A stretch of DNA of 64,000 bases from contig JAMPXP010000001.1 in NCBI GenBank assembly GCA_023701135.1, positions 186,001 through 250,000 of the forward strand, given 5' to 3'. Each line of letters starts with the position of its first letter. The stretch's first letter is position 1. The notes under the pieces were generated by a model, which saw only the letters and a list, made by a program, of their open reading frames with translations, made no database searches and had not been told where the DNA came from. Shown in pieces: positions 1-64,000 of the stretch. The stretch is from Desulfobacula sp. Its GTDB lineage: Bacteria; Desulfobacterota; Desulfobacteria; Desulfobacterales; Desulfobacteraceae. The position numbers were made by a program, and so were the translations under genes.

Positions 1-1859
1 TCAATTGTGATCAGTGTAATTATAGTGGCTTCAGATCCACTGGCATAATCTGTTTTGCCGGATAGGAAATTTTCAATCATGCGGGTCATGGGTTTCTTCT
101 TGAAATATCCTCTGTTAAGCGTTGAAGTATCCAATAAAATTTCACGAACAAAATCAGAGAGTTTTTTTACAAGCCATTCTCCGATGGGCATTGCAAATCC
201 CTGTTTTTTTTTATTCAAGGTATGAGCAGGAAGCATTGGGCGTAAAGCCTCTCTCATAATATATTTTTGCTGGGGTCCTCTGATTTTTAAATTCGGGGGA
301 ACTTTTAGGATAAATTCAACCAGGTCATTGTCATGAAACGGACTGATAGCATTCAAGGCGTGAGCTGAAGTCATCCGTTCGACTTTAATCATTAAATCAT
401 CCACCGCATAAGAAAGAACATCAAAATATAAAAGTTTGTTCAGCAACCCTTCACTCTTCACTTCCTTATACATGGTTCGTGCAATAGACATTGGATCTGT
501 CTTATAATTAACATCCAGCAAAGCATCATCATAAAGATGACATTTTAGCCATGGCGGTACCGGCATGCTCATCAGAATGCGCTGTTCCTCAAGTGGGAAT
601 GTTTCACGGTAAAGAAATCTTTTGGTTTTATCAATAATGCCGTTGCTTCCTGCTGTCAGTTTCATTCGAGTCACAAATTGATTTAAATATTCATTCCTAA
701 GCAACCGCTTAAACACAGAATCGTTTTTTTCTCGAGCCAGTGCAAACCGATGGTGACCTGAGCCACCGATTAACTGATCCGGAAAATCACCGGTTAAAAC
801 AGTATTAATTCTTTCTTTTGCAAGTTTTGCTGCATAATAGGATGGTATGGCAGATGTATCGGAAAAAGGGGCATCGTGATGCCACACTATTTTTTTAAGC
901 AGATCTGGAAAATCATTATCAAATTTTACTTTAATCAGGTATTGGTCCAAACTTAAATGGTTTGCAACAATTCTAGCGTCTTCGGTTTCATCGTATGCCT
1001 TTTCTTCAAAACCGGCAGTAAACACTTTAAAAGACTGTCCTTTCAATTTTTTCATTATAGCTACAACGCCGCTTGTATCAAGCCCGCCACTGAGAAAGGC
1101 ACCTGCCTCCGGGTATCTTCTTATTCTTCGGTCTACTGCGGTCATAAAAATTTCATGGAAAGCTTCAATAGATTCAGAATCACTTAAAAATTTTTCATTT
1201 TTATGGTAACCCAATTTCCAGTATTGTTTATTTTTTGTGTCTATATCTTTAAATTCAAGCACATGGCCAGGCTGAACCTGATGAATGGATTTGAACAAAG
1301 TATCCGGATTGGGAACATGACCATAGGAAAGAAAATTATTCATGGAGGTCAAGTCTACTGATTTGCGGCTTGTTTGAATAGCTGTAATAGCCTTTATTTC
1401 AGAAGCAAAAATGATGGCGTTCTCTGTTCTGGTATAATATAAGGGTTTTGTCCCTAGTCGATCCTTTGCGAGCAGTAGTTTTTTTTGTTTTCCATCCCAT
1501 ATTGCAAGCGAAAATGAACCATCTATCTCACTGAGAAAATCATCCCCTTTCTTCAAATACCATTCAAGAATTATTTCTGCATCCAACATGTCAGGACCGA
1601 GTATTTTTTCCTGATTCAATATATTGAAGACGCTACCATCCACGCAGACAAAAATTTCATTGGTGTCAGTATATGCAAGGACTTTTCCGACACATTCATG
1701 GTCGTGAAATCTTGCGCCCAATATGCCGATATTTTCCAAAAAAGCCTTATCTTTATTCAATGCTCTATGCCGGATGGTTTCGAGCATCAGGTCGCAATTT
1801 TTCTGATACTCCATATTTCCTGTTCCCTTAAAGCCTATAATACCTACAATACCACCCAT
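1..1859 (-). CDS. Asparagine-synthase-like protein, catalytic Cys replaced by Gly (3' end beyond window)
   Basis: About 619 codons are visible and the frame is still open at the window edge. The fold is that of glutamine-dependent asparagine synthase: an N-terminal Ntn-type domain, then an ATP-pyrophosphatase synthetase domain with the PP-loop SGGLDTSG near residue 253. The start is firm: AAAGGA lies 7 nt upstream of the ATG. The protein begins MGGIVGI where the family has MCGIVGI, so the glutaminase nucleophile Cys2 is Gly. The glutamine-pocket motif (usually NGEIYN) reads DGSVFN, and the synthetase motif near residue 350 reads TGDFPDQL in place of a GDGADEL-like motif. Inference: it cannot use glutamine in the normal way and may use free ammonia, another amine, or serve a different acyl-AMP reaction. 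It is the last visible gene of the exosortase locus, where amidotransferases of this kind are common, 31 nt after the rhodanese gene. Confidence 0.85.
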   Translation of the reverse strand, partial: MGGIVGIIGFKGTGNMEYQKNCDLMLETIRHRALNKDKAFLENIGILGARFHDHECVGKVLAYTDTNEIFVCVDGSVFNILNQEKILGPDMLDAEIILEWYLKKGDDFLSEIDGSFSLAIWDGKQKKLLLAKDRLGTKPLYYTRTENAIIFASEIKAITAIQTSRKSVDLTSMNNFLSYGHVPNPDTLFKSIHQVQPGHVLEFKDIDTKNKQYWKLGYHKNEKFLSDSESIEAFHEIFMTAVDRRIRRYPEAGAFLSGGLDTSGVVAIMKKLKGQSFKVFTAGFEEKAYDETEDARIVANHLSLDQYLIKVKFDNDFPDLLKKIVWHHDAPFSDTSAIPSYYAAKLAKERINTVLTGDFPDQLIGGSGHHRFALAREKNDSVFKRLLRNEYLNQFVTRMKLTAGSNGIIDKTKRFLYRETFPLEEQRILMSMPVPPWLKCHLYDDALLDVNYKTDPMSIARTMYKEVKSEGLLNKLLYFDVLSYAVDDLMIKVERMTSAHALNAISPFHDNDLVEFILKVPPNLKIRGPQQKYIMREALRPMLPAHTLNKKKQGFAMPIGEWLVKKLSDFVREILLDTSTLNRGYFKKKPMTRMIENFLSGKTDYASGSEATIITLITI

Positions 1860-1890
1860 GTGTTATCCTTTGAAAAATCTCGATAATTGA

Positions 1891-2358
1891 CTAATTGATT
1901 CTTTGCATTTTGCCATCCGGTCCCATAACCTCCATCCAACCCCAGGGGGTCACCCAGATAAACCCAACTTGTTTCATGGCTGCCAACCCATTATCAATGA
2001 TATAAACCTTTTTAAACCCTTTTTTCTTAAGCTTCAGCGCCACACTGGAACTGTATCCTTCCCAATGGCCTCAATCACAGTAGACGCCGATAAGTTGCTC
2101 CTTTGGAAAGTTAAGTTTCATTTTATCAACCTTAAGGTGATCCAGATAATAAGCTCCCAGCACACTGGCCTTTTGTTTATTCTCACCAGGATGGACATCC
2201 AAAAGGACAATTTTTTTTTGTTGAGATAAAATAAAGGCATTTTGTGCGCTGAGACGGGGCAATTTTTTCATTTCTGAGTACTCATCCCCATATACTCTTC
2301 CGGCAATAAACACGGTCATAACTATTGAAAAAACCATTATTTTTTTTAGGCATCCCAT
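1891..2358 (-). CDS. Secreted rhodanese-like protein with in-frame UGA, probable selenoprotein
   Basis: The reading frame starts at an ATG behind a strong AGGAGGT (5 nt spacing). It encodes a hydrophobic signal sequence (residues 1-24, cleavage likely after VYG) and the first half of a rhodanese domain ending in YCD, then meets TGA at 2071-2073 (codon 96). The same frame continues without interruption for 59 codons to a TAG at 1891. It reads GHWEGYSSSVALKLKKKGF and then KVYIIDNGL, which is the expected second half of a rhodanese domain (Ser-rich loop, VA..L...GF.KVY, GL). The UGA sits where many rhodaneses have a second cysteine (YC-x-C). Read as selenocysteine, the protein is 155 residues with C94-D95-U96. 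A hairpin lies directly after the UGA. Alternatives are a recent nonsense mutation or a sequencing error of TGT/TGC. The intact downstream frame and conserved motif favour Sec. It lies between the GNAT-like gene and the AsnB-like gene. Confidence 0.72.
2043..2067 (-). promoter_or_regulatory. Candidate bacterial SECIS hairpin after the rhodanese UGA
   Basis: On the coding strand, CAUUGGGA pairs with UUCCAGUG (8 bp, two of them G-U) around a 9-nt loop AGGAUACAG. The stem starts 4 nt after the UGA. Bacterial SECIS elements lie just downstream of the UGA and carry a G in the first two loop positions; here G is the second loop base. The loop begins about 12 nt after the UGA, slightly closer than typical, so the fit is suggestive only. 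Confidence 0.45.
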
Positions 2359-2385
2359 ATAACACCTCCTGAATATGAAAAATAT

Positions 2386-3072
2386 TTAAGTCTTTAATGT
2401 ATCAAGATTTATGATTTTTCTACGGTGAGGGTTGTGCAGGCTTGCTTTGGATTGAATCCAATCCACACAGATTTCACGATTCCGGTATTGAATAAATAAA
2501 AGCTTACCGACCACATGCCCCCCAAGCCGGCTATGAACATCAATAGAATTATTATTAAGTGTACTGATTCTGCTATAAATATATTTGATATTCCGATTAG
2601 CTAAAAACTCAAATGCAAAGTCCCATAAAATGGAAAAAGCCGGAGTTAATCGATATTCATCCAATATCCACAAATCAAAATCCCAGGCAATTTCATTCCC
2701 CATTTTTAAATCACAAAACAAAATGTCTTCCTGGTATTTCTTTAGAATTATCCATAAAAATCCGATTGGATTCTGATCTTTGAGCACAACAAGGCAAATA
2801 GATTTCTGACCAAACCTGTAATCCAGTGTTTTGCGGGAAACTGGGAAGACTTTAAGCATGTCATGATATTGATCTAAAATTCTAACCGTGTAGCTTTTTT
2901 TTAAGAAAGACGGAACCTTTATCCTTTTTTGATCAACCGGCAGTAAAAAAAGGTAAATAAATTGGATGAAAATCTTATCTGAGATATAACCAAGTAACCG
3001 TTTTATAAAATAAACCGCATAGATAAAAAATCCATGCTCTTTAATACCATCTTTTATTTTATGTAAAAACAT
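2386..3072 (-). CDS. GNAT-like acyltransferase of the exosortase cassette
   Basis: The protein has 228 residues, with a basic and hydrophobic N-terminus (residues 15-50) and then a region resembling a GCN5-related N-acetyltransferase fold. Visible features are beta strands SICLVVLKDQNPIGFLWIIL, an acidic central segment DFDLWILDEYRLTPAF, and a C-terminal pair NNNSIDVHSRLGG and VVGKLLFIQYR typical of the GNAT helix-strand end. No strict acetyl-CoA Q/RxxGxG/A loop is clear, so the catalytic assignment is inference. It lies 21 nt after the decarboxylase gene and 27 nt before the rhodanese gene, so it is probably co-transcribed with both. It could transfer an acyl group from the nearby carrier protein. 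Confidence 0.6.
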   Translation of the reverse strand: MFLHKIKDGIKEHGFFIYAVYFIKRLLGYISDKIFIQFIYLFLLPVDQKRIKVPSFLKKSYTVRILDQYHDMLKVFPVSRKTLDYRFGQKSICLVVLKDQNPIGFLWIILKKYQEDILFCDLKMGNEIAWDFDLWILDEYRLTPAFSILWDFAFEFLANRNIKYIYSRISTLNNNSIDVHSRLGGHVVGKLLFIQYRNREICVDWIQSKASLHNPHRRKIINLDTLKT

Positions 3073-3093
3073 TCTTACTCCGGAAAAAGCAAT

Positions 3094-4353
3094 TTAACTC
3101 TGAACGAAAATCTCTCTGGGCGGTTCATGCCCAAGGAAGAGAAGTGGACTGGCAGAATAACCATAAGCGCCCGAATTCATGAAGACGATAAGATCCCCTT
3201 CACGAGATTTTGGGAGATCGATTTTAGAACCTAAAAGATCGAGAGGGGTGCACAGCGGCCCCACAACATCGACCTGTTCACATTCGGAGCCTGATACATT
3301 TGTCCCCATGATGATGGGAAAATTTTTTCTTAAGACTTGTCCAAAATTACCAGATGCCGCAAGATGGTGGTTCATTCCACCATCTGTAATTAAAAATGTT
3401 TTTCCCCTGGACTTTTTTTTATACAAAATCTTGGTGACATATATCCCGGATTCACCGACCAAGTATCTTCCCAATTCGATCACAAAAACCGCATTTGGAA
3501 ACTTAGGCTTATAGATTTGAATTAAGGATGCTAATCGACTGCCAATAGCACTGATATCCAGTTCTTCATCTTTGTTAAAATATGGGATTCCAAATCCGCC
3601 CCCCAGGTTAAGCATTCGTATGGATTCAGAAGCTTCCCCTGCGAGTTGAAGGCACAGTTTCAAGGATTGTTCCATAACATCGGTTATTGAATCGGCGCTT
3701 AAATTTTGTGAACCCGTGTAAATATGGAATCCCTGAAACTTTACAGGAAAATTGGAAATCTTTCCCAGCAAGCCCGGTATTCTTTCTGCATCTATTCCAA
3801 ATTGCTTTGCACCCCCTCCCATTTTAACACCTGACCCATGGAGTTCAAAATCTGGATTTATCCGGATAGAAATTTTCGGAATTTTATTTTGTCGTTTTGC
3901 CACCTCGGCAATCAACTCCAATTCTCTTTCTGATTCTATATTAATAGACCCGATACCAACCTGGACTGCATAGGAAAGTTCATCAATGGTTTTACCTGGG
4001 CCTGCAAAACTTACTGTTTCTGGATTGCCTCCTGATGTTATAATGGCTTTGATTTCCCCTGCTGATGCAGCATCAAAACCATCCACCAGCCCAACCATTC
4101 CCTTTAACAGTTTTATGGATGGATTTGCTTTGGCAGCATAAAACAGTTTTATCTCTGGCGGCATACACTGCCGGAAAAGCGATATTTTTTTTCTAATAAT
4201 TGAATGGTCATACAAATAAAAAGGTGTTCCATATCCGGTCGCCCAGTCAGTCAGCTTTTTACCAGCTATAATTAGCTGATTTTCTTTCACCTCAAAATTT
4301 TTCAGCGATCCTTGAATTACTTTTGATTGAATCATTAATACATGTCCATTCAA
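3094..4353 (-). CDS. PLP-dependent decarboxylase, exosortase A-associated type
   Basis: The protein has 419 residues and belongs to the fold III ornithine/diaminopimelate decarboxylase family. The PLP-binding lysine is in FYAAKANPS (about residue 70), the glycine-rich phosphate site is LNLGGGFGIPY, the HIYTGSQN strand follows, and the C-terminal active-site motif GPLCTPLDLL carries the catalytic Cys. The family decarboxylates a basic or meso amino acid to an amine; a subfamily is restricted to exosortase A loci. Its start overlaps the stop of the AMP-ligase gene (ATGA), implying translational coupling. Inference: it supplies an amine, or processes an amino acid, for the product of the ligase/ACP pair. 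The substrate is unknown. Confidence 0.88.
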   Translation of the reverse strand: MNGHVLMIQSKVIQGSLKNFEVKENQLIIAGKKLTDWATGYGTPFYLYDHSIIRKKISLFRQCMPPEIKLFYAAKANPSIKLLKGMVGLVDGFDAASAGEIKAIITSGGNPETVSFAGPGKTIDELSYAVQVGIGSINIESERELELIAEVAKRQNKIPKISIRINPDFELHGSGVKMGGGAKQFGIDAERIPGLLGKISNFPVKFQGFHIYTGSQNLSADSITDVMEQSLKLCLQLAGEASESIRMLNLGGGFGIPYFNKDEELDISAIGSRLASLIQIYKPKFPNAVFVIELGRYLVGESGIYVTKILYKKKSRGKTFLITDGGMNHHLAASGNFGQVLRKNFPIIMGTNVSGSECEQVDVVGPLCTPLDLLGSKIDLPKSREGDLIVFMNSGAYGYSASPLLFLGHEPPREIFVQS

Positions 4354-5951
4354 TGGTTATCTAATTTTTCATTTTCTAATTTTTTTAAAAGAGTTACATC
4401 AATTTTCCCTGTACCTGTCATAGGTAAATCTTCAAGAAATTCAACATATCTTGGCATCATAAACTGAGGAAGTGTTTGTGCACAATGATCCATCAGCTCA
4501 TCTTCTGTTAAAGTCACATTTTCATTGAGTGCAACAAAAACCTTAATGCTTTGCCCTCTGATTGAATCAGGTATGCCAATTGCTGCGACAAGTTTCACCT
4601 TTTCAATTTTATAAATCACTTCTTCAATTTCAGACGGACTGATTCTATGACCATAGCATTTAATCATATAATCCTGGCGGCCTACAAAATATAAATACCC
4701 GTCCTCATCTTTTTTTACAATATCTCCGGTATAAACGACCCGTTCGGTGGATTGAAAGCCATCCGGCAAAAACGGATTAAGCTTGAACATTTTTGCTGTT
4801 TTATCCGGGTCTGCCCAATATCCAAGCGACACTGTCGGTCCGCGATGCACCAGTTCGCCTGCCTCTTCTGGTTTACAAAGCTCCCCTTTCTTATTCACAA
4901 CTATCATTTCACAACCGGGGATGGCCTTTCCCATAGAGGTTGGACGAATGTTAATCTGATCCGGAGGAAGATAGGTTGACCGAAAAGCTTCTGTCAGTCC
5001 ATACATTAAAAATATTTTTGTGTCTGGAAAAACTTTTTTCAATTTTTCAATTGCTTTTGTTGGCAATGTTCCACCCGTATTTGTGATATAGCGAAGATCC
5101 TTGAACTGATTTTTGAAAACTGGTGACCCGATTTGAAGAAGCAGAAGCCAGACCGTTGGTATTCCGGCAAAACCTGTGATTTTCTCTTTTAACATGACAT
5201 CAACCAGTTCACCGGGAAAGCTAAATGATTTCATGATATAGGTCATCCCCATCAAGGCACATGAGGTGAGTTGGTTCAGTCCGGCATCAAAACTTAACGG
5301 TAAGACACCCATCAATCTGTCAGACTCTATATTTCCAACATAAGAAGTAACAATTCTTGCGCCAACAGTCAGATTGTCATGGGAAACCATAACACCTTTC
5401 GGCTTTCCGGTTGATCCGGAAGTATACAATAGTGCTGCAAGATCGTTGCCGATGCATTCGTCCGGCAAATCAGATACCCTTGCCCGGCTGTTTACGATTT
5501 CCTCAAAATTATAACATTTAATCGATAAATCCTTTGTCCAATAAGGCACATCACCCGAAACTAAAATATATTCTAAAAAACTCCAGTTCTTAATCTGTTT
5601 TTTCAGCAACTCAAGTCGCTGGGCGTCTAAAATAAGACCCTTAAGGGTGCAGTTATTGGCTATGTGATCGACCTGTTCACCATGAAGGAGTGAATTAATC
5701 GGAACATAAACGCCCCCGGCTTTTAAAATACCGAAAAACGAGAATGCCTGCTCTAATGAGTGAGACAGAAAAACACCGACTCTGTCTCCTCTTTTAGTCC
5801 CTGCGTCTTTGAGTACATGGGAAATCCTGTTTGTAACATCTTCTGTTTCCTGGTAAGAAAATCTTCTCTGGTCCTGAACGAGTGCTTCCTTATCAGGATG
5901 TTTTGCAGCGCTATCCCGCAGCAGATGGTGCATTAGATATTGCATTTTCAT
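4350..5951 (-). CDS. Acyl-CoA/acyl-ACP ligase (AMP-forming), exosortase A-associated type
   Basis: The protein has 533 residues and belongs to the ANL adenylating superfamily. It shows the P-loop-like motif LLYTSGSTGKPKGVMVSH (about residue 190), the A5 motif MYGLTEAFRS, the A7/A8 motif YTGDIVKKDEDGYLYFVGR with the hinge, and the A10 lysine in TGTGKID. It activates a carboxylic acid as an acyl-adenylate and passes it to a thiol, most likely the phosphopantetheine of the carrier protein encoded just upstream. The third codon is also ATG and is better spaced from the AAGGA, so the true start may be 5945. The gene is coupled to the decarboxylase downstream. Confidence 0.88.
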   Translation of the reverse strand: MKMQYLMHHLLRDSAAKHPDKEALVQDQRRFSYQETEDVTNRISHVLKDAGTKRGDRVGVFLSHSLEQAFSFFGILKAGGVYVPINSLLHGEQVDHIANNCTLKGLILDAQRLELLKKQIKNWSFLEYILVSGDVPYWTKDLSIKCYNFEEIVNSRARVSDLPDECIGNDLAALLYTSGSTGKPKGVMVSHDNLTVGARIVTSYVGNIESDRLMGVLPLSFDAGLNQLTSCALMGMTYIMKSFSFPGELVDVMLKEKITGFAGIPTVWLLLLQIGSPVFKNQFKDLRYITNTGGTLPTKAIEKLKKVFPDTKIFLMYGLTEAFRSTYLPPDQINIRPTSMGKAIPGCEMIVVNKKGELCKPEEAGELVHRGPTVSLGYWADPDKTAKMFKLNPFLPDGFQSTERVVYTGDIVKKDEDGYLYFVGRQDYMIKCYGHRISPSEIEEVIYKIEKVKLVAAIGIPDSIRGQSIKVFVALNENVTLTEDELMDHCAQTLPQFMMPRYVEFLEDLPMTGTGKIDVTLLKKLENEKLDNH

Positions 5952-5984
5952 ATCCTTAATAAACCTATAAAGATCAGACGATTT

Positions 5985-6239
5985 TTAGTTTACTGGCGTT
6001 TCTTTATTTTCTATGAACCTTATAATATCCAAAATTGTATTGAAATTCTCAGGTGTCAAATCGTCTTCTTCAATATTAACACCCAATTCTTCGATTAAAT
6101 AATTAACAATTTCCAGGATACCTAATGAGTCAATGATTCCTGTTTCAAGTAAAGGATCATCGTAATTAATATTTTTTTTTCTGGCCAAAGGAAAGGTTGA
6201 TAAAATAAATTGTTTTATCTTTTCTTTTAAATTTTGCAT
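5985..6239 (-). CDS. Acyl carrier protein
   Basis: A small acidic protein of 84 residues. Its core LLETGIIDSLGILEIVNYL carries the DSLG phosphopantetheine attachment serine (about residue 39). The length and four-helix pattern fit the ACP/PCP family. It lies 33 nt before the acyl-AMP ligase, so it is the probable acceptor of that ligase's acyl group. This is not the fatty-acid synthesis ACP context; it is a dedicated carrier in the polysaccharide/exosortase locus. Confidence 0.88.
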   Translation of the reverse strand: MQNLKEKIKQFILSTFPLARKKNINYDDPLLETGIIDSLGILEIVNYLIEELGVNIEEDDLTPENFNTILDIIRFIENKETPVN

Positions 6240-6285
6240 TGTTGTCCTCTTGCTAAAGTGATCCTCTAATATAAATGGATTGCGG

Positions 6286-7734
6286 CTATGAAATCAAATC
6301 TTTACCCAAAGATCGAATTTCTGTATACGTGTCTTTTGAAAAAATATAATAATACCATAGAAAAACAATAATTCCTGAAAAAATAGAAATCCCCATGGTT
6401 GTAAACGAAATGGTTTTGTTTGAAAATAAATAAAATTTTATAAAAAATCCGGAAATAACCATTAATAAAGATCCAAAAAAGGCATGACGAACAGTTTTAA
6501 AGGTCTCGGTAAATGTAATCTGTATTTCCTTTTTAATTAAGAAAAGTAAATAAAAGGATAAAACAGGGAAACACAGCATCCAGCTTATAGCGACACCGGA
6601 TATACCAAAATTTACTCCAATTAAAAAACTGGCCGGTAAAAGAATAGATGAATATAAAGAATACCTGAATGCGGCGTTAACATTGCCTTTTACTTTTAGA
6701 ATAACCAGCAAAAATCCGGTATAGGATCTAAAAATTGCCCAGACGCAAAATATCCGCAAAACGAAAAGACTAGGCAGCCATTTATCAGATAAAATCAACA
6801 CAATGATATCTTCAGATATCAAAAAAATTCCCAAGAAAACCGGGAAGGCAAAAAGCGAAATTAATTGAAAAACTTTATAAAAATAATTTCTGAACTGTTC
6901 ATTATCATTTTGTAATTTTGCAAAAACAGGGAAAGTGACCTTGTTGGTTATAGCTATAACCCTTGTAATAGGCATCTTGGCCAGAGAAAGCGCAACCTGA
7001 TAATATCCTAAGGCATTCTGACCCAAAAATCGACCAATGATTATTGAATCACTGCTCTGGTTAAAATATTCCAGAAGGGATTGACCCGTTGCGGTCACCC
7101 CATATCGAATCATTTTTTTAATATCACCCAAGCGAAAATAAAATTTCAGCTCCCACTTGGAAAGGATAAATATTAATACACATGAAGACAAATCTTTAAA
7201 CACCTGGCTTAATATTAAACTCCATACCCCCAGGCCCATAATCGCCATGATAAGGCAGGATGCAATCCCTACAATTCCAGAACTAAGCTCTGCAAACCCC
7301 CTTCTTTTGAACTCAAACTTTTTAGCCATCAGTACAAAGGGGATTTCCTGTATGGCAAGAAAAATAGTGCTTATGGATAAAACTCTTATTAATGGAACAA
7401 TGGCTTCATTCGAGAAAAAATATCCGCAGGGTATGGCCAAAAACCATGACAATACATACAGAATCAGCCCAATAATTGTAGTAAGCCAGAAAGCACTATG
7501 GCTTTCGCCGTCTGTCAGGTCTGCTTTTTGTAGAACAGCAAGCCCGATACCCAGATCATAGATGATAATTAAAATGCCCTGGTACACCAAGGCCATTCCG
7601 AAAAGGCCGTAGTCCGCCGGGGTGAGTATCCGCATAACAATAATGCTGGAGACCATCGAAATGATTTGCCCGATGATCTTTGTCGCCCCGACCCAGAATA
7701 CGCTTTTGACAGCTTGCTGCCTCAATTGAGTCAT
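6286..7734 (-). CDS. Polysaccharide flippase, Wzx/MOP family
   Basis: The protein has 482 residues and is highly hydrophobic, with about 12 to 14 predicted membrane segments. It carries the N-terminal amphipathic start and first helix pattern of the MOP/Wzx family (SVFWVGATKIIGQIISMVSS, then RILTPADYGLFGMALVYQG). It should move lipid-linked repeat units across the inner membrane. The end of the acyltransferase-3 gene start is only a few bases away, and the ACP gene follows at 46 nt. The base composition is clearly AT-rich compared with the export genes at 20-29 kb. Confidence 0.88.
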   Translation of the reverse strand: MTQLRQQAVKSVFWVGATKIIGQIISMVSSIIVMRILTPADYGLFGMALVYQGILIIIYDLGIGLAVLQKADLTDGESHSAFWLTTIIGLILYVLSWFLAIPCGYFFSNEAIVPLIRVLSISTIFLAIQEIPFVLMAKKFEFKRRGFAELSSGIVGIASCLIMAIMGLGVWSLILSQVFKDLSSCVLIFILSKWELKFYFRLGDIKKMIRYGVTATGQSLLEYFNQSSDSIIIGRFLGQNALGYYQVALSLAKMPITRVIAITNKVTFPVFAKLQNDNEQFRNYFYKVFQLISLFAFPVFLGIFLISEDIIVLILSDKWLPSLFVLRIFCVWAIFRSYTGFLLVILKVKGNVNAAFRYSLYSSILLPASFLIGVNFGISGVAISWMLCFPVLSFYLLFLIKKEIQITFTETFKTVRHAFFGSLLMVISGFFIKFYLFSNKTISFTTMGISIFSGIIVFLWYYYIFSKDTYTEIRSLGKDLIS

Positions 7735-7741
7735 TATCTAA

Positions 7742-8875
7742 TCACTTTTTTGAATAATAATGTTGAAAAATTGAGGCAAAATTCATTCGTGCCGCCATGT
7801 GATGCAAAATCAAGGATGCAAAAATAAGGATACAAAAATACAAAATAAATAAAGAAATATGAAAATCATTTTTCCCAAAGAAAAAATTATATTTGATCAA
7901 AAATGCACCATGGATTAAAAAAAACTCATAGGAAATTTTTCCCACCAGATTCAAAAAATGACTTATAACTCCGCAAGTTCCAACAAAGAAAACCACAGAA
8001 ATGATAGACAAACTAAAAACGATGCTTTTGGCCTCTTCTAAAAACAAAGTAAAAATATATGGAAGGTACTCTTTTAGCAAATCCGAAATATACAGGTTCA
8101 TCAACAAGGCTGTTATTATTCCAAGTAAGCCTGCAAATCCGATTATATTGATATTTTTAATGACAATGGTTTTGATCGGATTGTAATAGAACCCCAGAAA
8201 ACATCCCGTAAAAAAAGAAAAAATCTGATACCAGCCAAAATGACTCACATAATAATCAAATACAAATATAAAACATGAACTAACAAAAATTATAGGCAAA
8301 AAATAACGACCATATCTAACCTTTGCACTTAGAATAAAGATTAAATACCAAAGGATTATAAAGGTAATAAACCATCGGACATAGTCAATATGTTTTGTGG
8401 TTTCAGATATGTTAATACCCATAAAAGTCAAGCATATGTCTTTTAACGAATAGGTCCTGTCTAACAGAAAAAAATCCAGGATCAATATCACAACTGTTGC
8501 AATCCAGTAGGCCGCGAACAGCTTGCTTATCCGTTTGAAAAAAAAAGATTTAACACTATATGAATTTGCTATATTGGAACGGGTTAATCCAAACCCCGAT
8601 AAAATTAAAAACAGAGAAACCCCTTCACCACTCAGGACAATTGCCGCTTTTTGGGTTGTAACATGCACCCACAAATGACCGATAACAATTAATATAATAG
8701 CTATGCCCTTGATTTGATCTGTTTGATGAAGATCTAAAAATGTCGTGTGATTCTCTCTATTAAAAGTAAGGATAGAGACAAAAACAAAAAGCATGAACAA
8801 AAATAAGTTTATTTTATTGGGGTTTTCAATAAATAATTTTTGTATTTCAAAATTCAAAAAGGAAATATCGGGCAT
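7742..8875 (-). CDS. Membrane acyltransferase, acyltransferase-3 family
   Basis: The protein has 377 residues and about ten hydrophobic segments. It contains the family signature KGIAIILIVIGHLWVH, with its catalytic-type His near residue 65, then SLFLILSGFGLTRS. Members O-acylate sugars on surface polysaccharides from the periplasmic or cytoplasmic face. Its place between the flippase and a deacetylase suggests it decorates the exported glycan. The first residues before the domain are an additional hydrophobic segment. Confidence 0.85.
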   Translation of the reverse strand: MPDISFLNFEIQKLFIENPNKINLFLFMLFVFVSILTFNRENHTTFLDLHQTDQIKGIAIILIVIGHLWVHVTTQKAAIVLSGEGVSLFLILSGFGLTRSNIANSYSVKSFFFKRISKLFAAYWIATVVILILDFFLLDRTYSLKDICLTFMGINISETTKHIDYVRWFITFIILWYLIFILSAKVRYGRYFLPIIFVSSCFIFVFDYYVSHFGWYQIFSFFTGCFLGFYYNPIKTIVIKNINIIGFAGLLGIITALLMNLYISDLLKEYLPYIFTLFLEEAKSIVFSLSIISVVFFVGTCGVISHFLNLVGKISYEFFLIHGAFLIKYNFFFGKNDFHISLFILYFCILIFASLILHHMAARMNFASIFQHYYSKK

Positions 8876-8885
8876 TTGAAAAGAA

Positions 8886-9833
8886 CTATATGTCTAATAC
8901 TGACATTTCAAATGGAAAATTTCGGTTTAATGCAAATAAATCTGTTTCGAAGTTATTTTTTCCAGTCTCAGTTGTTACGGCACATTTAAACCCAAGCTGT
9001 TTGATTATAGGGATAAGCTCTTGAGAAAAATCTGATTTTTTCCCGAAAGGATAGGCAAAGCTATACACCTGTTTTTTTGTTTCCGCTTCAATTATTTCTT
9101 TTGACAGCTTTATTTCCTTCTTTGCACTTTCTATGCTGATTTGACTCAACACCGGATGACTTACCGTATGGGCACCGAATGAAATGCCATAATCTGACAT
9201 TTCCCGTATCTGATCCCAATTTAACATTAAATTTTCAAGGGGTTTAAAATTATCTATTTCAAGAATCTCATACAGTGTATTCAGAAATTGGTCCCGTTGT
9301 TCCTCAGGGCAGCTTCTCATATAAGACATCACCTTGTCTGAAGCAACTTTTCTTTCAATTTTACTATTTGTCGGAAAATTATAATCAGTGTCTATAATTT
9401 TGATTTGAATATGGTTTTTTGGAGTTTCCATAAAAGCATAACGGAATTTAATAAACCAGGGTGTTGATTTTTTATTGATAAAGTCCGTTGTCAGAAATAT
9501 GGTTGCCGGTAATTTGTATTGTTTTAAAACAGGATAGACAAGCTCATAATTGTCTAAGAAGCCGTCATCAAAGGTTATAACAACATAGCCTCTCAAGGAT
9601 TGTTTTTTTTCAAGCCGCTCCACAAGCGTCTTAAAGTCGATTACCGTATAATTTTGGGCAAGATGGGCCATTTCCTTTTTAAAAGAAAGCAGATCATTTT
9701 CAGGATAGAAACCGTTAGGTTTTTCTACAATGCTGTGATAGGGCAGAACATAAAACTGATTTTTTAAATGATTCAGTTTGTATAATTTGGTTTTTAAAAA
9801 TATCCGTTTGATGGTGTGTTTTGTAATGGTCAT
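8886..9833 (-). CDS. Polysaccharide deacetylase (NodB domain)
   Basis: The protein has 315 residues. Its NodB homology domain carries TFDDGFLDNYELVYPVL (metal/catalytic Asp pair) near residue 88 and the metal His motif FGAHTVSHPVLS near residue 218. There is no clear signal peptide, so it may be cytoplasmic or act on a membrane-side intermediate. It is one of two NodB-type proteins in the locus; the other (18169-19125) belongs to the exosortase-associated subfamily. It lies 16 nt downstream of the GT4 gene. Confidence 0.87.
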   Translation of the reverse strand: MTITKHTIKRIFLKTKLYKLNHLKNQFYVLPYHSIVEKPNGFYPENDLLSFKKEMAHLAQNYTVIDFKTLVERLEKKQSLRGYVVITFDDGFLDNYELVYPVLKQYKLPATIFLTTDFINKKSTPWFIKFRYAFMETPKNHIQIKIIDTDYNFPTNSKIERKVASDKVMSYMRSCPEEQRDQFLNTLYEILEIDNFKPLENLMLNWDQIREMSDYGISFGAHTVSHPVLSQISIESAKKEIKLSKEIIEAETKKQVYSFAYPFGKKSDFSQELIPIIKQLGFKCAVTTETGKNNFETDLFALNRNFPFEMSVLDI

Positions 9834-9849
9834 GCTATTAATTTCGTAT

Positions 9850-10998
9850 TTATGCAGGTGTTAAATATTCATATTGTTCAATGAGTTCATGCTTTGCCAT
9901 TCCCCAGTTATAAAGGTTCAAGCCGGCTGATTTTGCATTTTCGCTGAATTTGGTGAAATTATTATCCTGTAAAAAATCAAGTGCTGTTTTTATTTCATCA
10001 ATTGAATAGTCTTTTAATATGATTCCACAGTTGTTCTGCTTTACTATTTTTCCAATTTCTCCGAAATCACAGGTCAAAATTACTTTCCCGGCAGCAAGAC
10101 CTTCAAAAAGTTTATTGGGTGCACTGAAAGCTGCATTGGGGACATTTGGGTCAAACCCGTAAAATACAATGTCAGAAACAGCCGTGTACAATGGAATTTC
10201 TGATGGATTCACATAGCCAAGATAGGTGATATTTGAATAATTGGCTGCGGCATCTGCTGCCAGATTTTCACAAGGGCCATAACCGCCCAGAATCAGATAT
10301 ACACCCGGACTTTGTTTAACTGCATCTATCAGTTGCGGCAATTGTCTTTCAATACCCAGATGGGCAATAAAAACAATAACGAGCTGATTTTTCTGTATGA
10401 CGAACCGATCCAGGATTCTGTATTTTTCTTCCAAAGTAAAAACAAATTTTTCAGGATCCTGCCAGTTACCGACCACACAGGCTTTTGGTGCGCCTCTTTT
10501 GACAAGGTATTCCTTTAGGATATCACCCACAGTGATGACAAGATCGGTTCGTTTCATGAAAAAATTTTCAGCCTTGAAAATCATTTTTTTAAGCAATGAC
10601 GGGATATTCAATAACATATCAATATAACTTTCGTGGGCATCATAAACCAATCTTGCTTTTTTAATCCTTGAAATAATAAAGCCCAACGGCAAGGTATCAA
10701 AATCATGGGCGTGAACAATATCAATTTTTTTTTTATAAAGAGTTTTAAATAAGGCCTTAATCCAAAAAAGAAAAAGGAATAATATCTGCGAGCTTCCCCT
10801 GCCGTGAGTAGAGGGAATATAAATTCTTTCTATTTTTATTCCCTCTATTATCTCGAAGAGAGGTTTTTTAAGATCACGATCCCAACATAAAATTTCAACA
10901 TCATATCCTTTTTCAATCAAGGCGATGGCTTCTCGATGAACGCGAGGATCAGGATTAAACGCATTGGAAAGCAACATTAATATCTTTTTAGTTTTCAA
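9850..10998 (-). CDS. Glycosyltransferase family 4
   Basis: The protein has 382 residues and two Rossmann domains (GT-B). The N-terminal part contains LLSNAFNPDPRVHREAIAL; the C-terminal part has FSAPNKLFEGLAAGKVIL, the usual donor-binding region (the classical EX7E is degenerate). It should add a sugar from a nucleotide donor to the lipid-linked repeat unit at the inner face of the membrane. It is one of only two clear glycosyltransferases in the window, besides the initiating sugar transferase. This implies a short repeat unit or further transferases elsewhere. Confidence 0.87.
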   Translation of the reverse strand: MKTKKILMLLSNAFNPDPRVHREAIALIEKGYDVEILCWDRDLKKPLFEIIEGIKIERIYIPSTHGRGSSQILFLFLFWIKALFKTLYKKKIDIVHAHDFDTLPLGFIISRIKKARLVYDAHESYIDMLLNIPSLLKKMIFKAENFFMKRTDLVITVGDILKEYLVKRGAPKACVVGNWQDPEKFVFTLEEKYRILDRFVIQKNQLVIVFIAHLGIERQLPQLIDAVKQSPGVYLILGGYGPCENLAADAAANYSNITYLGYVNPSEIPLYTAVSDIVFYGFDPNVPNAAFSAPNKLFEGLAAGKVILTCDFGEIGKIVKQNNCGIILKDYSIDEIKTALDFLQDNNFTKFSENAKSAGLNLYNWGMAKHELIEQYEYLTPA

Positions 10999-11043
10999 AC
11001 CGACTCACCTTTTTAAACCATTTTACTGGATTGAATCCGCAAA

Positions 11044-12264
11044 CTATATTTGCAAAAGAAATTTGGATATTATTTCAAGAATCTTCTCGGCAGCATGTCC
11101 GTCACCATATAGATTATCCATATCTGAGTGACTGGGCGTCTTGAATACATTGCCATGAAAAGGCGGAAGGATATCCTTTTTATTTTTTAAAGCAGCATGA
11201 GCAAGTTCAATTTTTTGGATGTCTGCACCTGCAATAGAATTCCAACCGGTTTCAACTGTTTCAACCCATTCTGTTTCATCTCTTAGCGTAATACATGGAA
11301 TTTTCAGAAAAAAGGCCTCTTTTTGAACACCTCCTGAATCTGTTAATATGGAATCGGCATTTGCTTCTAGCTGCAACATATCCAAATATCCTACTGGATC
11401 AATGATCATGACATTGGAGTTAAACGCTCTATCCTTTTTAGAATCATTGATCTGTTTGATATGTTTTAACGTCCTTGGGTGCAAAGGTAAAATAATTTTG
11501 CTGCCATTAGCGGAAATATTATTGAATGCCTTCATAATATTTCCCAATCTTTTAGGATCATCCGTGTTTTCAGCGCGATGCAGGGTTGCTAAAACATATT
11601 CCTTTTGCCCGATACCCAGCCGTGCCAAAATATCTGATTTTATGTTTGAAAGATTCCTATTGAATAATACAGAGTCATACATCACATCCCCGACATTAAA
11701 AACAAATTGTGAATTAAATGAATAATCAGAAAAATCAAAAGGCGGATAAGACATGATTCGTTTTGAAGAAAGGTTTAAAACTGCGGTCTGAGTCGGACAG
11801 AACAAAAGTTGGGAAATTTCATCGGCCATAATACGATTGATTTCCTCAGGCATCAGGCGGTTAAAACTTCTAAGCCCGGCTTCTACATGGGCACTGGGAA
11901 TATGTAGTTTAACGGCGGCAACAGCACCAGCCATGGTTGAATTGGTATCTCCGTAAGTCAAAACAAGGTCCGGTTTTTCATGCAAAAGAACCTCTTCGAT
12001 TTTCTCCATCATCTTTCCTGACTGGCTTCCATGGGAACCCGAACCCACTTCAAGGTTATAGTCGGGCTGAGGAATTTCCAGTTCATCAAAAAAAATTTTT
12101 GACATGTTTTCATCATAATGCTGCCCTGTATGTACGATAATCTCAGAAATTTCCATTCCCGAATTTTTATTATTTTTAATGGCCCGGGAAAGCGTGGCCG
12201 CTTTTATGAACTGGGGTCTTGCGCCTATAATTGTTACTATTTTTTTCATATCCGGCATAACCAT
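11044..12264 (-). CDS. wbpI: WbpI-like UDP-2,3-diacetamido-glucuronate 2-epimerase
   Basis: The protein has 406 residues and belongs to the non-hydrolysing UDP-GlcNAc 2-epimerase family (GARPQFIKAA, HTGQHYD, HVEAGLRSF, MPEEINR, ATLHRAEN, LTDSGGVQKEA). It is longer than WecB and carries TEWVETVETGWN and LYGDGHAAEKI, which I recognise from WbpI. It lies 8 nt after wbpE and follows wbpB-wbpD-wbpE, which fixes its likely substrate as UDP-GlcNAc(3NAc)A, converted to UDP-ManNAc(3NAc)A. ATG codons at the fourth to sixth positions could also be the start; MKKIVTIIGARPQF is where the family usually begins. Confidence 0.85.
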   Translation of the reverse strand: MVMPDMKKIVTIIGARPQFIKAATLSRAIKNNKNSGMEISEIIVHTGQHYDENMSKIFFDELEIPQPDYNLEVGSGSHGSQSGKMMEKIEEVLLHEKPDLVLTYGDTNSTMAGAVAAVKLHIPSAHVEAGLRSFNRLMPEEINRIMADEISQLLFCPTQTAVLNLSSKRIMSYPPFDFSDYSFNSQFVFNVGDVMYDSVLFNRNLSNIKSDILARLGIGQKEYVLATLHRAENTDDPKRLGNIMKAFNNISANGSKIILPLHPRTLKHIKQINDSKKDRAFNSNVMIIDPVGYLDMLQLEANADSILTDSGGVQKEAFFLKIPCITLRDETEWVETVETGWNSIAGADIQKIELAHAALKNKKDILPPFHGNVFKTPSHSDMDNLYGDGHAAEKILEIISKFLLQI

Positions 12265-12271
12265 CTCTGCT

Positions 12272-13441
12272 TCAACTATTATTTTTAATTATTTTTGTAA
12301 TTTTAAATATCTGGTCATCTGTTAGATAAGGATGCATGGGTAAACTAAAAATATGATTTGAACAATATTCGGATACAGGGAAATCCTCGTTTTCATATTT
12401 AAGAAATGAATAGGCAGTCTGCAGATGCAACGGTTTGGGATAATAAATTGCTGTGGGAATACCATTCTCCTCCAGTCTTTTTTGTAAATTACCTCTGTTT
12501 TCTGAAAGAATGGAGTACTGCGCCCATACACTTGAGTAGCCCTTAGGAGTAAAGGGCGTTTTCACAATCCCGGAAAGATGCTCACTGTACATTTGAGCAA
12601 CATAGTTTCTTTGATCGATTTCATCCGGGAAAATTCTTAATTTTTCGAGTAAGATAGCTGCTTGCAGGGTATCCAGTCTTCCGTTAATCCCAATTCTGAC
12701 ATTATCATATTTATCATTGCCTTTTCCGTGAATCCTTATGGATCGCAATTTATCGGCCAGATAATCATCATTTGTAAAAACAGCACCACCATCTCCATAG
12801 CACCCCAATGGTTTTGCCGGGAAAAAACTGGTTGCAGAAATTTCAGCTAAATTGCAAGCTCTATGATTATCCAATGATGCGCCAAAACTTTGTGCCGCAT
12901 CCTCTATAACAAACATATTATATTTTTGTGCTATTCTATTAATTTTCGAGTAGTTGGCAGGAAGACCGAAAAGGTCAACACCAATGATCCCCTTAGGTTT
13001 TAATGGGGAAATACTCATATATTCGGCACCAGGTAACGGGTGTTTAGACCTATCCATATTCAGCAACGCCTCAATGGCTTGTTCAAGCTTAACAGGGTCC
13101 ATATTAAACGTTTCGAGCTCAATATCAACAAACACAGGGGTCGCTCCTAAAAGAGTGATTGTCTCTGCGGTAGCGATAAAGGTAAACGGTGTTGTAAAAA
13201 CTGCATCACCTGGACCTATGCCTTTTGCCATCAAGCCCATAAGCAATGCGTCGGTCCCTGAAGCACACGTGATAGTGTGTTTTGCTCCGATAAACTCCGA
13301 CAATTGTTGCTCCAACTCAAAAACTTCAGGCCCCATAATATATTTACCATGGGATAGAACCGCCTTGATGCGCTGTTCCAGTTGAGGATATATCCTTTTT
13401 TGCTGTGCTTCTAAATCAATAAATTGGACTAAATTGTTCAT
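12272..13441 (-). CDS. wbpE: WbpE-like PLP aminotransferase (UDP-3-keto-sugar)
   Basis: The protein has 389 residues and belongs to the DegT/DnrJ/EryC1/StrS family. Key motifs are GKYIMGPEV, CASGTDALLMGL, EDAAQSFGAS and TSFFPAKPLGCYGDGGA, with the PLP lysine in the last one. Many segments match Pseudomonas WbpE as I remember it, including NGRLDTLQAAILL and the C-terminal SLPMHPYLT. It transaminates the 3-keto intermediate of UDP-GlcNAcA. It lies 12 nt after wbpD and just before wbpI. An AGGA lies 10 nt before the ATG. Confidence 0.9.
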   Translation of the reverse strand: MNNLVQFIDLEAQQKRIYPQLEQRIKAVLSHGKYIMGPEVFELEQQLSEFIGAKHTITCASGTDALLMGLMAKGIGPGDAVFTTPFTFIATAETITLLGATPVFVDIELETFNMDPVKLEQAIEALLNMDRSKHPLPGAEYMSISPLKPKGIIGVDLFGLPANYSKINRIAQKYNMFVIEDAAQSFGASLDNHRACNLAEISATSFFPAKPLGCYGDGGAVFTNDDYLADKLRSIRIHGKGNDKYDNVRIGINGRLDTLQAAILLEKLRIFPDEIDQRNYVAQMYSEHLSGIVKTPFTPKGYSSVWAQYSILSENRGNLQKRLEENGIPTAIYYPKPLHLQTAYSFLKYENEDFPVSEYCSNHIFSLPMHPYLTDDQIFKITKIIKNNS

Positions 13442-13453
13442 TTTTAAAAAATC

Positions 13454-14125
13454 CTAATTTTTTTTATGGAAATACCGGTAAGAAAATTTCCCCTTGGTAA
13501 TTTCACCGATCAGGGGCTCATTCTCATCCAAATCAATGCAGTACATTACATTTTCAGTATTTTTCATATATCTTAAATGGCTTTCAGGACAGATGTATAC
13601 CCCATCCTTGTCAGGATTTTCAAGTTTATGTCCGTGACGGCTCATCCACCCCTGTAGCTTTGCAGGCACCCCCATGACCATTCCATAATCAGGGATATCA
13701 CCGGCTACAACTGCACCTGCTGCTACAAAAGCATACCTTCCAATAACAACACCACAAATAACGGTCGCATTGGCACCGATACTTGAGCCTTTCTTGATGA
13801 TCGTTGATTCATAAAGATTTTTTCGATTCACCTGGGATCTGGGGTTTGATACATTGGTCAGAACACATGAAGGTCCTAAAAAAACATCATCTTCGATAAT
13901 TGTCCCTTCATAAACTGACACATTATTTTGGATTTTAACATTATCTCCTATTGTAACTCCACCGGAAATGCAGACATTTTGACCCAAATTGCAGTTTCGT
14001 CCGATAATAGCCCCTGACAAAACATGTGAAAAATGCCAGATTCTCGTACCATCTCCAATGATCACATTTTCATCAATATAGGAGGACTCGTGAACAAAAA
14101 ATTCATTTTTTTCTGAAATACTCAT
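13454..14125 (-). CDS. wbpD: WbpD-like N-acetyltransferase, left-handed beta-helix
   Basis: The protein has 223 residues. From residue 10 it has hexapeptide repeats (IGDGTRIWHFSHVLSGAIIG, IGDNVKIQNNVSVYEG, IGANATVICGVVIG), then GVPAKLQGWMSRHGHKL, the WbpD-family end. It transfers acetyl from acetyl-CoA to the 3-amino group made by WbpE. A C-terminal extension of about 50 residues (after residue 172) with CPES and YCID is typical of longer WbpD relatives and may bind metal; its role is not known to me. It is placed between wbpB and wbpE with 11-12 nt spacers. Confidence 0.88.
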   Translation of the reverse strand: MSISEKNEFFVHESSYIDENVIIGDGTRIWHFSHVLSGAIIGRNCNLGQNVCISGGVTIGDNVKIQNNVSVYEGTIIEDDVFLGPSCVLTNVSNPRSQVNRKNLYESTIIKKGSSIGANATVICGVVIGRYAFVAAGAVVAGDIPDYGMVMGVPAKLQGWMSRHGHKLENPDKDGVYICPESHLRYMKNTENVMYCIDLDENEPLIGEITKGKFSYRYFHKKN

Positions 14126-14136
14126 TTCTCAGATCT

Positions 14137-15105
14137 TTATTTTAATAAGAATGGGTGAATATTGTTTGAACTGTGTTTTCCAGGATTCATTTCTCTGATA
14201 CTTGAGACAAGATTGATTGAGGGTCGCGCATGTTCAATGCCGAACCCTCTCCCTTCAAGGATATCTCGATAAACCAGCGTGTGAAGTTCAGTAAATCCAC
14301 CTGAAAATTCAATCTCTTCTTCATCCACTGTAATGGAACGGAAAGTAGGGTTGCCTCGTTTTTTGACCTCTTCCGGCAGGTCGTCACGATCAACTGACAG
14401 GAACCATCTGACCTTTGCTTTTTCGAGTTCAATGAAACCACCTGTTTTCTTTTTATTAGACACGTGGACTTCGCTGTATTTTACATCTCCAAAAATCCAA
14501 AGCAGCATGTCAAAGAAATGAATTCCAATATTGGTGGCAATCCCTCCAGATTTTTCCATTACCCCTTTCCACGAATTGAAATACCAGTTACCTCTGGATG
14601 TGATATAGGACATATCAATGAGATATTTTTTATTTTTATTTTCTGTGTCTATTTTTTCTTTGAGTGCTAAAATTGAAGGGTGAACCCTTAATTGCAGGAT
14701 ATTATAAATTCTACAACCGGTTTCGTTTTCGATTTCAGACAGTGCATCAAGATTCCAGGGATTAAGAACAAGCGGTTTTTCGCAAATTGCATCTGCACCT
14801 ATCCGCAAAGCAAACCGAATGTGGGCATCATGCAAATAATTGGGAGAACAGATGCTCACGTAATGGATTCTTTTTTGTGGATCATTCCTTTTAAGCTTTT
14901 CCGCATGCCTGTCAAATCGTTCAAATTCAGTAAAAAATGCGGCATCATAGGAATAACTATCCATGATCCCTACCGAATCGCTGGTATCAAGGGCGGCAAC
15001 AAGATTATTTCCTGTATCCTGTATTGCTTTAAAATGTTTGGGTGCAACATATCCTGCTGCACCTATAACTGCAAAATTAAATGGCGGTTTTTTATCTTCC
15101 ATCAT
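14137..15105 (-). CDS. wbpB: WbpB-like UDP-GlcNAc-uronate 3-dehydrogenase
   Basis: The protein has 322 residues and belongs to the Gfo/Idh/MocA oxidoreductase family. The N-terminal Rossmann motif is FNFAVIGAAGYVAPKHFKAI, followed by VSICSPNYLH and CEKPLVLNPW with the EKP catalytic motif, then NILQLRVHPS, YITSRGNWYFNSWKG and FLSVDRDDLPE. These match WbpB closely. It oxidises the 3-OH of UDP-GlcNAcA, coupled with WbpE. An AAAGGAG precedes the double ATG start. It is the first gene of the wbpB-D-E-I block. Confidence 0.9.
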   Translation of the reverse strand: MMEDKKPPFNFAVIGAAGYVAPKHFKAIQDTGNNLVAALDTSDSVGIMDSYSYDAAFFTEFERFDRHAEKLKRNDPQKRIHYVSICSPNYLHDAHIRFALRIGADAICEKPLVLNPWNLDALSEIENETGCRIYNILQLRVHPSILALKEKIDTENKNKKYLIDMSYITSRGNWYFNSWKGVMEKSGGIATNIGIHFFDMLLWIFGDVKYSEVHVSNKKKTGGFIELEKAKVRWFLSVDRDDLPEEVKKRGNPTFRSITVDEEEIEFSGGFTELHTLVYRDILEGRGFGIEHARPSINLVSSIREMNPGKHSSNNIHPFLLK

Positions 15106-15117
15106 GTTACAACTCCT

Positions 15118-15924
15118 TTATTTTTTAAAAACCGGTTTTTTAAAAAAATATCTATGTTTAAAAAAATAATAAACAAGCCCTTTTATATGGTTAATAAAAG
15201 CCTTATTTAGCTTAAACCCTCTTGATAGTTCCTGAGTATGATGTATCACGAAAACAGAATTGTCATAAATGATTCTATAACCGCTTTGCCAGATCCTGAG
15301 ACAATAGTCCGCATCTTCAGGTGAGTAAAAAATTTTTTCATCCAGCAGCCCAATTTTATCCAGCATGTTTTTTTTCATTATCCAGAAGGCAGAGATGGCA
15401 TAATCGACATTTACTGATTCATTGGATTGTGATTTCAGAGCTTCCGTTTTTTCCATTTTTTTTAAAAAGCAATACCGGTAGATTTTTCGGCCAATGGTTG
15501 GGAAACTGTCGGTTGATTTCTGGAGTCTGCCATCCGGGTATACTATTTTCGGCACGGCCAGCCCGGTGTGATGGTTTTTTTCAAGGACGGCAATCAATCC
15601 GTCAATGGTTCCGGGAAAAACCTCAACATCTGAATCCATAACGCAGACATATCTGCTGTCTGCTTTTTTTAATCCGAGATTTCTGGAATAGGTGGTGCCC
15701 ATGTTGCGGTCCAGCATGAAAAGCGTAACCATCACCGGCATTTTATTTTTCAAGGCGTTTAGGATATCCGGGGTTTTATCCATGGAGCCGTTATCGGTGA
15801 TATAGATATGATATGTCAGGTCTGTCCGGCCAAGTGCGGAGATGAGGGAGTCCATGCATTTCTGGATATAGGATTCCGAGTTCCAGGTCAGGATAATAAA
15901 GGATATGTCTGTTTTGGGTTTCAT
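15118..15924 (-). CDS. Glycosyltransferase family 2
   Basis: The protein has 268 residues and belongs to the GT-A fold: SFIILTWNSESYIQKCMDSL at the N-terminus, a DSDVEV DXD-type motif near residue 97, and SPEDADYCLRIWQSGYRI as the acceptor-side ED motif. It ends in a basic and aromatic tail (KHRYFFKKPVFKK). It should transfer a sugar to the growing lipid-linked repeat unit. It lies 5 nt downstream of the FemAB-like gene and 12 nt before wbpB. Confidence 0.88.
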   Translation of the reverse strand: MKPKTDISFIILTWNSESYIQKCMDSLISALGRTDLTYHIYITDNGSMDKTPDILNALKNKMPVMVTLFMLDRNMGTTYSRNLGLKKADSRYVCVMDSDVEVFPGTIDGLIAVLEKNHHTGLAVPKIVYPDGRLQKSTDSFPTIGRKIYRYCFLKKMEKTEALKSQSNESVNVDYAISAFWIMKKNMLDKIGLLDEKIFYSPEDADYCLRIWQSGYRIIYDNSVFVIHHTQELSRGFKLNKAFINHIKGLVYYFFKHRYFFKKPVFKK

Positions 15925-15929
15925 ATGGG

Positions 15930-16994
15930 TTAAAGGGAAATATATCTGCGGGTCATATTGCCGAATGCTTTAAAAACAGAGATCGGCATTTTTATGATCA
16001 TGGACTCAACCAGTTTTCTTTTTTCAGAGATGTCGGGCGAAACGGTGTTTGCAACGGGTTGTAATGTGTGTTTGCACCTGCCGGCGGTTTTAAAATCTGC
16101 CCAGTAAAGGGGTGCGGGGTTAGCTCCCCATTGTTTTTTAAAGCCGAATGTTCCTTCATCCGGGGTGGAGCGGCCAAAATCAAAAAGGGGATAGCGATTG
16201 TCCGCCGCAAATTTTAAAAAAGCCCAATAGAGCATCATATTGGGATTCCAGGAATTGAACCGTCTCAATGAGGAGGCCCAGGGCACGGATACCGTGTTGG
16301 GGTGGCAGAGCAGGATCCCGCCGGCAGCCGGAGTCTGGTCCGGCATTTTCACAAGGAACAGGATGGCCCTGTTTTTATATCTGCATAAAATTTGTTTGAT
16401 CCAGTTTCTTGAATGAACCGGTGAGCCAAGGTCCCGCATGTTTTCTGCAAACAGCGGATAAAACTCGTTGAGTAGTTCCACGCCGCCGGACCGGACGCTT
16501 AAACCGTCTTTGAAAGGTTTTTTAACCTGGCTGCGCAATTTTGCCTTAAAGGATGCCAGCAGTTTTTCCGAATTGTCCGGAAGGCGCAGGAGCATTCGGA
16601 CTTTGCTTCTGTTAAGGGTCGCATCAGGCTCGAAACCTGCCAGAGGGTTTGTGGATCTTAGGGATACGGTCCGGATGCCCATGGTGTTGGCAAGGTTCAA
16701 GGCTTCGGATATCAGTTGGTGTTCAATATCCGGGGAATCCGCCAGGGGGCCTGCGGCATCACAATAGGGAAGAGAGACCAGGCTGCCCGAAGTAAAGGGC
16801 AGATTTACCCGGATCAGGGGCAGTATTCCGGATATTTTGTTTCCGTTTCCGGCCATCAGATAGAGCCCTTTGAAGCCATACGCCTTTTCTACAGCTTCTT
16901 TCCAGGCAAAAAGCTGGTAGGCAATGCCTTGGGGATGGTTCAAGACATAGGCATTCCAGTTTTCTTTGTCCGCTGGCCCGGTAAGGGTGATCAT
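15930..16994 (-). CDS. FemAB/GNAT-like protein, exosortase A-associated type
   Basis: The protein has 354 residues and resembles the PEP-CTERM/exosortase-associated FemAB-related family. It has an N-terminal WNAYVLNHPQGIAYQLFAWK, a central RSQVKKPFKDGLSVRSGG and a C-terminal FDFGRSTPDEGTFGFKKQWG, the conserved acceptor region of FemAB-like GNAT tandem folds. The family is expected to attach an amino acid or similar acyl group; its true substrate in exosortase loci is unknown. Its ATG overlaps the HepT stop by one base (TAATG). In comparable loci this gene is usually next to the deacetylase; here three small genes separate them. Confidence 0.85.
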   Translation of the reverse strand: MITLTGPADKENWNAYVLNHPQGIAYQLFAWKEAVEKAYGFKGLYLMAGNGNKISGILPLIRVNLPFTSGSLVSLPYCDAAGPLADSPDIEHQLISEALNLANTMGIRTVSLRSTNPLAGFEPDATLNRSKVRMLLRLPDNSEKLLASFKAKLRSQVKKPFKDGLSVRSGGVELLNEFYPLFAENMRDLGSPVHSRNWIKQILCRYKNRAILFLVKMPDQTPAAGGILLCHPNTVSVPWASSLRRFNSWNPNMMLYWAFLKFAADNRYPLFDFGRSTPDEGTFGFKKQWGANPAPLYWADFKTAGRCKHTLQPVANTVSPDISEKRKLVESMIIKMPISVFKAFGNMTRRYISL

Positions 16995-17401
16995 TAACTG
17001 GTTTTCCTGACTTCATCGATGAAGGCGCTGAAAGCGTCGAGTCTTTTTGTGATGATGGTAAATAGAATCTGGGGATCAATGTTTTCGTATCTATGGACAA
17101 CAAAATTTCTGAATCGGATCATATCGGCATATTTTTCAAAGGATTGAATTATGTTTAGCCTTTCCAGCTCTCTGAAATTTTCTATGGATGAGTTTTTCGG
17201 TGGTATCTTTTTTATGGCCAGGATTCTTTCACTGACATCGATCATGATTTCTACACAGACGGTTAAAGCCCGTTCGACTGCATTGATTTTCAAACTAGAA
17301 TTTTTAAACTCAGCATAGGAATCGATCTTCCAATCATGGATTTCAATGAGTTTTTGTTCAAGAAGCCTCAGTTTTTTTTCGATGATACCGTTGATCTGCA
17401 T
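16994..17401 (-). CDS. hepT: HepT-like (HEPN) toxin, pair 1
   Basis: The protein has 135 residues and is all-helical, of the DUF86/HepT family. It carries the RX4HXY motif RNFVVHRY near residue 100. HepT proteins are ribonucleases or AMPylation targets neutralised by MntA-type nucleotidyltransferases. It overlaps the mntA gene by one base (ATGA), confirming the pair. It interrupts the exosortase operon between the deacetylase and FemAB genes. Confidence 0.85.
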   Translation of the reverse strand: MQINGIIEKKLRLLEQKLIEIHDWKIDSYAEFKNSSLKINAVERALTVCVEIMIDVSERILAIKKIPPKNSSIENFRELERLNIIQSFEKYADMIRFRNFVVHRYENIDPQILFTIITKRLDAFSAFIDEVRKTS

Positions 17402-17790
17402 CAGGCATACCCTCTGTAAGCCAATTGCCGCTGCATCCAGGCCATGGTATCTTCATATTCCCGGCAGGTTAATGAATAAAAACGCGCGTATTCCTCCATT
17501 TTATCATCCCGGATAAACAGGAGTTTGCCTTTCAGGGCTTCAAACCGTAATATTTCCGATGCGGTATTTAAGATAGTCAGGTCACATTCAACACTTACTG
17601 TCCTTTCGACGGATTTGACGATCGAAAGGATGAGGTCCGGTGTTACCGGAGTATTGAGATATACGCCGATATCAAAGTCTGACCCCTCTTTCACCACTCC
17701 TGACTGGGCTGATCCAAAAAGAAGAGCAAAATCAATTTGCGGTATGGTTTTTAGATCTGCGGCTAAATTTTGAATAGAAACCGGTTGCAT
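17401..17790 (-). CDS. mntA: MntA-like nucleotidyltransferase antitoxin, pair 1
   Basis: The protein has 129 residues with the minimal nucleotidyltransferase signature GS-X10-DXD in LLFGSAQSGVVKEGSDFDIG (about residues 25-43). The family AMPylates the HepT tyrosine to neutralise it. It lies 2 nt after the AlbA-domain gene and is coupled to hepT downstream. It is a self-contained module with no obvious part in polysaccharide synthesis. Confidence 0.86.
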   Translation of the reverse strand: MQPVSIQNLAADLKTIPQIDFALLFGSAQSGVVKEGSDFDIGVYLNTPVTPDLILSIVKSVERTVSVECDLTILNTASEILRFEALKGKLLFIRDDKMEEYARFYSLTCREYEDTMAWMQRQLAYRGYA

Positions 17791-17792
17791 AT

Positions 17793-18254
17793 TTAACTTA
17801 AAGGAAGGGTCACCTGAAATTCTTCGCCTGTTTCTTCAAAGGACGGGGTCAGGTTTAAATCCTTGATCGATGTTTTTTCCACAGGGATCTGATCATAATG
17901 AAACATCCCGGCCTGTTGAAACATCCTCATCAATTCACCCTGGGTTGCAGCCCTGCTGGTGGACCCGATCCTGATATAATAGAAATTTTTAGATGTCTGG
18001 TAGTGTTTGTCCGGGCCTTTTGGGACTTCGATAAGCCCAATGCGTTTTCCTTCTACCTGAATTTCAGTGTACTCAACGTTTATGGCCGGCACGATATTTT
18101 GCCGGGCAATATTGGCTATCCATTCCTCCCAATGTCTGGAGTCATCTATTCCGATGACCGCACCGGTATCATCTATGCCCAGAAGAATTGTGCCGACCCG
18201 CCATCTTTTGTTTGCTGATATAATCCGCACAGGTGATAAATTCATGATCATCAA
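17793..18254 (-). CDS. AlbA_2/Schlafen-type domain protein, N-terminally shortened
   Basis: The protein has 153 residues. The segment SANKRWRVGTILLGIDDTGAVIGIDD corresponds to the AlbA_2 domain core (usually AFANTxGGxILIGIDDxGxIVG), followed by GKRIGLIEVPKGPDKHYQ, YYIRIGSTSRAATQGELMRM. The usual upstream part with the E-x-EFK motif is absent. The frame begins inside the last 86 bases of the deacetylase gene, in another frame. Inference: this is the remnant of a longer gene fused or inserted at the deacetylase 3' end. It precedes mntA/hepT, so the three may have arrived together. Confidence 0.6.
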   Translation of the reverse strand: MMIMNLSPVRIISANKRWRVGTILLGIDDTGAVIGIDDSRHWEEWIANIARQNIVPAINVEYTEIQVEGKRIGLIEVPKGPDKHYQTSKNFYYIRIGSTSRAATQGELMRMFQQAGMFHYDQIPVEKTSIKDLNLTPSFEETGEEFQVTLPLS

Positions 18255-19125
18255 AAGCGGATATTAAGGCCCCGAGTTTTTTTTCCGTGCGATGCAGATT
18301 GATATAATGCCTGAATTTAAAACCGCGGGAGGCTTGTTCAACCCTGGGTTGTGACGGGTCGAATTCCCAGGGGTGGGCATAGAAGACAAAGGCTTTATCC
18401 TTTTTCAGGACGGATGCCATTCCGAATTTGAATACGGGAAAAGGGAAAAGCCTGAAATAGCCTCCGCCGCCAAGGGGGATGACTGTGTTTTTAATTTTCA
18501 GATTGCTGACGGGCAGTTCAAAGAAATTTTCGGAAATCTGATATAATGCGTTGTGACGTTTGGCTGCGGAAAGGTCGATTTTTCCATAGCGTCCATGGGC
18601 TGAAAAAGAATTATAGCTTGAATCATAGAGATACCCGGCCCGGGCAATGGCCTGAAGTACCTTGTCATCCAGGGCAAAGCTGGGGGCCCTGAATCCATAT
18701 ACCTTGCTTTGAATTATGGTTTCGAGGCGTTCTTTGCTGGATTTCAGGTCCGTGATGAGGTTGGGTTCGGTCAGGTTTTGGCATAAATGGTGATCATTGC
18801 CGTGGGAGGCTACTTCGTGGCCTCGCTGATGGATCTGCCGGACAAGTTCCGGCAGCTTTTCGGCAATCCAGCCGAGGATAAAAAAGGTGGCCTTGGGCTT
18901 GAAGGAAAAGGAATCCAGGAGATCAAGGATTTTATGGGTATTCTTTTCCACCCTGAGTTCAAAAGAATTCCAGGTTGAAAACGATATATATTCCTTAAAG
19001 TTTTCAACCTGGAACCAGTCTTCGACATCAAAGGTCAATAGAATTGTTTTTTTCTCTTCCAATTCCGTGATATTCAAATCCGGCTTCGCATAATTCTTCA
19101 GGATCATACTGGTTGCGGCCGTCAA
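18169..19125 (-). CDS. Exosortase A-associated polysaccharide deacetylase
   Basis: The protein has up to 318 residues and a NodB-type domain with LLTFDVEDWFQVENF (catalytic Asp), VASHGNDHHLCQNL (metal His) and YGFRAPSFALDD. This is the pattern of the deacetylase subfamily found beside exosortases. The longest start overlaps ugd by 98 nt. The family normally starts a few residues before TFDVED, so a TTG or other internal start near 19050-19080 is possible. The last 12 or so codons overlap the AlbA-domain frame, and the C-terminus SKQKMAGRHNSSGHR looks foreign to the family. Confidence 0.85.
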   Translation of the reverse strand: MTAATSMILKNYAKPDLNITELEEKKTILLTFDVEDWFQVENFKEYISFSTWNSFELRVEKNTHKILDLLDSFSFKPKATFFILGWIAEKLPELVRQIHQRGHEVASHGNDHHLCQNLTEPNLITDLKSSKERLETIIQSKVYGFRAPSFALDDKVLQAIARAGYLYDSSYNSFSAHGRYGKIDLSAAKRHNALYQISENFFELPVSNLKIKNTVIPLGGGGYFRLFPFPVFKFGMASVLKKDKAFVFYAHPWEFDPSQPRVEQASRGFKFRHYINLHRTEKKLGALISAFDDHEFITCADYISKQKMAGRHNSSGHR

Positions 19126-20383
19126 AAATGATTCTGTTTCTCATGGTACCGGCCATGAGATTGAAGTCCGGCTGGCGGAAGGTCTTCCATTCCGTGACCA
19201 GGATCAGGGCATCAGTGTTTTCAAGGGCCTGGTACTGGTTGGATTCAAAGATGAGGGGACCGGTTTCAAACCAGTCCCGGGGAAATTCTTTTTTGGCCTG
19301 ATCCATGGCCACCGGGTCAAAGGCTTTGATCACGGCGCCTGCATGGATGAGTTCCCGGATAATATCCAGGGAGGAGGCCTCCCTGACATCATCGGTGCCG
19401 GGTTTAAAGGCAAGGCCCCACATACAGAAAACCTTTCCGGAAAGATCTTTGCCAAAGCGTTTGATGATTTTTGAGGCCAGGAGTTTTTTTTGAAAGGCGT
19501 TTCTTTTTTCCACGGCATTCAACAGGACCGGTTCAAAATCCTTATCTTTGCTGGTTTTGATGAGGGCTTTCACGTCTTTTGGAAAACAGGAGCCGCCGTA
19601 GCCGCAGCCCGGATAAATAAAGGAATACCCAATGCGTGAATCCGAGCCGATGCCCTTTCTGACATTTTCCACATCCACTCCCAGGCGCTCGCAGATATTG
19701 GAGATCTCGTTCATAAAGGATATTTTGGTGGCCAGCATGGAATTGGCCGCATATTTGGTCATCTCGGCATCACGGACGTTCATCAATAGTATTTTTTCCC
19801 GGTTCCGGGAAAAGGGGGCGTAGAGGCGTTTCATGATGGCGGCGGCCTTGTCGGAATCGGCGCCGACAATGATTCTGTCGGGCTTTAAAAAATCATTGAC
19901 CGCCTCCCCTTCCTTTAAAAATTCAGGATTGCTGACCACGTCAAATTCAAGGTCAAGGCCCCGGTTTTCCAGTTCCGCTCGAATGGCTTCCCTGACCTTG
20001 TCTGCCGTCCCCACGGGCACTGTAGATTTGTCCACGATCACGGAATATCCGGTGATGGTCCGGCCGATTTCCCCGGCCACCTGTAAGACATATTTCAGGT
20101 CGGCGGACCCGTCTTCACCCGGAGGGGTTCCCACGGCAATAAAAAAGATATTGGAATTTTTGGCTGCCTGTTCAAGACTGGTGGTAAAGGTCAAGGTCCC
20201 TTCTTTGAAATTCTGGACCACCAGGTTTTCCAGGCCGGGTTCGTAGATGGGAAGAATCCCGTTTTTGAGATTGTTGATTTTTTCTTTGTCTATGTCCACA
20301 CAGGTCACATGGCTGCCCATTTCTGCAAAGCAGGCGCCGGTGACAAGGCCGACATATCCGGTTCCGATGATGGTCAGTTTCAT
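19028..20383 (-). CDS. ugd: UDP-glucose 6-dehydrogenase
   Basis: The protein has 451 residues. The NAD-binding start is MKLTIIGTGYVGLVTGACFAEMG and the catalytic cysteine is in GYGGSCFPKDVKAL (about residue 262); GLAFKPGTDDVREASS follows. It oxidises UDP-glucose to UDP-glucuronate, which the 4-epimerase at 38188-39192 can convert to UDP-galacturonate. It lies 6 nt after the exosortase gene and overlaps the longest deacetylase reading frame. It is distinct from the WbpA-type dehydrogenase at 36878-38167. Confidence 0.93.
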   Translation of the reverse strand: MKLTIIGTGYVGLVTGACFAEMGSHVTCVDIDKEKINNLKNGILPIYEPGLENLVVQNFKEGTLTFTTSLEQAAKNSNIFFIAVGTPPGEDGSADLKYVLQVAGEIGRTITGYSVIVDKSTVPVGTADKVREAIRAELENRGLDLEFDVVSNPEFLKEGEAVNDFLKPDRIIVGADSDKAAAIMKRLYAPFSRNREKILLMNVRDAEMTKYAANSMLATKISFMNEISNICERLGVDVENVRKGIGSDSRIGYSFIYPGCGYGGSCFPKDVKALIKTSKDKDFEPVLLNAVEKRNAFQKKLLASKIIKRFGKDLSGKVFCMWGLAFKPGTDDVREASSLDIIRELIHAGAVIKAFDPVAMDQAKKEFPRDWFETGPLIFESNQYQALENTDALILVTEWKTFRQPDFNLMAGTMRNRIIFDGRNQYDPEELCEAGFEYHGIGREKNNSIDL

Positions 20384-20389
20384 TTATGC

Positions 20390-21259
20390 TTATCCTTGGT
20401 GCTTTTGAATTTTCATTTCAACCATAAAAACCAGATATACCAGGATCAGGGCAGCCCCGAAAATTATGAGGCCGGACATGTCATGAAGAAACCCATGGGC
20501 GGTTTCAGGGCCGATCCAGGCAGCCATGGCGCCGGTGATGGTCAGGCGGATGACATTGACGGCAACGGCAATGGGCACGGCGGACAAAAAGAGTATCCAT
20601 TTTTTGAACGTGCTTAAGGGGGCCAGAAAGGCAAAGGCTCCGGTCAGGGCCAGCAGCGAGGTGAGTGATCTTATACCGGAACAGGCATCCACCACTTCAA
20701 GGGAGGTATTGGCCAGATGAAGGATATTGCCTTCCCTGAACACCGGGATATGGAGCAGGTTAATGGCCTTGGCCGATATCTGGGCTGAAAAAAGCTGAAG
20801 GGGAAAGGCCACCTGATTCCACAGGATGGAAGGAATGGGAATCATCATGATGAGATAGGCAACGGGAACCAGCAGCTTTTTAAAAATTTCAAATCCGCAG
20901 AAATAAATAATGATGCCCGACAGGGTGATGATCATGGAAAAGCGCATGAGAAAAAGTTCCGACCCAAGATTTCCTGCCAGGTGGACCAGCATGCCGCCGA
21001 TAATTACGATAATGCCGGTCAGGGAAGGGCTCAGTTCCATGTCCGCCAGTTCGTTTTTTTTATACCAGATCATATACAGGGCCACAAAGGGGATTAAAAA
21101 CCCATGGGAAAAATTGGGGTCCGTGGACCAGTCTGAAATGAGTTTTAAAATGGCTTTCTGATAGACAACTAGAAAGACGGCCGTTAGAATGAAAATCTGG
21201 AAAAGCGTTTGTTTTTTAATGGATAGGTTCATGGGCGCATCAGTTTGGAATATGCTCAT
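20390..21259 (-). CDS. xrtA: Exosortase (XrtA-like transpeptidase)
   Basis: The integral membrane protein has 289 residues and about eight helices. The catalytic triad of exosortases is visible: Cys193 in VVDACSGIRSL, Arg238 in NVIRLT and His259 in GFLHDMSGLIIF. Exosortases recognise C-terminal PEP-CTERM signals on secreted proteins and process them. A PEP-CTERM protein is encoded at 32305-33042. The longest start overlaps epsI by 20 nt; the tenth codon (ATG at 21232) is an equally good start. Unlike the D-type exosortases fused to EpsI, this one is separate from EpsI. Confidence 0.93.
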   Translation of the reverse strand: MSIFQTDAPMNLSIKKQTLFQIFILTAVFLVVYQKAILKLISDWSTDPNFSHGFLIPFVALYMIWYKKNELADMELSPSLTGIIVIIGGMLVHLAGNLGSELFLMRFSMIITLSGIIIYFCGFEIFKKLLVPVAYLIMMIPIPSILWNQVAFPLQLFSAQISAKAINLLHIPVFREGNILHLANTSLEVVDACSGIRSLTSLLALTGAFAFLAPLSTFKKWILFLSAVPIAVAVNVIRLTITGAMAAWIGPETAHGFLHDMSGLIIFGAALILVYLVFMVEMKIQKHQG

Positions 21260-21875
21260 TCAGGTAGGGAAAGGCCTTTTGAGCAAATTCTTTTAAAAGG
21301 TTGACGGAAGCGGTTTCATCCTTGACCACCGGGGTAATGAGACGGACAAAGGAGCCGTCGGTTCTGTGCCGGAAGATGGAATCAAGGACCAGCCAGACTT
21401 TTTCCATGTATTCGGAAGAAATGATCCTTCCCCTGGATTGAAACCAGTAGAGTACAATCTGTTTTTCCGGCCCCTTCTGAAGCAGCAGTTTTATCACCTT
21501 CATGCTCTTTCCGGTGCTGTCCAGGGGAACGGTTTCAATGCCGGTTCCTGTGATATTCCATCCGGCGCCGGGCATGCAGTTTTTCGGAGAATGGATGATA
21601 TCCCCTTCTTTCTGGCTCTGATAAAATCCCACATAGAGATTCACCATTTCCCCGGTAGGTTTCCGGTAATTGGCAAGAATATAGTCCTCGACCCCGAGAA
21701 TATTGTAGACCTTTTCGTCCATCTCGCTGGTAACGCCTTTCCACTCGTCAATGTCAAGGGGAAATTCGCTGAAAGGCTTATTGGGGGCGATTCTTTCGGT
21801 CTGGCCGGCAAAAAAAGTCACGGCCGACGTGATGAGCAAAATGGCAAGGGTGATGAATGTTTTTGTGTAGGTCAT
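21240..21875 (-). CDS. epsI: EpsI, exosortase-associated protein
   Basis: The protein has 211 residues and an N-terminal signal/anchor (residues 7-24). Conserved motifs are FPLDIDEWKG, YVGFYQSQKEGD, the Cys-containing HSPKNCMPGAGW and LYWFQSRGRIISSEY. EpsI always accompanies exosortases of polysaccharide loci; its biochemical role is unsettled. No Shine-Dalgarno sequence is visible before the ATG: the 10 nt upstream read CTAAACAAAA and then a 14-bp tandem repeat array starts. Confidence 0.9.
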   Translation of the reverse strand: MTYTKTFITLAILLITSAVTFFAGQTERIAPNKPFSEFPLDIDEWKGVTSEMDEKVYNILGVEDYILANYRKPTGEMVNLYVGFYQSQKEGDIIHSPKNCMPGAGWNITGTGIETVPLDSTGKSMKVIKLLLQKGPEKQIVLYWFQSRGRIISSEYMEKVWLVLDSIFRHRTDGSFVRLITPVVKDETASVNLLKEFAQKAFPYLNEHIPN

Positions 21876-21884
21876 TTTTGTTTA

Positions 21885-21977
21885 GTTTTGAGTTGTGTGT
21901 TTTGAGTTGTGTGTTTTGAGTTGTGTGTTTTGAGTTGTGTGTTTTGAGTTGTGTGTTTTGAGTTGTGTGTTTTGAGT
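21885..21977. repeat. Tandem array of a 14-bp unit
   Basis: The unit GTTTTGAGTTGTGT is repeated six times without a mismatch, with a partial seventh copy, starting at 21885 and spaced exactly 14 bp. It fills the space between epsI and wecB. Perfect copies imply recent expansion by slippage. It lacks spacers, so it is not a CRISPR. Confidence 0.95.
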
Positions 21978-21980
21978 GTC

Positions 21981-22009
21981 TCATTACTCACTACTCACTA
22001 CTCACAACT
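21981..22009. repeat. Simple repeat overlapping the wecB 3' end
   Basis: TCATTACTCACTACTCACTACTCACAACT-type sequence. On the minus strand it is AGTTGTGAGTAGTGAG and supplies the last codons (VVSSE) and TAG stop of wecB. It is the same family as the repeats at 23091-23125 and 23499-23550. Confidence 0.85.
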
Positions 22010-23088
22010 TTTATTATACAATCGGCGACGCGGGCGGCGGTCCGGCCGTCCCAGAGATCCGGCGGATTCTGTTTTGAAAAATTGCCGGACAGGGCCAGGT
22101 CCACCATTTCCGACAGGGTGTCCGGGGTACAGAGTCGGTTTGTTCCTTCGGCCACGGTGACAGGTCTTTCCGTATTGGCTCGGAGGGTGAGGCAGGGAAT
22201 GCCGAGATAGGTGGTCTCTTCCTGGACTCCACCGGAATCGGTGATGAGAAGCCTGCTGCCCATGACAAGATTCATGAACTCGGTATACCCCAGCGGCGTT
22301 GTCAATGTGATGGCATTGTTATTCTCAAGAATAGCCATGTGTCCGGTCTTTAAAAGCCGGTCCGAGGTTCGGGGATGTACCGGAAAAATCAGGGGCAATT
22401 TGCCGGATACCTCTTTTAAGACCCTGCACAATCTTTCCAGGATTTCAGGGTTGTCCACATTGGAGGGTCTGTGCAGGGTGATCAGTCCATAGGTCCCTTT
22501 TTTCCGGTTCAATTTCTTAGGAACATCCATGCTTTCAATGGTGGAGCGCAGCATTTCAAGGGAATCGATCATGATGTTGCCGACACGGGTAATCCTGTCT
22601 TTGCTGACCCCTTCGTTTAAAAGATTTTGGTCCCCGTCCGGGGAAGGTGTCCATAAATGATCGGCAATGGAATCGGTGACTATCCGGTTGATCTCTTCGG
22701 GCATGGTCCTGTCAAAGGACCGGAGGCCGGCTTCAAGATGAGCGGTTCTGATGCCCAGTTTGACGGCGGCAAGGGTGGCTGCAACGGTGGAGTTCACATC
22801 CCCCACCACCACCACAAGATCCGGTTTTTCCCGTATCAGGATCTTTTCATAGGCAATCATCACATTCCCGGTCTGTTCGGCATGGGACCCGCTGCCGACC
22901 CCAAGGTGAATATGGGGGGCAGGAAGGTTAAAATCCCTGAAGAACACGTCGGACATGTTCAGGTCATAGTGCTGTCCTGTGTGAACGATTTCAGGCGTCA
23001 AGCCGGGCCGCTTCACCAGTTCATGGTAAAGCGGGGCGATTTTCATGAAATTGGGCCTTGCGGCGGCGATCAAGTGAATTTTTTTCAT
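21991..23088 (-). CDS. wecB: UDP-N-acetylglucosamine 2-epimerase (non-hydrolysing)
   Basis: The protein has 365 residues with the family motifs ARPNFMKIAPLYHEL, HTGQHYDLNMS, HLEAGLRSFDR, MPEEINRI, LITLHRPSNV and ITDSGGVQEETTYLG. It interconverts UDP-GlcNAc and UDP-ManNAc. It is shorter than the WbpI homologue at 11044-12264 and is the second member of this family in the locus. Both ends are embedded in simple repeats: the stop codon lies in one block, and the ATG follows directly after an ACTCACA-type block with no Shine-Dalgarno sequence. Translation efficiency may therefore be low or repeat-dependent. Confidence 0.9.
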   Translation of the reverse strand: MKKIHLIAAARPNFMKIAPLYHELVKRPGLTPEIVHTGQHYDLNMSDVFFRDFNLPAPHIHLGVGSGSHAEQTGNVMIAYEKILIREKPDLVVVVGDVNSTVAATLAAVKLGIRTAHLEAGLRSFDRTMPEEINRIVTDSIADHLWTPSPDGDQNLLNEGVSKDRITRVGNIMIDSLEMLRSTIESMDVPKKLNRKKGTYGLITLHRPSNVDNPEILERLCRVLKEVSGKLPLIFPVHPRTSDRLLKTGHMAILENNNAITLTTPLGYTEFMNLVMGSRLLITDSGGVQEETTYLGIPCLTLRANTERPVTVAEGTNRLCTPDTLSEMVDLALSGNFSKQNPPDLWDGRTAARVADCIIKVVSSE

Positions 23089-23090
23089 AG

Positions 23091-23125
23091 AGTTGTGAGT
23101 TGTGAGTTGTGAGTTGTGAGTTATG
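23091..23125. repeat. 7-bp tandem repeat between wecB and the S23-like gene
   Basis: Four perfect copies of AGTTGTG followed by a variant AGTTATG. The variant copy contains the stop codon of the four-helix-bundle gene. The other end abuts the wecB start codon. It is an inverted copy of the repeat family at 23499-23550. Confidence 0.9.
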
Positions 23126-23510
23126 GATTGTTGGGTTTAGTTTTGGTTTTGGAATTGCGGAGACCGGTTAGCATGCGGCTGGTTTCGTCCAACAACTCCG
23201 ATATATGCTTAAACTCCTGTGGTTCTATATAATTTAATTGTTTTGCAATTTCCATTTGGGTGTCCAGTTCAAATATTGAGCCTTTTGCAATGTCAAGAAA
23301 ACGTATCAATTCTTTTTCTGAGCTTCTGCCATGTCCTTCAGCAATATTTGAAGGGATCGAAACGGCACTGCGGCGAATCTGAGAGGCCAGCCCATATTGT
23401 TCATGGCCCGGGAGTTTTCCGGTTGTTTTATATACTTGAGAAACCAGTTCAATCGCTTTCTTCCATAGATTCAGTTGCTTGTAAGGATATGCATTTTTCT
23501 CACTACTCAT
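23121..23510 (-). CDS. Four-helix-bundle protein (S23/IVP family)
   Basis: The protein has 129 residues from the ATG at 23510; a GTG 21 nt upstream is also open but lies within a repeat. It belongs to the family first seen as proteins encoded by intervening sequences in 23S rRNA genes: LWKKAIELVSQVYKTTGKL, YGLASQIRRSAVSIPSNIAEG, KELIRFLDIAKGSIFELDTQ. The function is unknown. The gene is bracketed on both sides by inverted simple repeats that reach into its first and last codons. It has no link to the surrounding polysaccharide genes, which suggests insertion of a gene-plus-repeat unit. Confidence 0.9.
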   Translation of the reverse strand: MSSEKNAYPYKQLNLWKKAIELVSQVYKTTGKLPGHEQYGLASQIRRSAVSIPSNIAEGHGRSSEKELIRFLDIAKGSIFELDTQMEIAKQLNYIEPQEFKHISELLDETSRMLTGLRNSKTKTKPNNP

Positions 23511-23550
23511 TTCCCACAACTCACTACTCACTACTCACAACTCACAACTC
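23499..23550. repeat. Simple repeat upstream of the S23-like gene
   Basis: CTCACTACTCA and CAACTCACTACTCACTACTCACAACTC runs, inverted relative to 23091-23125. It overlaps the first codons of the S23-like gene and begins only 5 nt after the stop of the outer-membrane barrel gene. Confidence 0.88.
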
Positions 23551-23554
23551 TTCC

Positions 23555-25021
23555 CTAATAATTAAAAATCTCAGTTTCAAAAGCTTGCCTGCTGGGTGTA
23601 AAATCCATGCGCACAGGCTGTTTCGGAATAAAACTGACGGAAAGGAAGGCCCTGTTTTCCGTATAATCCCCCCGCTGGGCTGCGGCATCCGTATCAAAAT
23701 CCGTATAGGTATAGGTCAGTTTAAATTGAAGCCATCTTAGCGGAAGCCAGGAAAGCCCGCCGCCCATGGTGAGCCGGTTGTCCTTCCGGCCAACGCCGGT
23801 TTCCTGATAGTCATTCAGCCGGTATGAGCTGAACACATTGGAGGACAACTGTTTTAAAAGCTGGTAATTCAACCGGGCGCCGGCCTGATAATAGGTTCTG
23901 AACCCAAGGCTGGCAGACTCTGTGGCGGTCCCGGTGGTTGCTGTTTCCGATGATTCGCCGGCTTCACTGTATCCGCTGGAGCCGGTGATGGACAAAGACC
24001 CCCGTCTGCTGAAATTGAATATTTTGTAGGCATCCATATCCAGAAAAGGATCGGTTGAGTCTTTATTGGCATTATCCCATTCATGAAACAAGGCGCCGAT
24101 GCCCAGGGAAATTCCTGAATCCTCGGTCACCTGCCAGTCAAAACCGATGGAGGGATGGTAAATATCATGATCCCCTGTCTCTCTTTCCGAATGGGAATGT
24201 CTGTATTTCAAATACCCGTCAAAATGTTTGGAAAATTTTCTAAGATACCGGAGATGGCCTGAATAGGTCTGGATATCATTGGTAGAGGTATCAAAATCCG
24301 TATTTTCATAATATAGATTGGAATCCAGGCCGTTTAAGGGGGTAAGCCAGTAGGTGGCAAAAACAGAGGGACGATATTTTTTATTTTCGTCTGCATCGGC
24401 TGTATCAGATTTGTCAAAGGAATATAAAAATTTGGCCCCTACCCTGTCGTTTTCTCCAAACTGATGGGTGATCCCGGCCGATGTCCTGTTGATATCGTGT
24501 TCCCGGAAGGCCCCGGTTCGCTCCTGTTCATTAAAATTCCTTGAATAGCTTTCGGAATAATCGAGGATTGTATTTTTTGATATCCGGGTGTTACCGAAAA
24601 CCGATGCGATATTCTGCCAGGATTCCCCGGCATTGTTGTCGGTGTTACTGGTATAGGCAAGGTGAGTGCTGATGTCTGTGAACTGGGTAGGATTGAATTT
24701 CCCGTCAAGGGAGGCATTGTGTAAAAGGCCATCCCGATCGAGATTTTTATAATCCTTATAGACCGGATTATAGGCCAGATAAATTTCACTTTTCTTATCC
24801 AGAAAGCCGAGAGTAAACCCCAATCCATAGCTTGTAATGTATTCTTCCTGTTTGTTGGCAGCGGTTTTCAAATAATTATCACTGTATTCTTCGGAGATGG
24901 TCAAGCTGGGGATGATCTGTGTGACCATTTTTGAAAATGCAACGGAAGGGGAAAAAAACAGAATCAAAAGAATTGATATCACTACCGGGCCGTATTTCTG
25001 AAAGTTTAGATGTTTTACCAT
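23555..25021 (-). CDS. Outer-membrane beta-barrel, exosortase system-associated
   Basis: The protein has 488 residues, a signal peptide (hydrophobic residues 11-29, cleavage near VAFS) and a long run of alternating aromatic/polar strands (for example ITSYGLGFTLGFLDK, GHLRYLRKFSKHFDGYLKYR, LQFKLTYTYTDFDTD). It ends near FETEIFNY, with an aromatic C-terminus of the porin type. It matches the uncharacterised barrel family restricted to exosortase A polysaccharide loci and is the probable outer-membrane component. It lies between the short Wza-like gene and the S23/repeat insertion. Confidence 0.85.
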   Translation of the reverse strand: MVKHLNFQKYGPVVISILLILFFSPSVAFSKMVTQIIPSLTISEEYSDNYLKTAANKQEEYITSYGLGFTLGFLDKKSEIYLAYNPVYKDYKNLDRDGLLHNASLDGKFNPTQFTDISTHLAYTSNTDNNAGESWQNIASVFGNTRISKNTILDYSESYSRNFNEQERTGAFREHDINRTSAGITHQFGENDRVGAKFLYSFDKSDTADADENKKYRPSVFATYWLTPLNGLDSNLYYENTDFDTSTNDIQTYSGHLRYLRKFSKHFDGYLKYRHSHSERETGDHDIYHPSIGFDWQVTEDSGISLGIGALFHEWDNANKDSTDPFLDMDAYKIFNFSRRGSLSITGSSGYSEAGESSETATTGTATESASLGFRTYYQAGARLNYQLLKQLSSNVFSSYRLNDYQETGVGRKDNRLTMGGGLSWLPLRWLQFKLTYTYTDFDTDAAAQRGDYTENRAFLSVSFIPKQPVRMDFTPSRQAFETEIFNY

Positions 25022-25052
25022 GACTGCCTCCCTGTTATGAGACTCTGTTCAT

Positions 25053-25610
25053 TTAGGGCACAATGATGATGTCATCGGCCTTAAGAAGAATGTCTTTTTC
25101 CAGTTTTCCTTTTACAATATCATTATAATTGATTGTAATGACCTGTTCCTTGCCGACCTCTCGCCGGAAAAGAATAATTTCACTTTTGGACGCCCATTCC
25201 GTAAACCCCTTGGCCAGGGCAAAGGCCTGAACTGCCGTCAGTTTTTTCACAAGGGGATATTCTCCGACGGCCTGGACTTCACCCAGAATATAGTATTTCT
25301 GGCTGACGGGTCCCACAAGGGTGACTGTGACATTGGGCGCCTCAACAAAATCCGCCAGTTTTTCTTCTATGGCCGCTTTCAATGCAACCGTGGATTTGCC
25401 CTCGGCCTGAAGATCGCCCAGAAGCGGAAAAGTGATTTTACCGTCGCTTCTGACCTGAAGTTGATCAAAAGAAAGGTCCGGCTCTTTCCAGGTGCTGATT
25501 TTCAGAACATCTCCGATGCCGATCAAATAATCCTCGGCAAGGCTTAAAGAAACTGAAGACAGGAAAAAAAGAAAAACAAAAACGATGGATTTCATCTTGA
25601 TTTTAAACAT
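25053..25610 (-). CDS. Polysaccharide export protein (Wza/SLBB, short)
   Basis: The protein has 185 residues with signal peptide residues 1-25 (ending SLSLAE). It contains the Poly_export start YLIGIGDVLKISTWKEPDLS and one SLBB-like domain (YYILGEVQAVGEYPL). It lacks the lipobox and extra SLBB domains of full-size Wza. This short form is typical of exosortase loci, where the separate beta-barrel protein may provide the outer-membrane pore. It should form a periplasmic channel with the Wzz-type protein. Confidence 0.9.
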   Translation of the reverse strand: MFKIKMKSIVFVFLFFLSSVSLSLAEDYLIGIGDVLKISTWKEPDLSFDQLQVRSDGKITFPLLGDLQAEGKSTVALKAAIEEKLADFVEAPNVTVTLVGPVSQKYYILGEVQAVGEYPLVKKLTAVQAFALAKGFTEWASKSEIILFRREVGKEQVITINYNDIVKGKLEKDILLKADDIIIVP

Positions 25611-25679
25611 GGCTCCGCCTTTTCGATTACATCGAATACATGGGTTAACAAATTGTTTTTACAGCCCTATTCTACCGAC

Positions 25680-27074
25680 TTACCTTGCTCCCCGGCCAAA
25701 AAGCACGGTTTTTACCGTACGCAGGATAATGATGGCATCCATGGCCAGGGACATATTTTTTATATAAAAAAGTTCATAGTTTAGTTTTTCAATGGCATCT
25801 TCAAGGGTGGCGCCATAATCATAGCATACCTGGGCCCAGCCCGTCAGTCCCGGTTTAACATTAAACCGCTGGGTATAAAAGGGGATTTGTTTTTCAAGCT
25901 CATCGGTAAAATGCTTTCGTTCCGGTCTCGGGCCCACAAGGCTCATTTTCCCGGTAAACACTTCACAAAGCTGGGGAAGTTCATCAATCCTGAATTTCCG
26001 GATAAATTTGCCCACCCTTGTGATCCGCGTATCATTGTCCTGGGCCCAGACCGGCCCTGTCAATTTTTCAGCATCAGCCCGCATGGACCTGAATTTGTGC
26101 ATCATATATTCTTTCTGGTGAAGCCCTACCCGGTCCTGAGAGAAAAAAACAGGCCCTCGGGAATCCATTTTGATCAGGATGGCGACAACCAGGAATAAAG
26201 GCGAAAAAAGGATGAGCATGATGGATGACAGCACGATATCTTCAATTCGTTTAAAAAAAGCCTGGGTCCGGGATTTTCGAAATCCTTCAGAAAAAATCAG
26301 CCAGGAAGGATTGATTTTGGTCACAAGGACCTTTCCGGTCAGCATTTCATAAAATGAGCTGCCCTCAATGACTTCAATCCCGGCAGTCCGGCATCGAATC
26401 AATTCGTCCGTTGGAAAAGCCCCTCTTCTTTCCTTTAAAGCCACCACCACCTTTTGTATCCCCATTTCCGAGGCGATCCGGCAAAGCTCTTTTTTTTCTT
26501 TTCGCACCGTCACATGATCCGGCAGGTCCATGGGATAATCCTCATCCTCGGAATCCGGGATCATGACGGAAACCGTGTATCCGCAATCAATGGTGCCGGC
26601 GATTTCTTTATATATGTCGGAGGCGAGGCTGCTGGACCCCAGGATAATGATGTGCTCGTTAAATATCCCCTTGTTCAGGACCTGGATATAGAGCAGCCGC
26701 CAACCGATGATAAAAATCAGCAGAAAACCAATGCTTAAAATAAAAATCTTTTGATCAATGATGGCTATGGGAAAAAAGAAATAGATAAAGGCCAGGGCAA
26801 TGGAGGTGATACCCAGGGCCTGAAGGAGCCGGATACCGGTTTCGGTAAATGTTGAGGAGACATCAAAATCATACAGGTCGTTGTAATACAGACAGATCTG
26901 ACAGATCAGGGTAATGAGCAGAATCCTCAAAACCAGCAGGGCATCATACAGATATGAATTGGAAAAGGTCAGAAGCACGGTAGCCAGGAGAACGGATCCA
27001 AAGATAATGAATCCTTCAAGAATGAAAAAGATGATATTTCTTATGGGAAAATACTGTTTTAAAAGCCTTAGCAT
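25680..27074 (-). CDS. Initiating sugar-phosphate transferase (EpsB/WbaP type)
   Basis: The protein has 464 residues, with N-terminal membrane helices (residues 12-115), a CoA-binding-like Rossmann region (ILGSSSLASDIYKEIAGT), and the C-terminal bacterial sugar transferase domain. The last shows SRGPVFFSQDRVGLHQKEY, KFRSMRADAEK, KFRIDELPQLCEVFTGKM and SLVGPRPERKHF. It loads the first sugar phosphate on undecaprenyl phosphate. It lies 21 nt after the kinase gene. Confidence 0.92.
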   Translation of the reverse strand: MLRLLKQYFPIRNIIFFILEGFIIFGSVLLATVLLTFSNSYLYDALLVLRILLITLICQICLYYNDLYDFDVSSTFTETGIRLLQALGITSIALAFIYFFFPIAIIDQKIFILSIGFLLIFIIGWRLLYIQVLNKGIFNEHIIILGSSSLASDIYKEIAGTIDCGYTVSVMIPDSEDEDYPMDLPDHVTVRKEKKELCRIASEMGIQKVVVALKERRGAFPTDELIRCRTAGIEVIEGSSFYEMLTGKVLVTKINPSWLIFSEGFRKSRTQAFFKRIEDIVLSSIMLILFSPLFLVVAILIKMDSRGPVFFSQDRVGLHQKEYMMHKFRSMRADAEKLTGPVWAQDNDTRITRVGKFIRKFRIDELPQLCEVFTGKMSLVGPRPERKHFTDELEKQIPFYTQRFNVKPGLTGWAQVCYDYGATLEDAIEKLNYELFYIKNMSLAMDAIIILRTVKTVLFGRGAR

Positions 27075-27094
27075 GTTTTAAAAGAGATCCCTAA

Positions 27095-27964
27095 TTATTT
27101 GCCGTACCCGTATCCGTATTTGTAATATCCGTATCCGTAACCGGCTCTCTTTTCAGCAAAATTCTGAACCACGCCGATGATTTTTTCCCTGCCGTAAATA
27201 TTAATAATATCCTCAACATCTTTTTTCCGGGTTTTTCCGTGGCGGATCACCATGAGAACCCCATCCACCTGACGGACAATGGCGTTTGCTTCGGATGTGA
27301 TATAAGGGGGCGGCGTATCAATAATAATATACCGGTCGCTGTAGCGTAATCTGACTTCATGGATAAGCCTTCTCATCTGCTCTGAAGATAAGAGTTCCGA
27401 TGGGTTTTTCGGTATGGTACCGGCCGGCAGAATGGTGAGCTTGTTGATAAAGGTTTTCACAAGCAGGGAAGACAAGGGTTTGGCCTGGGATAAATATTCG
27501 CTCAAACCCGGTCCCTGGGGCAGATTAAAAATAGAATGAATTTTGGGGGAACGAAGGTCGCAGTCCATTAAAAGGACGTGTTCATCAATGTTCTGGGCAA
27601 TACTGACGGCAAGGTTGGAGGCGACAAAGGATTTTCCCTCCCCCGGGGAAGCACTGGTGATCATGATGCTCCGGGGCGGGGTTCCCTTTTCCGGGAAAAG
27701 GATATTGTTCTTTAAAAGTCTGAATTGCTCTGCTTCAATGGAATTTGGGTTTGTGAGGGTAACAAGGGATGCATTCAAATTCTGCGGAAGATCAAAGTCA
27801 TCTTCTTCCTTGGAAAAAGTGGTTTTATGATCAACCCTCTCGGCCGATTCCTCTATAGAATCCTTCTGTCTTTGCGCGTCGCTTGAAAATGGTATGTTCT
27901 GATCTTGGATACCGTCAGAAGAAATATGTTTTGATTTTTCCAGTGCTTCAAAAATCTTACCCAA
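27095..27964 (-). CDS. CpsD/CapB-type tyrosine autokinase
   Basis: The protein has 289 residues. Walker A is ITSASPGEGKSFVASNL (about residue 103), Walker A' is LLMDCDLRSPKIHSIF, and Walker B is YIIIDTPPPYITSEA. The C-terminus is a Tyr/Gly cluster (YGYGYYKYGYGYG), the expected autophosphorylation site. It works with the adjacent Wzz-type protein to control polymer length and export. It lacks a membrane part, so it is the split two-protein arrangement. Confidence 0.92.
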   Translation of the reverse strand: MGKIFEALEKSKHISSDGIQDQNIPFSSDAQRQKDSIEESAERVDHKTTFSKEEDDFDLPQNLNASLVTLTNPNSIEAEQFRLLKNNILFPEKGTPPRSIMITSASPGEGKSFVASNLAVSIAQNIDEHVLLMDCDLRSPKIHSIFNLPQGPGLSEYLSQAKPLSSLLVKTFINKLTILPAGTIPKNPSELLSSEQMRRLIHEVRLRYSDRYIIIDTPPPYITSEANAIVRQVDGVLMVIRHGKTRKKDVEDIINIYGREKIIGVVQNFAEKRAGYGYGYYKYGYGYGK

Positions 27965-27980
27965 TTTTATTGCCCCCGGA

Positions 27981-29627
27981 TTAAATATTTAAGGTTGATT
28001 TGATAAAATTGATGGTCCGATCCAGACCCTTGTAGTTCAAAATCGCAAAAAAGCTGAGAAAAATGACAGCATAGGCGCTGAAACAGGCAAAAGCAACCAG
28101 CTCGATTTTTCTTTTTGCTCTGTCCCGGGGCCATTTCATGGGCGGGATCGCAGCAAGGATTTTCAGCCCGAGATCCTTTTCAATCTGCTCCTCCCTCCGG
28201 ATGGACGAGTCAAATATTTCCAGTAAAAAGATACCCCCGGCGCCGATGCCGAGACCGGAGGCAATGGAAAGCAAAAACAGCAATTTCACATTGGGGGATA
28301 TGGGTCTTTCAGGCAACCGGGCATGGTCCAGTATCCTGAACTGTTCACCCTTCTGCTTTTTCTCCATATTGACGGACAACTCTGCTTCCAGCTTTCGGTC
28401 GAGAAGAGAATTAAAAACCGTCTGGATATTGGTATAATCCCGTTGCAGGGATTGAAGTTCAAGCTCCCGTTTGGGGGTATCTTCCACCCTTGTCTGATAT
28501 TGTTTCATCTGCTGTTCCAGATTGGCGATATCCGATTCGATTTTTTGAATTTCAGTTCGGATCTGTTTAACCTGGGCACCCTGCTGCATGGCGGCAAAAT
28601 TAGGCATCTGAGCCGCCATATCACCGGGCTTGGAAGTTTCAGGATTGACCTCAGCTTCGGCGGCAGCCTTGGCCTTATTCTCTTCAATGGAAGTGGTAAG
28701 CTTTTCTATGATTTTTTTAATCTTGCGGGCATCGGGATGTTTGTCCGTATATTTGAGCAGAAGGGCCTCATATTCCTTTTGGGCCGCTGCCAGTTTCTGT
28801 TCATCCTCCGATGAGCCGAGGGAATCTTCTTCAAAATCCATGGAAGAAAAAGAATCGGTCATGGTTTGCGATGCCATTTCACTGGATTGGGCGATCTGGG
28901 CCTGAAGCAGGTTCAAAGCATTCCTGGCCTGGGCCAAGGCTTCATTTTTTATGGTAATCTGCTGCTGAAGCCTGTCCAGGGTTCTGAGATTGGTTTCAAT
29001 CTCATCCGGGAGGCCGCCCATGTGCTGGGTGCGGTATTCAGCAAGCTGTTTTTCCCGTTCTTCAAGATTTTTCCGGGTTTTTTCCAGTTCAGAGTCCAGA
29101 AATTCGCTGGTGCCGACGGCCTGGGCTTCCCGGACCTTTAAATTTTCGTCCATGAAAAAACTGGCCAGGGTATTGGCAATTCTCATGACCGTCTGGGGGT
29201 CATCCCCCTGAAAGACGATGGAAAAGGCTTCTGCATCGGATCTGGTTCTTTCGATCTTGACCTGGACCCGCTTTCTTAGGGCAGCCACCTGGTCTTCCAG
29301 ATACATGCCCTTGGCATCGGCAAACAGTCCAAACTGTTCAATGATTTTTTCGAGATTGCTCCGGCTTAGAATCTGCTGGGATATGGTACTGATTCTTTCG
29401 TTGATGGTGGAGGTGACAACGGATCTGACATAATTCGTCGGCACCCTCTGGGGTTGAACAAGAATCAAGGTAGAGGCTTCATAGGTTTTCCCGGCCGTGA
29501 GGGTATAAAACAACCCCAGGGTCATGGTGATACAAAAGGGGATAAGAATAAACCATCTTCTCCGGATGATAATTTCCAGGATCTGATCCGGCTTAATCGG
29601 CATCTGAGATTGAAACTGATCGGCCAT
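27981..29627 (-). CDS. Chain-length determinant, Wzz/GNVR family, exosortase type
   Basis: The protein has 548 residues, with an N-terminal Wzz domain and membrane helix (residues 25-50, RRWFILIPFCITMTLGLFY) and long periplasmic coiled coils (residues 170-420, rich in E, Q and K). The GNVR-type end has the second helix and SIRREEQIEKDLGLKILAAI. An additional hydrophobic helix follows near residue 520. It is the first gene of the long minus-strand operon, starting 47 nt after the predicted transcription start. It partners the CpsD-type kinase downstream. Confidence 0.92.
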   Translation of the reverse strand: MADQFQSQMPIKPDQILEIIIRRRWFILIPFCITMTLGLFYTLTAGKTYEASTLILVQPQRVPTNYVRSVVTSTINERISTISQQILSRSNLEKIIEQFGLFADAKGMYLEDQVAALRKRVQVKIERTRSDAEAFSIVFQGDDPQTVMRIANTLASFFMDENLKVREAQAVGTSEFLDSELEKTRKNLEEREKQLAEYRTQHMGGLPDEIETNLRTLDRLQQQITIKNEALAQARNALNLLQAQIAQSSEMASQTMTDSFSSMDFEEDSLGSSEDEQKLAAAQKEYEALLLKYTDKHPDARKIKKIIEKLTTSIEENKAKAAAEAEVNPETSKPGDMAAQMPNFAAMQQGAQVKQIRTEIQKIESDIANLEQQMKQYQTRVEDTPKRELELQSLQRDYTNIQTVFNSLLDRKLEAELSVNMEKKQKGEQFRILDHARLPERPISPNVKLLFLLSIASGLGIGAGGIFLLEIFDSSIRREEQIEKDLGLKILAAIPPMKWPRDRAKRKIELVAFACFSAYAVIFLSFFAILNYKGLDRTINFIKSTLNI

Positions 29628-29662
29628 GGTATTTCCCAGTAAAAAGTTAAGTTTTTGGTTCT

Positions 29663-29682
29663 ATGACATCTGAAGCTGTCAT
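29663..29682. promoter_or_regulatory. Palindrome at the operon start site (candidate operator)
   Basis: ATGACA-N8-TGTCAT, perfect arms at 29663-29668 and 29677-29682. It spans from the -10 edge to the predicted transcription start of the polysaccharide operon, a usual place for a repressor. Confidence 0.45.
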
Positions 29683-29709
29683 TCTTCATCAAGATTGATT
29701 TTTTGTCAA
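29681..29709 (-). promoter_or_regulatory. Sigma-70-like promoter of the polysaccharide/exosortase operon
   Basis: TTGACA (perfect -35, 29704-29709), 17-bp spacer, AAGAAT (4/6 match to -10, 29681-29686). The start would lie near 29674, giving a leader of about 47 nt to the Wzz-type gene. No other good promoter was seen in the minus-strand gaps down to gene 1, although gaps are small and internal promoters are possible. Confidence 0.6.
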
Positions 29710-29723
29710 CCCAAAAATCAATC
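29693..29723. promoter_or_regulatory. Perfect 11-bp inverted repeat around the -35 (candidate operator)
   Basis: GATTGATTTTT (29693-29703) and AAAAATCAATC (29713-29723) with a 9-bp spacer that contains the -35 hexamer. A dimeric regulator bound here would cover the -35 box. An 11-bp perfect match is unlikely by chance even in AT-rich DNA. Confidence 0.5.
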
Positions 29724-29861
29724 AAACTGTTTAATAATAAGGTTTTTAGAATGTTAAATGAACAAAATTGTTTTACATTTGCTTCAAAAATTAATTTATG
29801 CTAAAAAATCACCCATATATTGAGTCAAGACTTCATTAATCGATAAAAAGACGGATGCCCT

Positions 29862-32222
29862 ATGAAAATCAAATTTCTCCTGCCAGGTCCTTTCGCTTAT
29901 CTTTCTGTTCTTTGTCTTTTCTGCCTGATCGCTTCCTGCTCATCTCCCCAGGATGATATGACCCGGCATTTGGAAAACGCCAGGAAATATTTTACAGCGA
30001 AAGAATTTGAAAACGCCAAAATAGAATTTCAGAATGCGATTCAACTGGACCCTCAAAATGATACGGCTCATTTTGAATTGGGCGAAACCTATGTTCATCT
30101 TCAAGATCCGGTAAAAGCGGCCGCATCCTTTTCCCAGGCCGTTACCGCCAATCCGGACAATATTAAGGCAAGACTGCGGCTGGGTCAGATTCTTTTGCTG
30201 GCAAAGGAAACAAAACAGGCAAGGGATGCCGTCAATGAAATCCTGGAAAAACAGCCTGAAAATGTGGAAGCCATGCACCTCTTGTCCAGCATCCAGATCC
30301 AGGAGAGAAACCTGCCCCTGGCGGTCAAAACCCTGGAAAAGGCCATCACCATGGCTCCCTCCGATGCCCGGACCTATCTTTTTCTGGCCCACCTGCTCTA
30401 CGCCATGAACCGTCTGGACGAAGCCGAACCCTATTATCTCAAAACCATTGAACTGGATAAGACCCTGAGGGCACCCTATATGGAGCTGGCCGCCTTATAC
30501 CGGCAGAAAGGGGAGATGGATAAAATAGAACCCCTGATCCATCAATGGGTGGCGGTTCCCGGCGACCAGGTCCAGAAAAGCAATGACCTTGGCCGTTTTC
30601 AGGAAAGCCGGGGGCAATTGGATCAGGCGGAAAAAACCTATCTGGACGCTTCCGCCAATAATCCTAAAAATTCCGAAGCCCTTGTGAATCTGGGATCTTT
30701 CTATGCCAGGCAGAAAAAAAATGATAAGGCTCTGGACGTTTTTTTAAAGGCCTTGAATTTAGACAAGGCCAACCCGGATATCCAGGCCTCCATTGCCACG
30801 ATTTCCTTTGAAGAAAAAAAATATGAAGCGGCTGAAAAGGCTGTTGATGAAATTTTGGCCAAGGACCAGAACCATGAGCAGGCCAATTTTCTCAAAGGCC
30901 GGCTCCATGTGAATCGAAAAGACTTTTCCGCTGCACTGAAACATTTCGACACCGTCATCGGGGGAGCTCCGGACCATGCGGCGGCCCGGTATTTCAAGGC
31001 ATTATGCCTTCTGGACAAAGGGCAGTCGGATCTGCCGGGCCAGGATCTTTTCCGGGTTGCGGCCGGGTATAAGACCGCTGAATCATGGGAGCAGAAACTG
31101 GCAAAGGATGAACTCCTGCGGGCCGTGCAGATTGATCCCGGATTCATCAATGCCCGGCTCCTCCTGGTTGATATGAGCCTGAACGAAAAAGATGTCAAAT
31201 CCGCCGGTCAGCACATTGCCGACGTCTTTCAAAGGGATCCGCAGAACCTTCAGGCCATGATTCTGGCAGGACGATTAAAAATACTGGAAAATGATCTGGC
31301 CGGGGCTGAAAAAATTTATCTGGCCATCCTGGAACGTGATCCCAAATTTGCTTCGGGTTATGTTTCCCTCGGCCTTGCCCTCCACGGCATGAAAAAAAAC
31401 AAAGAGGCCCTGGAGGCCTTTGATAAGGCCTTGTCCATAAACCCGAATCAAATGGATGCCCTGAATTATAAGGTCAGCATCCATATGCAGACAAAAGATG
31501 TTAAAAAGGCCCTGGAAACCTGTGAGACCCATCGAGGCAAATTTGAACCCGCCTCCCCTTCCCTTGCCATCATCGATCTCATCCAGGGGAAAATATTCAT
31601 GACCACGGGCAAGGTTGAAACGGCAGGGGCCTATTTTGAAAAAGCCCTTGAGCGGCTTCCCACACTATCTGCCCCCTATGAAGAATTAGGCGCCGTCTAT
31701 GAATATCAAAAGGATATGGCCCGGGCCATTGAAACCTATGAAAAATTAGTGAAGCTGAATCCGGATTATCTGCCCACCTATTTAAACCTGAGCCGGATCT
31801 ATAAAAACCAGGGGGACACGGCAAAGGCCCAGAAATATCTCAAGGATGCCCTTGCCATCCAGTCTGACTATGCCCCGGCCGCCAATAATCTGGCCTATCT
31901 GCTGGCCGAAGGTAAATCCTCCCTTTACGAGGCCCTGCGCCTGGCCAAGATTGCCCGGGACAAAGACCCGAAAAACCCGGATTATCTGGATACCCTGGGA
32001 TGGATTTATTATCTCCAGGGCAGCTATGACCTGGCTATGCGGGAACTGGAGGACAGCATCGATATCAATCCGAAAAATCCCGTCACCCATTACCATCTGG
32101 GCTGGGCCTATTACGATACCCAGAAATTTGAAGATGCCAGAAAGCACATGCGAACAGCCCTTGAGCTGGATCCTGAATTCAAGGGAGCGGACAAGGCAAG
32201 GGATGTTTTAGGGGAGGAATAA
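29862..32222 (+). CDS. prsT: TPR-repeat lipoprotein, PrsT-like, exosortase-associated
   Basis: The protein has 786 residues. It starts with a lipoprotein signal peptide ending IASC (Cys26). The rest is a stack of about 18-20 tetratricopeptide repeats (for example KIEFQNAIQLDPQNDTAHFE, ALEAFDKALSINPNQMDALN, AMRELEDSIDINPKNPVTHY). It matches the PEP-CTERM-system TPR protein family in length and lipobox. It is probably anchored at the outer or inner membrane facing the periplasm and serves as a scaffold for polysaccharide or PEP-CTERM export. It is divergent from the polysaccharide operon, sharing the 234-bp gap; I see no convincing plus-strand promoter there. Confidence 0.88.
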   Translation: MKIKFLLPGPFAYLSVLCLFCLIASCSSPQDDMTRHLENARKYFTAKEFENAKIEFQNAIQLDPQNDTAHFELGETYVHLQDPVKAAASFSQAVTANPDNIKARLRLGQILLLAKETKQARDAVNEILEKQPENVEAMHLLSSIQIQERNLPLAVKTLEKAITMAPSDARTYLFLAHLLYAMNRLDEAEPYYLKTIELDKTLRAPYMELAALYRQKGEMDKIEPLIHQWVAVPGDQVQKSNDLGRFQESRGQLDQAEKTYLDASANNPKNSEALVNLGSFYARQKKNDKALDVFLKALNLDKANPDIQASIATISFEEKKYEAAEKAVDEILAKDQNHEQANFLKGRLHVNRKDFSAALKHFDTVIGGAPDHAAARYFKALCLLDKGQSDLPGQDLFRVAAGYKTAESWEQKLAKDELLRAVQIDPGFINARLLLVDMSLNEKDVKSAGQHIADVFQRDPQNLQAMILAGRLKILENDLAGAEKIYLAILERDPKFASGYVSLGLALHGMKKNKEALEAFDKALSINPNQMDALNYKVSIHMQTKDVKKALETCETHRGKFEPASPSLAIIDLIQGKIFMTTGKVETAGAYFEKALERLPTLSAPYEELGAVYEYQKDMARAIETYEKLVKLNPDYLPTYLNLSRIYKNQGDTAKAQKYLKDALAIQSDYAPAANNLAYLLAEGKSSLYEALRLAKIARDKDPKNPDYLDTLGWIYYLQGSYDLAMRELEDSIDINPKNPVTHYHLGWAYYDTQKFEDARKHMRTALELDPEFKGADKARDVLGEE

Positions 32223-32245
32223 GATGCCGGCCTTACAAAAGCAGA

Positions 32246-32275
32246 GAGGGCTAAGAAACGATTTTCTTAGCCCTC
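32246..32275. terminator. Hairpin between convergent prsT and PEP-CTERM genes
   Basis: A 13-bp perfect stem GAGGGCTAAGAAA / TTTCTTAGCCCTC with a 4-nt loop. There is no long T-run on either side (only short T tracts), so it may act as a bidirectional, partly factor-dependent terminator for the converging genes. Confidence 0.6.
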
Positions 32276-32304
32276 ATTGGGAGCGATGAAAGAATGAATC
32301 TTTG

Positions 32305-33042
32305 TTAAGCGATATTGGTTTTCTTCCGCATTCTTGAAGCAAGCCCCAGAAGCCCTGCACCAAAGAGCATCAGGGTGGCAGGTTCGGGAACGGCATCACC
32401 GGGGGTGCTTGTGGTAATCTTAAGTGTTATTCCACTATTATAAAAATGACAATCCGGATCAAATCCAAGACCGAAAATCGTATGAGCCGCATATTCGTTT
32501 ATTTTTTCCAAGCTGGCAAACGATGTCGCTTGAAATGACCCTCCCTTCAAATAGGTTGGATCGCTTAAACTGCTTTTAAAAGATGCTCCTGAAGCATTAA
32601 TAGTAACCGTAATATTCATGCCATCATTACTTTCAGTTAGATTACCGGTAGCTCTATCCCAAAGTTCATCCTTATTCAAATCATTAAACTGGAATAACAA
32701 GGGTGCTGTATTAAAATAATTAGAGAATCCTGGCGTACTGTCAGTATATTCTTTAACCGTAGCATAAGATGGGTTCAAAAGGCTGACATAAAGGACATTG
32801 GCTGCATTGTCCCAGTTACGAATATTGTCAAAAATCAAAGAAAACTCTGTGATAGTTTCGTTATCTTCTAAATCCAAATCGATTCCCCATCTATAGGCCT
32901 TGGCATGATCCAAATCATTTAAATCATTGTCGCCAAACTCATTGCCTGAAGGGTAATAATAGTGTTCAGATGCAGACACAAGTCCATTCAGCATTAAAAC
33001 CACCAACATCCCCGCCAACACTGACAACCAAGTTTTTTTCAT
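32305..33042 (-). CDS. PEP-CTERM protein, exosortase substrate
   Basis: The protein has 245 residues from the ATG at 33042, chosen because GGAGG lies 4 nt before it; the longer frame has no such site. It has an N-terminal signal peptide (MKKTWLSVLAGMLVVLMLNG, cleavage near VSA). The C-terminal tripartite signal is VPEP (about residues 218-221), the hydrophobic ATLMLFGAGLLGLA and the basic SRMRKK. The exosortase at 20390-21259 should process it. The central part (DLDHAKAYRWGIDLDLEDNE, NLTESNDGMNITVTINASG) is beta-rich and has no enzyme motif that I recognise; it is probably a secreted matrix or surface protein. Confidence 0.9.
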   Translation of the reverse strand: MKKTWLSVLAGMLVVLMLNGLVSASEHYYYPSGNEFGDNDLNDLDHAKAYRWGIDLDLEDNETITEFSLIFDNIRNWDNAANVLYVSLLNPSYATVKEYTDSTPGFSNYFNTAPLLFQFNDLNKDELWDRATGNLTESNDGMNITVTINASGASFKSSLSDPTYLKGGSFQATSFASLEKINEYAAHTIFGLGFDPDCHFYNSGITLKITTSTPGDAVPEPATLMLFGAGLLGLASRMRKKTNIA

Positions 33043-33066
33043 CATTCCTCCAAATTTATTTGCCCC

Positions 33067-33096
33067 AATATATATCATATTAAAATCCATAATCAA
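33067..33096 (-). promoter_or_regulatory. Candidate sigma-70 promoter of the PEP-CTERM gene
   Basis: TTGATT (33091-33096), 18-bp spacer, TATATT (33067-33072). It would start transcription near 33060 with a short leader carrying GGAGG. It is an alternative to the sigma-54-like site upstream; the sequence alone does not decide. Confidence 0.4.
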
Positions 33097-33124
33097 TTTA
33101 AATTTCATGTTGAATTCAAAATAA

Positions 33125-33140
33125 AGCAAGATGCATACCG
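33125..33140 (-). promoter_or_regulatory. Candidate sigma-54 promoter of the PEP-CTERM gene
   Basis: On the minus strand CGGTATGCATCTTGCT: GG, exactly 10 bp, then GC, with the -12 part TTGCT perfect and three mismatches in the -24 part. Sigma-54 control of PEP-CTERM genes by the PrsK/PrsR system is known in other exosortase bacteria. No PrsK/PrsR is in this window. Confidence 0.38.
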
Positions 33141-33424
33141 AGCTGTAAAATTTTTATGGCCTGCAAGCGCCCTCCATCCATTATCGATGCATTTGGGCTT
33201 GAAAATCAGCTTTCTGGAATTGACCTTTTTTGACCTGATCCGGACAAAAAATGAAATTCTCACAAATCAACCGGCTCCATCAGAGTCTAAAATAAAAAGT
33301 TTATGAAAACAATTTCCTATTTTTGTGAAATTAATTGCCTAAAATTGTAAAAAAAACTTCTTAGTCTCAGTCCTGCCTTTGAGGAGCTGAAAATCAATAA
33401 TTGACAACTCTTGTTTAAGGTTTT

Positions 33425-36049
33425 ATGTATTCGTGTATGAAAGCACCCAGGACCATATATCTGAAAGATTATACACCACCGGCTTTTATTGTGGATACCA
33501 TTGATCTGACCTTTGATATCCGGGAAGATGAAACAATGGCAACCTCAAGGCTCCATGTCCGCAGGAACACGGATAGGGAGGATCAGAACACGGCCCTTGT
33601 TTTTGATAAGGGAGATTATGAAATCCTGTCCGTTATTGCCGACGGCTTGGTTCTTCTGCCGGGGGAATACAGGGCCGATGATGAGACCTTCACCCTTGCC
33701 AAGACCCCGGATACCTTTGAGTTGGAAATCACCACCCGTCTGAAACCGGCGGAGAATACCAGCCTGGAAGGCTTGTATGTATCGGGCGGGGTGCTCGTAA
33801 CCCAGTGCGAATCCCAGGGATTCAGAAAGATTACGCCTTTTCCGGACCGCCCGGATATCATGGCCGTGTATTCCTGCACCATCATTGCCGACAGGACCCG
33901 ATGCCCGGTCCTGCTTTCCAACGGCAACCTTGTCAAACATGGGGATCTTGAGGGGAACCGGCATTTTGTCCGGTGGGAAGATCCCTTTAAAAAACCCTGT
34001 TATCTGTTTGCCCTGGTGGCCGGCGACCTGGCCCATATCCGGGATGAGTTCAAAACCCGGTCGGGCAGAACGGTTGAGCTGAAAATTTATTCTGAAAAGG
34101 ACAATATCGACAAATGCGGCCATGCCATGACATCCTTGAAGCAGGCCATGCTATGGGATGAAAGACGGTTCGGTCTGGAATATGACCTGGATCTTTACCA
34201 GATTGTGGCCATCAATGATTTTAATGCCGGGGCCATGGAAAACAAAGGGTTGAATATCTTTAATTCCAAATTTGTTCTTGCCGACGCCAAGACGGCCACG
34301 GATGATGATTTCATGAATGTCCAGGCCGTTATCGGCCACGAATATTTTCACAACTGGACCGGCAACCGGGTGACCCTGAAGAACTGGTTCCAGTTGAGTC
34401 TGAAAGAAGGGCTTACGGTTTTCAGGGACCAGGAATTTTCATCGGACCTGAATTCCAGGGGGGTTGAAAGAATTACCAATGTCAGGAATCTGAGGGGGTC
34501 CCAGTTCCCGGAGGATGCAGGCCCCATGGCCCATCCGGTCATGCCCGGGTCCTATATCAAAATGGATAATTTTTATACCATGACGGTTTATGAAAAGGGC
34601 TCGGAATTGATCCGCATGATCCACCAGCTCCTGGGGGAAGAAAATTTTCAAAACGGCATGGGGCTTTATTTTGAGAGATTTGATGGAAAGGCCGTTACCA
34701 TAGAAGATTTTATAGGGGTCATGGAAGAGGCCGGGAAAAGGGACCTGAAGCAATTCAGATGGTGGTATTCCCAATCCGGAACCCCTGTTGTAAAAATTAC
34801 AAGACATTTTCATGAGAAATCAGGCCGGCTTGAAATCACCTTCACACAGAAAACCCAGCCGGATCGAAATCAGTCGGAAAAATGGTCCCTTCACATCCCG
34901 GTGGCCTTTGGTATCATGGATAAAACCGGGAAAGATATTACCCCGGATGGGAAAACCTTGCTTGAACTGACGGCTGAGACACAAACCTTTGTTTTCGACG
35001 GTATTCCGGAAAAGGCCCTACCCTCCTGTTTCAGGCAATTTTCCGCACCGGTAAAGATTGACACCGATTTTACCGATGAAGAGCTTGCCTCTCTCATGGC
35101 CCACGACACGGACGAGATCAATCGATGGGATTCCGCCCAGACTTTGTTTTATAAAGAAATCAAGCGAATCATCAAGGCCATTCAGGCCGGAGAGGATCTC
35201 TCTGTGTCCGAAAACCTCATCCTTGCCTTTGAAAAAACCCTGGCAGACGAAAGCCTGGACAGGTTCTTCATCTCCAAAATGCTTTCATTGCCTTCTGAAA
35301 TTGAAATCAAAGAGCATTTTGATCCTGTGGATGTGGATGCCGTTCATGGGGCAAGATTATTTTTGGAAAGGGAAATTGCAAAACAATTAAGGCATCATTT
35401 TTTGGAAGCGATGGATCTTTGCTCCAAGGCTGATCCCTTCAGCATCTCCCATGGGGCAATGGCGGACCGAAGCCTGAAAAATTTGAGTTTGTCTTATCTG
35501 GGGAGCTTAAAGGAGCAGGAGACAACCCGGCTTGTGCGTGATCATTTTGCCTCGGCAAAAAACATGACCGATGAGATTGCAGCCTTTAAAATCCTTGCCG
35601 ACATTGACCCGGATACCAAAGCCAACGCAGTGGAGCAGTTTTATGCCAAATGGCAACACGACAAACTGGTTCTGGACAAATGGTTTATGGTTCAGGCAGG
35701 ATCAAGTCTCCCAGATACCCTTGACAGGGTGAAAGCATTGGTTGATCACCCTGATTTTTCCATGAAAAATCCCAATAAGGTCAGGGCCCTGATCCATCTG
35801 TTTGCCATGCAGAATCATATCCGGTTCCATGGTATGGATGGGGCAGGATACCGGTTTATATCAGATCAGATCATTGGTCTGGATCAAATCAACCACCAGA
35901 TTGCCGCCAGGCTGGCGTCATGCTTTAATCACTGGAAAAAATATGACGGGGTCAGAAAAAGCTTAATGAAAAAGGAACTTGAACGGATAATGAATATCAA
36001 GTCCCTTTCCAAAAATGTCTATGAAATTGTGTCCAGGGCTCTGGAGTAA
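33425..36049 (+). CDS. pepN: Aminopeptidase N, M1 family
   Basis: The protein has 874 residues, the length of E. coli-type PepN. The exopeptidase motif GAMENKGLNIF (about residue 268), the zinc motif HEYFHNWTGNRVT (about 303) and the third zinc ligand Glu in LKEGLTVFRDQEF are all present. It trims N-terminal residues from peptides in the cytoplasm. AAGG lies 5 nt before the ATG; codon 5 is also ATG. There is no functional link to the neighbouring polysaccharide genes, and it is transcribed alone. Confidence 0.95.
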   Translation: MYSCMKAPRTIYLKDYTPPAFIVDTIDLTFDIREDETMATSRLHVRRNTDREDQNTALVFDKGDYEILSVIADGLVLLPGEYRADDETFTLAKTPDTFELEITTRLKPAENTSLEGLYVSGGVLVTQCESQGFRKITPFPDRPDIMAVYSCTIIADRTRCPVLLSNGNLVKHGDLEGNRHFVRWEDPFKKPCYLFALVAGDLAHIRDEFKTRSGRTVELKIYSEKDNIDKCGHAMTSLKQAMLWDERRFGLEYDLDLYQIVAINDFNAGAMENKGLNIFNSKFVLADAKTATDDDFMNVQAVIGHEYFHNWTGNRVTLKNWFQLSLKEGLTVFRDQEFSSDLNSRGVERITNVRNLRGSQFPEDAGPMAHPVMPGSYIKMDNFYTMTVYEKGSELIRMIHQLLGEENFQNGMGLYFERFDGKAVTIEDFIGVMEEAGKRDLKQFRWWYSQSGTPVVKITRHFHEKSGRLEITFTQKTQPDRNQSEKWSLHIPVAFGIMDKTGKDITPDGKTLLELTAETQTFVFDGIPEKALPSCFRQFSAPVKIDTDFTDEELASLMAHDTDEINRWDSAQTLFYKEIKRIIKAIQAGEDLSVSENLILAFEKTLADESLDRFFISKMLSLPSEIEIKEHFDPVDVDAVHGARLFLEREIAKQLRHHFLEAMDLCSKADPFSISHGAMADRSLKNLSLSYLGSLKEQETTRLVRDHFASAKNMTDEIAAFKILADIDPDTKANAVEQFYAKWQHDKLVLDKWFMVQAGSSLPDTLDRVKALVDHPDFSMKNPNKVRALIHLFAMQNHIRFHGMDGAGYRFISDQIIGLDQINHQIAARLASCFNHWKKYDGVRKSLMKKELERIMNIKSLSKNVYEIVSRALE

Positions 36050-36064
36050 AGCAATTTCTCAGTT

Positions 36065-36478
36065 TTAAAGTTTTGAAAAAATATGCCTGAGAAAAACCTC
36101 AAGATCATTGATATCTTTTTTTGATATTTCATAAACCCTATCCAGCTTCAGATTGACATATTCATGCACGATCAGATTTCGAAATCCCACGGCCCGGACC
36201 ATTTTTTCCGTGATGTCCCGTGTGAGATATCCATTTTCTTCCAGCGTATAAAACATTTCATTTGTGCTGCCCGGGATACCCAGGTCTTCATCACTGATAA
36301 TATGGGCTGCGATATCAAAGCAGTTTTGAACCGCAAGCTGGATATTGAATAAAAGAATATCCTGATAATCGGGATTATTCTGAAATGTCTGAAAATCCTT
36401 AAGCGGTAGATCCTTTATCCGTTTGATATGCTTTCGAACGGCGCTGGATTTGGCCAGGATAATATCTTTATCCACCAT
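36065..36478 (-). CDS. hepT: HepT-like (HEPN) toxin, pair 2
   Basis: The protein has 137 residues, helical, DUF86/HepT family, with the RX4HXY motif RNLIVHEY near residue 116. It overlaps the upstream mntA-like gene by 11 nt. Sequence similarity to pair 1 is limited to the motif, so the two pairs are not a recent duplication. It ends 15 nt from the convergent pepN stop. Confidence 0.87.
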   Translation of the reverse strand: MVDKDIILAKSSAVRKHIKRIKDLPLKDFQTFQNNPDYQDILLFNIQLAVQNCFDIAAHIISDEDLGIPGSTNEMFYTLEENGYLTRDITEKMVRAVGFRNLIVHEYVNLKLDRVYEISKKDINDLEVFLRHIFSKL

Positions 36479-36875
36479 GCTCGGTTTCCATTATATTCCT
36501 GATAAAATGATGCTGGATATGCTTCAGATAGAATTCAAAATCCGAATAGACCATAAAGGCTTTGATCTTGAAAATTTTTTCAAATTTCATGTTCTGGTTG
36601 AGTATGGGTTTTCCCTTTTTATAAATTTGATTCAGAAGCATTTCCCCTGCGGTGTTCATCACTATGATATCAATGTCTTTTCGTAAGATCCGCCCAAGTT
36701 CCGACATATATTTTTCTTTCAGGGATTCGGCGGATTCAACCCTTGAATGTTCAAAAAGAACGGCAAGATCGATATCACTCGTTTCTGTAAATTTTCCAGA
36801 GGCAAAAGATCCAAATAGATATACAGCGGCTATTTCTTTTTTGCCTCTGAAATAATTTTGAATTTTACCTTCCAA
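36468..36875 (-). CDS. mntA: MntA-like nucleotidyltransferase antitoxin, pair 2
   Basis: The protein has 135 residues with the GS-X10-DXD motif in YLFGSFASGKFTETSDIDLA (residues 19-37). It forms a toxin-antitoxin module with the overlapping hepT. It lies 2 nt after the WbpA-type gene, so the pair may be transcribed from the sugar-gene promoter. Confidence 0.87.
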   Translation of the reverse strand: MEGKIQNYFRGKKEIAAVYLFGSFASGKFTETSDIDLAVLFEHSRVESAESLKEKYMSELGRILRKDIDIIVMNTAGEMLLNQIYKKGKPILNQNMKFEKIFKIKAFMVYSDFEFYLKHIQHHFIRNIMETEHGG

Positions 36876-36877
36876 TA

Positions 36878-38167
36878 TTATAACCGCCAGAAATTGACTC
36901 CGGATGCTTTGGCATCTTCGGGATTAAACACCGATTTGACGTCTATGAGGCAGCCGCCGGGAGCCAGCATGCCCTTGAATTCCGAAAAACTTTTTTCAAG
37001 ATAGGCCCTATGGGGTACGGCCAGGATAATCGCGGACAAGCCCTTGAGATCTTCCCAGTTGCACAGGTTGACATTATAATAGGCCAGGGCATCTTCGGGA
37101 TCGGAAATGGCATCGTGGACCAGCACTTCCGTCCCATAGGAATGAAGCTCTTCAATGATATCCACCACCCGGGTATTTCTTAAATCCGGGCAGTCCTCTT
37201 TGAAGGTCAGACCGAGAACCCCTATCTTTGCCCCTTTGATGCTCATGCCCTGGTTGATCATCATTTTAACGGTTTTTTCCACCACAAACCGGCCCATATT
37301 GTCATTGATTCTCCGGCCGGATAAAATAATCTGGGGATGATAGCCTTCGGATTCCGCCTTAAAGGTCAGATAATAGGGATCAACCCCGATGCAGTGGCCT
37401 CCCACCAGGCCGGGTTTGAAGGGGAGGAAATTCCATTTGGTGCCGGCCGCCTCCAGGACATTTTTGGTATCGATCCCCAATTTGTCAAAAATCAGGGCCA
37501 GTTCATTCATGAGGGCAATATTCAAATCCCTCTGGGTATTTTCAATGACCTTGGCCGCTTCGGCCTCTTTGATGGTCCGGGTCCGATGGACACCGGCCGT
37601 GACAATGCTTTCATAAAGATCCGCTACTTTGTCACAGGTTTCCGTATCATCCCCTGAAACCACTTTGACGATTTTCGACAGGGTGTGTTCTTTGTCTCCG
37701 GGATTAATCCGTTCAGGAGAATATCCCACATGAAAATCTTTCTTCCACTGGTATCCGGATTCTTTTTCCAGAATCGGCACGCAGACATCTTCCGTCACAC
37801 CGGGATATACCGTGGATTCAAATATCACAATGGCCCCTTTTTTCATATATTTACCGGCGGTTGTGGAGGAACTGACCATGTATTTCAAATCCGGGCGCCG
37901 GGCTCTGTCGATGGGTGTGGGAACGGCCACAATGATATAATCTGCATCGGAAATTTGGGATGGGTCTGAGGTGGGATAGAAAAATGCGGCCCTCTCAAAC
38001 TCGTCCTTTGACACTTCTCCTGTGGGGTCTTGCTGTTTTTTACAATTTTCAATGATCTTTTCCTTCAGGTCCAGACCTGTGGTGTGAAATTTTGCACCAA
38101 AATGAACAGCCAGCGGCAGCCCCACATAACCCAGCCCAATAACGGCAATTTTTGAATTCTTGTCCAT
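36878..38167 (-). CDS. wbpA: WbpA-like UDP-GlcNAc 6-dehydrogenase
   Basis: The protein has 429 residues and belongs to the nucleotide-sugar dehydrogenase family. KIAVIGLGYVGLPLAVHFGA is the NAD site, YSPERINPGDKEH and VIENTQRDLNIALMNELA are subfamily motifs, and GLVGGHCIGVDPYYLT carries the catalytic Cys. It resembles Pseudomonas WbpA over its whole length. It makes UDP-GlcNAc-uronate, the substrate for the WbpB/E/D/I set at 11-15 kb. It lies 20 nt downstream of the 4-epimerase gene. Confidence 0.9.
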   Translation of the reverse strand: MDKNSKIAVIGLGYVGLPLAVHFGAKFHTTGLDLKEKIIENCKKQQDPTGEVSKDEFERAAFFYPTSDPSQISDADYIIVAVPTPIDRARRPDLKYMVSSSTTAGKYMKKGAIVIFESTVYPGVTEDVCVPILEKESGYQWKKDFHVGYSPERINPGDKEHTLSKIVKVVSGDDTETCDKVADLYESIVTAGVHRTRTIKEAEAAKVIENTQRDLNIALMNELALIFDKLGIDTKNVLEAAGTKWNFLPFKPGLVGGHCIGVDPYYLTFKAESEGYHPQIILSGRRINDNMGRFVVEKTVKMMINQGMSIKGAKIGVLGLTFKEDCPDLRNTRVVDIIEELHSYGTEVLVHDAISDPEDALAYYNVNLCNWEDLKGLSAIILAVPHRAYLEKSFSEFKGMLAPGGCLIDVKSVFNPEDAKASGVNFWRL

Positions 38168-38187
38168 GGAATCCTTCTCCGGTTCTT

Positions 38188-39192
38188 TTATTTGTAATAG
38201 TCTCTGTACCAGTCAATAAAATTTTGAATTCCTTCAACAATAGGGGTTGAAGGTTTAAAACCCGTATCTTTGATCAAATCATTCACATCGGCATAGGTGG
38301 CCGGAACATCCCCAGCCTGTAAGGGCAGATATTCCTTGAGCGCCTTTTTTCCGATGGCCTTTTCAATGGCCTCCACAAATTCCATGAGGGCAACGGGCTG
38401 GTTATTCCCGATATTATAAAGTTTATAGGGAACACAGCTTGCGGAGGGGTTGGGCCTGTCCGAGGACCATTCCGGATCAGCCTTTGGCACTGTATTCATG
38501 ACCCTGACAACCCCTTCGACAATATCGTCAATATAGGTGAAATCCCTTTGCATATTTCCGTTGTTGAATACCTTGATGGGCTCACCGGCCAAAATGGCCT
38601 TGGTAAAAAGGAAAAGGGCCATGTCCGGCCTGCCCCAGGGCCCATAGACCGTAAAAAACCGCAGACCTGTGGTGGGCAGGTTATATAAATAGCTGTAGGT
38701 ATGGGCCATGAGTTCATTGGCCTTTTTTGAGGCGGCGTAAAGGCTGATGGGATGGTCCACATTGTGGCGGACCGAAAACGGCATGGCGGTGTTCAGGCCG
38801 TAGACAGAGCTGCTGGAGGCATATACCAGGTGTTTGACCCTGGAATGCCGGCATCCTTCCAGGATATTCCCGAAACCGACCAGGTTGCTGTCAATATAGG
38901 ACCCCGGATTTTCAATGCTGTATCTGACCCCTGCCTGGGCCGCGAGGTTAACGACATAATCAAAGGAATGAGTTGAAAATAATTGTTTTATGGCTTCACG
39001 GTCGGCCAGGTCCATCCGCTGAAATTCGAATCCGGAATTTTTTTCAACGATCGAAAGCCTGTTTTTCTTCAGGTTAACATCATAATAGTCATTTAAATTA
39101 TCCAGGCCGCAAACCTCATGGCCGTCTTTGAGCAGGCGACGTGTCAGAGTGGATCCGATAAACCCTGCCGCTCCGGTTACAAGAATTTTCAT
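38188..39192 (-). CDS. UDP-glucuronate 4-epimerase-like NAD-dependent epimerase
   Basis: The protein has 334 residues and belongs to the extended short-chain dehydrogenase family: MKILVTGAAGFIGSTL at the NAD site, SSSVYGLN, and the catalytic Tyr-x3-Lys in YAASKKANELMAH. RFFTVYGPWGRPDMALF and DFTYIDDIVEGVVR are typical of UDP-glucuronate 4-epimerases. It would convert the UDP-glucuronate made by Ugd into UDP-galacturonate. It is paired with wbpA downstream. Confidence 0.88.
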   Translation of the reverse strand: MKILVTGAAGFIGSTLTRRLLKDGHEVCGLDNLNDYYDVNLKKNRLSIVEKNSGFEFQRMDLADREAIKQLFSTHSFDYVVNLAAQAGVRYSIENPGSYIDSNLVGFGNILEGCRHSRVKHLVYASSSSVYGLNTAMPFSVRHNVDHPISLYAASKKANELMAHTYSYLYNLPTTGLRFFTVYGPWGRPDMALFLFTKAILAGEPIKVFNNGNMQRDFTYIDDIVEGVVRVMNTVPKADPEWSSDRPNPSASCVPYKLYNIGNNQPVALMEFVEAIEKAIGKKALKEYLPLQAGDVPATYADVNDLIKDTGFKPSTPIVEGIQNFIDWYRDYYK

Positions 39193-39366
39193 AGCATTTC
39201 CTCAAGGCAATAGTGTGATTATACAAGCGTGTTTCAATCTCAACCGGTTTAACACAAATGCGTCCCTTAAGACAATGGAAATTCCTATAAAATTTTCTTT
39301 CCGGATACAAATTAAGAGGAAATTGTATTCGTGCAAAAGGATCGGCAATGATGATGCGCTGAAACG

Positions 39367-39576
39367 CTAGGGCAGGTCAGAATAGATTGGGGCGCTGCTC
39401 CATTTACTGATCCTCTCCCAGCCAAACCTGTCTTCCCATCCCTTTCTTCTGTCTTTAAAGGTTTGTCTATTTTGGGTACTGGGATATCCGGGTCCGATAT
39501 CAAGTATTCGCCTGTCCACCGGCGACCTTCTGTCCACAGGTGATCTTTTGGCAAATACGGTTTTTAATTGAGGCAT
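39367..39576 (-). CDS. Small conserved basic protein with RRSPVDRR repeats
   Basis: The protein has 69 residues from the ATG at 39576, chosen because GGGAGGG lies 3 nt before it. It is rich in Arg/Asp, with a direct repeat SPVDRRSPVDRR and a C-terminal KGWEDRFGWERISKWSS. I recall similar short proteins (DRR-rich, ending GWERISKW) in other deltaproteobacteria, but no function is known to me. It has no signal peptide or membrane segment. It lies upstream of the epimerase gene with a 174-bp gap. Confidence 0.7.
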   Translation of the reverse strand: MPQLKTVFAKRSPVDRRSPVDRRILDIGPGYPSTQNRQTFKDRRKGWEDRFGWERISKWSSAPIYSDLP

Positions 39577-39720
39577 GTTCCCTCCCTTACAAATAAAATT
39601 ACGGGTTAACGGCAACATTCAAGGTGAAAACAGGCTTATGTTATGGAATCCATATGAGATAGCAATTATGGATCATTATATGAAAATATGAAAAATTGTC
39701 AAAATATTTTTAAGAAAATC

Positions 39721-40095
39721 CTAGGGAAATACCAATTTTTCAAGAATAAGACCCCAGAAATGATCTGATTCAGATGAAAAAAACCATCCCAGGTGAGTGG
39801 CGCATTGGCTGCAGATGCAGGTTTGCCAGGAATACCCGATAAACCAGGAAAATTCAGCAGAAGGATTTGAAACCGGACGGCACCCCATGGCCTCGGAAAA
39901 GCATCCGATTTCAAATACATAGCCATGGGGATTGGCAAATATATGTCTGAAACCATCATGGATAAGGATTTGTTTGGACGGAGTGGTTATGGGGTGGCTG
40001 CAAAAGGCGCAAACAATGATTTCATCTTCTTTTGAATCTGTTTTTGTTTCCGCAACGGATAAATAATCCAATGATTCTTTGCAGACGATGTCCAT
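39721..40095 (-). CDS. CULT-domain (cereblon-like) zinc protein
   Basis: The protein has 124 residues. Two CxxC knuckles are visible, CAFC near residue 29 and CSQC near residue 98, with HLGWFF following the second, plus FANPHGYVFEIGCF and FIGYSWQTCICSQC. This is the pattern of the beta-tent CULT domain known from cereblon and short bacterial proteins. Bacterial members are single-domain and bind uracil- or glutarimide-like ligands through Trp residues; their natural role is unclear. It lies 20 nt after the EI24-like gene. Confidence 0.75.
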   Translation of the reverse strand: MDIVCKESLDYLSVAETKTDSKEDEIIVCAFCSHPITTPSKQILIHDGFRHIFANPHGYVFEIGCFSEAMGCRPVSNPSAEFSWFIGYSWQTCICSQCATHLGWFFSSESDHFWGLILEKLVFP

Positions 40096-40115
40096 AGGCT
40101 GTTTTTTATAAACCC

Positions 40116-40832
40116 TCAGCGGCCCTCCCTTTCGATAAACGAAAGGGTTGCCCCAACCGGGGCAAAGGATAAAAATACAATATTGAGTCCCGGGATAAGG
40201 AACAAAAGGCCAAAGCCGATATGAAACATGAGATTCTTTTTCAAAAATCCGATCCGGGTTTTAAACGGATACAGCCGCCTGGCCGGCACAAGGTCGGTAT
40301 TGTCCCAGGCCAAAAACACGGATGCTGCAATGGACGAAATAAAAATGATCAGGGGGCTCAAAGGGGTGAACAGTCCTATCAGCATGATAAAAAGGGTGAC
40401 GATCACAGGGATGACGGCCCTTGGTATTTCCTGTTTCACCAGATGGATAAAAAAACCAAACCATGATCCCGGGTTGGGGTCCACCTCTTTTCCCATCACC
40501 ATGGATTCTGTAATCCTGGACATATAATCCATGATAAAGACACAGAACAATATCTGAGACACCAGATAGGCCATCACCATGGCAGCGGCGGCAAGGCCCA
40601 TGGAAAGAAGATAGGATACGGCTTTCCACACATAGATCAACCAACCTGAATCCGGTTTTGTCCAGATGGCCGTTAAAATTTCATCATGCCAGTAAAACAC
40701 AAGGCCGGACAGGACCAAGGTTAAAAGCAATACCAGAACGAATCTTAAAATCCCAAGCAGCAGAAGTTTTGGGGTTTTTAAAGCCAGGCTCACCCCTTTT
40801 ATATTGTATTTTATGCCCTCGTAGAGATCCAT
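40116..40832 (-). CDS. EI24/CysZ-like membrane protein
   Basis: The protein has 238 residues with four main hydrophobic stretches (about residues 22-47, 68-100, 130-170 and 205-230). MDLYEGIKYNIKGVSLALKTPKLL and the C-terminal PGLNIVFLSFAPVGATL fit the EI24 domain family, which contains the sulfate transporter CysZ. Whether it moves sulfate is not shown; in a sulfate reducer that is a fair but unproven guess. It is co-directional with the CULT gene. Confidence 0.7.
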   Translation of the reverse strand: MDLYEGIKYNIKGVSLALKTPKLLLLGILRFVLVLLLTLVLSGLVFYWHDEILTAIWTKPDSGWLIYVWKAVSYLLSMGLAAAAMVMAYLVSQILFCVFIMDYMSRITESMVMGKEVDPNPGSWFGFFIHLVKQEIPRAVIPVIVTLFIMLIGLFTPLSPLIIFISSIAASVFLAWDNTDLVPARRLYPFKTRIGFLKKNLMFHIGFGLLFLIPGLNIVFLSFAPVGATLSFIEREGR

Positions 40833-40923
40833 AATTGATTTTCTTTCTTTTCATCGGTGTTGTTAAATCATAGTATCTGTACTATACAAATACGAATTTT
40901 TCAACTTTATGGAGGAGGGATGG

Positions 40924-41769
40924 ATGAAAATTTATTATGTTGATGGAAAATTTGTTCCTTCCGATCAGGCCGTTATCCCGGTGGACGATCTTGCCGTACT
41001 GAGGGGATATGGGGTTTGCGATATCATGCGGACCTATAACGGCAAACCTTATTTCCTCAAGGATCATATTCATCGCCTGGTCAATTCCGCCGGGGAAATC
41101 GGCCTGTCATTGCCATGGCAGACCAGGGAAATCACAGATATTGTCATGGAAACCTTAAACCGGAATCAGATCACGGATGAGGCCAATATCAGAATTGTCA
41201 TCACCGGCGGCTCAAGCCCTGACTTTTTTCACCCCCAGGGGAAACCCAGGATGATTGTCATGGTAACGGATTTAAAAAAACTGCCGGATTCCTGGTACCG
41301 GGACGGTGTAAAGGTGATCACCTATCCGCTTGAACGAAGCCTGCCCGGTGCCAAGGTGATTTCCTATATACCGGCTGCCCTGGCCTTGAAAAAGGCAGGG
41401 GAAACCCATGCGGTTGAAGCCATTTATATTAACCGGAAAATGGAGGCCCTGGAGGGAACCACAAGCAATTTATTCGCATTTTTCGGCAATACTCTTGTGA
41501 CACCCAAAGAAGGGGTTTTGAAAGGCATTACACGGCAGGCTATTCTGGCCATTGCGCAAAACCTGTATCAAAACGAGGAAAAGCCCATCCCCCTGGATCA
41601 TCTTCTGGATGCAGACGAGGTTTTTATCAGCGGAACCAATAAATGTATCGTGCCCGTCATTCAGATTGACGACAAAACCATTCGTGACGGAAAACCGGGT
41701 CTCCGGACAAAAAAGCTGATGGATGCCCTGGAAAAAAATGCCCTTGAATTCATCCGGTCACCCTCATAA
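40924..41769 (+). CDS. Class IV aminotransferase (branched-chain or D-amino-acid type)
   Basis: The protein has 281 residues from the ATG at 40924, chosen because AGGAGG lies 5 nt upstream; the frame also opens at 40909. It has fold-type IV motifs: YVDGKFVPSDQAVIPVDDLAVLRG at the start, the PLP lysine in SYIPAALALKKAGE, then MEALEGTTSNLFAF and GVLKGITRQAIL. The subfamily (BCAT, D-Ala or aminodeoxychorismate lyase) cannot be settled by eye. Its stop overlaps the convergent cyclase stop by 6 nt. Confidence 0.85.
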   Translation: MKIYYVDGKFVPSDQAVIPVDDLAVLRGYGVCDIMRTYNGKPYFLKDHIHRLVNSAGEIGLSLPWQTREITDIVMETLNRNQITDEANIRIVITGGSSPDFFHPQGKPRMIVMVTDLKKLPDSWYRDGVKVITYPLERSLPGAKVISYIPAALALKKAGETHAVEAIYINRKMEALEGTTSNLFAFFGNTLVTPKEGVLKGITRQAILAIAQNLYQNEEKPIPLDHLLDADEVFISGTNKCIVPVIQIDDKTIRDGKPGLRTKKLMDALEKNALEFIRSPS

Positions 41770-43368
41770 AACGCTTGATTCCGGGATGCATTTGATCATA
41801 AAGGAAACATCCTTTGAAAATTCCTTGTAGGCAATGTTTTTTCTCTCGTAGACCACCTCTTCTTTTATGTTAAAGAATTGCCGGTAGCAGTCTAAAAAAT
41901 ACGGGCCGTTGGAAAGCATGGGCCTATCGAACCCTTTTGATTTGAATAGAATTTTCCAGATGGTTCCGGTATCCCGGGTTACGCAGGCCTCCTTTATCAG
42001 ATACAGGGCCCCATCACCGATATGAATCTCATCTTTAATCCCTGTACTTTCCAGTCGCGACGCCGTGTTGACCGCCTTGCCGATGGCCGTAACAATTCTT
42101 CGCTTCCGGCTTCCCAGGGGGCCTATCATTGCCGGGCCGATTTCCAGTCCGGCCCTGAAACCAAGACTGACCTTTGCCCTGTGAATCAATTCTTTAATCC
42201 GGCCCTCTTTGTCCATGGGATGCCGACCTGAGGTCAACAGCCGGATTTCATTGAAAATGGAAGCAAGCGTAAAAATCATCAGCATTGCCCGTTCATGGAC
42301 GGCCGGCGAAAAGCGAAGGCCCTGTTCATCAAAGGGGGAAGCATTTACCAGAAAAACGGAGTCCCCTATAAAATTATCCACTCTACAGGCATACCGGCTC
42401 GCATTATCTGCTGCAATCTGGTGACACAGGTTCAATATCAAAAAATAATCTCTGGGCTGGAATTTTTTTCGAATAAGAGCAGATCCCACCATATCCATAA
42501 AGGCGTAAACACCGTCGGTGATATTCACGAGCTGCCGTTCATCCACAGCCCCAACCGCCTTTAAATACGCTTTCTGGGCATTTAATTGAACCGCTTTCTC
42601 TTTTAATTCCAGGGCTGTCCGCCTGAGATTTTTTTCCTTCCTCCAGATGATATGGGCCGCCTGCCGTCCTTTGGCAGATCCGATATAGGCAATGGAGGCC
42701 ATTTCAATGGCGGCAATCAGCATATCCAATCGTTTGGTTAATTCTTCCGTATGATTAAATTTTTCGTCGATATTGGCCAGGAGATTTTCGTCAATGGTAT
42801 TAAAAACAATGGCGCCATAATCCGGTATATAGGCGGAAACAAAATTTTTTGCACGGAATTGCCTGACAATGGCCGTATTGATCCTTAACCCGGGCAAACG
42901 GTCAAAAACCTTTCCGTCATAGGAATAGGTTGAATAGACAAAGGCTTTTTCTGCACCCTCAGGACTGTCTTGCAAGCCATCAATGATAACTATTTTAAGA
43001 CCTTTTTCATAAAATTCCTTATGGGTTCTTAGAACAAAAGAGATGATCCCGTCACTTTCTATTTTTTCTCCGAACTGGGTTTCCCTGTAAAGCATGATTG
43101 GGGAAAGTCCCTTGCGTTTGACAAAGGCCGTCCCGAAATATTTGAACATAAGACCTGACATTCCATTGCCATCAAATTTATGCATGACGCCCCTGTCCCA
43201 TTTTTCCGGCGGAAGAAATTTCAAATAGGTTTTATTGGTTCCGAGCAAAACCCCCACATGCCTTGCCTGAAGCAATTTGAGAGAAAAGGAAAGCAGCAGG
43301 TCAAGGGTATTTTTTTTCTGAAATACAATCCTTTCAAATTTTTCAATATCAGGCAATTCTGGTTTCAT
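41764..43368 (-). CDS. Class III nucleotidyl cyclase with N-terminal sensor region
   Basis: The protein has 534 residues. The N-terminal 200 or so form a GAF-like or otherwise unrecognised sensor region, followed by a short helical linker (about 225-270). The C-terminal cyclase domain has the first metal Asp in YAFMDMVGS, the second in DNFIGDSVFL, and the transition-state Asn/Arg in GKAVNTASRLES. The usual adenine-selecting Lys before xIGD is Asn here (NFIGD). It may make cAMP or another cyclic nucleotide, or be weakly active. It starts inside the last 20 nt of the CFA synthase gene, so it is co-translated. Confidence 0.8.
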   Translation of the reverse strand: MKPELPDIEKFERIVFQKKNTLDLLLSFSLKLLQARHVGVLLGTNKTYLKFLPPEKWDRGVMHKFDGNGMSGLMFKYFGTAFVKRKGLSPIMLYRETQFGEKIESDGIISFVLRTHKEFYEKGLKIVIIDGLQDSPEGAEKAFVYSTYSYDGKVFDRLPGLRINTAIVRQFRAKNFVSAYIPDYGAIVFNTIDENLLANIDEKFNHTEELTKRLDMLIAAIEMASIAYIGSAKGRQAAHIIWRKEKNLRRTALELKEKAVQLNAQKAYLKAVGAVDERQLVNITDGVYAFMDMVGSALIRKKFQPRDYFLILNLCHQIAADNASRYACRVDNFIGDSVFLVNASPFDEQGLRFSPAVHERAMLMIFTLASIFNEIRLLTSGRHPMDKEGRIKELIHRAKVSLGFRAGLEIGPAMIGPLGSRKRRIVTAIGKAVNTASRLESTGIKDEIHIGDGALYLIKEACVTRDTGTIWKILFKSKGFDRPMLSNGPYFLDCYRQFFNIKEEVVYERKNIAYKEFSKDVSFMIKCIPESSVL

Positions 43369-44569
43369 TTTTTGAATACAGACTTATAAACCGATTTGTT
43401 TCAATGTTTTTATCATCCGTCTTATAAAATAAATTCTGAAACAAAGAGATTTCTTTGTTTCTGAATGAAATCAGGGAACCAATGAAAAAAATATGATAGA
43501 TACGGTAAATTTCATCTGAGATGATTTTCAAAAGCAATTCTTTTTTTCCTTCCATGCGTATGATCCAGTCATTAAGGGTTTTCACGTAATGGGGCCTGAA
43601 ATTTTCCGCTGTCAGCAGTTCAAATCCTGAGGAAGCAGCCAGGTCAATAAGCTCTTGCTCAAGCATTAGCTCTCCGCCGGGAAACATATATTGATTCAGA
43701 AATGTGTTTTCATATCCTTTTTTTTGCTTCTGATGGGTTGTGATGGTATGTTGCATAAACAGCCCTCCTTTTTTTAAGGATCGGTAAACGGTCTGAAAAA
43801 AGCCCTGCATATTTTTCTTTCCGACATGTTCCGACATACCCACACAGGCGATTTTATCAAATTTTTCAGACCCCAGATCCCTGTAATTCCGGATGTTGAT
43901 ATTAATTTTCCGGGAGAGTCCTTCTTTTTCAACCCAGCGCTCCGCATAGGCCTTTTGTTCTGAACTCAGGGTAATCCCCGTCACCTTTACGCCATATTGC
44001 TTTGCCGCATAAACCGCAAAATTCCCCCATCCGCATCCGATATCCAGCAATGCTTCATCGGGCTTCAGCCGGAGTTTTCTGCAGATGATATCCATTTTCT
44101 CGATCTGGGCATCATCCATGCCGGTGTTTTCATCCGTATAATATCCACAGGTATATCCCATTGTTTTTCCGAGAAACAATCGGTAGAACTCACTGGGCAC
44201 ATTATAGTGAAATTCGATGTTTTCCCTTTCCCTTTTTCCGGGACTGGCCAGAAATTTTGCAATACGTTGAATGGGGCTTTTCCGTTGATATTTATGCAGC
44301 AAGCGATCGCAAACCAGTTCATACAATTCTTTGATACTGCCCGAAATATCAAAATAGCCTTTTATATAGGCTTCCCCCAACGACAGGGCATTGGGAGAGA
44401 CCAGGGCATTAAAAAATTTTTGATTCTTGATATACAGCCTGTGCTTGATTTCTTCACAGGCGGTTGAAAACCGGTTCCCGCTTGTATCAATGATTTCAAT
44501 GGGAACCCTGACCTGATCCAGGGTCTCAATAAATTTTTTCAGAAAAAAAGACTCTTTAAATGTTTTCAT
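43349..44569 (-). CDS. cfa: Cyclopropane-fatty-acyl-phospholipid synthase
   Basis: The protein has 406 residues. It has the SAM site LLDIGCGWGNFAVYAAKQYGV, the substrate motif ENIEFHYNVPSEFYRLFLG and the acidic segment TCGYYTDEN. The length fits bacterial CFA synthases. It adds a methylene bridge to membrane lipid double bonds, often under stress. It shares a transcription direction with mfd upstream (148-bp gap) and is coupled to the cyclase downstream. Confidence 0.92.
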   Translation of the reverse strand: MKTFKESFFLKKFIETLDQVRVPIEIIDTSGNRFSTACEEIKHRLYIKNQKFFNALVSPNALSLGEAYIKGYFDISGSIKELYELVCDRLLHKYQRKSPIQRIAKFLASPGKRERENIEFHYNVPSEFYRLFLGKTMGYTCGYYTDENTGMDDAQIEKMDIICRKLRLKPDEALLDIGCGWGNFAVYAAKQYGVKVTGITLSSEQKAYAERWVEKEGLSRKININIRNYRDLGSEKFDKIACVGMSEHVGKKNMQGFFQTVYRSLKKGGLFMQHTITTHQKQKKGYENTFLNQYMFPGGELMLEQELIDLAASSGFELLTAENFRPHYVKTLNDWIIRMEGKKELLLKIISDEIYRIYHIFFIGSLISFRNKEISLFQNLFYKTDDKNIETNRFISLYSKNETRIA

Positions 44570-44717
44570 TGTCAGTCTCTCCCGGAAGATAGAATTCAGT
44601 TTTTTACAGCGGCTGTTTGAAAATTAACCCATTATATTAAATCTTCAAAAAATATAAAGGGTTATCTTAACTATTTCAGGATTTTTCCGACGGGTGGAGA
44701 CTGAGGGGGAACAGGAC

Positions 44718-47700
44718 TCAGGACAGGGCTTTGAGAATATCCCGGGTTTCCAGGAGGGCCCGGGAAATATTATTTCGATTTTTTCCCAGTTGAACCCGGA
44801 TGCTGTCTTTTTTAATGAATTCAAACGGAAAAAGTTTGCCGAGCTGGCCGGTTACCATATTCAACGGTTTTTCCCTGTGTTTTTCCGAAAAGGTCAGCGT
44901 CAATATGTCCGGTGTGATATCAAGCCGTTGAATGCCTGCCTGGATGCAATACACCCTCAGCATGATTTTTAAAAGCATGTTTTCCGCTTCCTTTGGCAGT
45001 CTGCCGTAACGGTCCATCAGCTCTTTTTTCATATCGCTGATGTCTGAAATCCGGGTGATCCTGGACAACCGTCGATACAGGGTCAAGCGCTGTTCAACCG
45101 ATTCTATATAATCTTCAGGAAATCCGGAAGACATGGCCGCATTAATTTCCGGCTCCAGCGGTTCAATGGTTTCTTCTCCCTTTAAATCATGGACGGCCTG
45201 GTCCAGTAATTTTAAAAACATATCATAGCCGACGGCGGCGATATGACCGGACTGGGAAGCGCCCAGGGCCGTGCCGGCGCCCCTGATCTGGAGGTCCTTC
45301 ATGGCGATCTGGAAACCTGAGCCAAGATCTTTGTATTCCATTAATGCGGACAATCGTTTTTTGGCATCTTTTGTCAACCGGGTTTCATCGGAAATAAAAA
45401 GATAGGCATAGGCCTGGTGATCCCCCCGGCCGATGCGGCCCCGCAGTTGATAGATCTGGGACAGGCCGAAATTTTCAGTCTTGTCGATGATCATGGTATT
45501 TGCCGAAGGAATATCCAGTCCCGATTCTATAATGGTGGTACAGACCAGGATATCGATCTCAAAATGAACAAATTGAAACATGATTTTTTCAAGTTCTGTT
45601 TCGGAAAGTCTGCCGTGGGCGATCCCTATCCTTGCTTCCGGAACCAGTTCCGAAAGGTTTTCCGCAATTTTTGAAATGGTTTTGATATTGTTGTGAACAT
45701 AAAAAATCTGGCCTTTTCGGGACAGTTCCCGTTTCACAGCATCTTTGACTATGGCGGCGTCATATGTTGAAATATAGGAGACGATGGGCTGCCGGTCTGC
45801 CGGGGGCGTTTTAATGACACTGATATCCCTCATGCCCGTCAAGGACAGATGAAGGGTCCGAGGGATGGGGGTTGCCGTCAAAGCAAGGACATCCACCGTA
45901 CTCCGTTTCTTTTTCAGGCTTTCTTTATGTTTGACCCCGAACCGTTGCTCTTCATCAATGACCAGGAGCCCAAGGGATTTGAAATCAACGTCTTTCTGCA
46001 GGAGCCGGTGGGTTCCGATGGCAATATCCACATGACCGGAACTGATGGCCTTGAGTATTCTGGCCTGATCCTTCCGGGATCTGAATCTGGAAAGACATTC
46101 GATATGGACCGGATACCCGGCAAAGCGTTCCCTGAATGTGGACAGATGCTGTTCTGCAAGAATGGTGGTGGGCACGACAATGGCGACCTGTTTCCCGTCA
46201 TTGACCGCTTTAAAGGCGGCCCTGACGGCTACCTCTGTTTTCCCGTAGCCCACGTCGCCGCAGACCAGCCTGTCCATGGGAATGGAAGATTCCATATCCA
46301 GGTGGACATCATCTATGGCCCTTAATTGATCCCGGGTTTCCTCATAGGGAAAGGCGGCCTCAAAATCATCATAATAATGGTCCGGCCGGCTGAATGAAAA
46401 ACCGGTATTGACCTTTCTTTGTGCATAAAGGGTTAACAGGTCGGCAGCCAGCTTTTCGACTTCTTCCCTGGCTTTGGCCTTGGATTTGATCCAGGCCTTA
46501 GATCCGATTTTATCCAGAAGGGGTTCATACCCTTCCACGCCGATATATTTACCGATCATTTCAATACGGTCAACCGGCAGATAGAGTTTGTCGTCATCCT
46601 GATACACAATGAGAATGAAATCCTGTACGATTTTGTCTATGGTCAGGCTGCACAGGCCTTCATAACGGCCGATGCCGTGTTCGGTATGAACGACAATATC
46701 CCCGTTTTTCAATTCTTCCGGTGCAATGAGTTCGGTTTTCAGATCTCGTTTGCCGGACCCCTGCCTCCGGATTCTTTTCCTGTCGAAGATTTCATTTTCC
46801 GTCACAAGGGCAATGAAATGATCCTTCAGAACAAATCCCGAGGATAGCTCGCCAAACAGGTAGTAAATCCCGGGAGGATTTTCCATTGCAAGACTGAAGG
46901 ATTTACAGGGCAAGGGTTCCAAGCCGTAGGGCTGTAAAAGGGAAATCAATCTTTTGGCCTGGGATTCCTGGGTCAGGACACACAAGGCCCTGAACTGTCC
47001 GGCCTGTTTAAACCATTGGGCCAGGGGCAACAGGGGATTGTCTTTGAACCCCTCCCGTTTCAACTGTGAAGAAAGGGGGACATTGTCTTCATAATAAAAC
47101 GAAAATACAGGAATGGCATCATCAGAGGGGGGCTGAACCATTGGAAACGGATGAAAGGCCGTATATTGATTTGCCAGGATCCCGGATTGAACCTGTTCCC
47201 ATTCAAGACAGACGGATTCCGGTTCAACGCAGAGTCTTTTTTCGGCCCTGTTGGTTTTATACTGGATACCGGCCTTGGTTTCAAACTCCTTTGCAAAGGC
47301 TTCCAGTTCTTCGGGATGATCCAGAACCCAGAAACTCTTTGGCGGAATATAGTCCACCAGCGTGTCCAACTGCTCATAAACAATGGACAACATGCTTTCG
47401 ATGCCGGGGAATCTGCCGGATTCGCGAATCTGATTCGCATATTCCCGGATTGTCGGTGCATCCAGTCCTGCAGATGCTCCGGCCTCTCTGAGCCGGGCGA
47501 GAATATGGGGCAGTTCCGCCTTGGTCAGAACCGCCTCATTGGCAGGGGAAATGACACATTCAAAAATATCTTTAAATCCTCTCTGGGTATAGGGAGAAAA
47601 ATACCGGATGGATTCGACCAGGTCCCCGAAAAATTCGATCCGGACCGGATGGGCGTTCCCCGGCGCATAAATATCCAGAATTCCCCCACGGACGGAATAC

Positions 47701-48206
47701 TCACCCGGGTCTTCCACCAGGGATGTCCTTACATACCCGCCGGACTCAAGTCTAAGAATAAGGCCATCCCTGTCCGATTCCTCATTTACCATGACCAGCT
47801 CGGCAAAATCGTCCAGGCTTGTCTTTGGAATCATTTTTTGCAATAGCGTGTCCACCGTCGTAAGGATCAGCAATGGGTGCTGTGCATTCATGATGCGGGA
47901 TAAAGCGGCCAGTCTTTTGATGGAGATATCTCTATGATAGGAAAGGGATTTAAATGGAAGAATGGGATATTCCGGAAAAAAAACGATCTGCTGTTTGTCT
48001 TCAGGCAGAAAAAACTTCAGTTCTTCCATAAAGCCTGATGCGCTATGGGCATCTTTCAAAACCACAACAACCGGCATTTTTTTTGTTTTGTAAAGCCGGG
48101 ATATCAGATAGGCTTTGTGTGATCCATCGGTGGGGATGATGACAATGCTGCGGTTTTGATTGCCGATATTGGCGACGAGATTATTTGAATTTATTGGCAA
48201 GATCAT
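44718..48206 (-). CDS. mfd: Transcription-repair coupling factor
   Basis: The protein has 1162 residues, full length. It has a UvrB-like N-terminal region (residues 1-350), an RNA-polymerase-interacting domain around 480-550, and RecG-like helicase motifs (Walker A GDVGYGKTEVA near 648, LLVIDEEQRFGVKHKE near 753, TATPIPRTLHLSLTGMR). The C-terminal regulatory domain follows from about 1000. It removes stalled RNA polymerase and recruits UvrA. It overlaps the 3' end of the second PrkA-like gene by 26 nt, an unusual operon partner. Confidence 0.97.
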   Translation of the reverse strand: MILPINSNNLVANIGNQNRSIVIIPTDGSHKAYLISRLYKTKKMPVVVVLKDAHSASGFMEELKFFLPEDKQQIVFFPEYPILPFKSLSYHRDISIKRLAALSRIMNAQHPLLILTTVDTLLQKMIPKTSLDDFAELVMVNEESDRDGLILRLESGGYVRTSLVEDPGEYSVRGGILDIYAPGNAHPVRIEFFGDLVESIRYFSPYTQRGFKDIFECVISPANEAVLTKAELPHILARLREAGASAGLDAPTIREYANQIRESGRFPGIESMLSIVYEQLDTLVDYIPPKSFWVLDHPEELEAFAKEFETKAGIQYKTNRAEKRLCVEPESVCLEWEQVQSGILANQYTAFHPFPMVQPPSDDAIPVFSFYYEDNVPLSSQLKREGFKDNPLLPLAQWFKQAGQFRALCVLTQESQAKRLISLLQPYGLEPLPCKSFSLAMENPPGIYYLFGELSSGFVLKDHFIALVTENEIFDRKRIRRQGSGKRDLKTELIAPEELKNGDIVVHTEHGIGRYEGLCSLTIDKIVQDFILIVYQDDDKLYLPVDRIEMIGKYIGVEGYEPLLDKIGSKAWIKSKAKAREEVEKLAADLLTLYAQRKVNTGFSFSRPDHYYDDFEAAFPYEETRDQLRAIDDVHLDMESSIPMDRLVCGDVGYGKTEVAVRAAFKAVNDGKQVAIVVPTTILAEQHLSTFRERFAGYPVHIECLSRFRSRKDQARILKAISSGHVDIAIGTHRLLQKDVDFKSLGLLVIDEEQRFGVKHKESLKKKRSTVDVLALTATPIPRTLHLSLTGMRDISVIKTPPADRQPIVSYISTYDAAIVKDAVKRELSRKGQIFYVHNNIKTISKIAENLSELVPEARIGIAHGRLSETELEKIMFQFVHFEIDILVCTTIIESGLDIPSANTMIIDKTENFGLSQIYQLRGRIGRGDHQAYAYLFISDETRLTKDAKKRLSALMEYKDLGSGFQIAMKDLQIRGAGTALGASQSGHIAAVGYDMFLKLLDQAVHDLKGEETIEPLEPEINAAMSSGFPEDYIESVEQRLTLYRRLSRITRISDISDMKKELMDRYGRLPKEAENMLLKIMLRVYCIQAGIQRLDITPDILTLTFSEKHREKPLNMVTGQLGKLFPFEFIKKDSIRVQLGKNRNNISRALLETRDILKALS

Positions 48207-50487
48207 TGTCTATAACGTAAATACAGGCCTCATTGGCCCCCTGGGTGGTGTATCCGAATTTTTTCGAAAGGTTGGTCAGCAGGAATTTTACATCTTTTTT
48301 AATGCGTTTATCATGGGCTTTGAATTTCTCAGTATCAAAATCCTTGATGGCATTTCTGAAATTCTCGTTTTCGATAAAAGGCTCCAATACCTTTTTTTTG
48401 AGGTTGTGGACATATCGATCATACAAGGATTCAAAGAGCCTGGTTTCCGTGATATTTTTTCCTTCGATCATGATCTCGTGGGTAAGGGTCCGGGTGGTAT
48501 ATTCTTTTAACACATCATTCCGGATTTCATGTCTTCGGTTCTTGTCCATATTAGAAGAAAGAAGCCGGTTTTCAATACTTTCAAGAAAGGCCTCGGTGAC
48601 ATGGATTTCCTCTTTTGTAAAAATACATTTGATGACGGTGTCAACATCATTGGTAATGGCGGAAATATAATTTTTAATATCCTTGGCAATCTGCTCTTCA
48701 TTATAATAATACAAAGATTCCTTTACCTGCTGAAGAACGCTGTAATCGTACATCCTCAACAGGGATTCTAGAAACCCGGGCGGGATCATCCGTTTGGGCG
48801 GATCATCCAGTTTATTAAAAAACATACACAGATCCGGCATATTGATCAGTCGATCCTCTTTGGCATATTTGGAATAGAACTGATCAAACAATTTAATGGA
48901 ATCCCGGCCGGACAATCCTTCCTTGCCGTAAATTTCAGACTCTGCAATTATCTTTTTCAGCATCTTGTTGTCAAGGGATTTAATATCGTCTTCCTCAAGC
49001 CATTTGGGTATATTTCCGGAAAACAACTCCATTTTCAGCAGCATGAGCTGATCATCACAGAAATTTTTATATTTGGCCGGATCTTTTATCCATTCGGCCA
49101 GGGCCTGGGATTTTTTGCCGATTCGTGTGCAGATGATGACCCTGGCAAAATTTTCAAGCACCATGGGTAAAAAACCGCCTTCAATATGGCGGCCGAAAAT
49201 ATTAATAAATATTTTGACTTCGGTTTTCATATCCAGGATATAAGGGATATCAATATACTGGATCCGGTCTTCAAATGACGGAAAATCACGGATGCTTCGC
49301 TTATCTTCCGGGTTCATCAGCGCAAAGAACAACGAATCCACCCGTTCTTCAATGTCTTCAACCTTATGCAGTCCTTCGCTGATAATATTATGAAGCTCAA
49401 CCATTCTTTCAATATTATGGGATTTGATATCCATGAGTGCATAAATCCCATTGTTGATTTTGGCAAATCTCGAATACTGGTAACTGATAATATTACTGTC
49501 TTGAAACAAGGAATTGATCCGGTTTTGAAGCATCTCATTGGAAAGGACATTCTGCTTTAAAGGACTGTCGCCGGGGTTAAAGACACTGATGCCGTTGCCC
49601 AGTCTGCGGTTGAAATAATAGGGCCTGGCATAGAGCATTTTATACACTTCCGACGGATTGCCGAGCCGCTCCAGCAATGAATGATAAATGGACGAGCAGA
49701 TGGTGCATACCTCTTCCTTAAACACCCATTCATATTCTTTTTCCGTAAAAAGACGCCATTTGAATTCATCATTTTTAATCAATTCATCCAGAACGATTCT
49801 TCGCTGATCCTTGGGAATGGCAAGGAAGGGGTTGTCGTGTGAAATACAGGGAATCTCTATATACTCGGCCTCGGGTCCTCCGAAGGATTTTTCATTTGCA
49901 TCCGGTTTATAATTCTCTTCTCCTTTTTCAACATAATGGATGAGCTTTTCAAAGGCGGATACGGTAAAAGATTTTTCCTTATCCTGAAGTTTTTTAATAT
50001 TCAACCGCCATACGATTTCATATCGGAGCCCTTCTTCCGTATTGGCGTATTGTTCAAATTTTTTAAGCAGGTTGTTTAAAAATGTGCTTTTCCCGCATCC
50101 ATGGGGCCCATAAAAAATATAGATTCTGTTTTGCTGGGCGCCGTGGCGAAGGTATTCCATCTGTTTCATAAACCGGTTGGCAAACAGCATGTCCGTAAAA
50201 AACGGATTTTCAGATCCTTCCACAAATAACCGGGAACAATCGTAATTGGTGAATGAAAGATGATCACTATCTTCGGATAGGGCGTCTTCAGGCTCAACCA
50301 CATAGGTTTTAATCATATCATGGAAGGTCTGAAATATATTTCTCAGAATCTGGGAGGGTTTTGCGTTCAGAATGGCCAGAAATTCTTCAAAGGGAACCGG
50401 CTTGAGCCTTTGATAATCCGTCATGCTCTTATCAAGCAATTCAAGGGTTTGATCCACGGACAGGGTGTTGGGAATAGGGGTTTCCAT
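48181..50487 (-). CDS. Second PrkA-like serine protein kinase
   Basis: The protein has 768 residues. Walker A is YGPHGCGKSTFLNNLL near residue 127 in an AAA-type core, followed by regions resembling PrkA/YeaG (DIEERVDSLFFALMNPEDKR, YIDIPYILDMKTEVKIFINI). It is longer and clearly diverged from the canonical YeaG homologue at 53363-55432. It lies 6 nt after spoVR. The standard operon has one PrkA; this one has a second at the other end. Confidence 0.8.
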   Translation of the reverse strand: METPIPNTLSVDQTLELLDKSMTDYQRLKPVPFEEFLAILNAKPSQILRNIFQTFHDMIKTYVVEPEDALSEDSDHLSFTNYDCSRLFVEGSENPFFTDMLFANRFMKQMEYLRHGAQQNRIYIFYGPHGCGKSTFLNNLLKKFEQYANTEEGLRYEIVWRLNIKKLQDKEKSFTVSAFEKLIHYVEKGEENYKPDANEKSFGGPEAEYIEIPCISHDNPFLAIPKDQRRIVLDELIKNDEFKWRLFTEKEYEWVFKEEVCTICSSIYHSLLERLGNPSEVYKMLYARPYYFNRRLGNGISVFNPGDSPLKQNVLSNEMLQNRINSLFQDSNIISYQYSRFAKINNGIYALMDIKSHNIERMVELHNIISEGLHKVEDIEERVDSLFFALMNPEDKRSIRDFPSFEDRIQYIDIPYILDMKTEVKIFINIFGRHIEGGFLPMVLENFARVIICTRIGKKSQALAEWIKDPAKYKNFCDDQLMLLKMELFSGNIPKWLEEDDIKSLDNKMLKKIIAESEIYGKEGLSGRDSIKLFDQFYSKYAKEDRLINMPDLCMFFNKLDDPPKRMIPPGFLESLLRMYDYSVLQQVKESLYYYNEEQIAKDIKNYISAITNDVDTVIKCIFTKEEIHVTEAFLESIENRLLSSNMDKNRRHEIRNDVLKEYTTRTLTHEIMIEGKNITETRLFESLYDRYVHNLKKKVLEPFIENENFRNAIKDFDTEKFKAHDKRIKKDVKFLLTNLSKKFGYTTQGANEACIYVIDNDLANKFK

Positions 50488-50493
50488 ATCGAT

Positions 50494-52134
50494 CTATAGC
50501 TCCCGTTTATGAAGTTTTCGGTTTTCCATGATATAAAGCATTCTTTTCCATTTGACGGGTTCAGGCTTTTTTTCTTCAGTCTGCTGGGAACTAGGGTCCC
50601 AGAAATTGGCGTAAGCGGCCGCCGTCTTTCCGGATGTGGCGGGTTCACTGGTCTCAAGATGAACAGGACCACCCCATAAATATTCGATACCGATCATGGT
50701 ATTTTCAATATAATCGGTTTTCAACGGCTTGCTTTCAAATTTATGGTTCAGGTACAGGACCCCGTTTTTGGTAAGAGAAAGATCCACAAATATTTCAGGA
50801 GGATGATAAAGGGTGTCGATAAGCATCTCCTTATAATCTTCCGCTTTTTTGGATTTGATATAGTATTCAATGGACATCCTTGCATTGTTAAACCTTTTAC
50901 CTGCCACAAAAAGATTGTGCTCAGTCACAAATTCCTGGTCGATAAATGAATTGATAAAGGTAAAATCATTGAAATTCTCCCGGACCTTCAGGATATAGTC
51001 AGCCCCTGAGCCTTTGACCTTGTTGAATTTCTTTTTTCCAACCTCATCTTTTAACAACGCATACTCAAAGGAATAGCAGCCCCTGTCTTCCATATCCTTA
51101 ATATGCTGGAACAGCCTCATTCCCAAAGCATAGGGATTGAGCCCAACCTTGGGCATGGAGGTGACGGCGGCATTGATTTTGGCATAATCCACCTCATGTC
51201 CGCAGATCCGGTCATCTCTCATGAACAGATACTCATGCCAGTAGCTGGCCCAGCCTTCATTCATGATTTTTGTTCTGATCTGGGGCTGAAAATACAATGA
51301 GGTATTGCGGACGATCTGCATAACGGCCTTCATCCATTCGTTTTCATCTTCCTTTAAAAACGCTGAATTCCGGATGATATATTCCATGATGTCCAATTCT
51401 GTTTTTCGCTTGATGAGAAGCTCTTTTCGATACAATTCTTCAAACTCGGGATATTTATTGACCACCAGGTTAAAAAAATCCCCATTGTTATGAAGGCCCT
51501 CATTGTATCGCGTGATTTCCTTAAGATAGTCGTTATGGGAAACATTTTTAATTTTCTGCAAAAAGATATCAAAATAAAAATCCGTCCGATTCAGGGTCTG
51601 TTTTGATTCATTTAAAATATTCAGGTTCAGTTCCCTGTGATATCCGACCAGATTGTCTATTCCCCTTGCAAATTCGATGGCGTAATCCACCCATCTCCCC
51701 TTTTCGGACCTCAGTTTTGCAATCATCCGCTTATCCGACAGGGCCTGGCCGGTGAGATCAATATCCCAGGTGTTTTTATAGAAAAGATTATTCTGAAAGA
51801 AATCGATGTGGCCCAGAACATGATAGAAAATCATCACATTCAGCCAGTCTGGATTGTTGTCATTGTAAAATGAAATGGCAGGCCTTGTATTGATTACGGT
51901 TTCAAATGGGTTTGAAGGATAGGCTTCGTACATGCCCTTTCCGGAAAGGACACGGACATCATGGACCCAATAGTCATATAGGGTAGGGATCATGACCTTG
52001 GGACTGAGCTCGATCATATCCCGGTTGGTCACAATATATTCAAGGGTTTCATCATCAAAGGTCAAGCCATGATCCATGGCCCTTAATTTGCATTCTTCCA
52101 TGATGCCTTTGACATGTTGACTTACAAGTTCCAT
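50494..52134 (-). CDS. spoVR: SpoVR/YcgB family protein
   Basis: The protein has 546 residues. Recognised by MIFYHVLGHIDFFQNN, NEGWASYWHEYLFM, YALGMRLFQHIKDME and CYSFEYALLKDEVG. In E. coli the homologue YcgB acts with YeaG and YeaH in stress and starvation; the molecular function is unknown. It lies 37 nt after the DUF444 gene. HEY and H-x3-H-like clusters could bind metal, which is inference. Confidence 0.92.
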   Translation of the reverse strand: MELVSQHVKGIMEECKLRAMDHGLTFDDETLEYIVTNRDMIELSPKVMIPTLYDYWVHDVRVLSGKGMYEAYPSNPFETVINTRPAISFYNDNNPDWLNVMIFYHVLGHIDFFQNNLFYKNTWDIDLTGQALSDKRMIAKLRSEKGRWVDYAIEFARGIDNLVGYHRELNLNILNESKQTLNRTDFYFDIFLQKIKNVSHNDYLKEITRYNEGLHNNGDFFNLVVNKYPEFEELYRKELLIKRKTELDIMEYIIRNSAFLKEDENEWMKAVMQIVRNTSLYFQPQIRTKIMNEGWASYWHEYLFMRDDRICGHEVDYAKINAAVTSMPKVGLNPYALGMRLFQHIKDMEDRGCYSFEYALLKDEVGKKKFNKVKGSGADYILKVRENFNDFTFINSFIDQEFVTEHNLFVAGKRFNNARMSIEYYIKSKKAEDYKEMLIDTLYHPPEIFVDLSLTKNGVLYLNHKFESKPLKTDYIENTMIGIEYLWGGPVHLETSEPATSGKTAAAYANFWDPSSQQTEEKKPEPVKWKRMLYIMENRKLHKREL

Positions 52135-52171
52135 ATCATTATCTCACTTTCGGGTTGACCGACCTGATGTC

Positions 52172-53344
52172 TTAACTGATGAGCTGTTTTATGCCCTGAA
52201 TGATTCTTGAGTCATCGGCATTTTCATCCAGCACATCCATTTTGATGAGATTGCTGTGTTTGGTGAGTATTCCTGATGCTTTTAAATAGTTTTCCACCTC
52301 TGTCTGCTTTGATCCCACATAGGAATGCTCTACAATGGAAATCCCGATCCTGGAAACATAGGTCAGCATTTTTTCAAGCTCGGCGATGGTCTGCTTTCCA
52401 TCTTTGTCCCAGTCATCTCCATCCGTCCCATGGAAAACATAAATATTATAATCCCGGGCCAGATTCTCGCGCTCAACAATATCGTTCACCAGTTTAAAGG
52501 CAGTGGCAACCTTGGTTCCGCCGGCTACCTTATAGGAATAATATTTGTAAAAATCGGAAACTTCCTTGGCTTCCGTGTCATGGAGGATAAACCGGGTTTC
52601 CACCTGTTTTTCATATTGGTAGAGCAGCCAGGAATACAGCATCACGTGCTGGGAAACAACGGTCTGAGTCACTTTTCCGCTCATGGACCCTGAATAATCC
52701 CTTAGGAAAAACACAAGGGCCTGGGATTCAAAGTCTTTTTCCCGTGATAAAATTCTGTAAATCAAATCCTGGGGCGAAATGATAAATTTTGTCGAATCAA
52801 TATTACCGATATCCGGAATATTTCCAAGGGTGATATTGGTTTCGACAATTCGTTTTAAAGTGGCTTTTTTATCCAGTATCTGGCCGACTCCCCTGTTCTT
52901 ATCCGTTAAATCATAAATATATCTTGCCAGGGTTCTTTTTTTACCTTTATCTTTTAAATTGGGGAGCTGGAAATCCTGGGAAAGCACTTTGCCCAGTTCA
53001 TAGGCGTTGGATTCAAGCTCGTGCTCTCCGCCCTCGCCCTGGCCCGGCCCCTCCCCGGCACCTTCCTCTCCCTCTTCTCCTTCCTGGGGGCGAACCGGCT
53101 GTTCTCCGATGACATCTCCTTCTTCTCCCTCCCCGGTTCCACCCGTGGGTTCACCTTCTCCCGGTTCCTGCTCAAGGCGTATCTCGTCATGGATAAATTT
53201 TTCTTCCACTGTGGTGGGAACAATGATGATTTTCTCTTTGCCCCCTGTTCCCGGCTTCACAATCCTGCCGATCCGGATTTTTCGCTTGAATCCGTCTTCT
53301 TCCCGTCTTCTGTCTTTTTCAAGAAGTTCATCAAGGGTTATCAT
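52172..53344 (-). CDS. yeaH: DUF444 (YeaH) von Willebrand-type protein
   Basis: The protein has 390 residues. After a basic N-terminus comes a low-complexity Glu/Gly stretch (about residues 57-112), then a VWA-like domain with MIDAS DYSGSMSG (about residue 215) and FHGTDGDDWDKDG. It is part of the YeaG-YeaH-YcgB starvation module. It begins 18 nt after the prkA stop. Confidence 0.92.
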   Translation of the reverse strand: MITLDELLEKDRRREEDGFKRKIRIGRIVKPGTGGKEKIIIVPTTVEEKFIHDEIRLEQEPGEGEPTGGTGEGEEGDVIGEQPVRPQEGEEGEEGAGEGPGQGEGGEHELESNAYELGKVLSQDFQLPNLKDKGKKRTLARYIYDLTDKNRGVGQILDKKATLKRIVETNITLGNIPDIGNIDSTKFIISPQDLIYRILSREKDFESQALVFFLRDYSGSMSGKVTQTVVSQHVMLYSWLLYQYEKQVETRFILHDTEAKEVSDFYKYYSYKVAGGTKVATAFKLVNDIVERENLARDYNIYVFHGTDGDDWDKDGKQTIAELEKMLTYVSRIGISIVEHSYVGSKQTEVENYLKASGILTKHSNLIKMDVLDENADDSRIIQGIKQLIS

Positions 53345-53362
53345 GAACTTTACCTCCCTTGC

Positions 53363-55432
53363 TTATTTGTCGTCCTCTTGACTGCAGAAATATTCAATGG
53401 TTTTCTGGGCGCAGGTTCTGCAATATCCAAGTTTTTCATTCATGGTATACACCATTCTGTCATAGAGTTTTTGATTTTCTTCATTGGTCCTGTTGGCCAG
53501 TGCCCCTATAAGGGAACCGGCGCCGGCGATATCGGATTTAAGCCGGACATCGGTAATGGCCTTTACAAGTTCAAGATTATCCATAAAATCATAGTTCGCG
53601 TCCACGGAAAGCTTCTGGCCGTAAATCTTTCGAATGGAGTTTCTGAAAGATGCCCTTTGCTCTTCGGTTTTGAGACCCAGTCGCTCTTCAACGTTTTTAA
53701 TATAGCGTTCATCGATCTTCAGGGCCCTGAGGTCTCCGGTCTGGGGATCCCGATATTTCCACATCATATCAGGGCCCAGATGCTCTGCATCCACCCCTAT
53801 GATCATATTGACATAATTCATCACGTCCTTTTTAATGGCAAGGGGCTCATCCATGTAGGCATTAAACATTTCCGTCATAATCCGTTCCCGGTAAAGCCCC
53901 CTGGCAATTTTCAGATCTTCCTTGAATTTTGCCCTGTCGGCCGGCTCATGGACATAATCCAGAACCGTTCTTTCAAGGGCATTAAAAATATCCAAGGCAA
54001 ACATACACTGGCCTTCATTGGTTTCCGAGCTTTCCAAGAGCAACTGAACGGCCCGCCCCAGATTTCTCTGCCCCAGGCCCTTTTGTCCGAAGCGTTTGGT
54101 AATGTCCGTATCCTGATTCAGGGTGTCAATCAATTCGGCCAGGGTTTTCAGACTCTTTTCACCGGCCACCTCCCCTGCTGCAAGCTTCATGATTTCAACG
54201 GGGGTAAGTTTATCGGATTTGGGTAGCCGGGTGAGGACAACCCCAATGGAAGCTGCATAATTCAGATTGGGATCCTGATGCAGCACCTTTGAATCCAGAG
54301 ACCGTTTCGTGTCTTTACCAATGGCATATTCCGTCAAAAACTTCTGGATCTTATAATCCGTGTTATGGGCCACATAACAGATGCGGCACCGGTCAATAAT
54401 CGGCGCTTCTTCCTTTTCCGAAAGAAAGGAATCAAATTCGGAATTGTTGCTGGTGGCAATGATCAATGTGTCAATGGGCCATTTGAACCCATCCAGCTCG
54501 ATCATCCGGTTTTGAATCACACCCAGATAGACCTGGACCAGGTCTTTTTTATTTTTATAAATCTCATCACTGAAATGAATGCCTCCACCGGCCACCCTTG
54601 CCAGGGCGCCGCGGCGCAAATCAAACCGGTAGGGATTGTTTGAATCGGAAATATGCAGGAGGCGCTGAATGGATTCCTCTCCCATCAAATCAACGGCAGA
54701 AGAGGTGATTTTATCCTTGGCCGGGTATTTTCCGGTAATGGTGCCAAGGCTTTCGATCAAGGGGACCGGCGTAATTTCAATAAACGAAAGCATTTTAGCA
54801 AGATCATTATCCGAATATTCCCGGATCTGGTTGAAAATATAGGCGGAACATGCGCCCAAAGGCCGGTATTTTTCATATAAGGCTTCTACCTGTTTATCGG
54901 TGTATTTAAATTTCTGAACCAGATAGTCTTGGGTCTTTTCTTTGGTTTCATAAAGACTCATGGCCAGAATCATGGGGTCTTCATAGGTCTGAGATTCAAT
55001 AAACTCGATCTTGCCGTAGCCGCCCAGTTGATTCAGATTTATAAAACGGAAGGTATATTTTCGATTCTGAGGAAGGCTTAAATAATCCCGATATCGTGCA
55101 CAAAGATAATCAACGAAAAAGGTTTTCCCATTGCCCGGCTCCCCCACCAGCACAAAGGCCATTTCCCTTGATGAACCACCCTCTGACGCATCTTTGACAA
55201 AGGAAACAAAGCTGTTGATTTCATCATACATTCCCACTAGATGTTTTTTCCCCTGGCTGAAGATATCGAACTGATAGGTTGTTTTCCCTTTTACCGTTAT
55301 TTTGCGAACGCCTGCATCGAGAATCATCTTGGAAACGCCCTGAAAGGCATCCTGAAATGCTCTTTTGCCTTTTTTGACTTCTTCAACATGGTGAATTAAT
55401 GATTTTGGATTTACTGTTGATTTGCCGGCCAT
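53363..55432 (-). CDS. prkA: PrkA/YeaG serine protein kinase
   Basis: The protein has 689 residues. It has an AAA core with Walker A VLVGEPGNGKTFFVDYLC near residue 98, GGIHFSDEIYKNKKDL as sensor region, IIATSNNSEFDSFL, and the C-terminal kinase-like domain with LGYCRTCAQK. The ATG follows AGGAGGGGAAG. A hairpin (arms 55447-55453 and 55463-55469) sits just upstream of the ribosome site. It is the first gene of the prkA-yeaH-spoVR-prkA2-mfd run. Confidence 0.95.
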   Translation of the reverse strand: MAGKSTVNPKSLIHHVEEVKKGKRAFQDAFQGVSKMILDAGVRKITVKGKTTYQFDIFSQGKKHLVGMYDEINSFVSFVKDASEGGSSREMAFVLVGEPGNGKTFFVDYLCARYRDYLSLPQNRKYTFRFINLNQLGGYGKIEFIESQTYEDPMILAMSLYETKEKTQDYLVQKFKYTDKQVEALYEKYRPLGACSAYIFNQIREYSDNDLAKMLSFIEITPVPLIESLGTITGKYPAKDKITSSAVDLMGEESIQRLLHISDSNNPYRFDLRRGALARVAGGGIHFSDEIYKNKKDLVQVYLGVIQNRMIELDGFKWPIDTLIIATSNNSEFDSFLSEKEEAPIIDRCRICYVAHNTDYKIQKFLTEYAIGKDTKRSLDSKVLHQDPNLNYAASIGVVLTRLPKSDKLTPVEIMKLAAGEVAGEKSLKTLAELIDTLNQDTDITKRFGQKGLGQRNLGRAVQLLLESSETNEGQCMFALDIFNALERTVLDYVHEPADRAKFKEDLKIARGLYRERIMTEMFNAYMDEPLAIKKDVMNYVNMIIGVDAEHLGPDMMWKYRDPQTGDLRALKIDERYIKNVEERLGLKTEEQRASFRNSIRKIYGQKLSVDANYDFMDNLELVKAITDVRLKSDIAGAGSLIGALANRTNEENQKLYDRMVYTMNEKLGYCRTCAQKTIEYFCSQEDDK

Positions 55433-55782
55433 CTTCCCCTCCTCTGGGCAGCAGGGGACTTTTGCTGCCTTTCAAAATTGGTTTGAAACTTCTTGGTTCA
55501 TTCCATGCAGGAAGCATATGAATGAAAAATAGATATTGCAGTTACATGGATCAGCCACTGTAGAGCGTTTTATGATCAGTGTTTACGGTCTATTTAAATA
55601 TAACAGCATAAAAAAACAGTGTCAAACAATTTACCGGAAAATCCTTTATCCTTGCTGCGATTTGATGTAAAAAAGTAAATAATTGTATACAGGACTTTAT
55701 TTATTTCTAAAAATTCAATAAACTCGGAATACCTGTCGATTCGATCGGTATTGTACGGTTATATTTCATTCATGAGGCCAAT
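55433..55782. other. Divergent intergenic region prkA / merR-like gene
   Basis: 350 bp with the prkA promoter (listed separately), a long prkA leader of about 155 nt with the hairpin near its 3' end, and an inverted repeat AATACC-N13-GGTATT (55728-55752) upstream of the merR-like gene that could be its operator. I looked for sigma-54 sites on the minus strand and found none. No small gene is apparent. Confidence 0.5.
55597..55625 (-). promoter_or_regulatory. Strong sigma-70-like promoter of the prkA operon
   Basis: TTGACA (perfect -35, 55620-55625), 17-bp spacer, TATATT (5/6 match to -10, 55597-55602). It predicts a start near 55590 and a long untranslated leader. Confidence 0.72.
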
Positions 55783-56967
55783 ATGACTCAGGGAAAATCA
55801 TTATCTGCTTTGGACATTGCTCAGGAGCTGAATGTCGGCAAAGCCACAGTAAAATTTCTCTTAACAAGATTTAAGAAATGGCTGCCCCATGAGCGATCCA
55901 ATGGTATGCTGTATTACCGGCCGGAAAGCATAAAAATGATCATAAAAATACTTGAACACCTCGAAGCCGGAATGCTTCCCGGAGAGATCGAAAATTGCCT
56001 TGACGAGTTGTCAAGCTCAGATCCGGACCCCGGGTTCTATTCTTCTTTCACTATTCCACAGGATGAAGATATCCACATCAACAAGGAGGGTGCGGTACTT
56101 TTAAAAACGCTTTTCAGCGACCTTAATACCCAACAGAGAAGAATTGCTATTGCACATGAGAAAAGAGCGGCTGCTGAAGAAAGAAAAGCCGTCGCCATTG
56201 AAAAACGCGCTGAAGCTGAAGAAAAAAAAGCCGAGGCCATGAACAATATTGCCAATGCCTTGCAGGAAATGAACCGGATAAGAGGAGGTGGGTTCGAGCC
56301 CGTTTCTCAAAAAATGGTTCATCACGCTGCAAAAGCATTGATGATGGATGAGGCAGACCCAATCTCTATGGAAATGGAGAACGGTTTTGGTGTCTCAGCG
56401 GAGTCATTTGAAATTCAAATGGAAACTCCGGGGATCTGTCTCAGCGAAGATTTGAAGATTGACGATTTATCTCTTTTAATCGAAAATGAATTTCAGGATT
56501 CAAAAGGCTCTCCTGATAATCTGGATGATTTGTCCGCTTTAATCGAAACAAATGTTCAACCGGTTGAAATTGATGACTTGTCCGCCCTGCTTGACAAGGT
56601 TTCATCGGAATCCGATACAAATGAAGATTTGGATGATCTGAGCCGATTAATCTCCTTGGTTGAAGTTCCCATGGACGATCTTTCCATACTCATTGAACCT
56701 GTCCCAAGCCCTCTATCCCTCCCATCGGAAGAGGAGAATTTAACAGAAATAAAGACCATCAATATAGATGTTTCCCCCGATGATGACATTGAAAAATATA
56801 AGGCTGCCATTATGAAGGTTATTCTCGAACTTAAAACAAACGGTCTTAGCGCTGAAGAAGCAACACTTCTGCTGAATAAAAATAAAATCCGAACCCTATC
56901 CGGGAAGCCTGAATGGAGTCAAAAGGCGATTTCACAAATTTATAAATTCATGAGCATTGTAAAATAA
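55783..56967 (+). CDS. MerR-type HTH protein with five DDLS repeats
   Basis: The protein has 394 residues. The N-terminus (5-80) looks like a MerR helix-turn-helix (LSALDIAQELNVGKATVKFL, then YRPESIKMIIKILEHLEAG). A charged coiled coil (about 120-160, EKRAAAEERKAVAIEKRAE) follows. Then come five copies of an [IL]DDLS-x-LI-type motif near residues 226, 246, 264, 285 and 297. The C-terminal 55 residues (LKTNGLSAEEATLLLNKNKI) resemble the recombinase-like end of resolvase accessory domains. I do not recognise the family. It is divergent from the prkA operon. Confidence 0.7.
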   Translation: MTQGKSLSALDIAQELNVGKATVKFLLTRFKKWLPHERSNGMLYYRPESIKMIIKILEHLEAGMLPGEIENCLDELSSSDPDPGFYSSFTIPQDEDIHINKEGAVLLKTLFSDLNTQQRRIAIAHEKRAAAEERKAVAIEKRAEAEEKKAEAMNNIANALQEMNRIRGGGFEPVSQKMVHHAAKALMMDEADPISMEMENGFGVSAESFEIQMETPGICLSEDLKIDDLSLLIENEFQDSKGSPDNLDDLSALIETNVQPVEIDDLSALLDKVSSESDTNEDLDDLSRLISLVEVPMDDLSILIEPVPSPLSLPSEEENLTEIKTINIDVSPDDDIEKYKAAIMKVILELKTNGLSAEEATLLLNKNKIRTLSGKPEWSQKAISQIYKFMSIVK

Positions 56968-56974
56968 AAGACGT

Positions 56975-57913
56975 TTACCTCGCACCGGCTGTTTTTGCAA
57001 AACTGGTATCCACAAATTTATCAAGATCAATCAAGCTTGTCATGATTTTCATTTCGTCCATCATATATTTCTGAATTGTATCCAGATCTTTGATGATCGG
57101 AAATAATTCTCCCGTCAAAATACGATCCGGCGGATCTGTAAGAACCTTAAAGATAACATCTTTGTCCTGAGACAGAAAATCCCCTCCGATTATGGAAGCC
57201 GGAGAAGGTTGAGCATCTATGGCAAGCCCGGATCTCACAAAACTATTGCAGATCTCCTGAATCGCTTCCGGATGTTTCTGGATAATATCATTTCGCACAA
57301 CAAAAACGCAACAGGGGTGTTTTGGCCATAGATCCTTGGAGAGATAAAATTCTTCCCCATAGCCCTTTGCAATAACCAGGGAGCCAAAAGGTTCTGCAAC
57401 AATAAAGCCGCCGATTTCACCATCCTCATCGTATTCCAGGGCTTCCGGCATCTGAAACGGGGCCACGACTTCCAATGTTACATCTATCCCTTTATCCGTT
57501 GCTCTTCCCGGTTTTAGCCCTTTTTCAGACAAAAGTTTGTAAAACAGCATATTATGAACCGAAAGCTGATAAGGGATCAGAACTGTTTTGCCGGCAAAAT
57601 CCTCTATCTTTTCGATATGGGCTCTTTTGCTTTTCACCAGAATACTGCCTGCTTTATGGGCAAAAAGAAGCAGCTTCAGATCCACTCCTGATTTAAACAG
57701 ATCCATGGCGGTTGGGGCCAGTATAAGGGCGCCATCCAGGGATTTGGTTGCCAGGGCATCCGCTACCTCGTTCCATCCGTTTTTCACCACAGGATTCAGT
57801 GTACAATGGTCAAATTTTTCCATGCCTTTTTTCAATTTCAAATCGGTGACGCCAAGAATAAGATGATCTGTGATTTTCAGATAACCAATCCTTATTGCAG
57901 GTTTTTCGGTCAT
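56975..57913 (-). CDS. Solute-binding-like (NrtA/SsuA type) protein without signal peptide
   Basis: The protein has 312 residues and is recognised as a periplasmic-binding-protein fold of the NitT/TauT type by IRIGYLKITDHLILGV, DGALILAPTAMDLFKSG, VLIPYQLSVHNMLFYKLL and GGFIVAEPFGSLVIAKG. There is no signal peptide and no ABC permease or ATPase beside it, so it is probably cytoplasmic and may be a ligand sensor or enzyme-like relative. The start has GGAGG 8 nt upstream. It converges on the merR-like gene with 7 nt between stops. Confidence 0.8.
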   Translation of the reverse strand: MTEKPAIRIGYLKITDHLILGVTDLKLKKGMEKFDHCTLNPVVKNGWNEVADALATKSLDGALILAPTAMDLFKSGVDLKLLLFAHKAGSILVKSKRAHIEKIEDFAGKTVLIPYQLSVHNMLFYKLLSEKGLKPGRATDKGIDVTLEVVAPFQMPEALEYDEDGEIGGFIVAEPFGSLVIAKGYGEEFYLSKDLWPKHPCCVFVVRNDIIQKHPEAIQEICNSFVRSGLAIDAQPSPASIIGGDFLSQDKDVIFKVLTDPPDRILTGELFPIIKDLDTIQKYMMDEMKIMTSLIDLDKFVDTSFAKTAGAR

Positions 57914-57959
57914 TATGATATCCTCCGGGTTATATGCATGGATTAAGGCATTTTCTTTT

Positions 57960-57987
57960 ATTATGCTTAACTTGTTTTTAATGTCAA
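57960..57987 (-). promoter_or_regulatory. Sigma-70-like promoter of the solute-binding-like gene
   Basis: TTGACA (perfect, 57982-57987), 16-bp spacer, CATAAT (5/6, 57960-57965). It predicts a leader of about 40 nt. Confidence 0.6.
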
Positions 57988-58008
57988 CAATAAAACTGAT
58001 TGCTAACC

Positions 58009-58719
58009 CTATCCCTGGATTTTTGACAGATAAAGCTCTCCAAGTGTCAAATCCTCAGGTGTCGTAATTTTAATATTCAGCTTGGAACCTTTGATGACTT
58101 GGACTTTTCCTCCAAAATGCTCAAAAATCGAAGCATCGTCAGTTCCCCAAAAAGAGGTTTTTATCGCATATTCAAAAGCCGCCAGAATTGGATTCAAATA
58201 AAAACATTGAGGTGTCTGAATCAGATAGAGATATTCTCTGCTGACGGTTCTTTGAACACTCAAATCAGGAAGAACCTGCTTAACCGTATCAGCAATACCA
58301 ATGCCTGGAACGCAGGCCTCAGAAGGCGTCACATTTTTGATGCAGTTTTTGATGATCTCCCGGTGGACAAACGGGCGGACACCGTCATGGATCAAAACCA
58401 CGGCATCGGTACCGGCCGTAAGCGTATTGCGGATATAGCTCAACCCGTTAAAAACCGAATCCTGCCGTTGATTTCCGCCGGCAATAATATCAATCCTGTT
58501 CGATAACCCATAGGGCTCTATCAGTTCTGACTTGCAGTACTCCATATCATTGGCCGGAACGACAAGGATGATTTTTCCGACATCTTCAATGGCGCAAAAC
58601 GCCATAGCCGTTCGGGTAAGAATGGGGATGCCGCTCAGCAGCATATATTGCTTCTTTGTTTCTGAACTCATGCGCAAGCCACTGCCTGCAGCGACAATTA
58701 CGGCGAAATGTGTTTTCAT
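58009..58719 (-). CDS. ispD: 2-C-methyl-D-erythritol 4-phosphate cytidylyltransferase
   Basis: The protein has 236 residues from the ATG at 58719, one base after the HPr-fusion stop; the family begins here (MKTHFAVIVAAGSGLRM) and a longer frame only runs into the neighbour. Nucleotide-binding GSGLRMSSETKKQY, AGGNQRQDSVFNGL, VLIHDGVRPFV and the C-terminal KITTPEDLTL are present. It makes CDP-methylerythritol in the non-mevalonate isoprenoid pathway. Confidence 0.95.
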   Translation of the reverse strand: MKTHFAVIVAAGSGLRMSSETKKQYMLLSGIPILTRTAMAFCAIEDVGKIILVVPANDMEYCKSELIEPYGLSNRIDIIAGGNQRQDSVFNGLSYIRNTLTAGTDAVVLIHDGVRPFVHREIIKNCIKNVTPSEACVPGIGIADTVKQVLPDLSVQRTVSREYLYLIQTPQCFYLNPILAAFEYAIKTSFWGTDDASIFEHFGGKVQVIKGSKLNIKITTPEDLTLGELYLSKIQG

Positions 58720-58720
58720 A

Positions 58721-60034
58721 TCAACACAAATAGGACAGTTCCCTTGGCAAGGGAATTCCTTTTCCCATGAGATCTTCCCCATAATTCACATTTGAAAGAA
58801 TTTTGATATCCTTTAAGGCACGGATATCTCCCTTAAACCGGACGGTTTCAATTTCTTCTTTTTTGATTTTTCCTCCGGCCCATTGAATATCGAGTACGCT
58901 TGAGGCATCGAAAACATCGCTATTGACAAGCATTTTCACTTCGCCTCCATAATGTTGAACAATTTTTGCCACCAGAAGGCTTGGACGGCTGTGAAATCCT
59001 CTGTCTTTTGGAATTCCGACTTCAATGGTGGATGTTTCCATATTTTCATTCAATATTTTCAACGCCACGGCTTTTCCGGATGATAAAAATTTCCAGGCAT
59101 AATACAGGCAGAAATTAATGGCCCGGTCCAGGACAACGTCCGGATCAATAAGGTTGGAAAGGGATTCGCTCACATTTTTATATACATCCTTAAACCCGAT
59201 ATCATGGAGGTGCCTTTCATAAAAATGCAGGAGACTGCCTGTCACCTGCAACAGGTGAAAAACAATTGAAAAATGACTTCTCAATTGCTCCAAGATCAAG
59301 TTTTGCGGTGAAGATTTGGTGTTGACAACATATGAATCAAATGACGATTGGATATTATGAATCAACATTTCATATCGCCGGATGATAACCTCATTGAACT
59401 GATCAGGGACAAGGGTATTAATCGTTTTTAAATCATATCTCTCATAAAATGCAAATTGCTCAAAATCTTTGACAACCTCTAAAAACTCACTGGAAATTCG
59501 TGTTAAATTTTCTCTTTGCTGAGCTTTGGAATTAAAATCATCAATATTATGATCGAGCTGCTGTATCGAAGAGATCCCCGGGAAAAAGCTCAAATCATAT
59601 CCCTTATCCGGCAATTTGATCTGAAGCCGGCCGGCTTCTTCAAGAATAACCGGTGCAGCAAGTTTAATGGCTTCCTGCAGAATTTTCAGCGTATCAAAAG
59701 CTTCAAGTTTGAACGTGTCATATCGTGTATTTTCAAAAAAATAGAATTTAAATCGATTCAAAATATGCCGCTGGGAATAGCAGGCCAAGGCAAGATGTCT
59801 TATGGTCGCAGATAATTCTCGATAGAATATCCATTCTTTATTTTTTTTTGCCCCATGGAAGTCAAGGAAATCCTCAAGAATATGGGATGTTGTAATCAGC
59901 TTGGAGTATAATTTCTTTGTAAAAATATAGCTGTCATCATTAAGCTCAACAACAAACAGAATACATTTAAGGTATTCAAAGGAAAATATATTTACCTTTT
60001 CCTTGAAAGAGATATCACATGTAAACGTCATCAT
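58721..60034 (-). CDS. Protein with C-terminal HPr-like domain
   Basis: The protein has 437 residues. The first 330 or so are mostly helical and of a family I do not recognise. The C-terminal 95 form an HPr fold with the phospho-His motif RGFHSRPSLLVAKIV (His348) and the regulatory-Ser region DVFDASSVLDI (Ser near 379). HPr normally passes phosphate from EI to EII sugar transporters; no PTS gene is in the window, so a regulatory role is more likely. It is coupled to ispD downstream; rnpB lies upstream. Confidence 0.8.
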   Translation of the reverse strand: MMTFTCDISFKEKVNIFSFEYLKCILFVVELNDDSYIFTKKLYSKLITTSHILEDFLDFHGAKKNKEWIFYRELSATIRHLALACYSQRHILNRFKFYFFENTRYDTFKLEAFDTLKILQEAIKLAAPVILEEAGRLQIKLPDKGYDLSFFPGISSIQQLDHNIDDFNSKAQQRENLTRISSEFLEVVKDFEQFAFYERYDLKTINTLVPDQFNEVIIRRYEMLIHNIQSSFDSYVVNTKSSPQNLILEQLRSHFSIVFHLLQVTGSLLHFYERHLHDIGFKDVYKNVSESLSNLIDPDVVLDRAINFCLYYAWKFLSSGKAVALKILNENMETSTIEVGIPKDRGFHSRPSLLVAKIVQHYGGEVKMLVNSDVFDASSVLDIQWAGGKIKKEEIETVRFKGDIRALKDIKILSNVNYGEDLMGKGIPLPRELSYLC

Positions 60035-60052
60035 TACATCCAGAATTTAAAA

Positions 60053-60438
<386 letters not shown>

Positions 60439-60439
60439 T

Positions 60440-61168
60440 TTATTTTTTTATATGGTAAAGAATTCTACTGCATTGCGGGCACGAAATCAATGACTTCCCA
60501 CGTTGAACCTCTATATATAACTGAGGCGGGATGTTCATGAAACACCCCATGCAGACTTCGTTTTTCACATTGACAACGGCAAGACCCTGATTCATCTTTG
60601 ATATTTTATTAAATCTGTTCATTAATGAAGGCTCAAGCGTTTTTCCGATTTTTGCCTGCCGTTCCAGATATTCTGCAAGCATTTCCCTATCTTCTATGGT
60701 TTTTTTGTCAATATCTTTTTGTTCCGAGTCTATTTGTGCATCCAGAAGATTAAATTCTTTTTCGCTTTCTTGAACTATTTTTTCAATTTTTTCTTTTTCA
60801 TCCAGACGTTCAATAAGTTCACTTTCCAATGCATCCTTTCTTTTTTTACTGTCATCGACCTCTCTTAAAAAAAGCTGATATTCCTTATTGGTTTTCACCA
60901 TTCTCAGTTTTTCATTGCTTTTGACAATACGATCATCGATCATTTGTATTTCTCTTTCAAGATCACGGCAAACCTCTGCCGCCTTTGAAAAACTTTCTTT
61001 ACTCTCTTCTAAGGCCGTACTGAATTGTCTTAGCTTTGCGCCCAGTTTGTTTTTCTCTTTTTCAGACTTCTCTAAAATAGTTTTTAGTCTTACAATTTCC
61101 GTTTCTGCTTCCTGGAGCTTTATCAATGCTTCTATATCTTGAACCTGACCCGGTATATCACTCATCAT
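60440..61168 (-). CDS. C4 zinc-ribbon coiled-coil protein
   Basis: The protein has 242 residues. Residues 10-175 form a long coiled coil rich in Glu/Lys. The C-terminus has a zinc ribbon with two CxxC pairs (EVCMGCFMNI and LISCPQCSRILYH). The family is widespread in bacteria and often sits next to a Nif3-like gene and rnpB, as here; it may bind nucleic acid, function unproven. It lies 7 nt after the Nif3-like gene. Confidence 0.88.
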   Translation of the reverse strand: MMSDIPGQVQDIEALIKLQEAETEIVRLKTILEKSEKEKNKLGAKLRQFSTALEESKESFSKAAEVCRDLEREIQMIDDRIVKSNEKLRMVKTNKEYQLFLREVDDSKKRKDALESELIERLDEKEKIEKIVQESEKEFNLLDAQIDSEQKDIDKKTIEDREMLAEYLERQAKIGKTLEPSLMNRFNKISKMNQGLAVVNVKNEVCMGCFMNIPPQLYIEVQRGKSLISCPQCSRILYHIKK

Positions 61169-61175
61169 ATCATCC

Positions 61176-61991
61176 TTAAAATATAGTAAATGGATCTTTT
61201 TCTTTTAAATATTTTTTTAATTCTATATTAAATCCTGCCTTGTGAAAGGCTGGTGTCAATCTTTCAAAAAGCAAATCAATGACCATCCACTCCGAACCGA
61301 AATGTCCAACATCAAGAATCCCCTTTGAACATTCTTCCACCTGCCGAGCCTCATGATATTTTATATCTCCGGTGATAAACACCTCGGCTCGGGAATTTAT
61401 GAATTCCTCAATCAATGAACCGCCGCTGCCGGTACATATGGCAACCGTTTTGACAGTCATGTTAACGTCTCCTACGAGTCTGAGATGGGAAAGGTTCATT
61501 TTTTCTTTTATCTGAAGGGCAAGCGCCTTTAATGTCAGTTTTTCACCCAGAGTTCCAATCCTGCCGATACCGTTGTGTTTTTTCTCCAAACCGTTCATTA
61601 AAGGATCAATTAAAATGGGGCTTGTTCGCTTAAGCCCGATGCAAGAGGCAAAATAATCATTTAATCCCCCCACGACCTTGTCTATATTCGTATGAAGGGA
61701 AATGATACCGATCCTTTTTTTTGCAGCTATTTCAATGGCTTTGCCGGGCATCCGGTCAAAATTGATGAATTTTTCACCGGAAAGCATCAAGGGGTGATGG
61801 GTTATAATCAGATCAACATTTTCGGTTGCTGCAAAATTTACTAATGAGGGGGAAACATCCAGTCCGATCAAGACTTTGTTGACTTTCGAATTCATTGACC
61901 CTATTTGGAGACCAGAATTATCCCAATCTTCCGACAGGCTCAAAGGAGCAAATTCATTGAGCAGTGCTAATATATCCCGTATTTTAGCCAT
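61176..61991 (-). CDS. Nif3-like dinuclear metal-centre protein
   Basis: The protein has 271 residues from the ATG at 61991, chosen because AGGG lies 4 nt before it (an upstream TTG is in frame but overlaps the terminator). Metal-binding regions ENVDLIITHHPLML, IGIISLHTNIDKVVGGLND and VFITGDIKYHEA and the C-terminal DVGHFGSEWMVIDLL are all present. The family forms hexamers (YbgI type) with two metals; its biological role is unclear. Confidence 0.92.
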   Translation of the reverse strand: MAKIRDILALLNEFAPLSLSEDWDNSGLQIGSMNSKVNKVLIGLDVSPSLVNFAATENVDLIITHHPLMLSGEKFINFDRMPGKAIEIAAKKRIGIISLHTNIDKVVGGLNDYFASCIGLKRTSPILIDPLMNGLEKKHNGIGRIGTLGEKLTLKALALQIKEKMNLSHLRLVGDVNMTVKTVAICTGSGGSLIEEFINSRAEVFITGDIKYHEARQVEECSKGILDVGHFGSEWMVIDLLFERLTPAFHKAGFNIELKKYLKEKDPFTIF

Positions 61992-62009
61992 GACCCTATT
62001 GTTTATAAG

Positions 62010-62040
62010 CAAAAAAAGCGTGGTTTATCACCACGCTTTT
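62010..62040 (-). terminator. Rho-independent terminator after the tRNA
   Basis: On the minus strand AAAAGCGTGG-TGATAAA-CCACGCTTTT, a perfect 10-bp stem running into seven T. It ends only about 20 nt before the Nif3-like start codon, so it terminates the tRNA transcript but also stands in front of the following genes. Confidence 0.85.
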
Positions 62041-62144
62041 AATTGTTTTGTTTGCTCGATAGTCTTCAGGCACATTCATATGAGAGATGAACATCCTTTT
62101 AAGCCTTGAGTTTCAATCATTGTCTGCCCTGATTCTTTCCATTT

Positions 62145-62221
62145 TGGTGGGCCCACCTGGATTCGAACCAGGGACCGACCGGTTATGAGCCGGTGGCTCT
62201 ACCAAACTGAGCTATAGGCCC
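62145..62221 (-). tRNA. tRNA with CAU anticodon (Ile2 or Met)
   Basis: 77 nt including encoded CCA. Acceptor stem GGGCCTA/TGGGCCC (one G-U), D arm, anticodon stem ACCGG/CCGGT with loop CTCATAA (anticodon CAU), T arm CCTGG-TTCGAAT-CCAGG. The CGGCTCATAACCG anticodon arm resembles lysidine-modified tRNA-Ile2 more than elongator Met, but the sequence does not settle it. Confidence 0.9.
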
Positions 62222-62242
62222 TTTGTGTAAAAAAACTTAAAG

Positions 62243-62272
62243 TATATAGTATAACTCTCTATAATCTGTCAA
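62243..62272 (-). promoter_or_regulatory. Promoter of the CAU tRNA
   Basis: TTGACA (perfect, 62267-62272), 18-bp spacer, TATATA (62243-62248). It lies directly after the rpoD stop codon, so the tRNA can be made independently of rpoD. Confidence 0.6.
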
Positions 62273-62275
62273 TAT

Positions 62276-64000
62276 TTAATTCTCAATAAACGTCTTAAGC
62301 TTTTTACTCCTTGTGGGGTGCCTCAGTTTTCTTAAGGCTTTGGCCTCTATCTGACGAATCCTTTCCCGTGTTACCGTAAAATCCTTTCCCACTTCTTCCA
62401 GCGTATGATCTGATTTTTCACCAATACCGAAACGCATTCGAAGCACTTTTTCTTCTCTGGGCGTTAAAGTGGCCAGAATTTTTCTGGTTTGCTCAGCCAG
62501 GCTGAAATCAATGGCCGCATCCGAAGGAATGGAAAATTTCTTGTCTTCAATAAAATCACCCAGATGACTGTCTTCTTCTTCACCAATAGGCGTTTCAAGG
62601 GAGATGGGCTCCTTTGCTATTTTTAAAACACGCCTGACCTTGTCAATGGGAATATCCATTTTTTCAGCGATTTCTTCGGGAGAGGGTTCTTTCCCCATTT
62701 CCTGGACAAGATATCTTGATGTTCTGATCAGTTTATTAATCGTTTCAATCATATGAACGGGTATCCGAATGGTTCTTGCCTGATCGGCAATAGCCCTTGT
62801 AATGGCCTGCCTGATCCACCAGGTGGCATAGGTGGAAAACTTATAGCCTCTTCTGTATTCAAATTTATCAACAGCCTTCATCAAACCGATATTGCCTTCC
62901 TGGATCAAATCAAGAAATTGTAACCCCCTGTTGGTATATTTTTTTGCAATGCTCACCACAAGCCGTAAATTTGCTCTTACCAGTTCTCTTTTGGCTGCGT
63001 CAGCCTCTTTACGGCCTGTATCGACGCAGTGGATAATCTTTTTTAAAAGCTTGGAATCCCCTTTGACCTCATTTCTTCTTAAGGACAACTGGTGTAAAAT
63101 GGATTCAATATCCTGAAATAAAATTTCAGCCCGGCTCTTTGTTATGGAAGTACAGGCTGTTGCCCAGGATACGAATTCATCCTGAGAAGACATCTGATCC
63201 AGCATTTTTTGCGTTTTGACGCTAAAGGTTTGGGCGCATCGACTCAATAAGTCTTCAATCTTATCAAACCATACAATGGTTGTTCTGATGTTTTTTTCTA
63301 TATTGTCGATAACATTGGTTTCAAATCGCCATTTTTTTAGCTCTTCAAAAACAATTTCCGTATGATCAGATATCTCTTTTAAAAGGGCTTCATATTTTTT
63401 TGACCCCTTTTTCTCAAGGAGCAACTGATCCCTTTTCTTCTGTAGGGTTTCGTGAATGTTCTTTATCATTCCCAGGGATTCAAGGAATTTTTCCTGTTTT
63501 GAGACTTCATCAACAGCCCCGTCTCCTTCATCCACATCCCTTAATACATGCTTGGGGCGAATTGATTTTTTTTCCATTTTATCGCCATACAGAAAGATGG
63601 TGGATAAGGAGATCGGGCAATCCAGCATAGACCTTAGAACATCCCGTTCTCCCCGTTCGATTTTTTTTGCAATTTCGATTTCACCCTCACGGCTGAGCAG
63701 GGTTACCATACCCATTTCTTTGAGATACATTTTGACAGGGTCGGTTACAGCGCCGAATTCCATATCAGCGCGATCCCTCTTGGAAGAAAACATCTCTTTA
63801 TGGGTTTGTTTTTCAACATCCTGATCATCGGATTCTACATCATCAAACCTTCTGGAATTATCATGACTGATTTTTTTGAGAGCGGTGTGGCCTCTTTTTT
63901 TATCCAGGGTCTTCTTAGCATTTTTAGTCATTTTTTCTTTATCAATCAATTTTATACCCAGCTCTTTAAATTTCATGAATACATCTTCTATCTGATCCGG
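62276..64000 (-). CDS. rpoD: RNA polymerase sigma-70 factor RpoD (5' end beyond window)
   Basis: About 574 codons are visible. The frame continues past the internal Met at 63976: the last eight codons at the edge read PDQIEDVF, which is the region 1.1 sequence expected before [10 protein letters not shown]. So the gene is partial, not started at 63976. Region 1.2 is [27 protein letters not shown]; regions 2 to 2.4 hold [20 protein letters not shown] and [18 protein letters not shown]; region 4 ends in [22 protein letters not shown]. It is the housekeeping sigma factor. The tRNA follows at 54 nt. Confidence 0.97.

Follow-up and report, generated by a model that had tools for sequence, protein, structure and literature searches.

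A rhodanese gene interrupted by an in-frame UGA was identified in a 64,000-nucleotide stretch of a Desulfobacula sp. genome (assembly GCA_023701135.1, contig JAMPXP010000001.1, positions 186,001 to 250,000; hereafter the window), and the UGA at codon 96 is very probably read as selenocysteine (Sec) by SelB and tRNA-Sec, with the assistance of a SECIS hairpin, in a single-domain rhodanese that by eye appears to be secreted. This reading, already proposed in a first-pass annotation of the window, is supported by the presence of the machinery genes, a TGA column shared by seven distinct clade members, an interchange with Cys in two related proteins, a conserved frame beyond the UGA, and a hairpin that covaries in the relatives. 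The seven members form a small Sec-rhodanese clade that was found, in every case, inside exosortase/exopolysaccharide assembly clusters.

The interrupted gene and its product

The rhodanese frame comprises 155 codons on the minus strand with a single in-frame TGA (Table 1), and the ordinary ORF list reported for it just the 95-residue piece at 2071-2358. The full frame scored 27.0 bits against the Pfam rhodanese model PF00581, above the gathering score of 22.2, whereas the 95-residue piece alone matched no Pfam family and the 59-residue piece 3' of the UGA reached 13.3 bits. Since the full frame passes the score and the separate pieces do not, the two halves were taken to form one domain. When the entire frame was modelled with AlphaFold, it adopted a rhodanese fold (mean pLDDT 90.9). 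Similar structures included GlpE (1gmx) and the Wolinella polysulfide-sulfur transferase (1qxn), and the majority of rows in the fold-match lists were named rhodanese or sulfurtransferase. The first-pass annotation was thus borne out in its description of a TGA-split frame whose halves encode one domain, preceded by a signal sequence (judged by eye) and a strong ribosome site, and liable to be called by standard tools as a truncated 95-residue protein.

It had also placed the UGA at the second active-site Cys position. The YC-x-U arrangement was found, with one correction: Cys94 was invariant in an alignment with ordinary rhodaneses (15 of 15 rows) and occupies the canonical catalytic position, with Sec96 as an extra chalcogen.

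Table 1. Features of the Sec-rhodanese gene and its surroundings, in window coordinates.
Feature	Position	Strand	Basis or remark
Sec-rhodanese gene (predicted)	1891..2358	-	155 codons, ATG 2358-2356, true stop TAG 1893-1891
In-frame TGA, putative Sec96, motif Y93-C94-D95-U96 (YCD-U)	2071..2073	-	reading frame, relatives, alignment
Codons Y93, C94, D95	2074..2082	-	Cys94 aligned with the canonical catalytic Cys of rhodaneses
Candidate SECIS hairpin CAGU-U-CCA-GUG-UGG-C-GCUG	2035..2053	-	apical GUG 2045-2043, 25 nt after UGA
Ribosome binding site AGGAGG	2365..2370	-	sequence; six bases 5' of ATG
Probable signal peptide, residues 1-24	2287..2358	-	by eye; helix 3-31 in AlphaFold model
GNAT-like acetyltransferase, next upstream, same direction	2386..3072	-	PF00583, 21.2 vs 20.7 bits
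PLP decarboxylase, exosortase A system-associated	3094..4353	-	TIGR03099, over cut-off
Acyl-CoA ligase, exosortase A system-associated	4350..5951	-	TIGR03098, 581.7 bits, just under cut-off 592.35
Acyl carrier protein-like	5985..6239	-	no model over cut-off
Asparagine synthase/amidotransferase, XrtA/PEP-CTERM type, next downstream	1..1859 (L078:17973-19859; end outside window)	-	TIGR03108 below cut-off, TIGR01536 above
Exosortase	20390..21259	-	TIGR02602, 198.4 vs 105.55; XrtA-specific model 196.8 vs 208
EpsI-family protein	21240..21875	-	TIGR02914

Selenocysteine machinery and use of UGA

The window's assembly (4.8 Mb, 42 contigs, 98.87% complete) was searched for selA, selB, selC and selD, a check that the first-pass annotation had proposed, and all four were present: SelA scored 612.9 bits, SelB 352.9 bits (above cut-off) and tRNA-Sec 76.8 bits (anticodon TCA by ARAGORN), while SelD was above its cut-off and carries a TGA of its own. 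SelD was present in all five genomes searched, the window's genome and four further genomes of the clade. SelB was sought in 24 genomes with inspected TGA-rhodaneses, a subset of such genomes to which G399 and G602 do not belong, and was over the cut-off in 18 of them, including 12 of the 13 with completeness of 90% or more and contamination no higher than 5%. The six genomes with no SelB match were G201, G228, G352, G159, and G186 (70-87% complete) and G178 (95% complete), G201 being the genome of a clade member.

A reassignment of UGA was rejected: among 24 genes on the minus strand that were examined from 2386 to 29627, six have TGA as their ordinary stop.

Relatives of the window gene

Within the family, 86 genomes were searched and 14 matches turned up in 13 of them. 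Eight of the matches contained a TGA, and the six best, the window gene among them, carried one each. Because the family yielded few relatives, orthologues were also sought in the order and the phylum. A two-row profile found matches in 246 of 389 genomes of the order, where the 11 best rows all had a TGA. When 29 loci from this search were inspected, 18 had TGA at the same column (YCxU or YUxU) and 11 were other rhodaneses. The clade members found here beside the window gene were L044/L073 (YCDU), L045/L074 (YURU), L048/L075 (YCYU), and L054/L076 (YUPU); L048/L075 and its near-copy in G349 (L077; 13,002 of 14,000 bases identical without gaps) were counted once.

With a five-member profile built from the window gene and these four, two new members outside its training set were recovered from the phylum sample (364 genomes): L157/L191 (140.4 bits, YCDU) and L158/L192 (117.7 bits, YCEU), the next match being at 65.9 bits. 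The clade profile detected no new members in the order and class samples, whose listed genomes largely overlap. The next match there was at 61 bits, and all matches above it were training genes and the G349 near-copy (172-217 bits). TGA was therefore counted at the Sec column in seven of seven distinct members, and TAA or TAG in none. The genomes searched yielded no clade member with Cys at this column, and a search of plasmids gave no match. A scan of genome contigs found no relative with the window protein as query and 17 with L044, of which all except L145, L149, and L156 were inspected; YCxU occurred only in L140 and L141, both from Acidobacteria, among these 14.

A FastTree phylogeny was built from 76 sequences, with five ordinary rhodaneses as the root; it grouped exactly the seven members (support 0.946) and paired the window gene with L192 (support 0.948). 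These two proteins share 29 of 64 residues before the UGA and 21 of 54 after it, and L073 and L191 share 47 of 75 and 32 of 48, respectively. Third codon positions were the most divergent in all six half-by-half comparisons, and the reading frame downstream of the UGA is conserved. Both chalcogen positions are TGA (YUxU) in two clade members, L045 and L054/L076, as well as in L043, L058, L061, L070, L117, L123, L127, L136, and L170 outside the clade.

These comparisons bear on the alternative that the TGA is a true stop, whether through a pseudogene, a sequencing error, or a genuinely truncated protein of 95 residues. The standard ORF output, the weak hairpin of the window copy, and the neighbouring genes that end in UGA would all agree with it. 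It is nevertheless highly improbable: the same TGA column, with a conserved frame beyond it, recurs in seven distinct genes across several genomes and families, the orthologue L192 retains both the TGA and the upstream neighbours of the window gene, and the truncated piece, which has no Pfam match, would miss the second half of the fold.

A hairpin downstream of the UGA

The hairpin that the first-pass annotation had seen after the UGA was upheld in part. The minimum-energy hairpin directly 3' of the UGA was unremarkable (z -0.98, with 31 of 200 shuffles folding equally well or better) and differs from the one shared by relatives, and it was rejected as the SECIS; the more distal hairpin at 2053-2035 is common to the relatives. 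The window copy of the latter has an energy of -5.0 kcal/mol alone, -7.0 in a context of 36-39 nt, and -7.4 when forced in a longer stretch. Its upper stem is interrupted by one mismatch, and a competing fold of the region is stronger (-11.7). The bSECIS model, as given in PMC13188914, has a loop of 3-9 nt with a G in the first two positions, an upper stem of 4-16 bp, a distance of 16-37 nt from the UGA, and an energy of -7.5 or lower. The window hairpin agrees with this model in its GUG loop and its spacing, and has -7.0 or -7.4 against the energy limit of -7.5, while the relatives fit the model better.

A scan was carried out on 65 regions (64 distinct YxU regions found by pattern, and L045) for a loop 14-37 nt after the UGA with a G in its first two positions, the lower bound being laxer than the published 16. 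Such a hairpin was present in all regions except L178 (64 of 65), and the loop contained GU in 54. The best hairpins had a mean energy of -9.7, compared with -5.6 in synonymous recodings, and in 19 regions three or fewer of 60 recodings folded as well. For the window gene, this unguided scan selected another register (loop UGG, -6.8), where seven of 60 recodings were as good.

Covariation was examined at fixed coordinates, picked after viewing the folds, in the 60 regions that lack codon gaps; the window, L075, L076, L192, and L045 have a different spacing and were treated separately. The loop G was present in all 60 regions. Each of the five inner stem pairs was formed in 95-100% of them, and several occurred as more than one pair type, while the two outer of the seven pairs were poorly paired (0.23 and 0.53). 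Overall, the seven pairs had a paired fraction of 0.81, compared with 0.59 (maximum 0.64) in 300 synonymous recodings, 0.71 (maximum 0.74) in 1000 shuffles of the columns, and 0.22-0.48 with slid coordinates. For the clade (window, L075, L076, L192, L045, L073, and L191), segments around the loop were chosen by hand, a choice that favours structure; in these, GU was kept in seven of seven, 85.2% of pairs were formed, all eight pairs changed on both sides, and none of 500 shuffles reached the observed pairing. The predicted SECIS hairpin with its apical GU thus covaries across the relatives, with a weak copy in the window.

Relation to known Sec-rhodaneses

Rhodanese selenoproteins with a CxU motif are, as such, already known, and the window clade is a separate variant. 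In the selenoprotein listing of PMC13188914, a rhodanese-like 'form 3' appears as NF041203 with the motif CxU, and the same accession is entered as COG0607 form 2, CxU, in that of PMC9312934. Sec-rhodaneses are also mentioned in the tables or text of PMC1088965, PMC2398784, and PMC8318568; in the available text of PMC1794560, the sole rhodanese passage refers to YbbB. Of the NCBIfam models, NF041203 (rhodanese_LYCAU) matched the window protein best, but membership was rejected because the score of 46.9 bits lies below the cut-off of 115. Neither is the protein a member of NF045521 (rhoda_near_glyco; 21.4 bits, cut-off 145), whose name suggests a rhodanese near glycosyl-related genes. The clade has probably been missed in annotation, because the ORF list cuts at the UGA and the best curated model remains below its cut-off.

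The window protein resembles NF041203 proteins in the rhodanese domain, the Y-C-x-U in the same place, and a putative SECIS with an apical GU at a similar distance, and several NF041203 members likewise have signal-like N-termini (by eye). In contrast, it falls in the separate clade described above, its GG motif is followed by A-M in place of the x-W of NF041203-type proteins, and its clade is set in polysaccharide-cluster neighbourhoods. From E. coli GlpE and other single-domain rhodaneses of PF00581, it differs by its signal-like N-terminus, a longer active-site loop, and a predicted Sec two residues past the catalytic Cys.

The NF041203 model had 75 matches over the cut-off in 53 of 345 phylum genomes, comprising 68 with TGA, six without a stop, and one with TAA only. 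The seven copies without TGA included two with CxC (L184 and L185) and five with Ser (L186-L190), the latter encoded by TCA, one base from TGA, in genomes that all belong to one family (f80). L190 has a TAA just ahead of its first active-site Cys. Random residues at position 96, which the first-pass annotation had named as a refuting result, were not seen among homologues: the residue is Sec throughout the clade and Cys in the two NF041203 copies with CxC. The fraction of the seven hairpin pairs was 0.29 and 0.29 in the Cys copies and 0.71, 0.14, 0.43, 0.29, and 0.57 in the Ser copies, which suggests only a trend toward loss of the hairpin where Sec is absent. The Ser copy L186 retains most of the hairpin.

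Decoding of the UGA as Cys or Trp, or an unspecific readthrough that does not involve selenium, has nothing direct in its favour beyond the Cys that replaces Sec in L184 and L185. The window's genome encodes complete Sec machinery, other genes use UGA as a stop, and the hairpin covaries in the relatives and is not retained in the two Cys copies, all of which makes such decoding very unlikely.

Genomic neighbourhoods of the clade

The window is an exosortase/exopolysaccharide cluster. In addition to the genes of Table 1, it encodes a TIGR03006 deacetylase and a TIGR03013 glycosyltransferase, both over cut-off, and a TIGR03019 match below its cut-off (236.3 vs 260.35). It resembles XrtA/PEP-CTERM loci in its TIGR03099, TIGR03006, and TIGR03013 genes, its TIGR02602 exosortase, and its EpsI protein. 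It differs in the Sec-rhodanese, which is not described as a component of such loci in the titles and abstract openings of the literature found. At 32305-33129, the window also encodes a protein with a PEP-CTERM-like tail (VPEPATLMLFGAGLLGLASRMRKK) that by eye is a likely exosortase substrate and has no NCBIfam match.

Each of the seven distinct members of the clade is located in a polysaccharide cluster. An exosortase is nearby in three loci, namely the window, L076, and L075 (and the near-copy L077), which bears out the exosortase setting noted in the first-pass annotation. No exosortase was recognised within the stretches retrieved for L073, L074, L191, and L192. The L192 locus (G602, another family of the phylum) has the gene order of the window, with ligase (61%), decarboxylase (58%), GNAT protein (41%), and rhodanese. 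Another polysaccharide cluster is common to L073, L075, and L191, with genes 50-69% identical that encode a glycosyltransferase, Wzy_C, and weakly heparinase-like proteins. Two genes of the window have homologues in L074, the deacetylase (52%) and the acyltransferase (48%); L074 also contains a polysaccharide flippase at 9395-10936 (Pfam).

A homologue of a cluster gene was found within 1.5 kb of seven of seven clade members and two of 58 other Sec-rhodaneses (L140 and L141), a comparison that favours the clade in that the query genes came from its own clusters. As L045 was counted by its own region (L074) only, the clade count rests on genes from other genomes in six of the seven.

A hint of uronic-acid polymers, perhaps sulfated ones, as the product of these clusters comes from a D-glucuronyl C5-epimerase gene (PF06662; L078:13261-14304) about 3.7 kb ahead of the first base of the window, from a gene of L073 (1948-4785) that weakly resembles heparinase and has a homologue in L075, and from two sulfotransferase genes in L192 (3759-4700 and 6248-6994), of which one is clear and the other weak.

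Possible function

Exosortase has a catalytic Cys. SelB and tRNA-Sec very probably decode the UGA, aided by the hairpin downstream, to give a rhodanese, by eye a secreted one, with the active-site loop Y-Cys94-Asp-Sec96. In the proposed mechanism, the Cys94/Sec96 pair would alternate within the periplasm between a selenol-thiol and a selenenyl-sulfide form and would act as a persulfide or disulfide reductase instead of transferring sulfur from thiosulfate. The enzyme would serve a periplasmic thiol of the surface-polymer machinery that polysulfide would otherwise inactivate; this client is a guess, with the catalytic Cys of exosortase as the first candidate. We put this mechanism forward tentatively, as one of two possibilities of equal standing. 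A selenol-thiol pair in a periplasmic rhodanese would suit persulfide or disulfide reduction better than sulfur storage, and the relatives with two Sec fit this idea.

The protein may, with the same tentative standing, be an ordinary sulfur carrier or sulfurtransferase, with a persulfide on Cys94 as in GlpE or the Wolinella enzyme and Sec96 only tuning or resolving it. The alignment of Cys94 with the canonical catalytic Cys and the similarity in fold to 1gmx and 1qxn are in keeping with such a carrier, as are the sulfotransferase gene in the L192 cluster and the ThiF-family gene of L076 (10664-11545), one gene away from the double-Sec rhodanese. The YUxU relatives, however, fit a redox pair at least as well, and the predicted secretion would set the rhodanese apart from a cytosolic ThiF.

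The Sec-rhodanese may have a role in surface-polymer assembly. A broader idea, that some bacteria use a dedicated secreted CxU (sometimes UxU) selenoenzyme to keep the periplasmic Cys of their sorting or export machinery free of persulfide, is rather doubtful; if true, surface-polymer assembly would depend on selenium supply. The first-pass annotation had considered a secreted Sec-rhodanese in an exosortase locus unusual. CxU Sec-rhodaneses themselves are not new, and the setting held up. No selenium-exosortase link was present in the titles and abstract openings of literature on exosortase or exopolysaccharide with selenoprotein, rhodanese, or selenocysteine, and the words exosortase and polysaccharide are both absent from the main text of PMC13188914. 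The clade would tie selenium use to exosortase and exopolysaccharide assembly, and it provides a small protein amenable to testing, in which a rhodanese fold carries two chalcogen residues almost next to each other.

Other Sec-rhodaneses

The window's genome has 13 rhodanese matches, three of which carry a single internal TGA: the window gene and one each on contigs 18 and 9. In the rhodanese encoded by the contig 9 gene (L011, C9:64627-64869), the C-terminal part is ferritin-like and U takes the place of the canonical catalytic Cys (VYUAIGGRS); its homologue L042 in G013 has Cys there. The contig 18 gene (L018, C18:149193-149393), near a thiolase-like gene by eye, and L034 encode small YCNU rhodaneses with no obvious signal sequence, a second Sec-rhodanese type in the genus. 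In Acidobacteria, YCSU rhodaneses were observed near nucleotide-sugar enzymes (L140:5814-6125 and 6147-6464; L141:10001-10300), and L140 apparently contains two tandem rhodanese genes, the second identified by eye.
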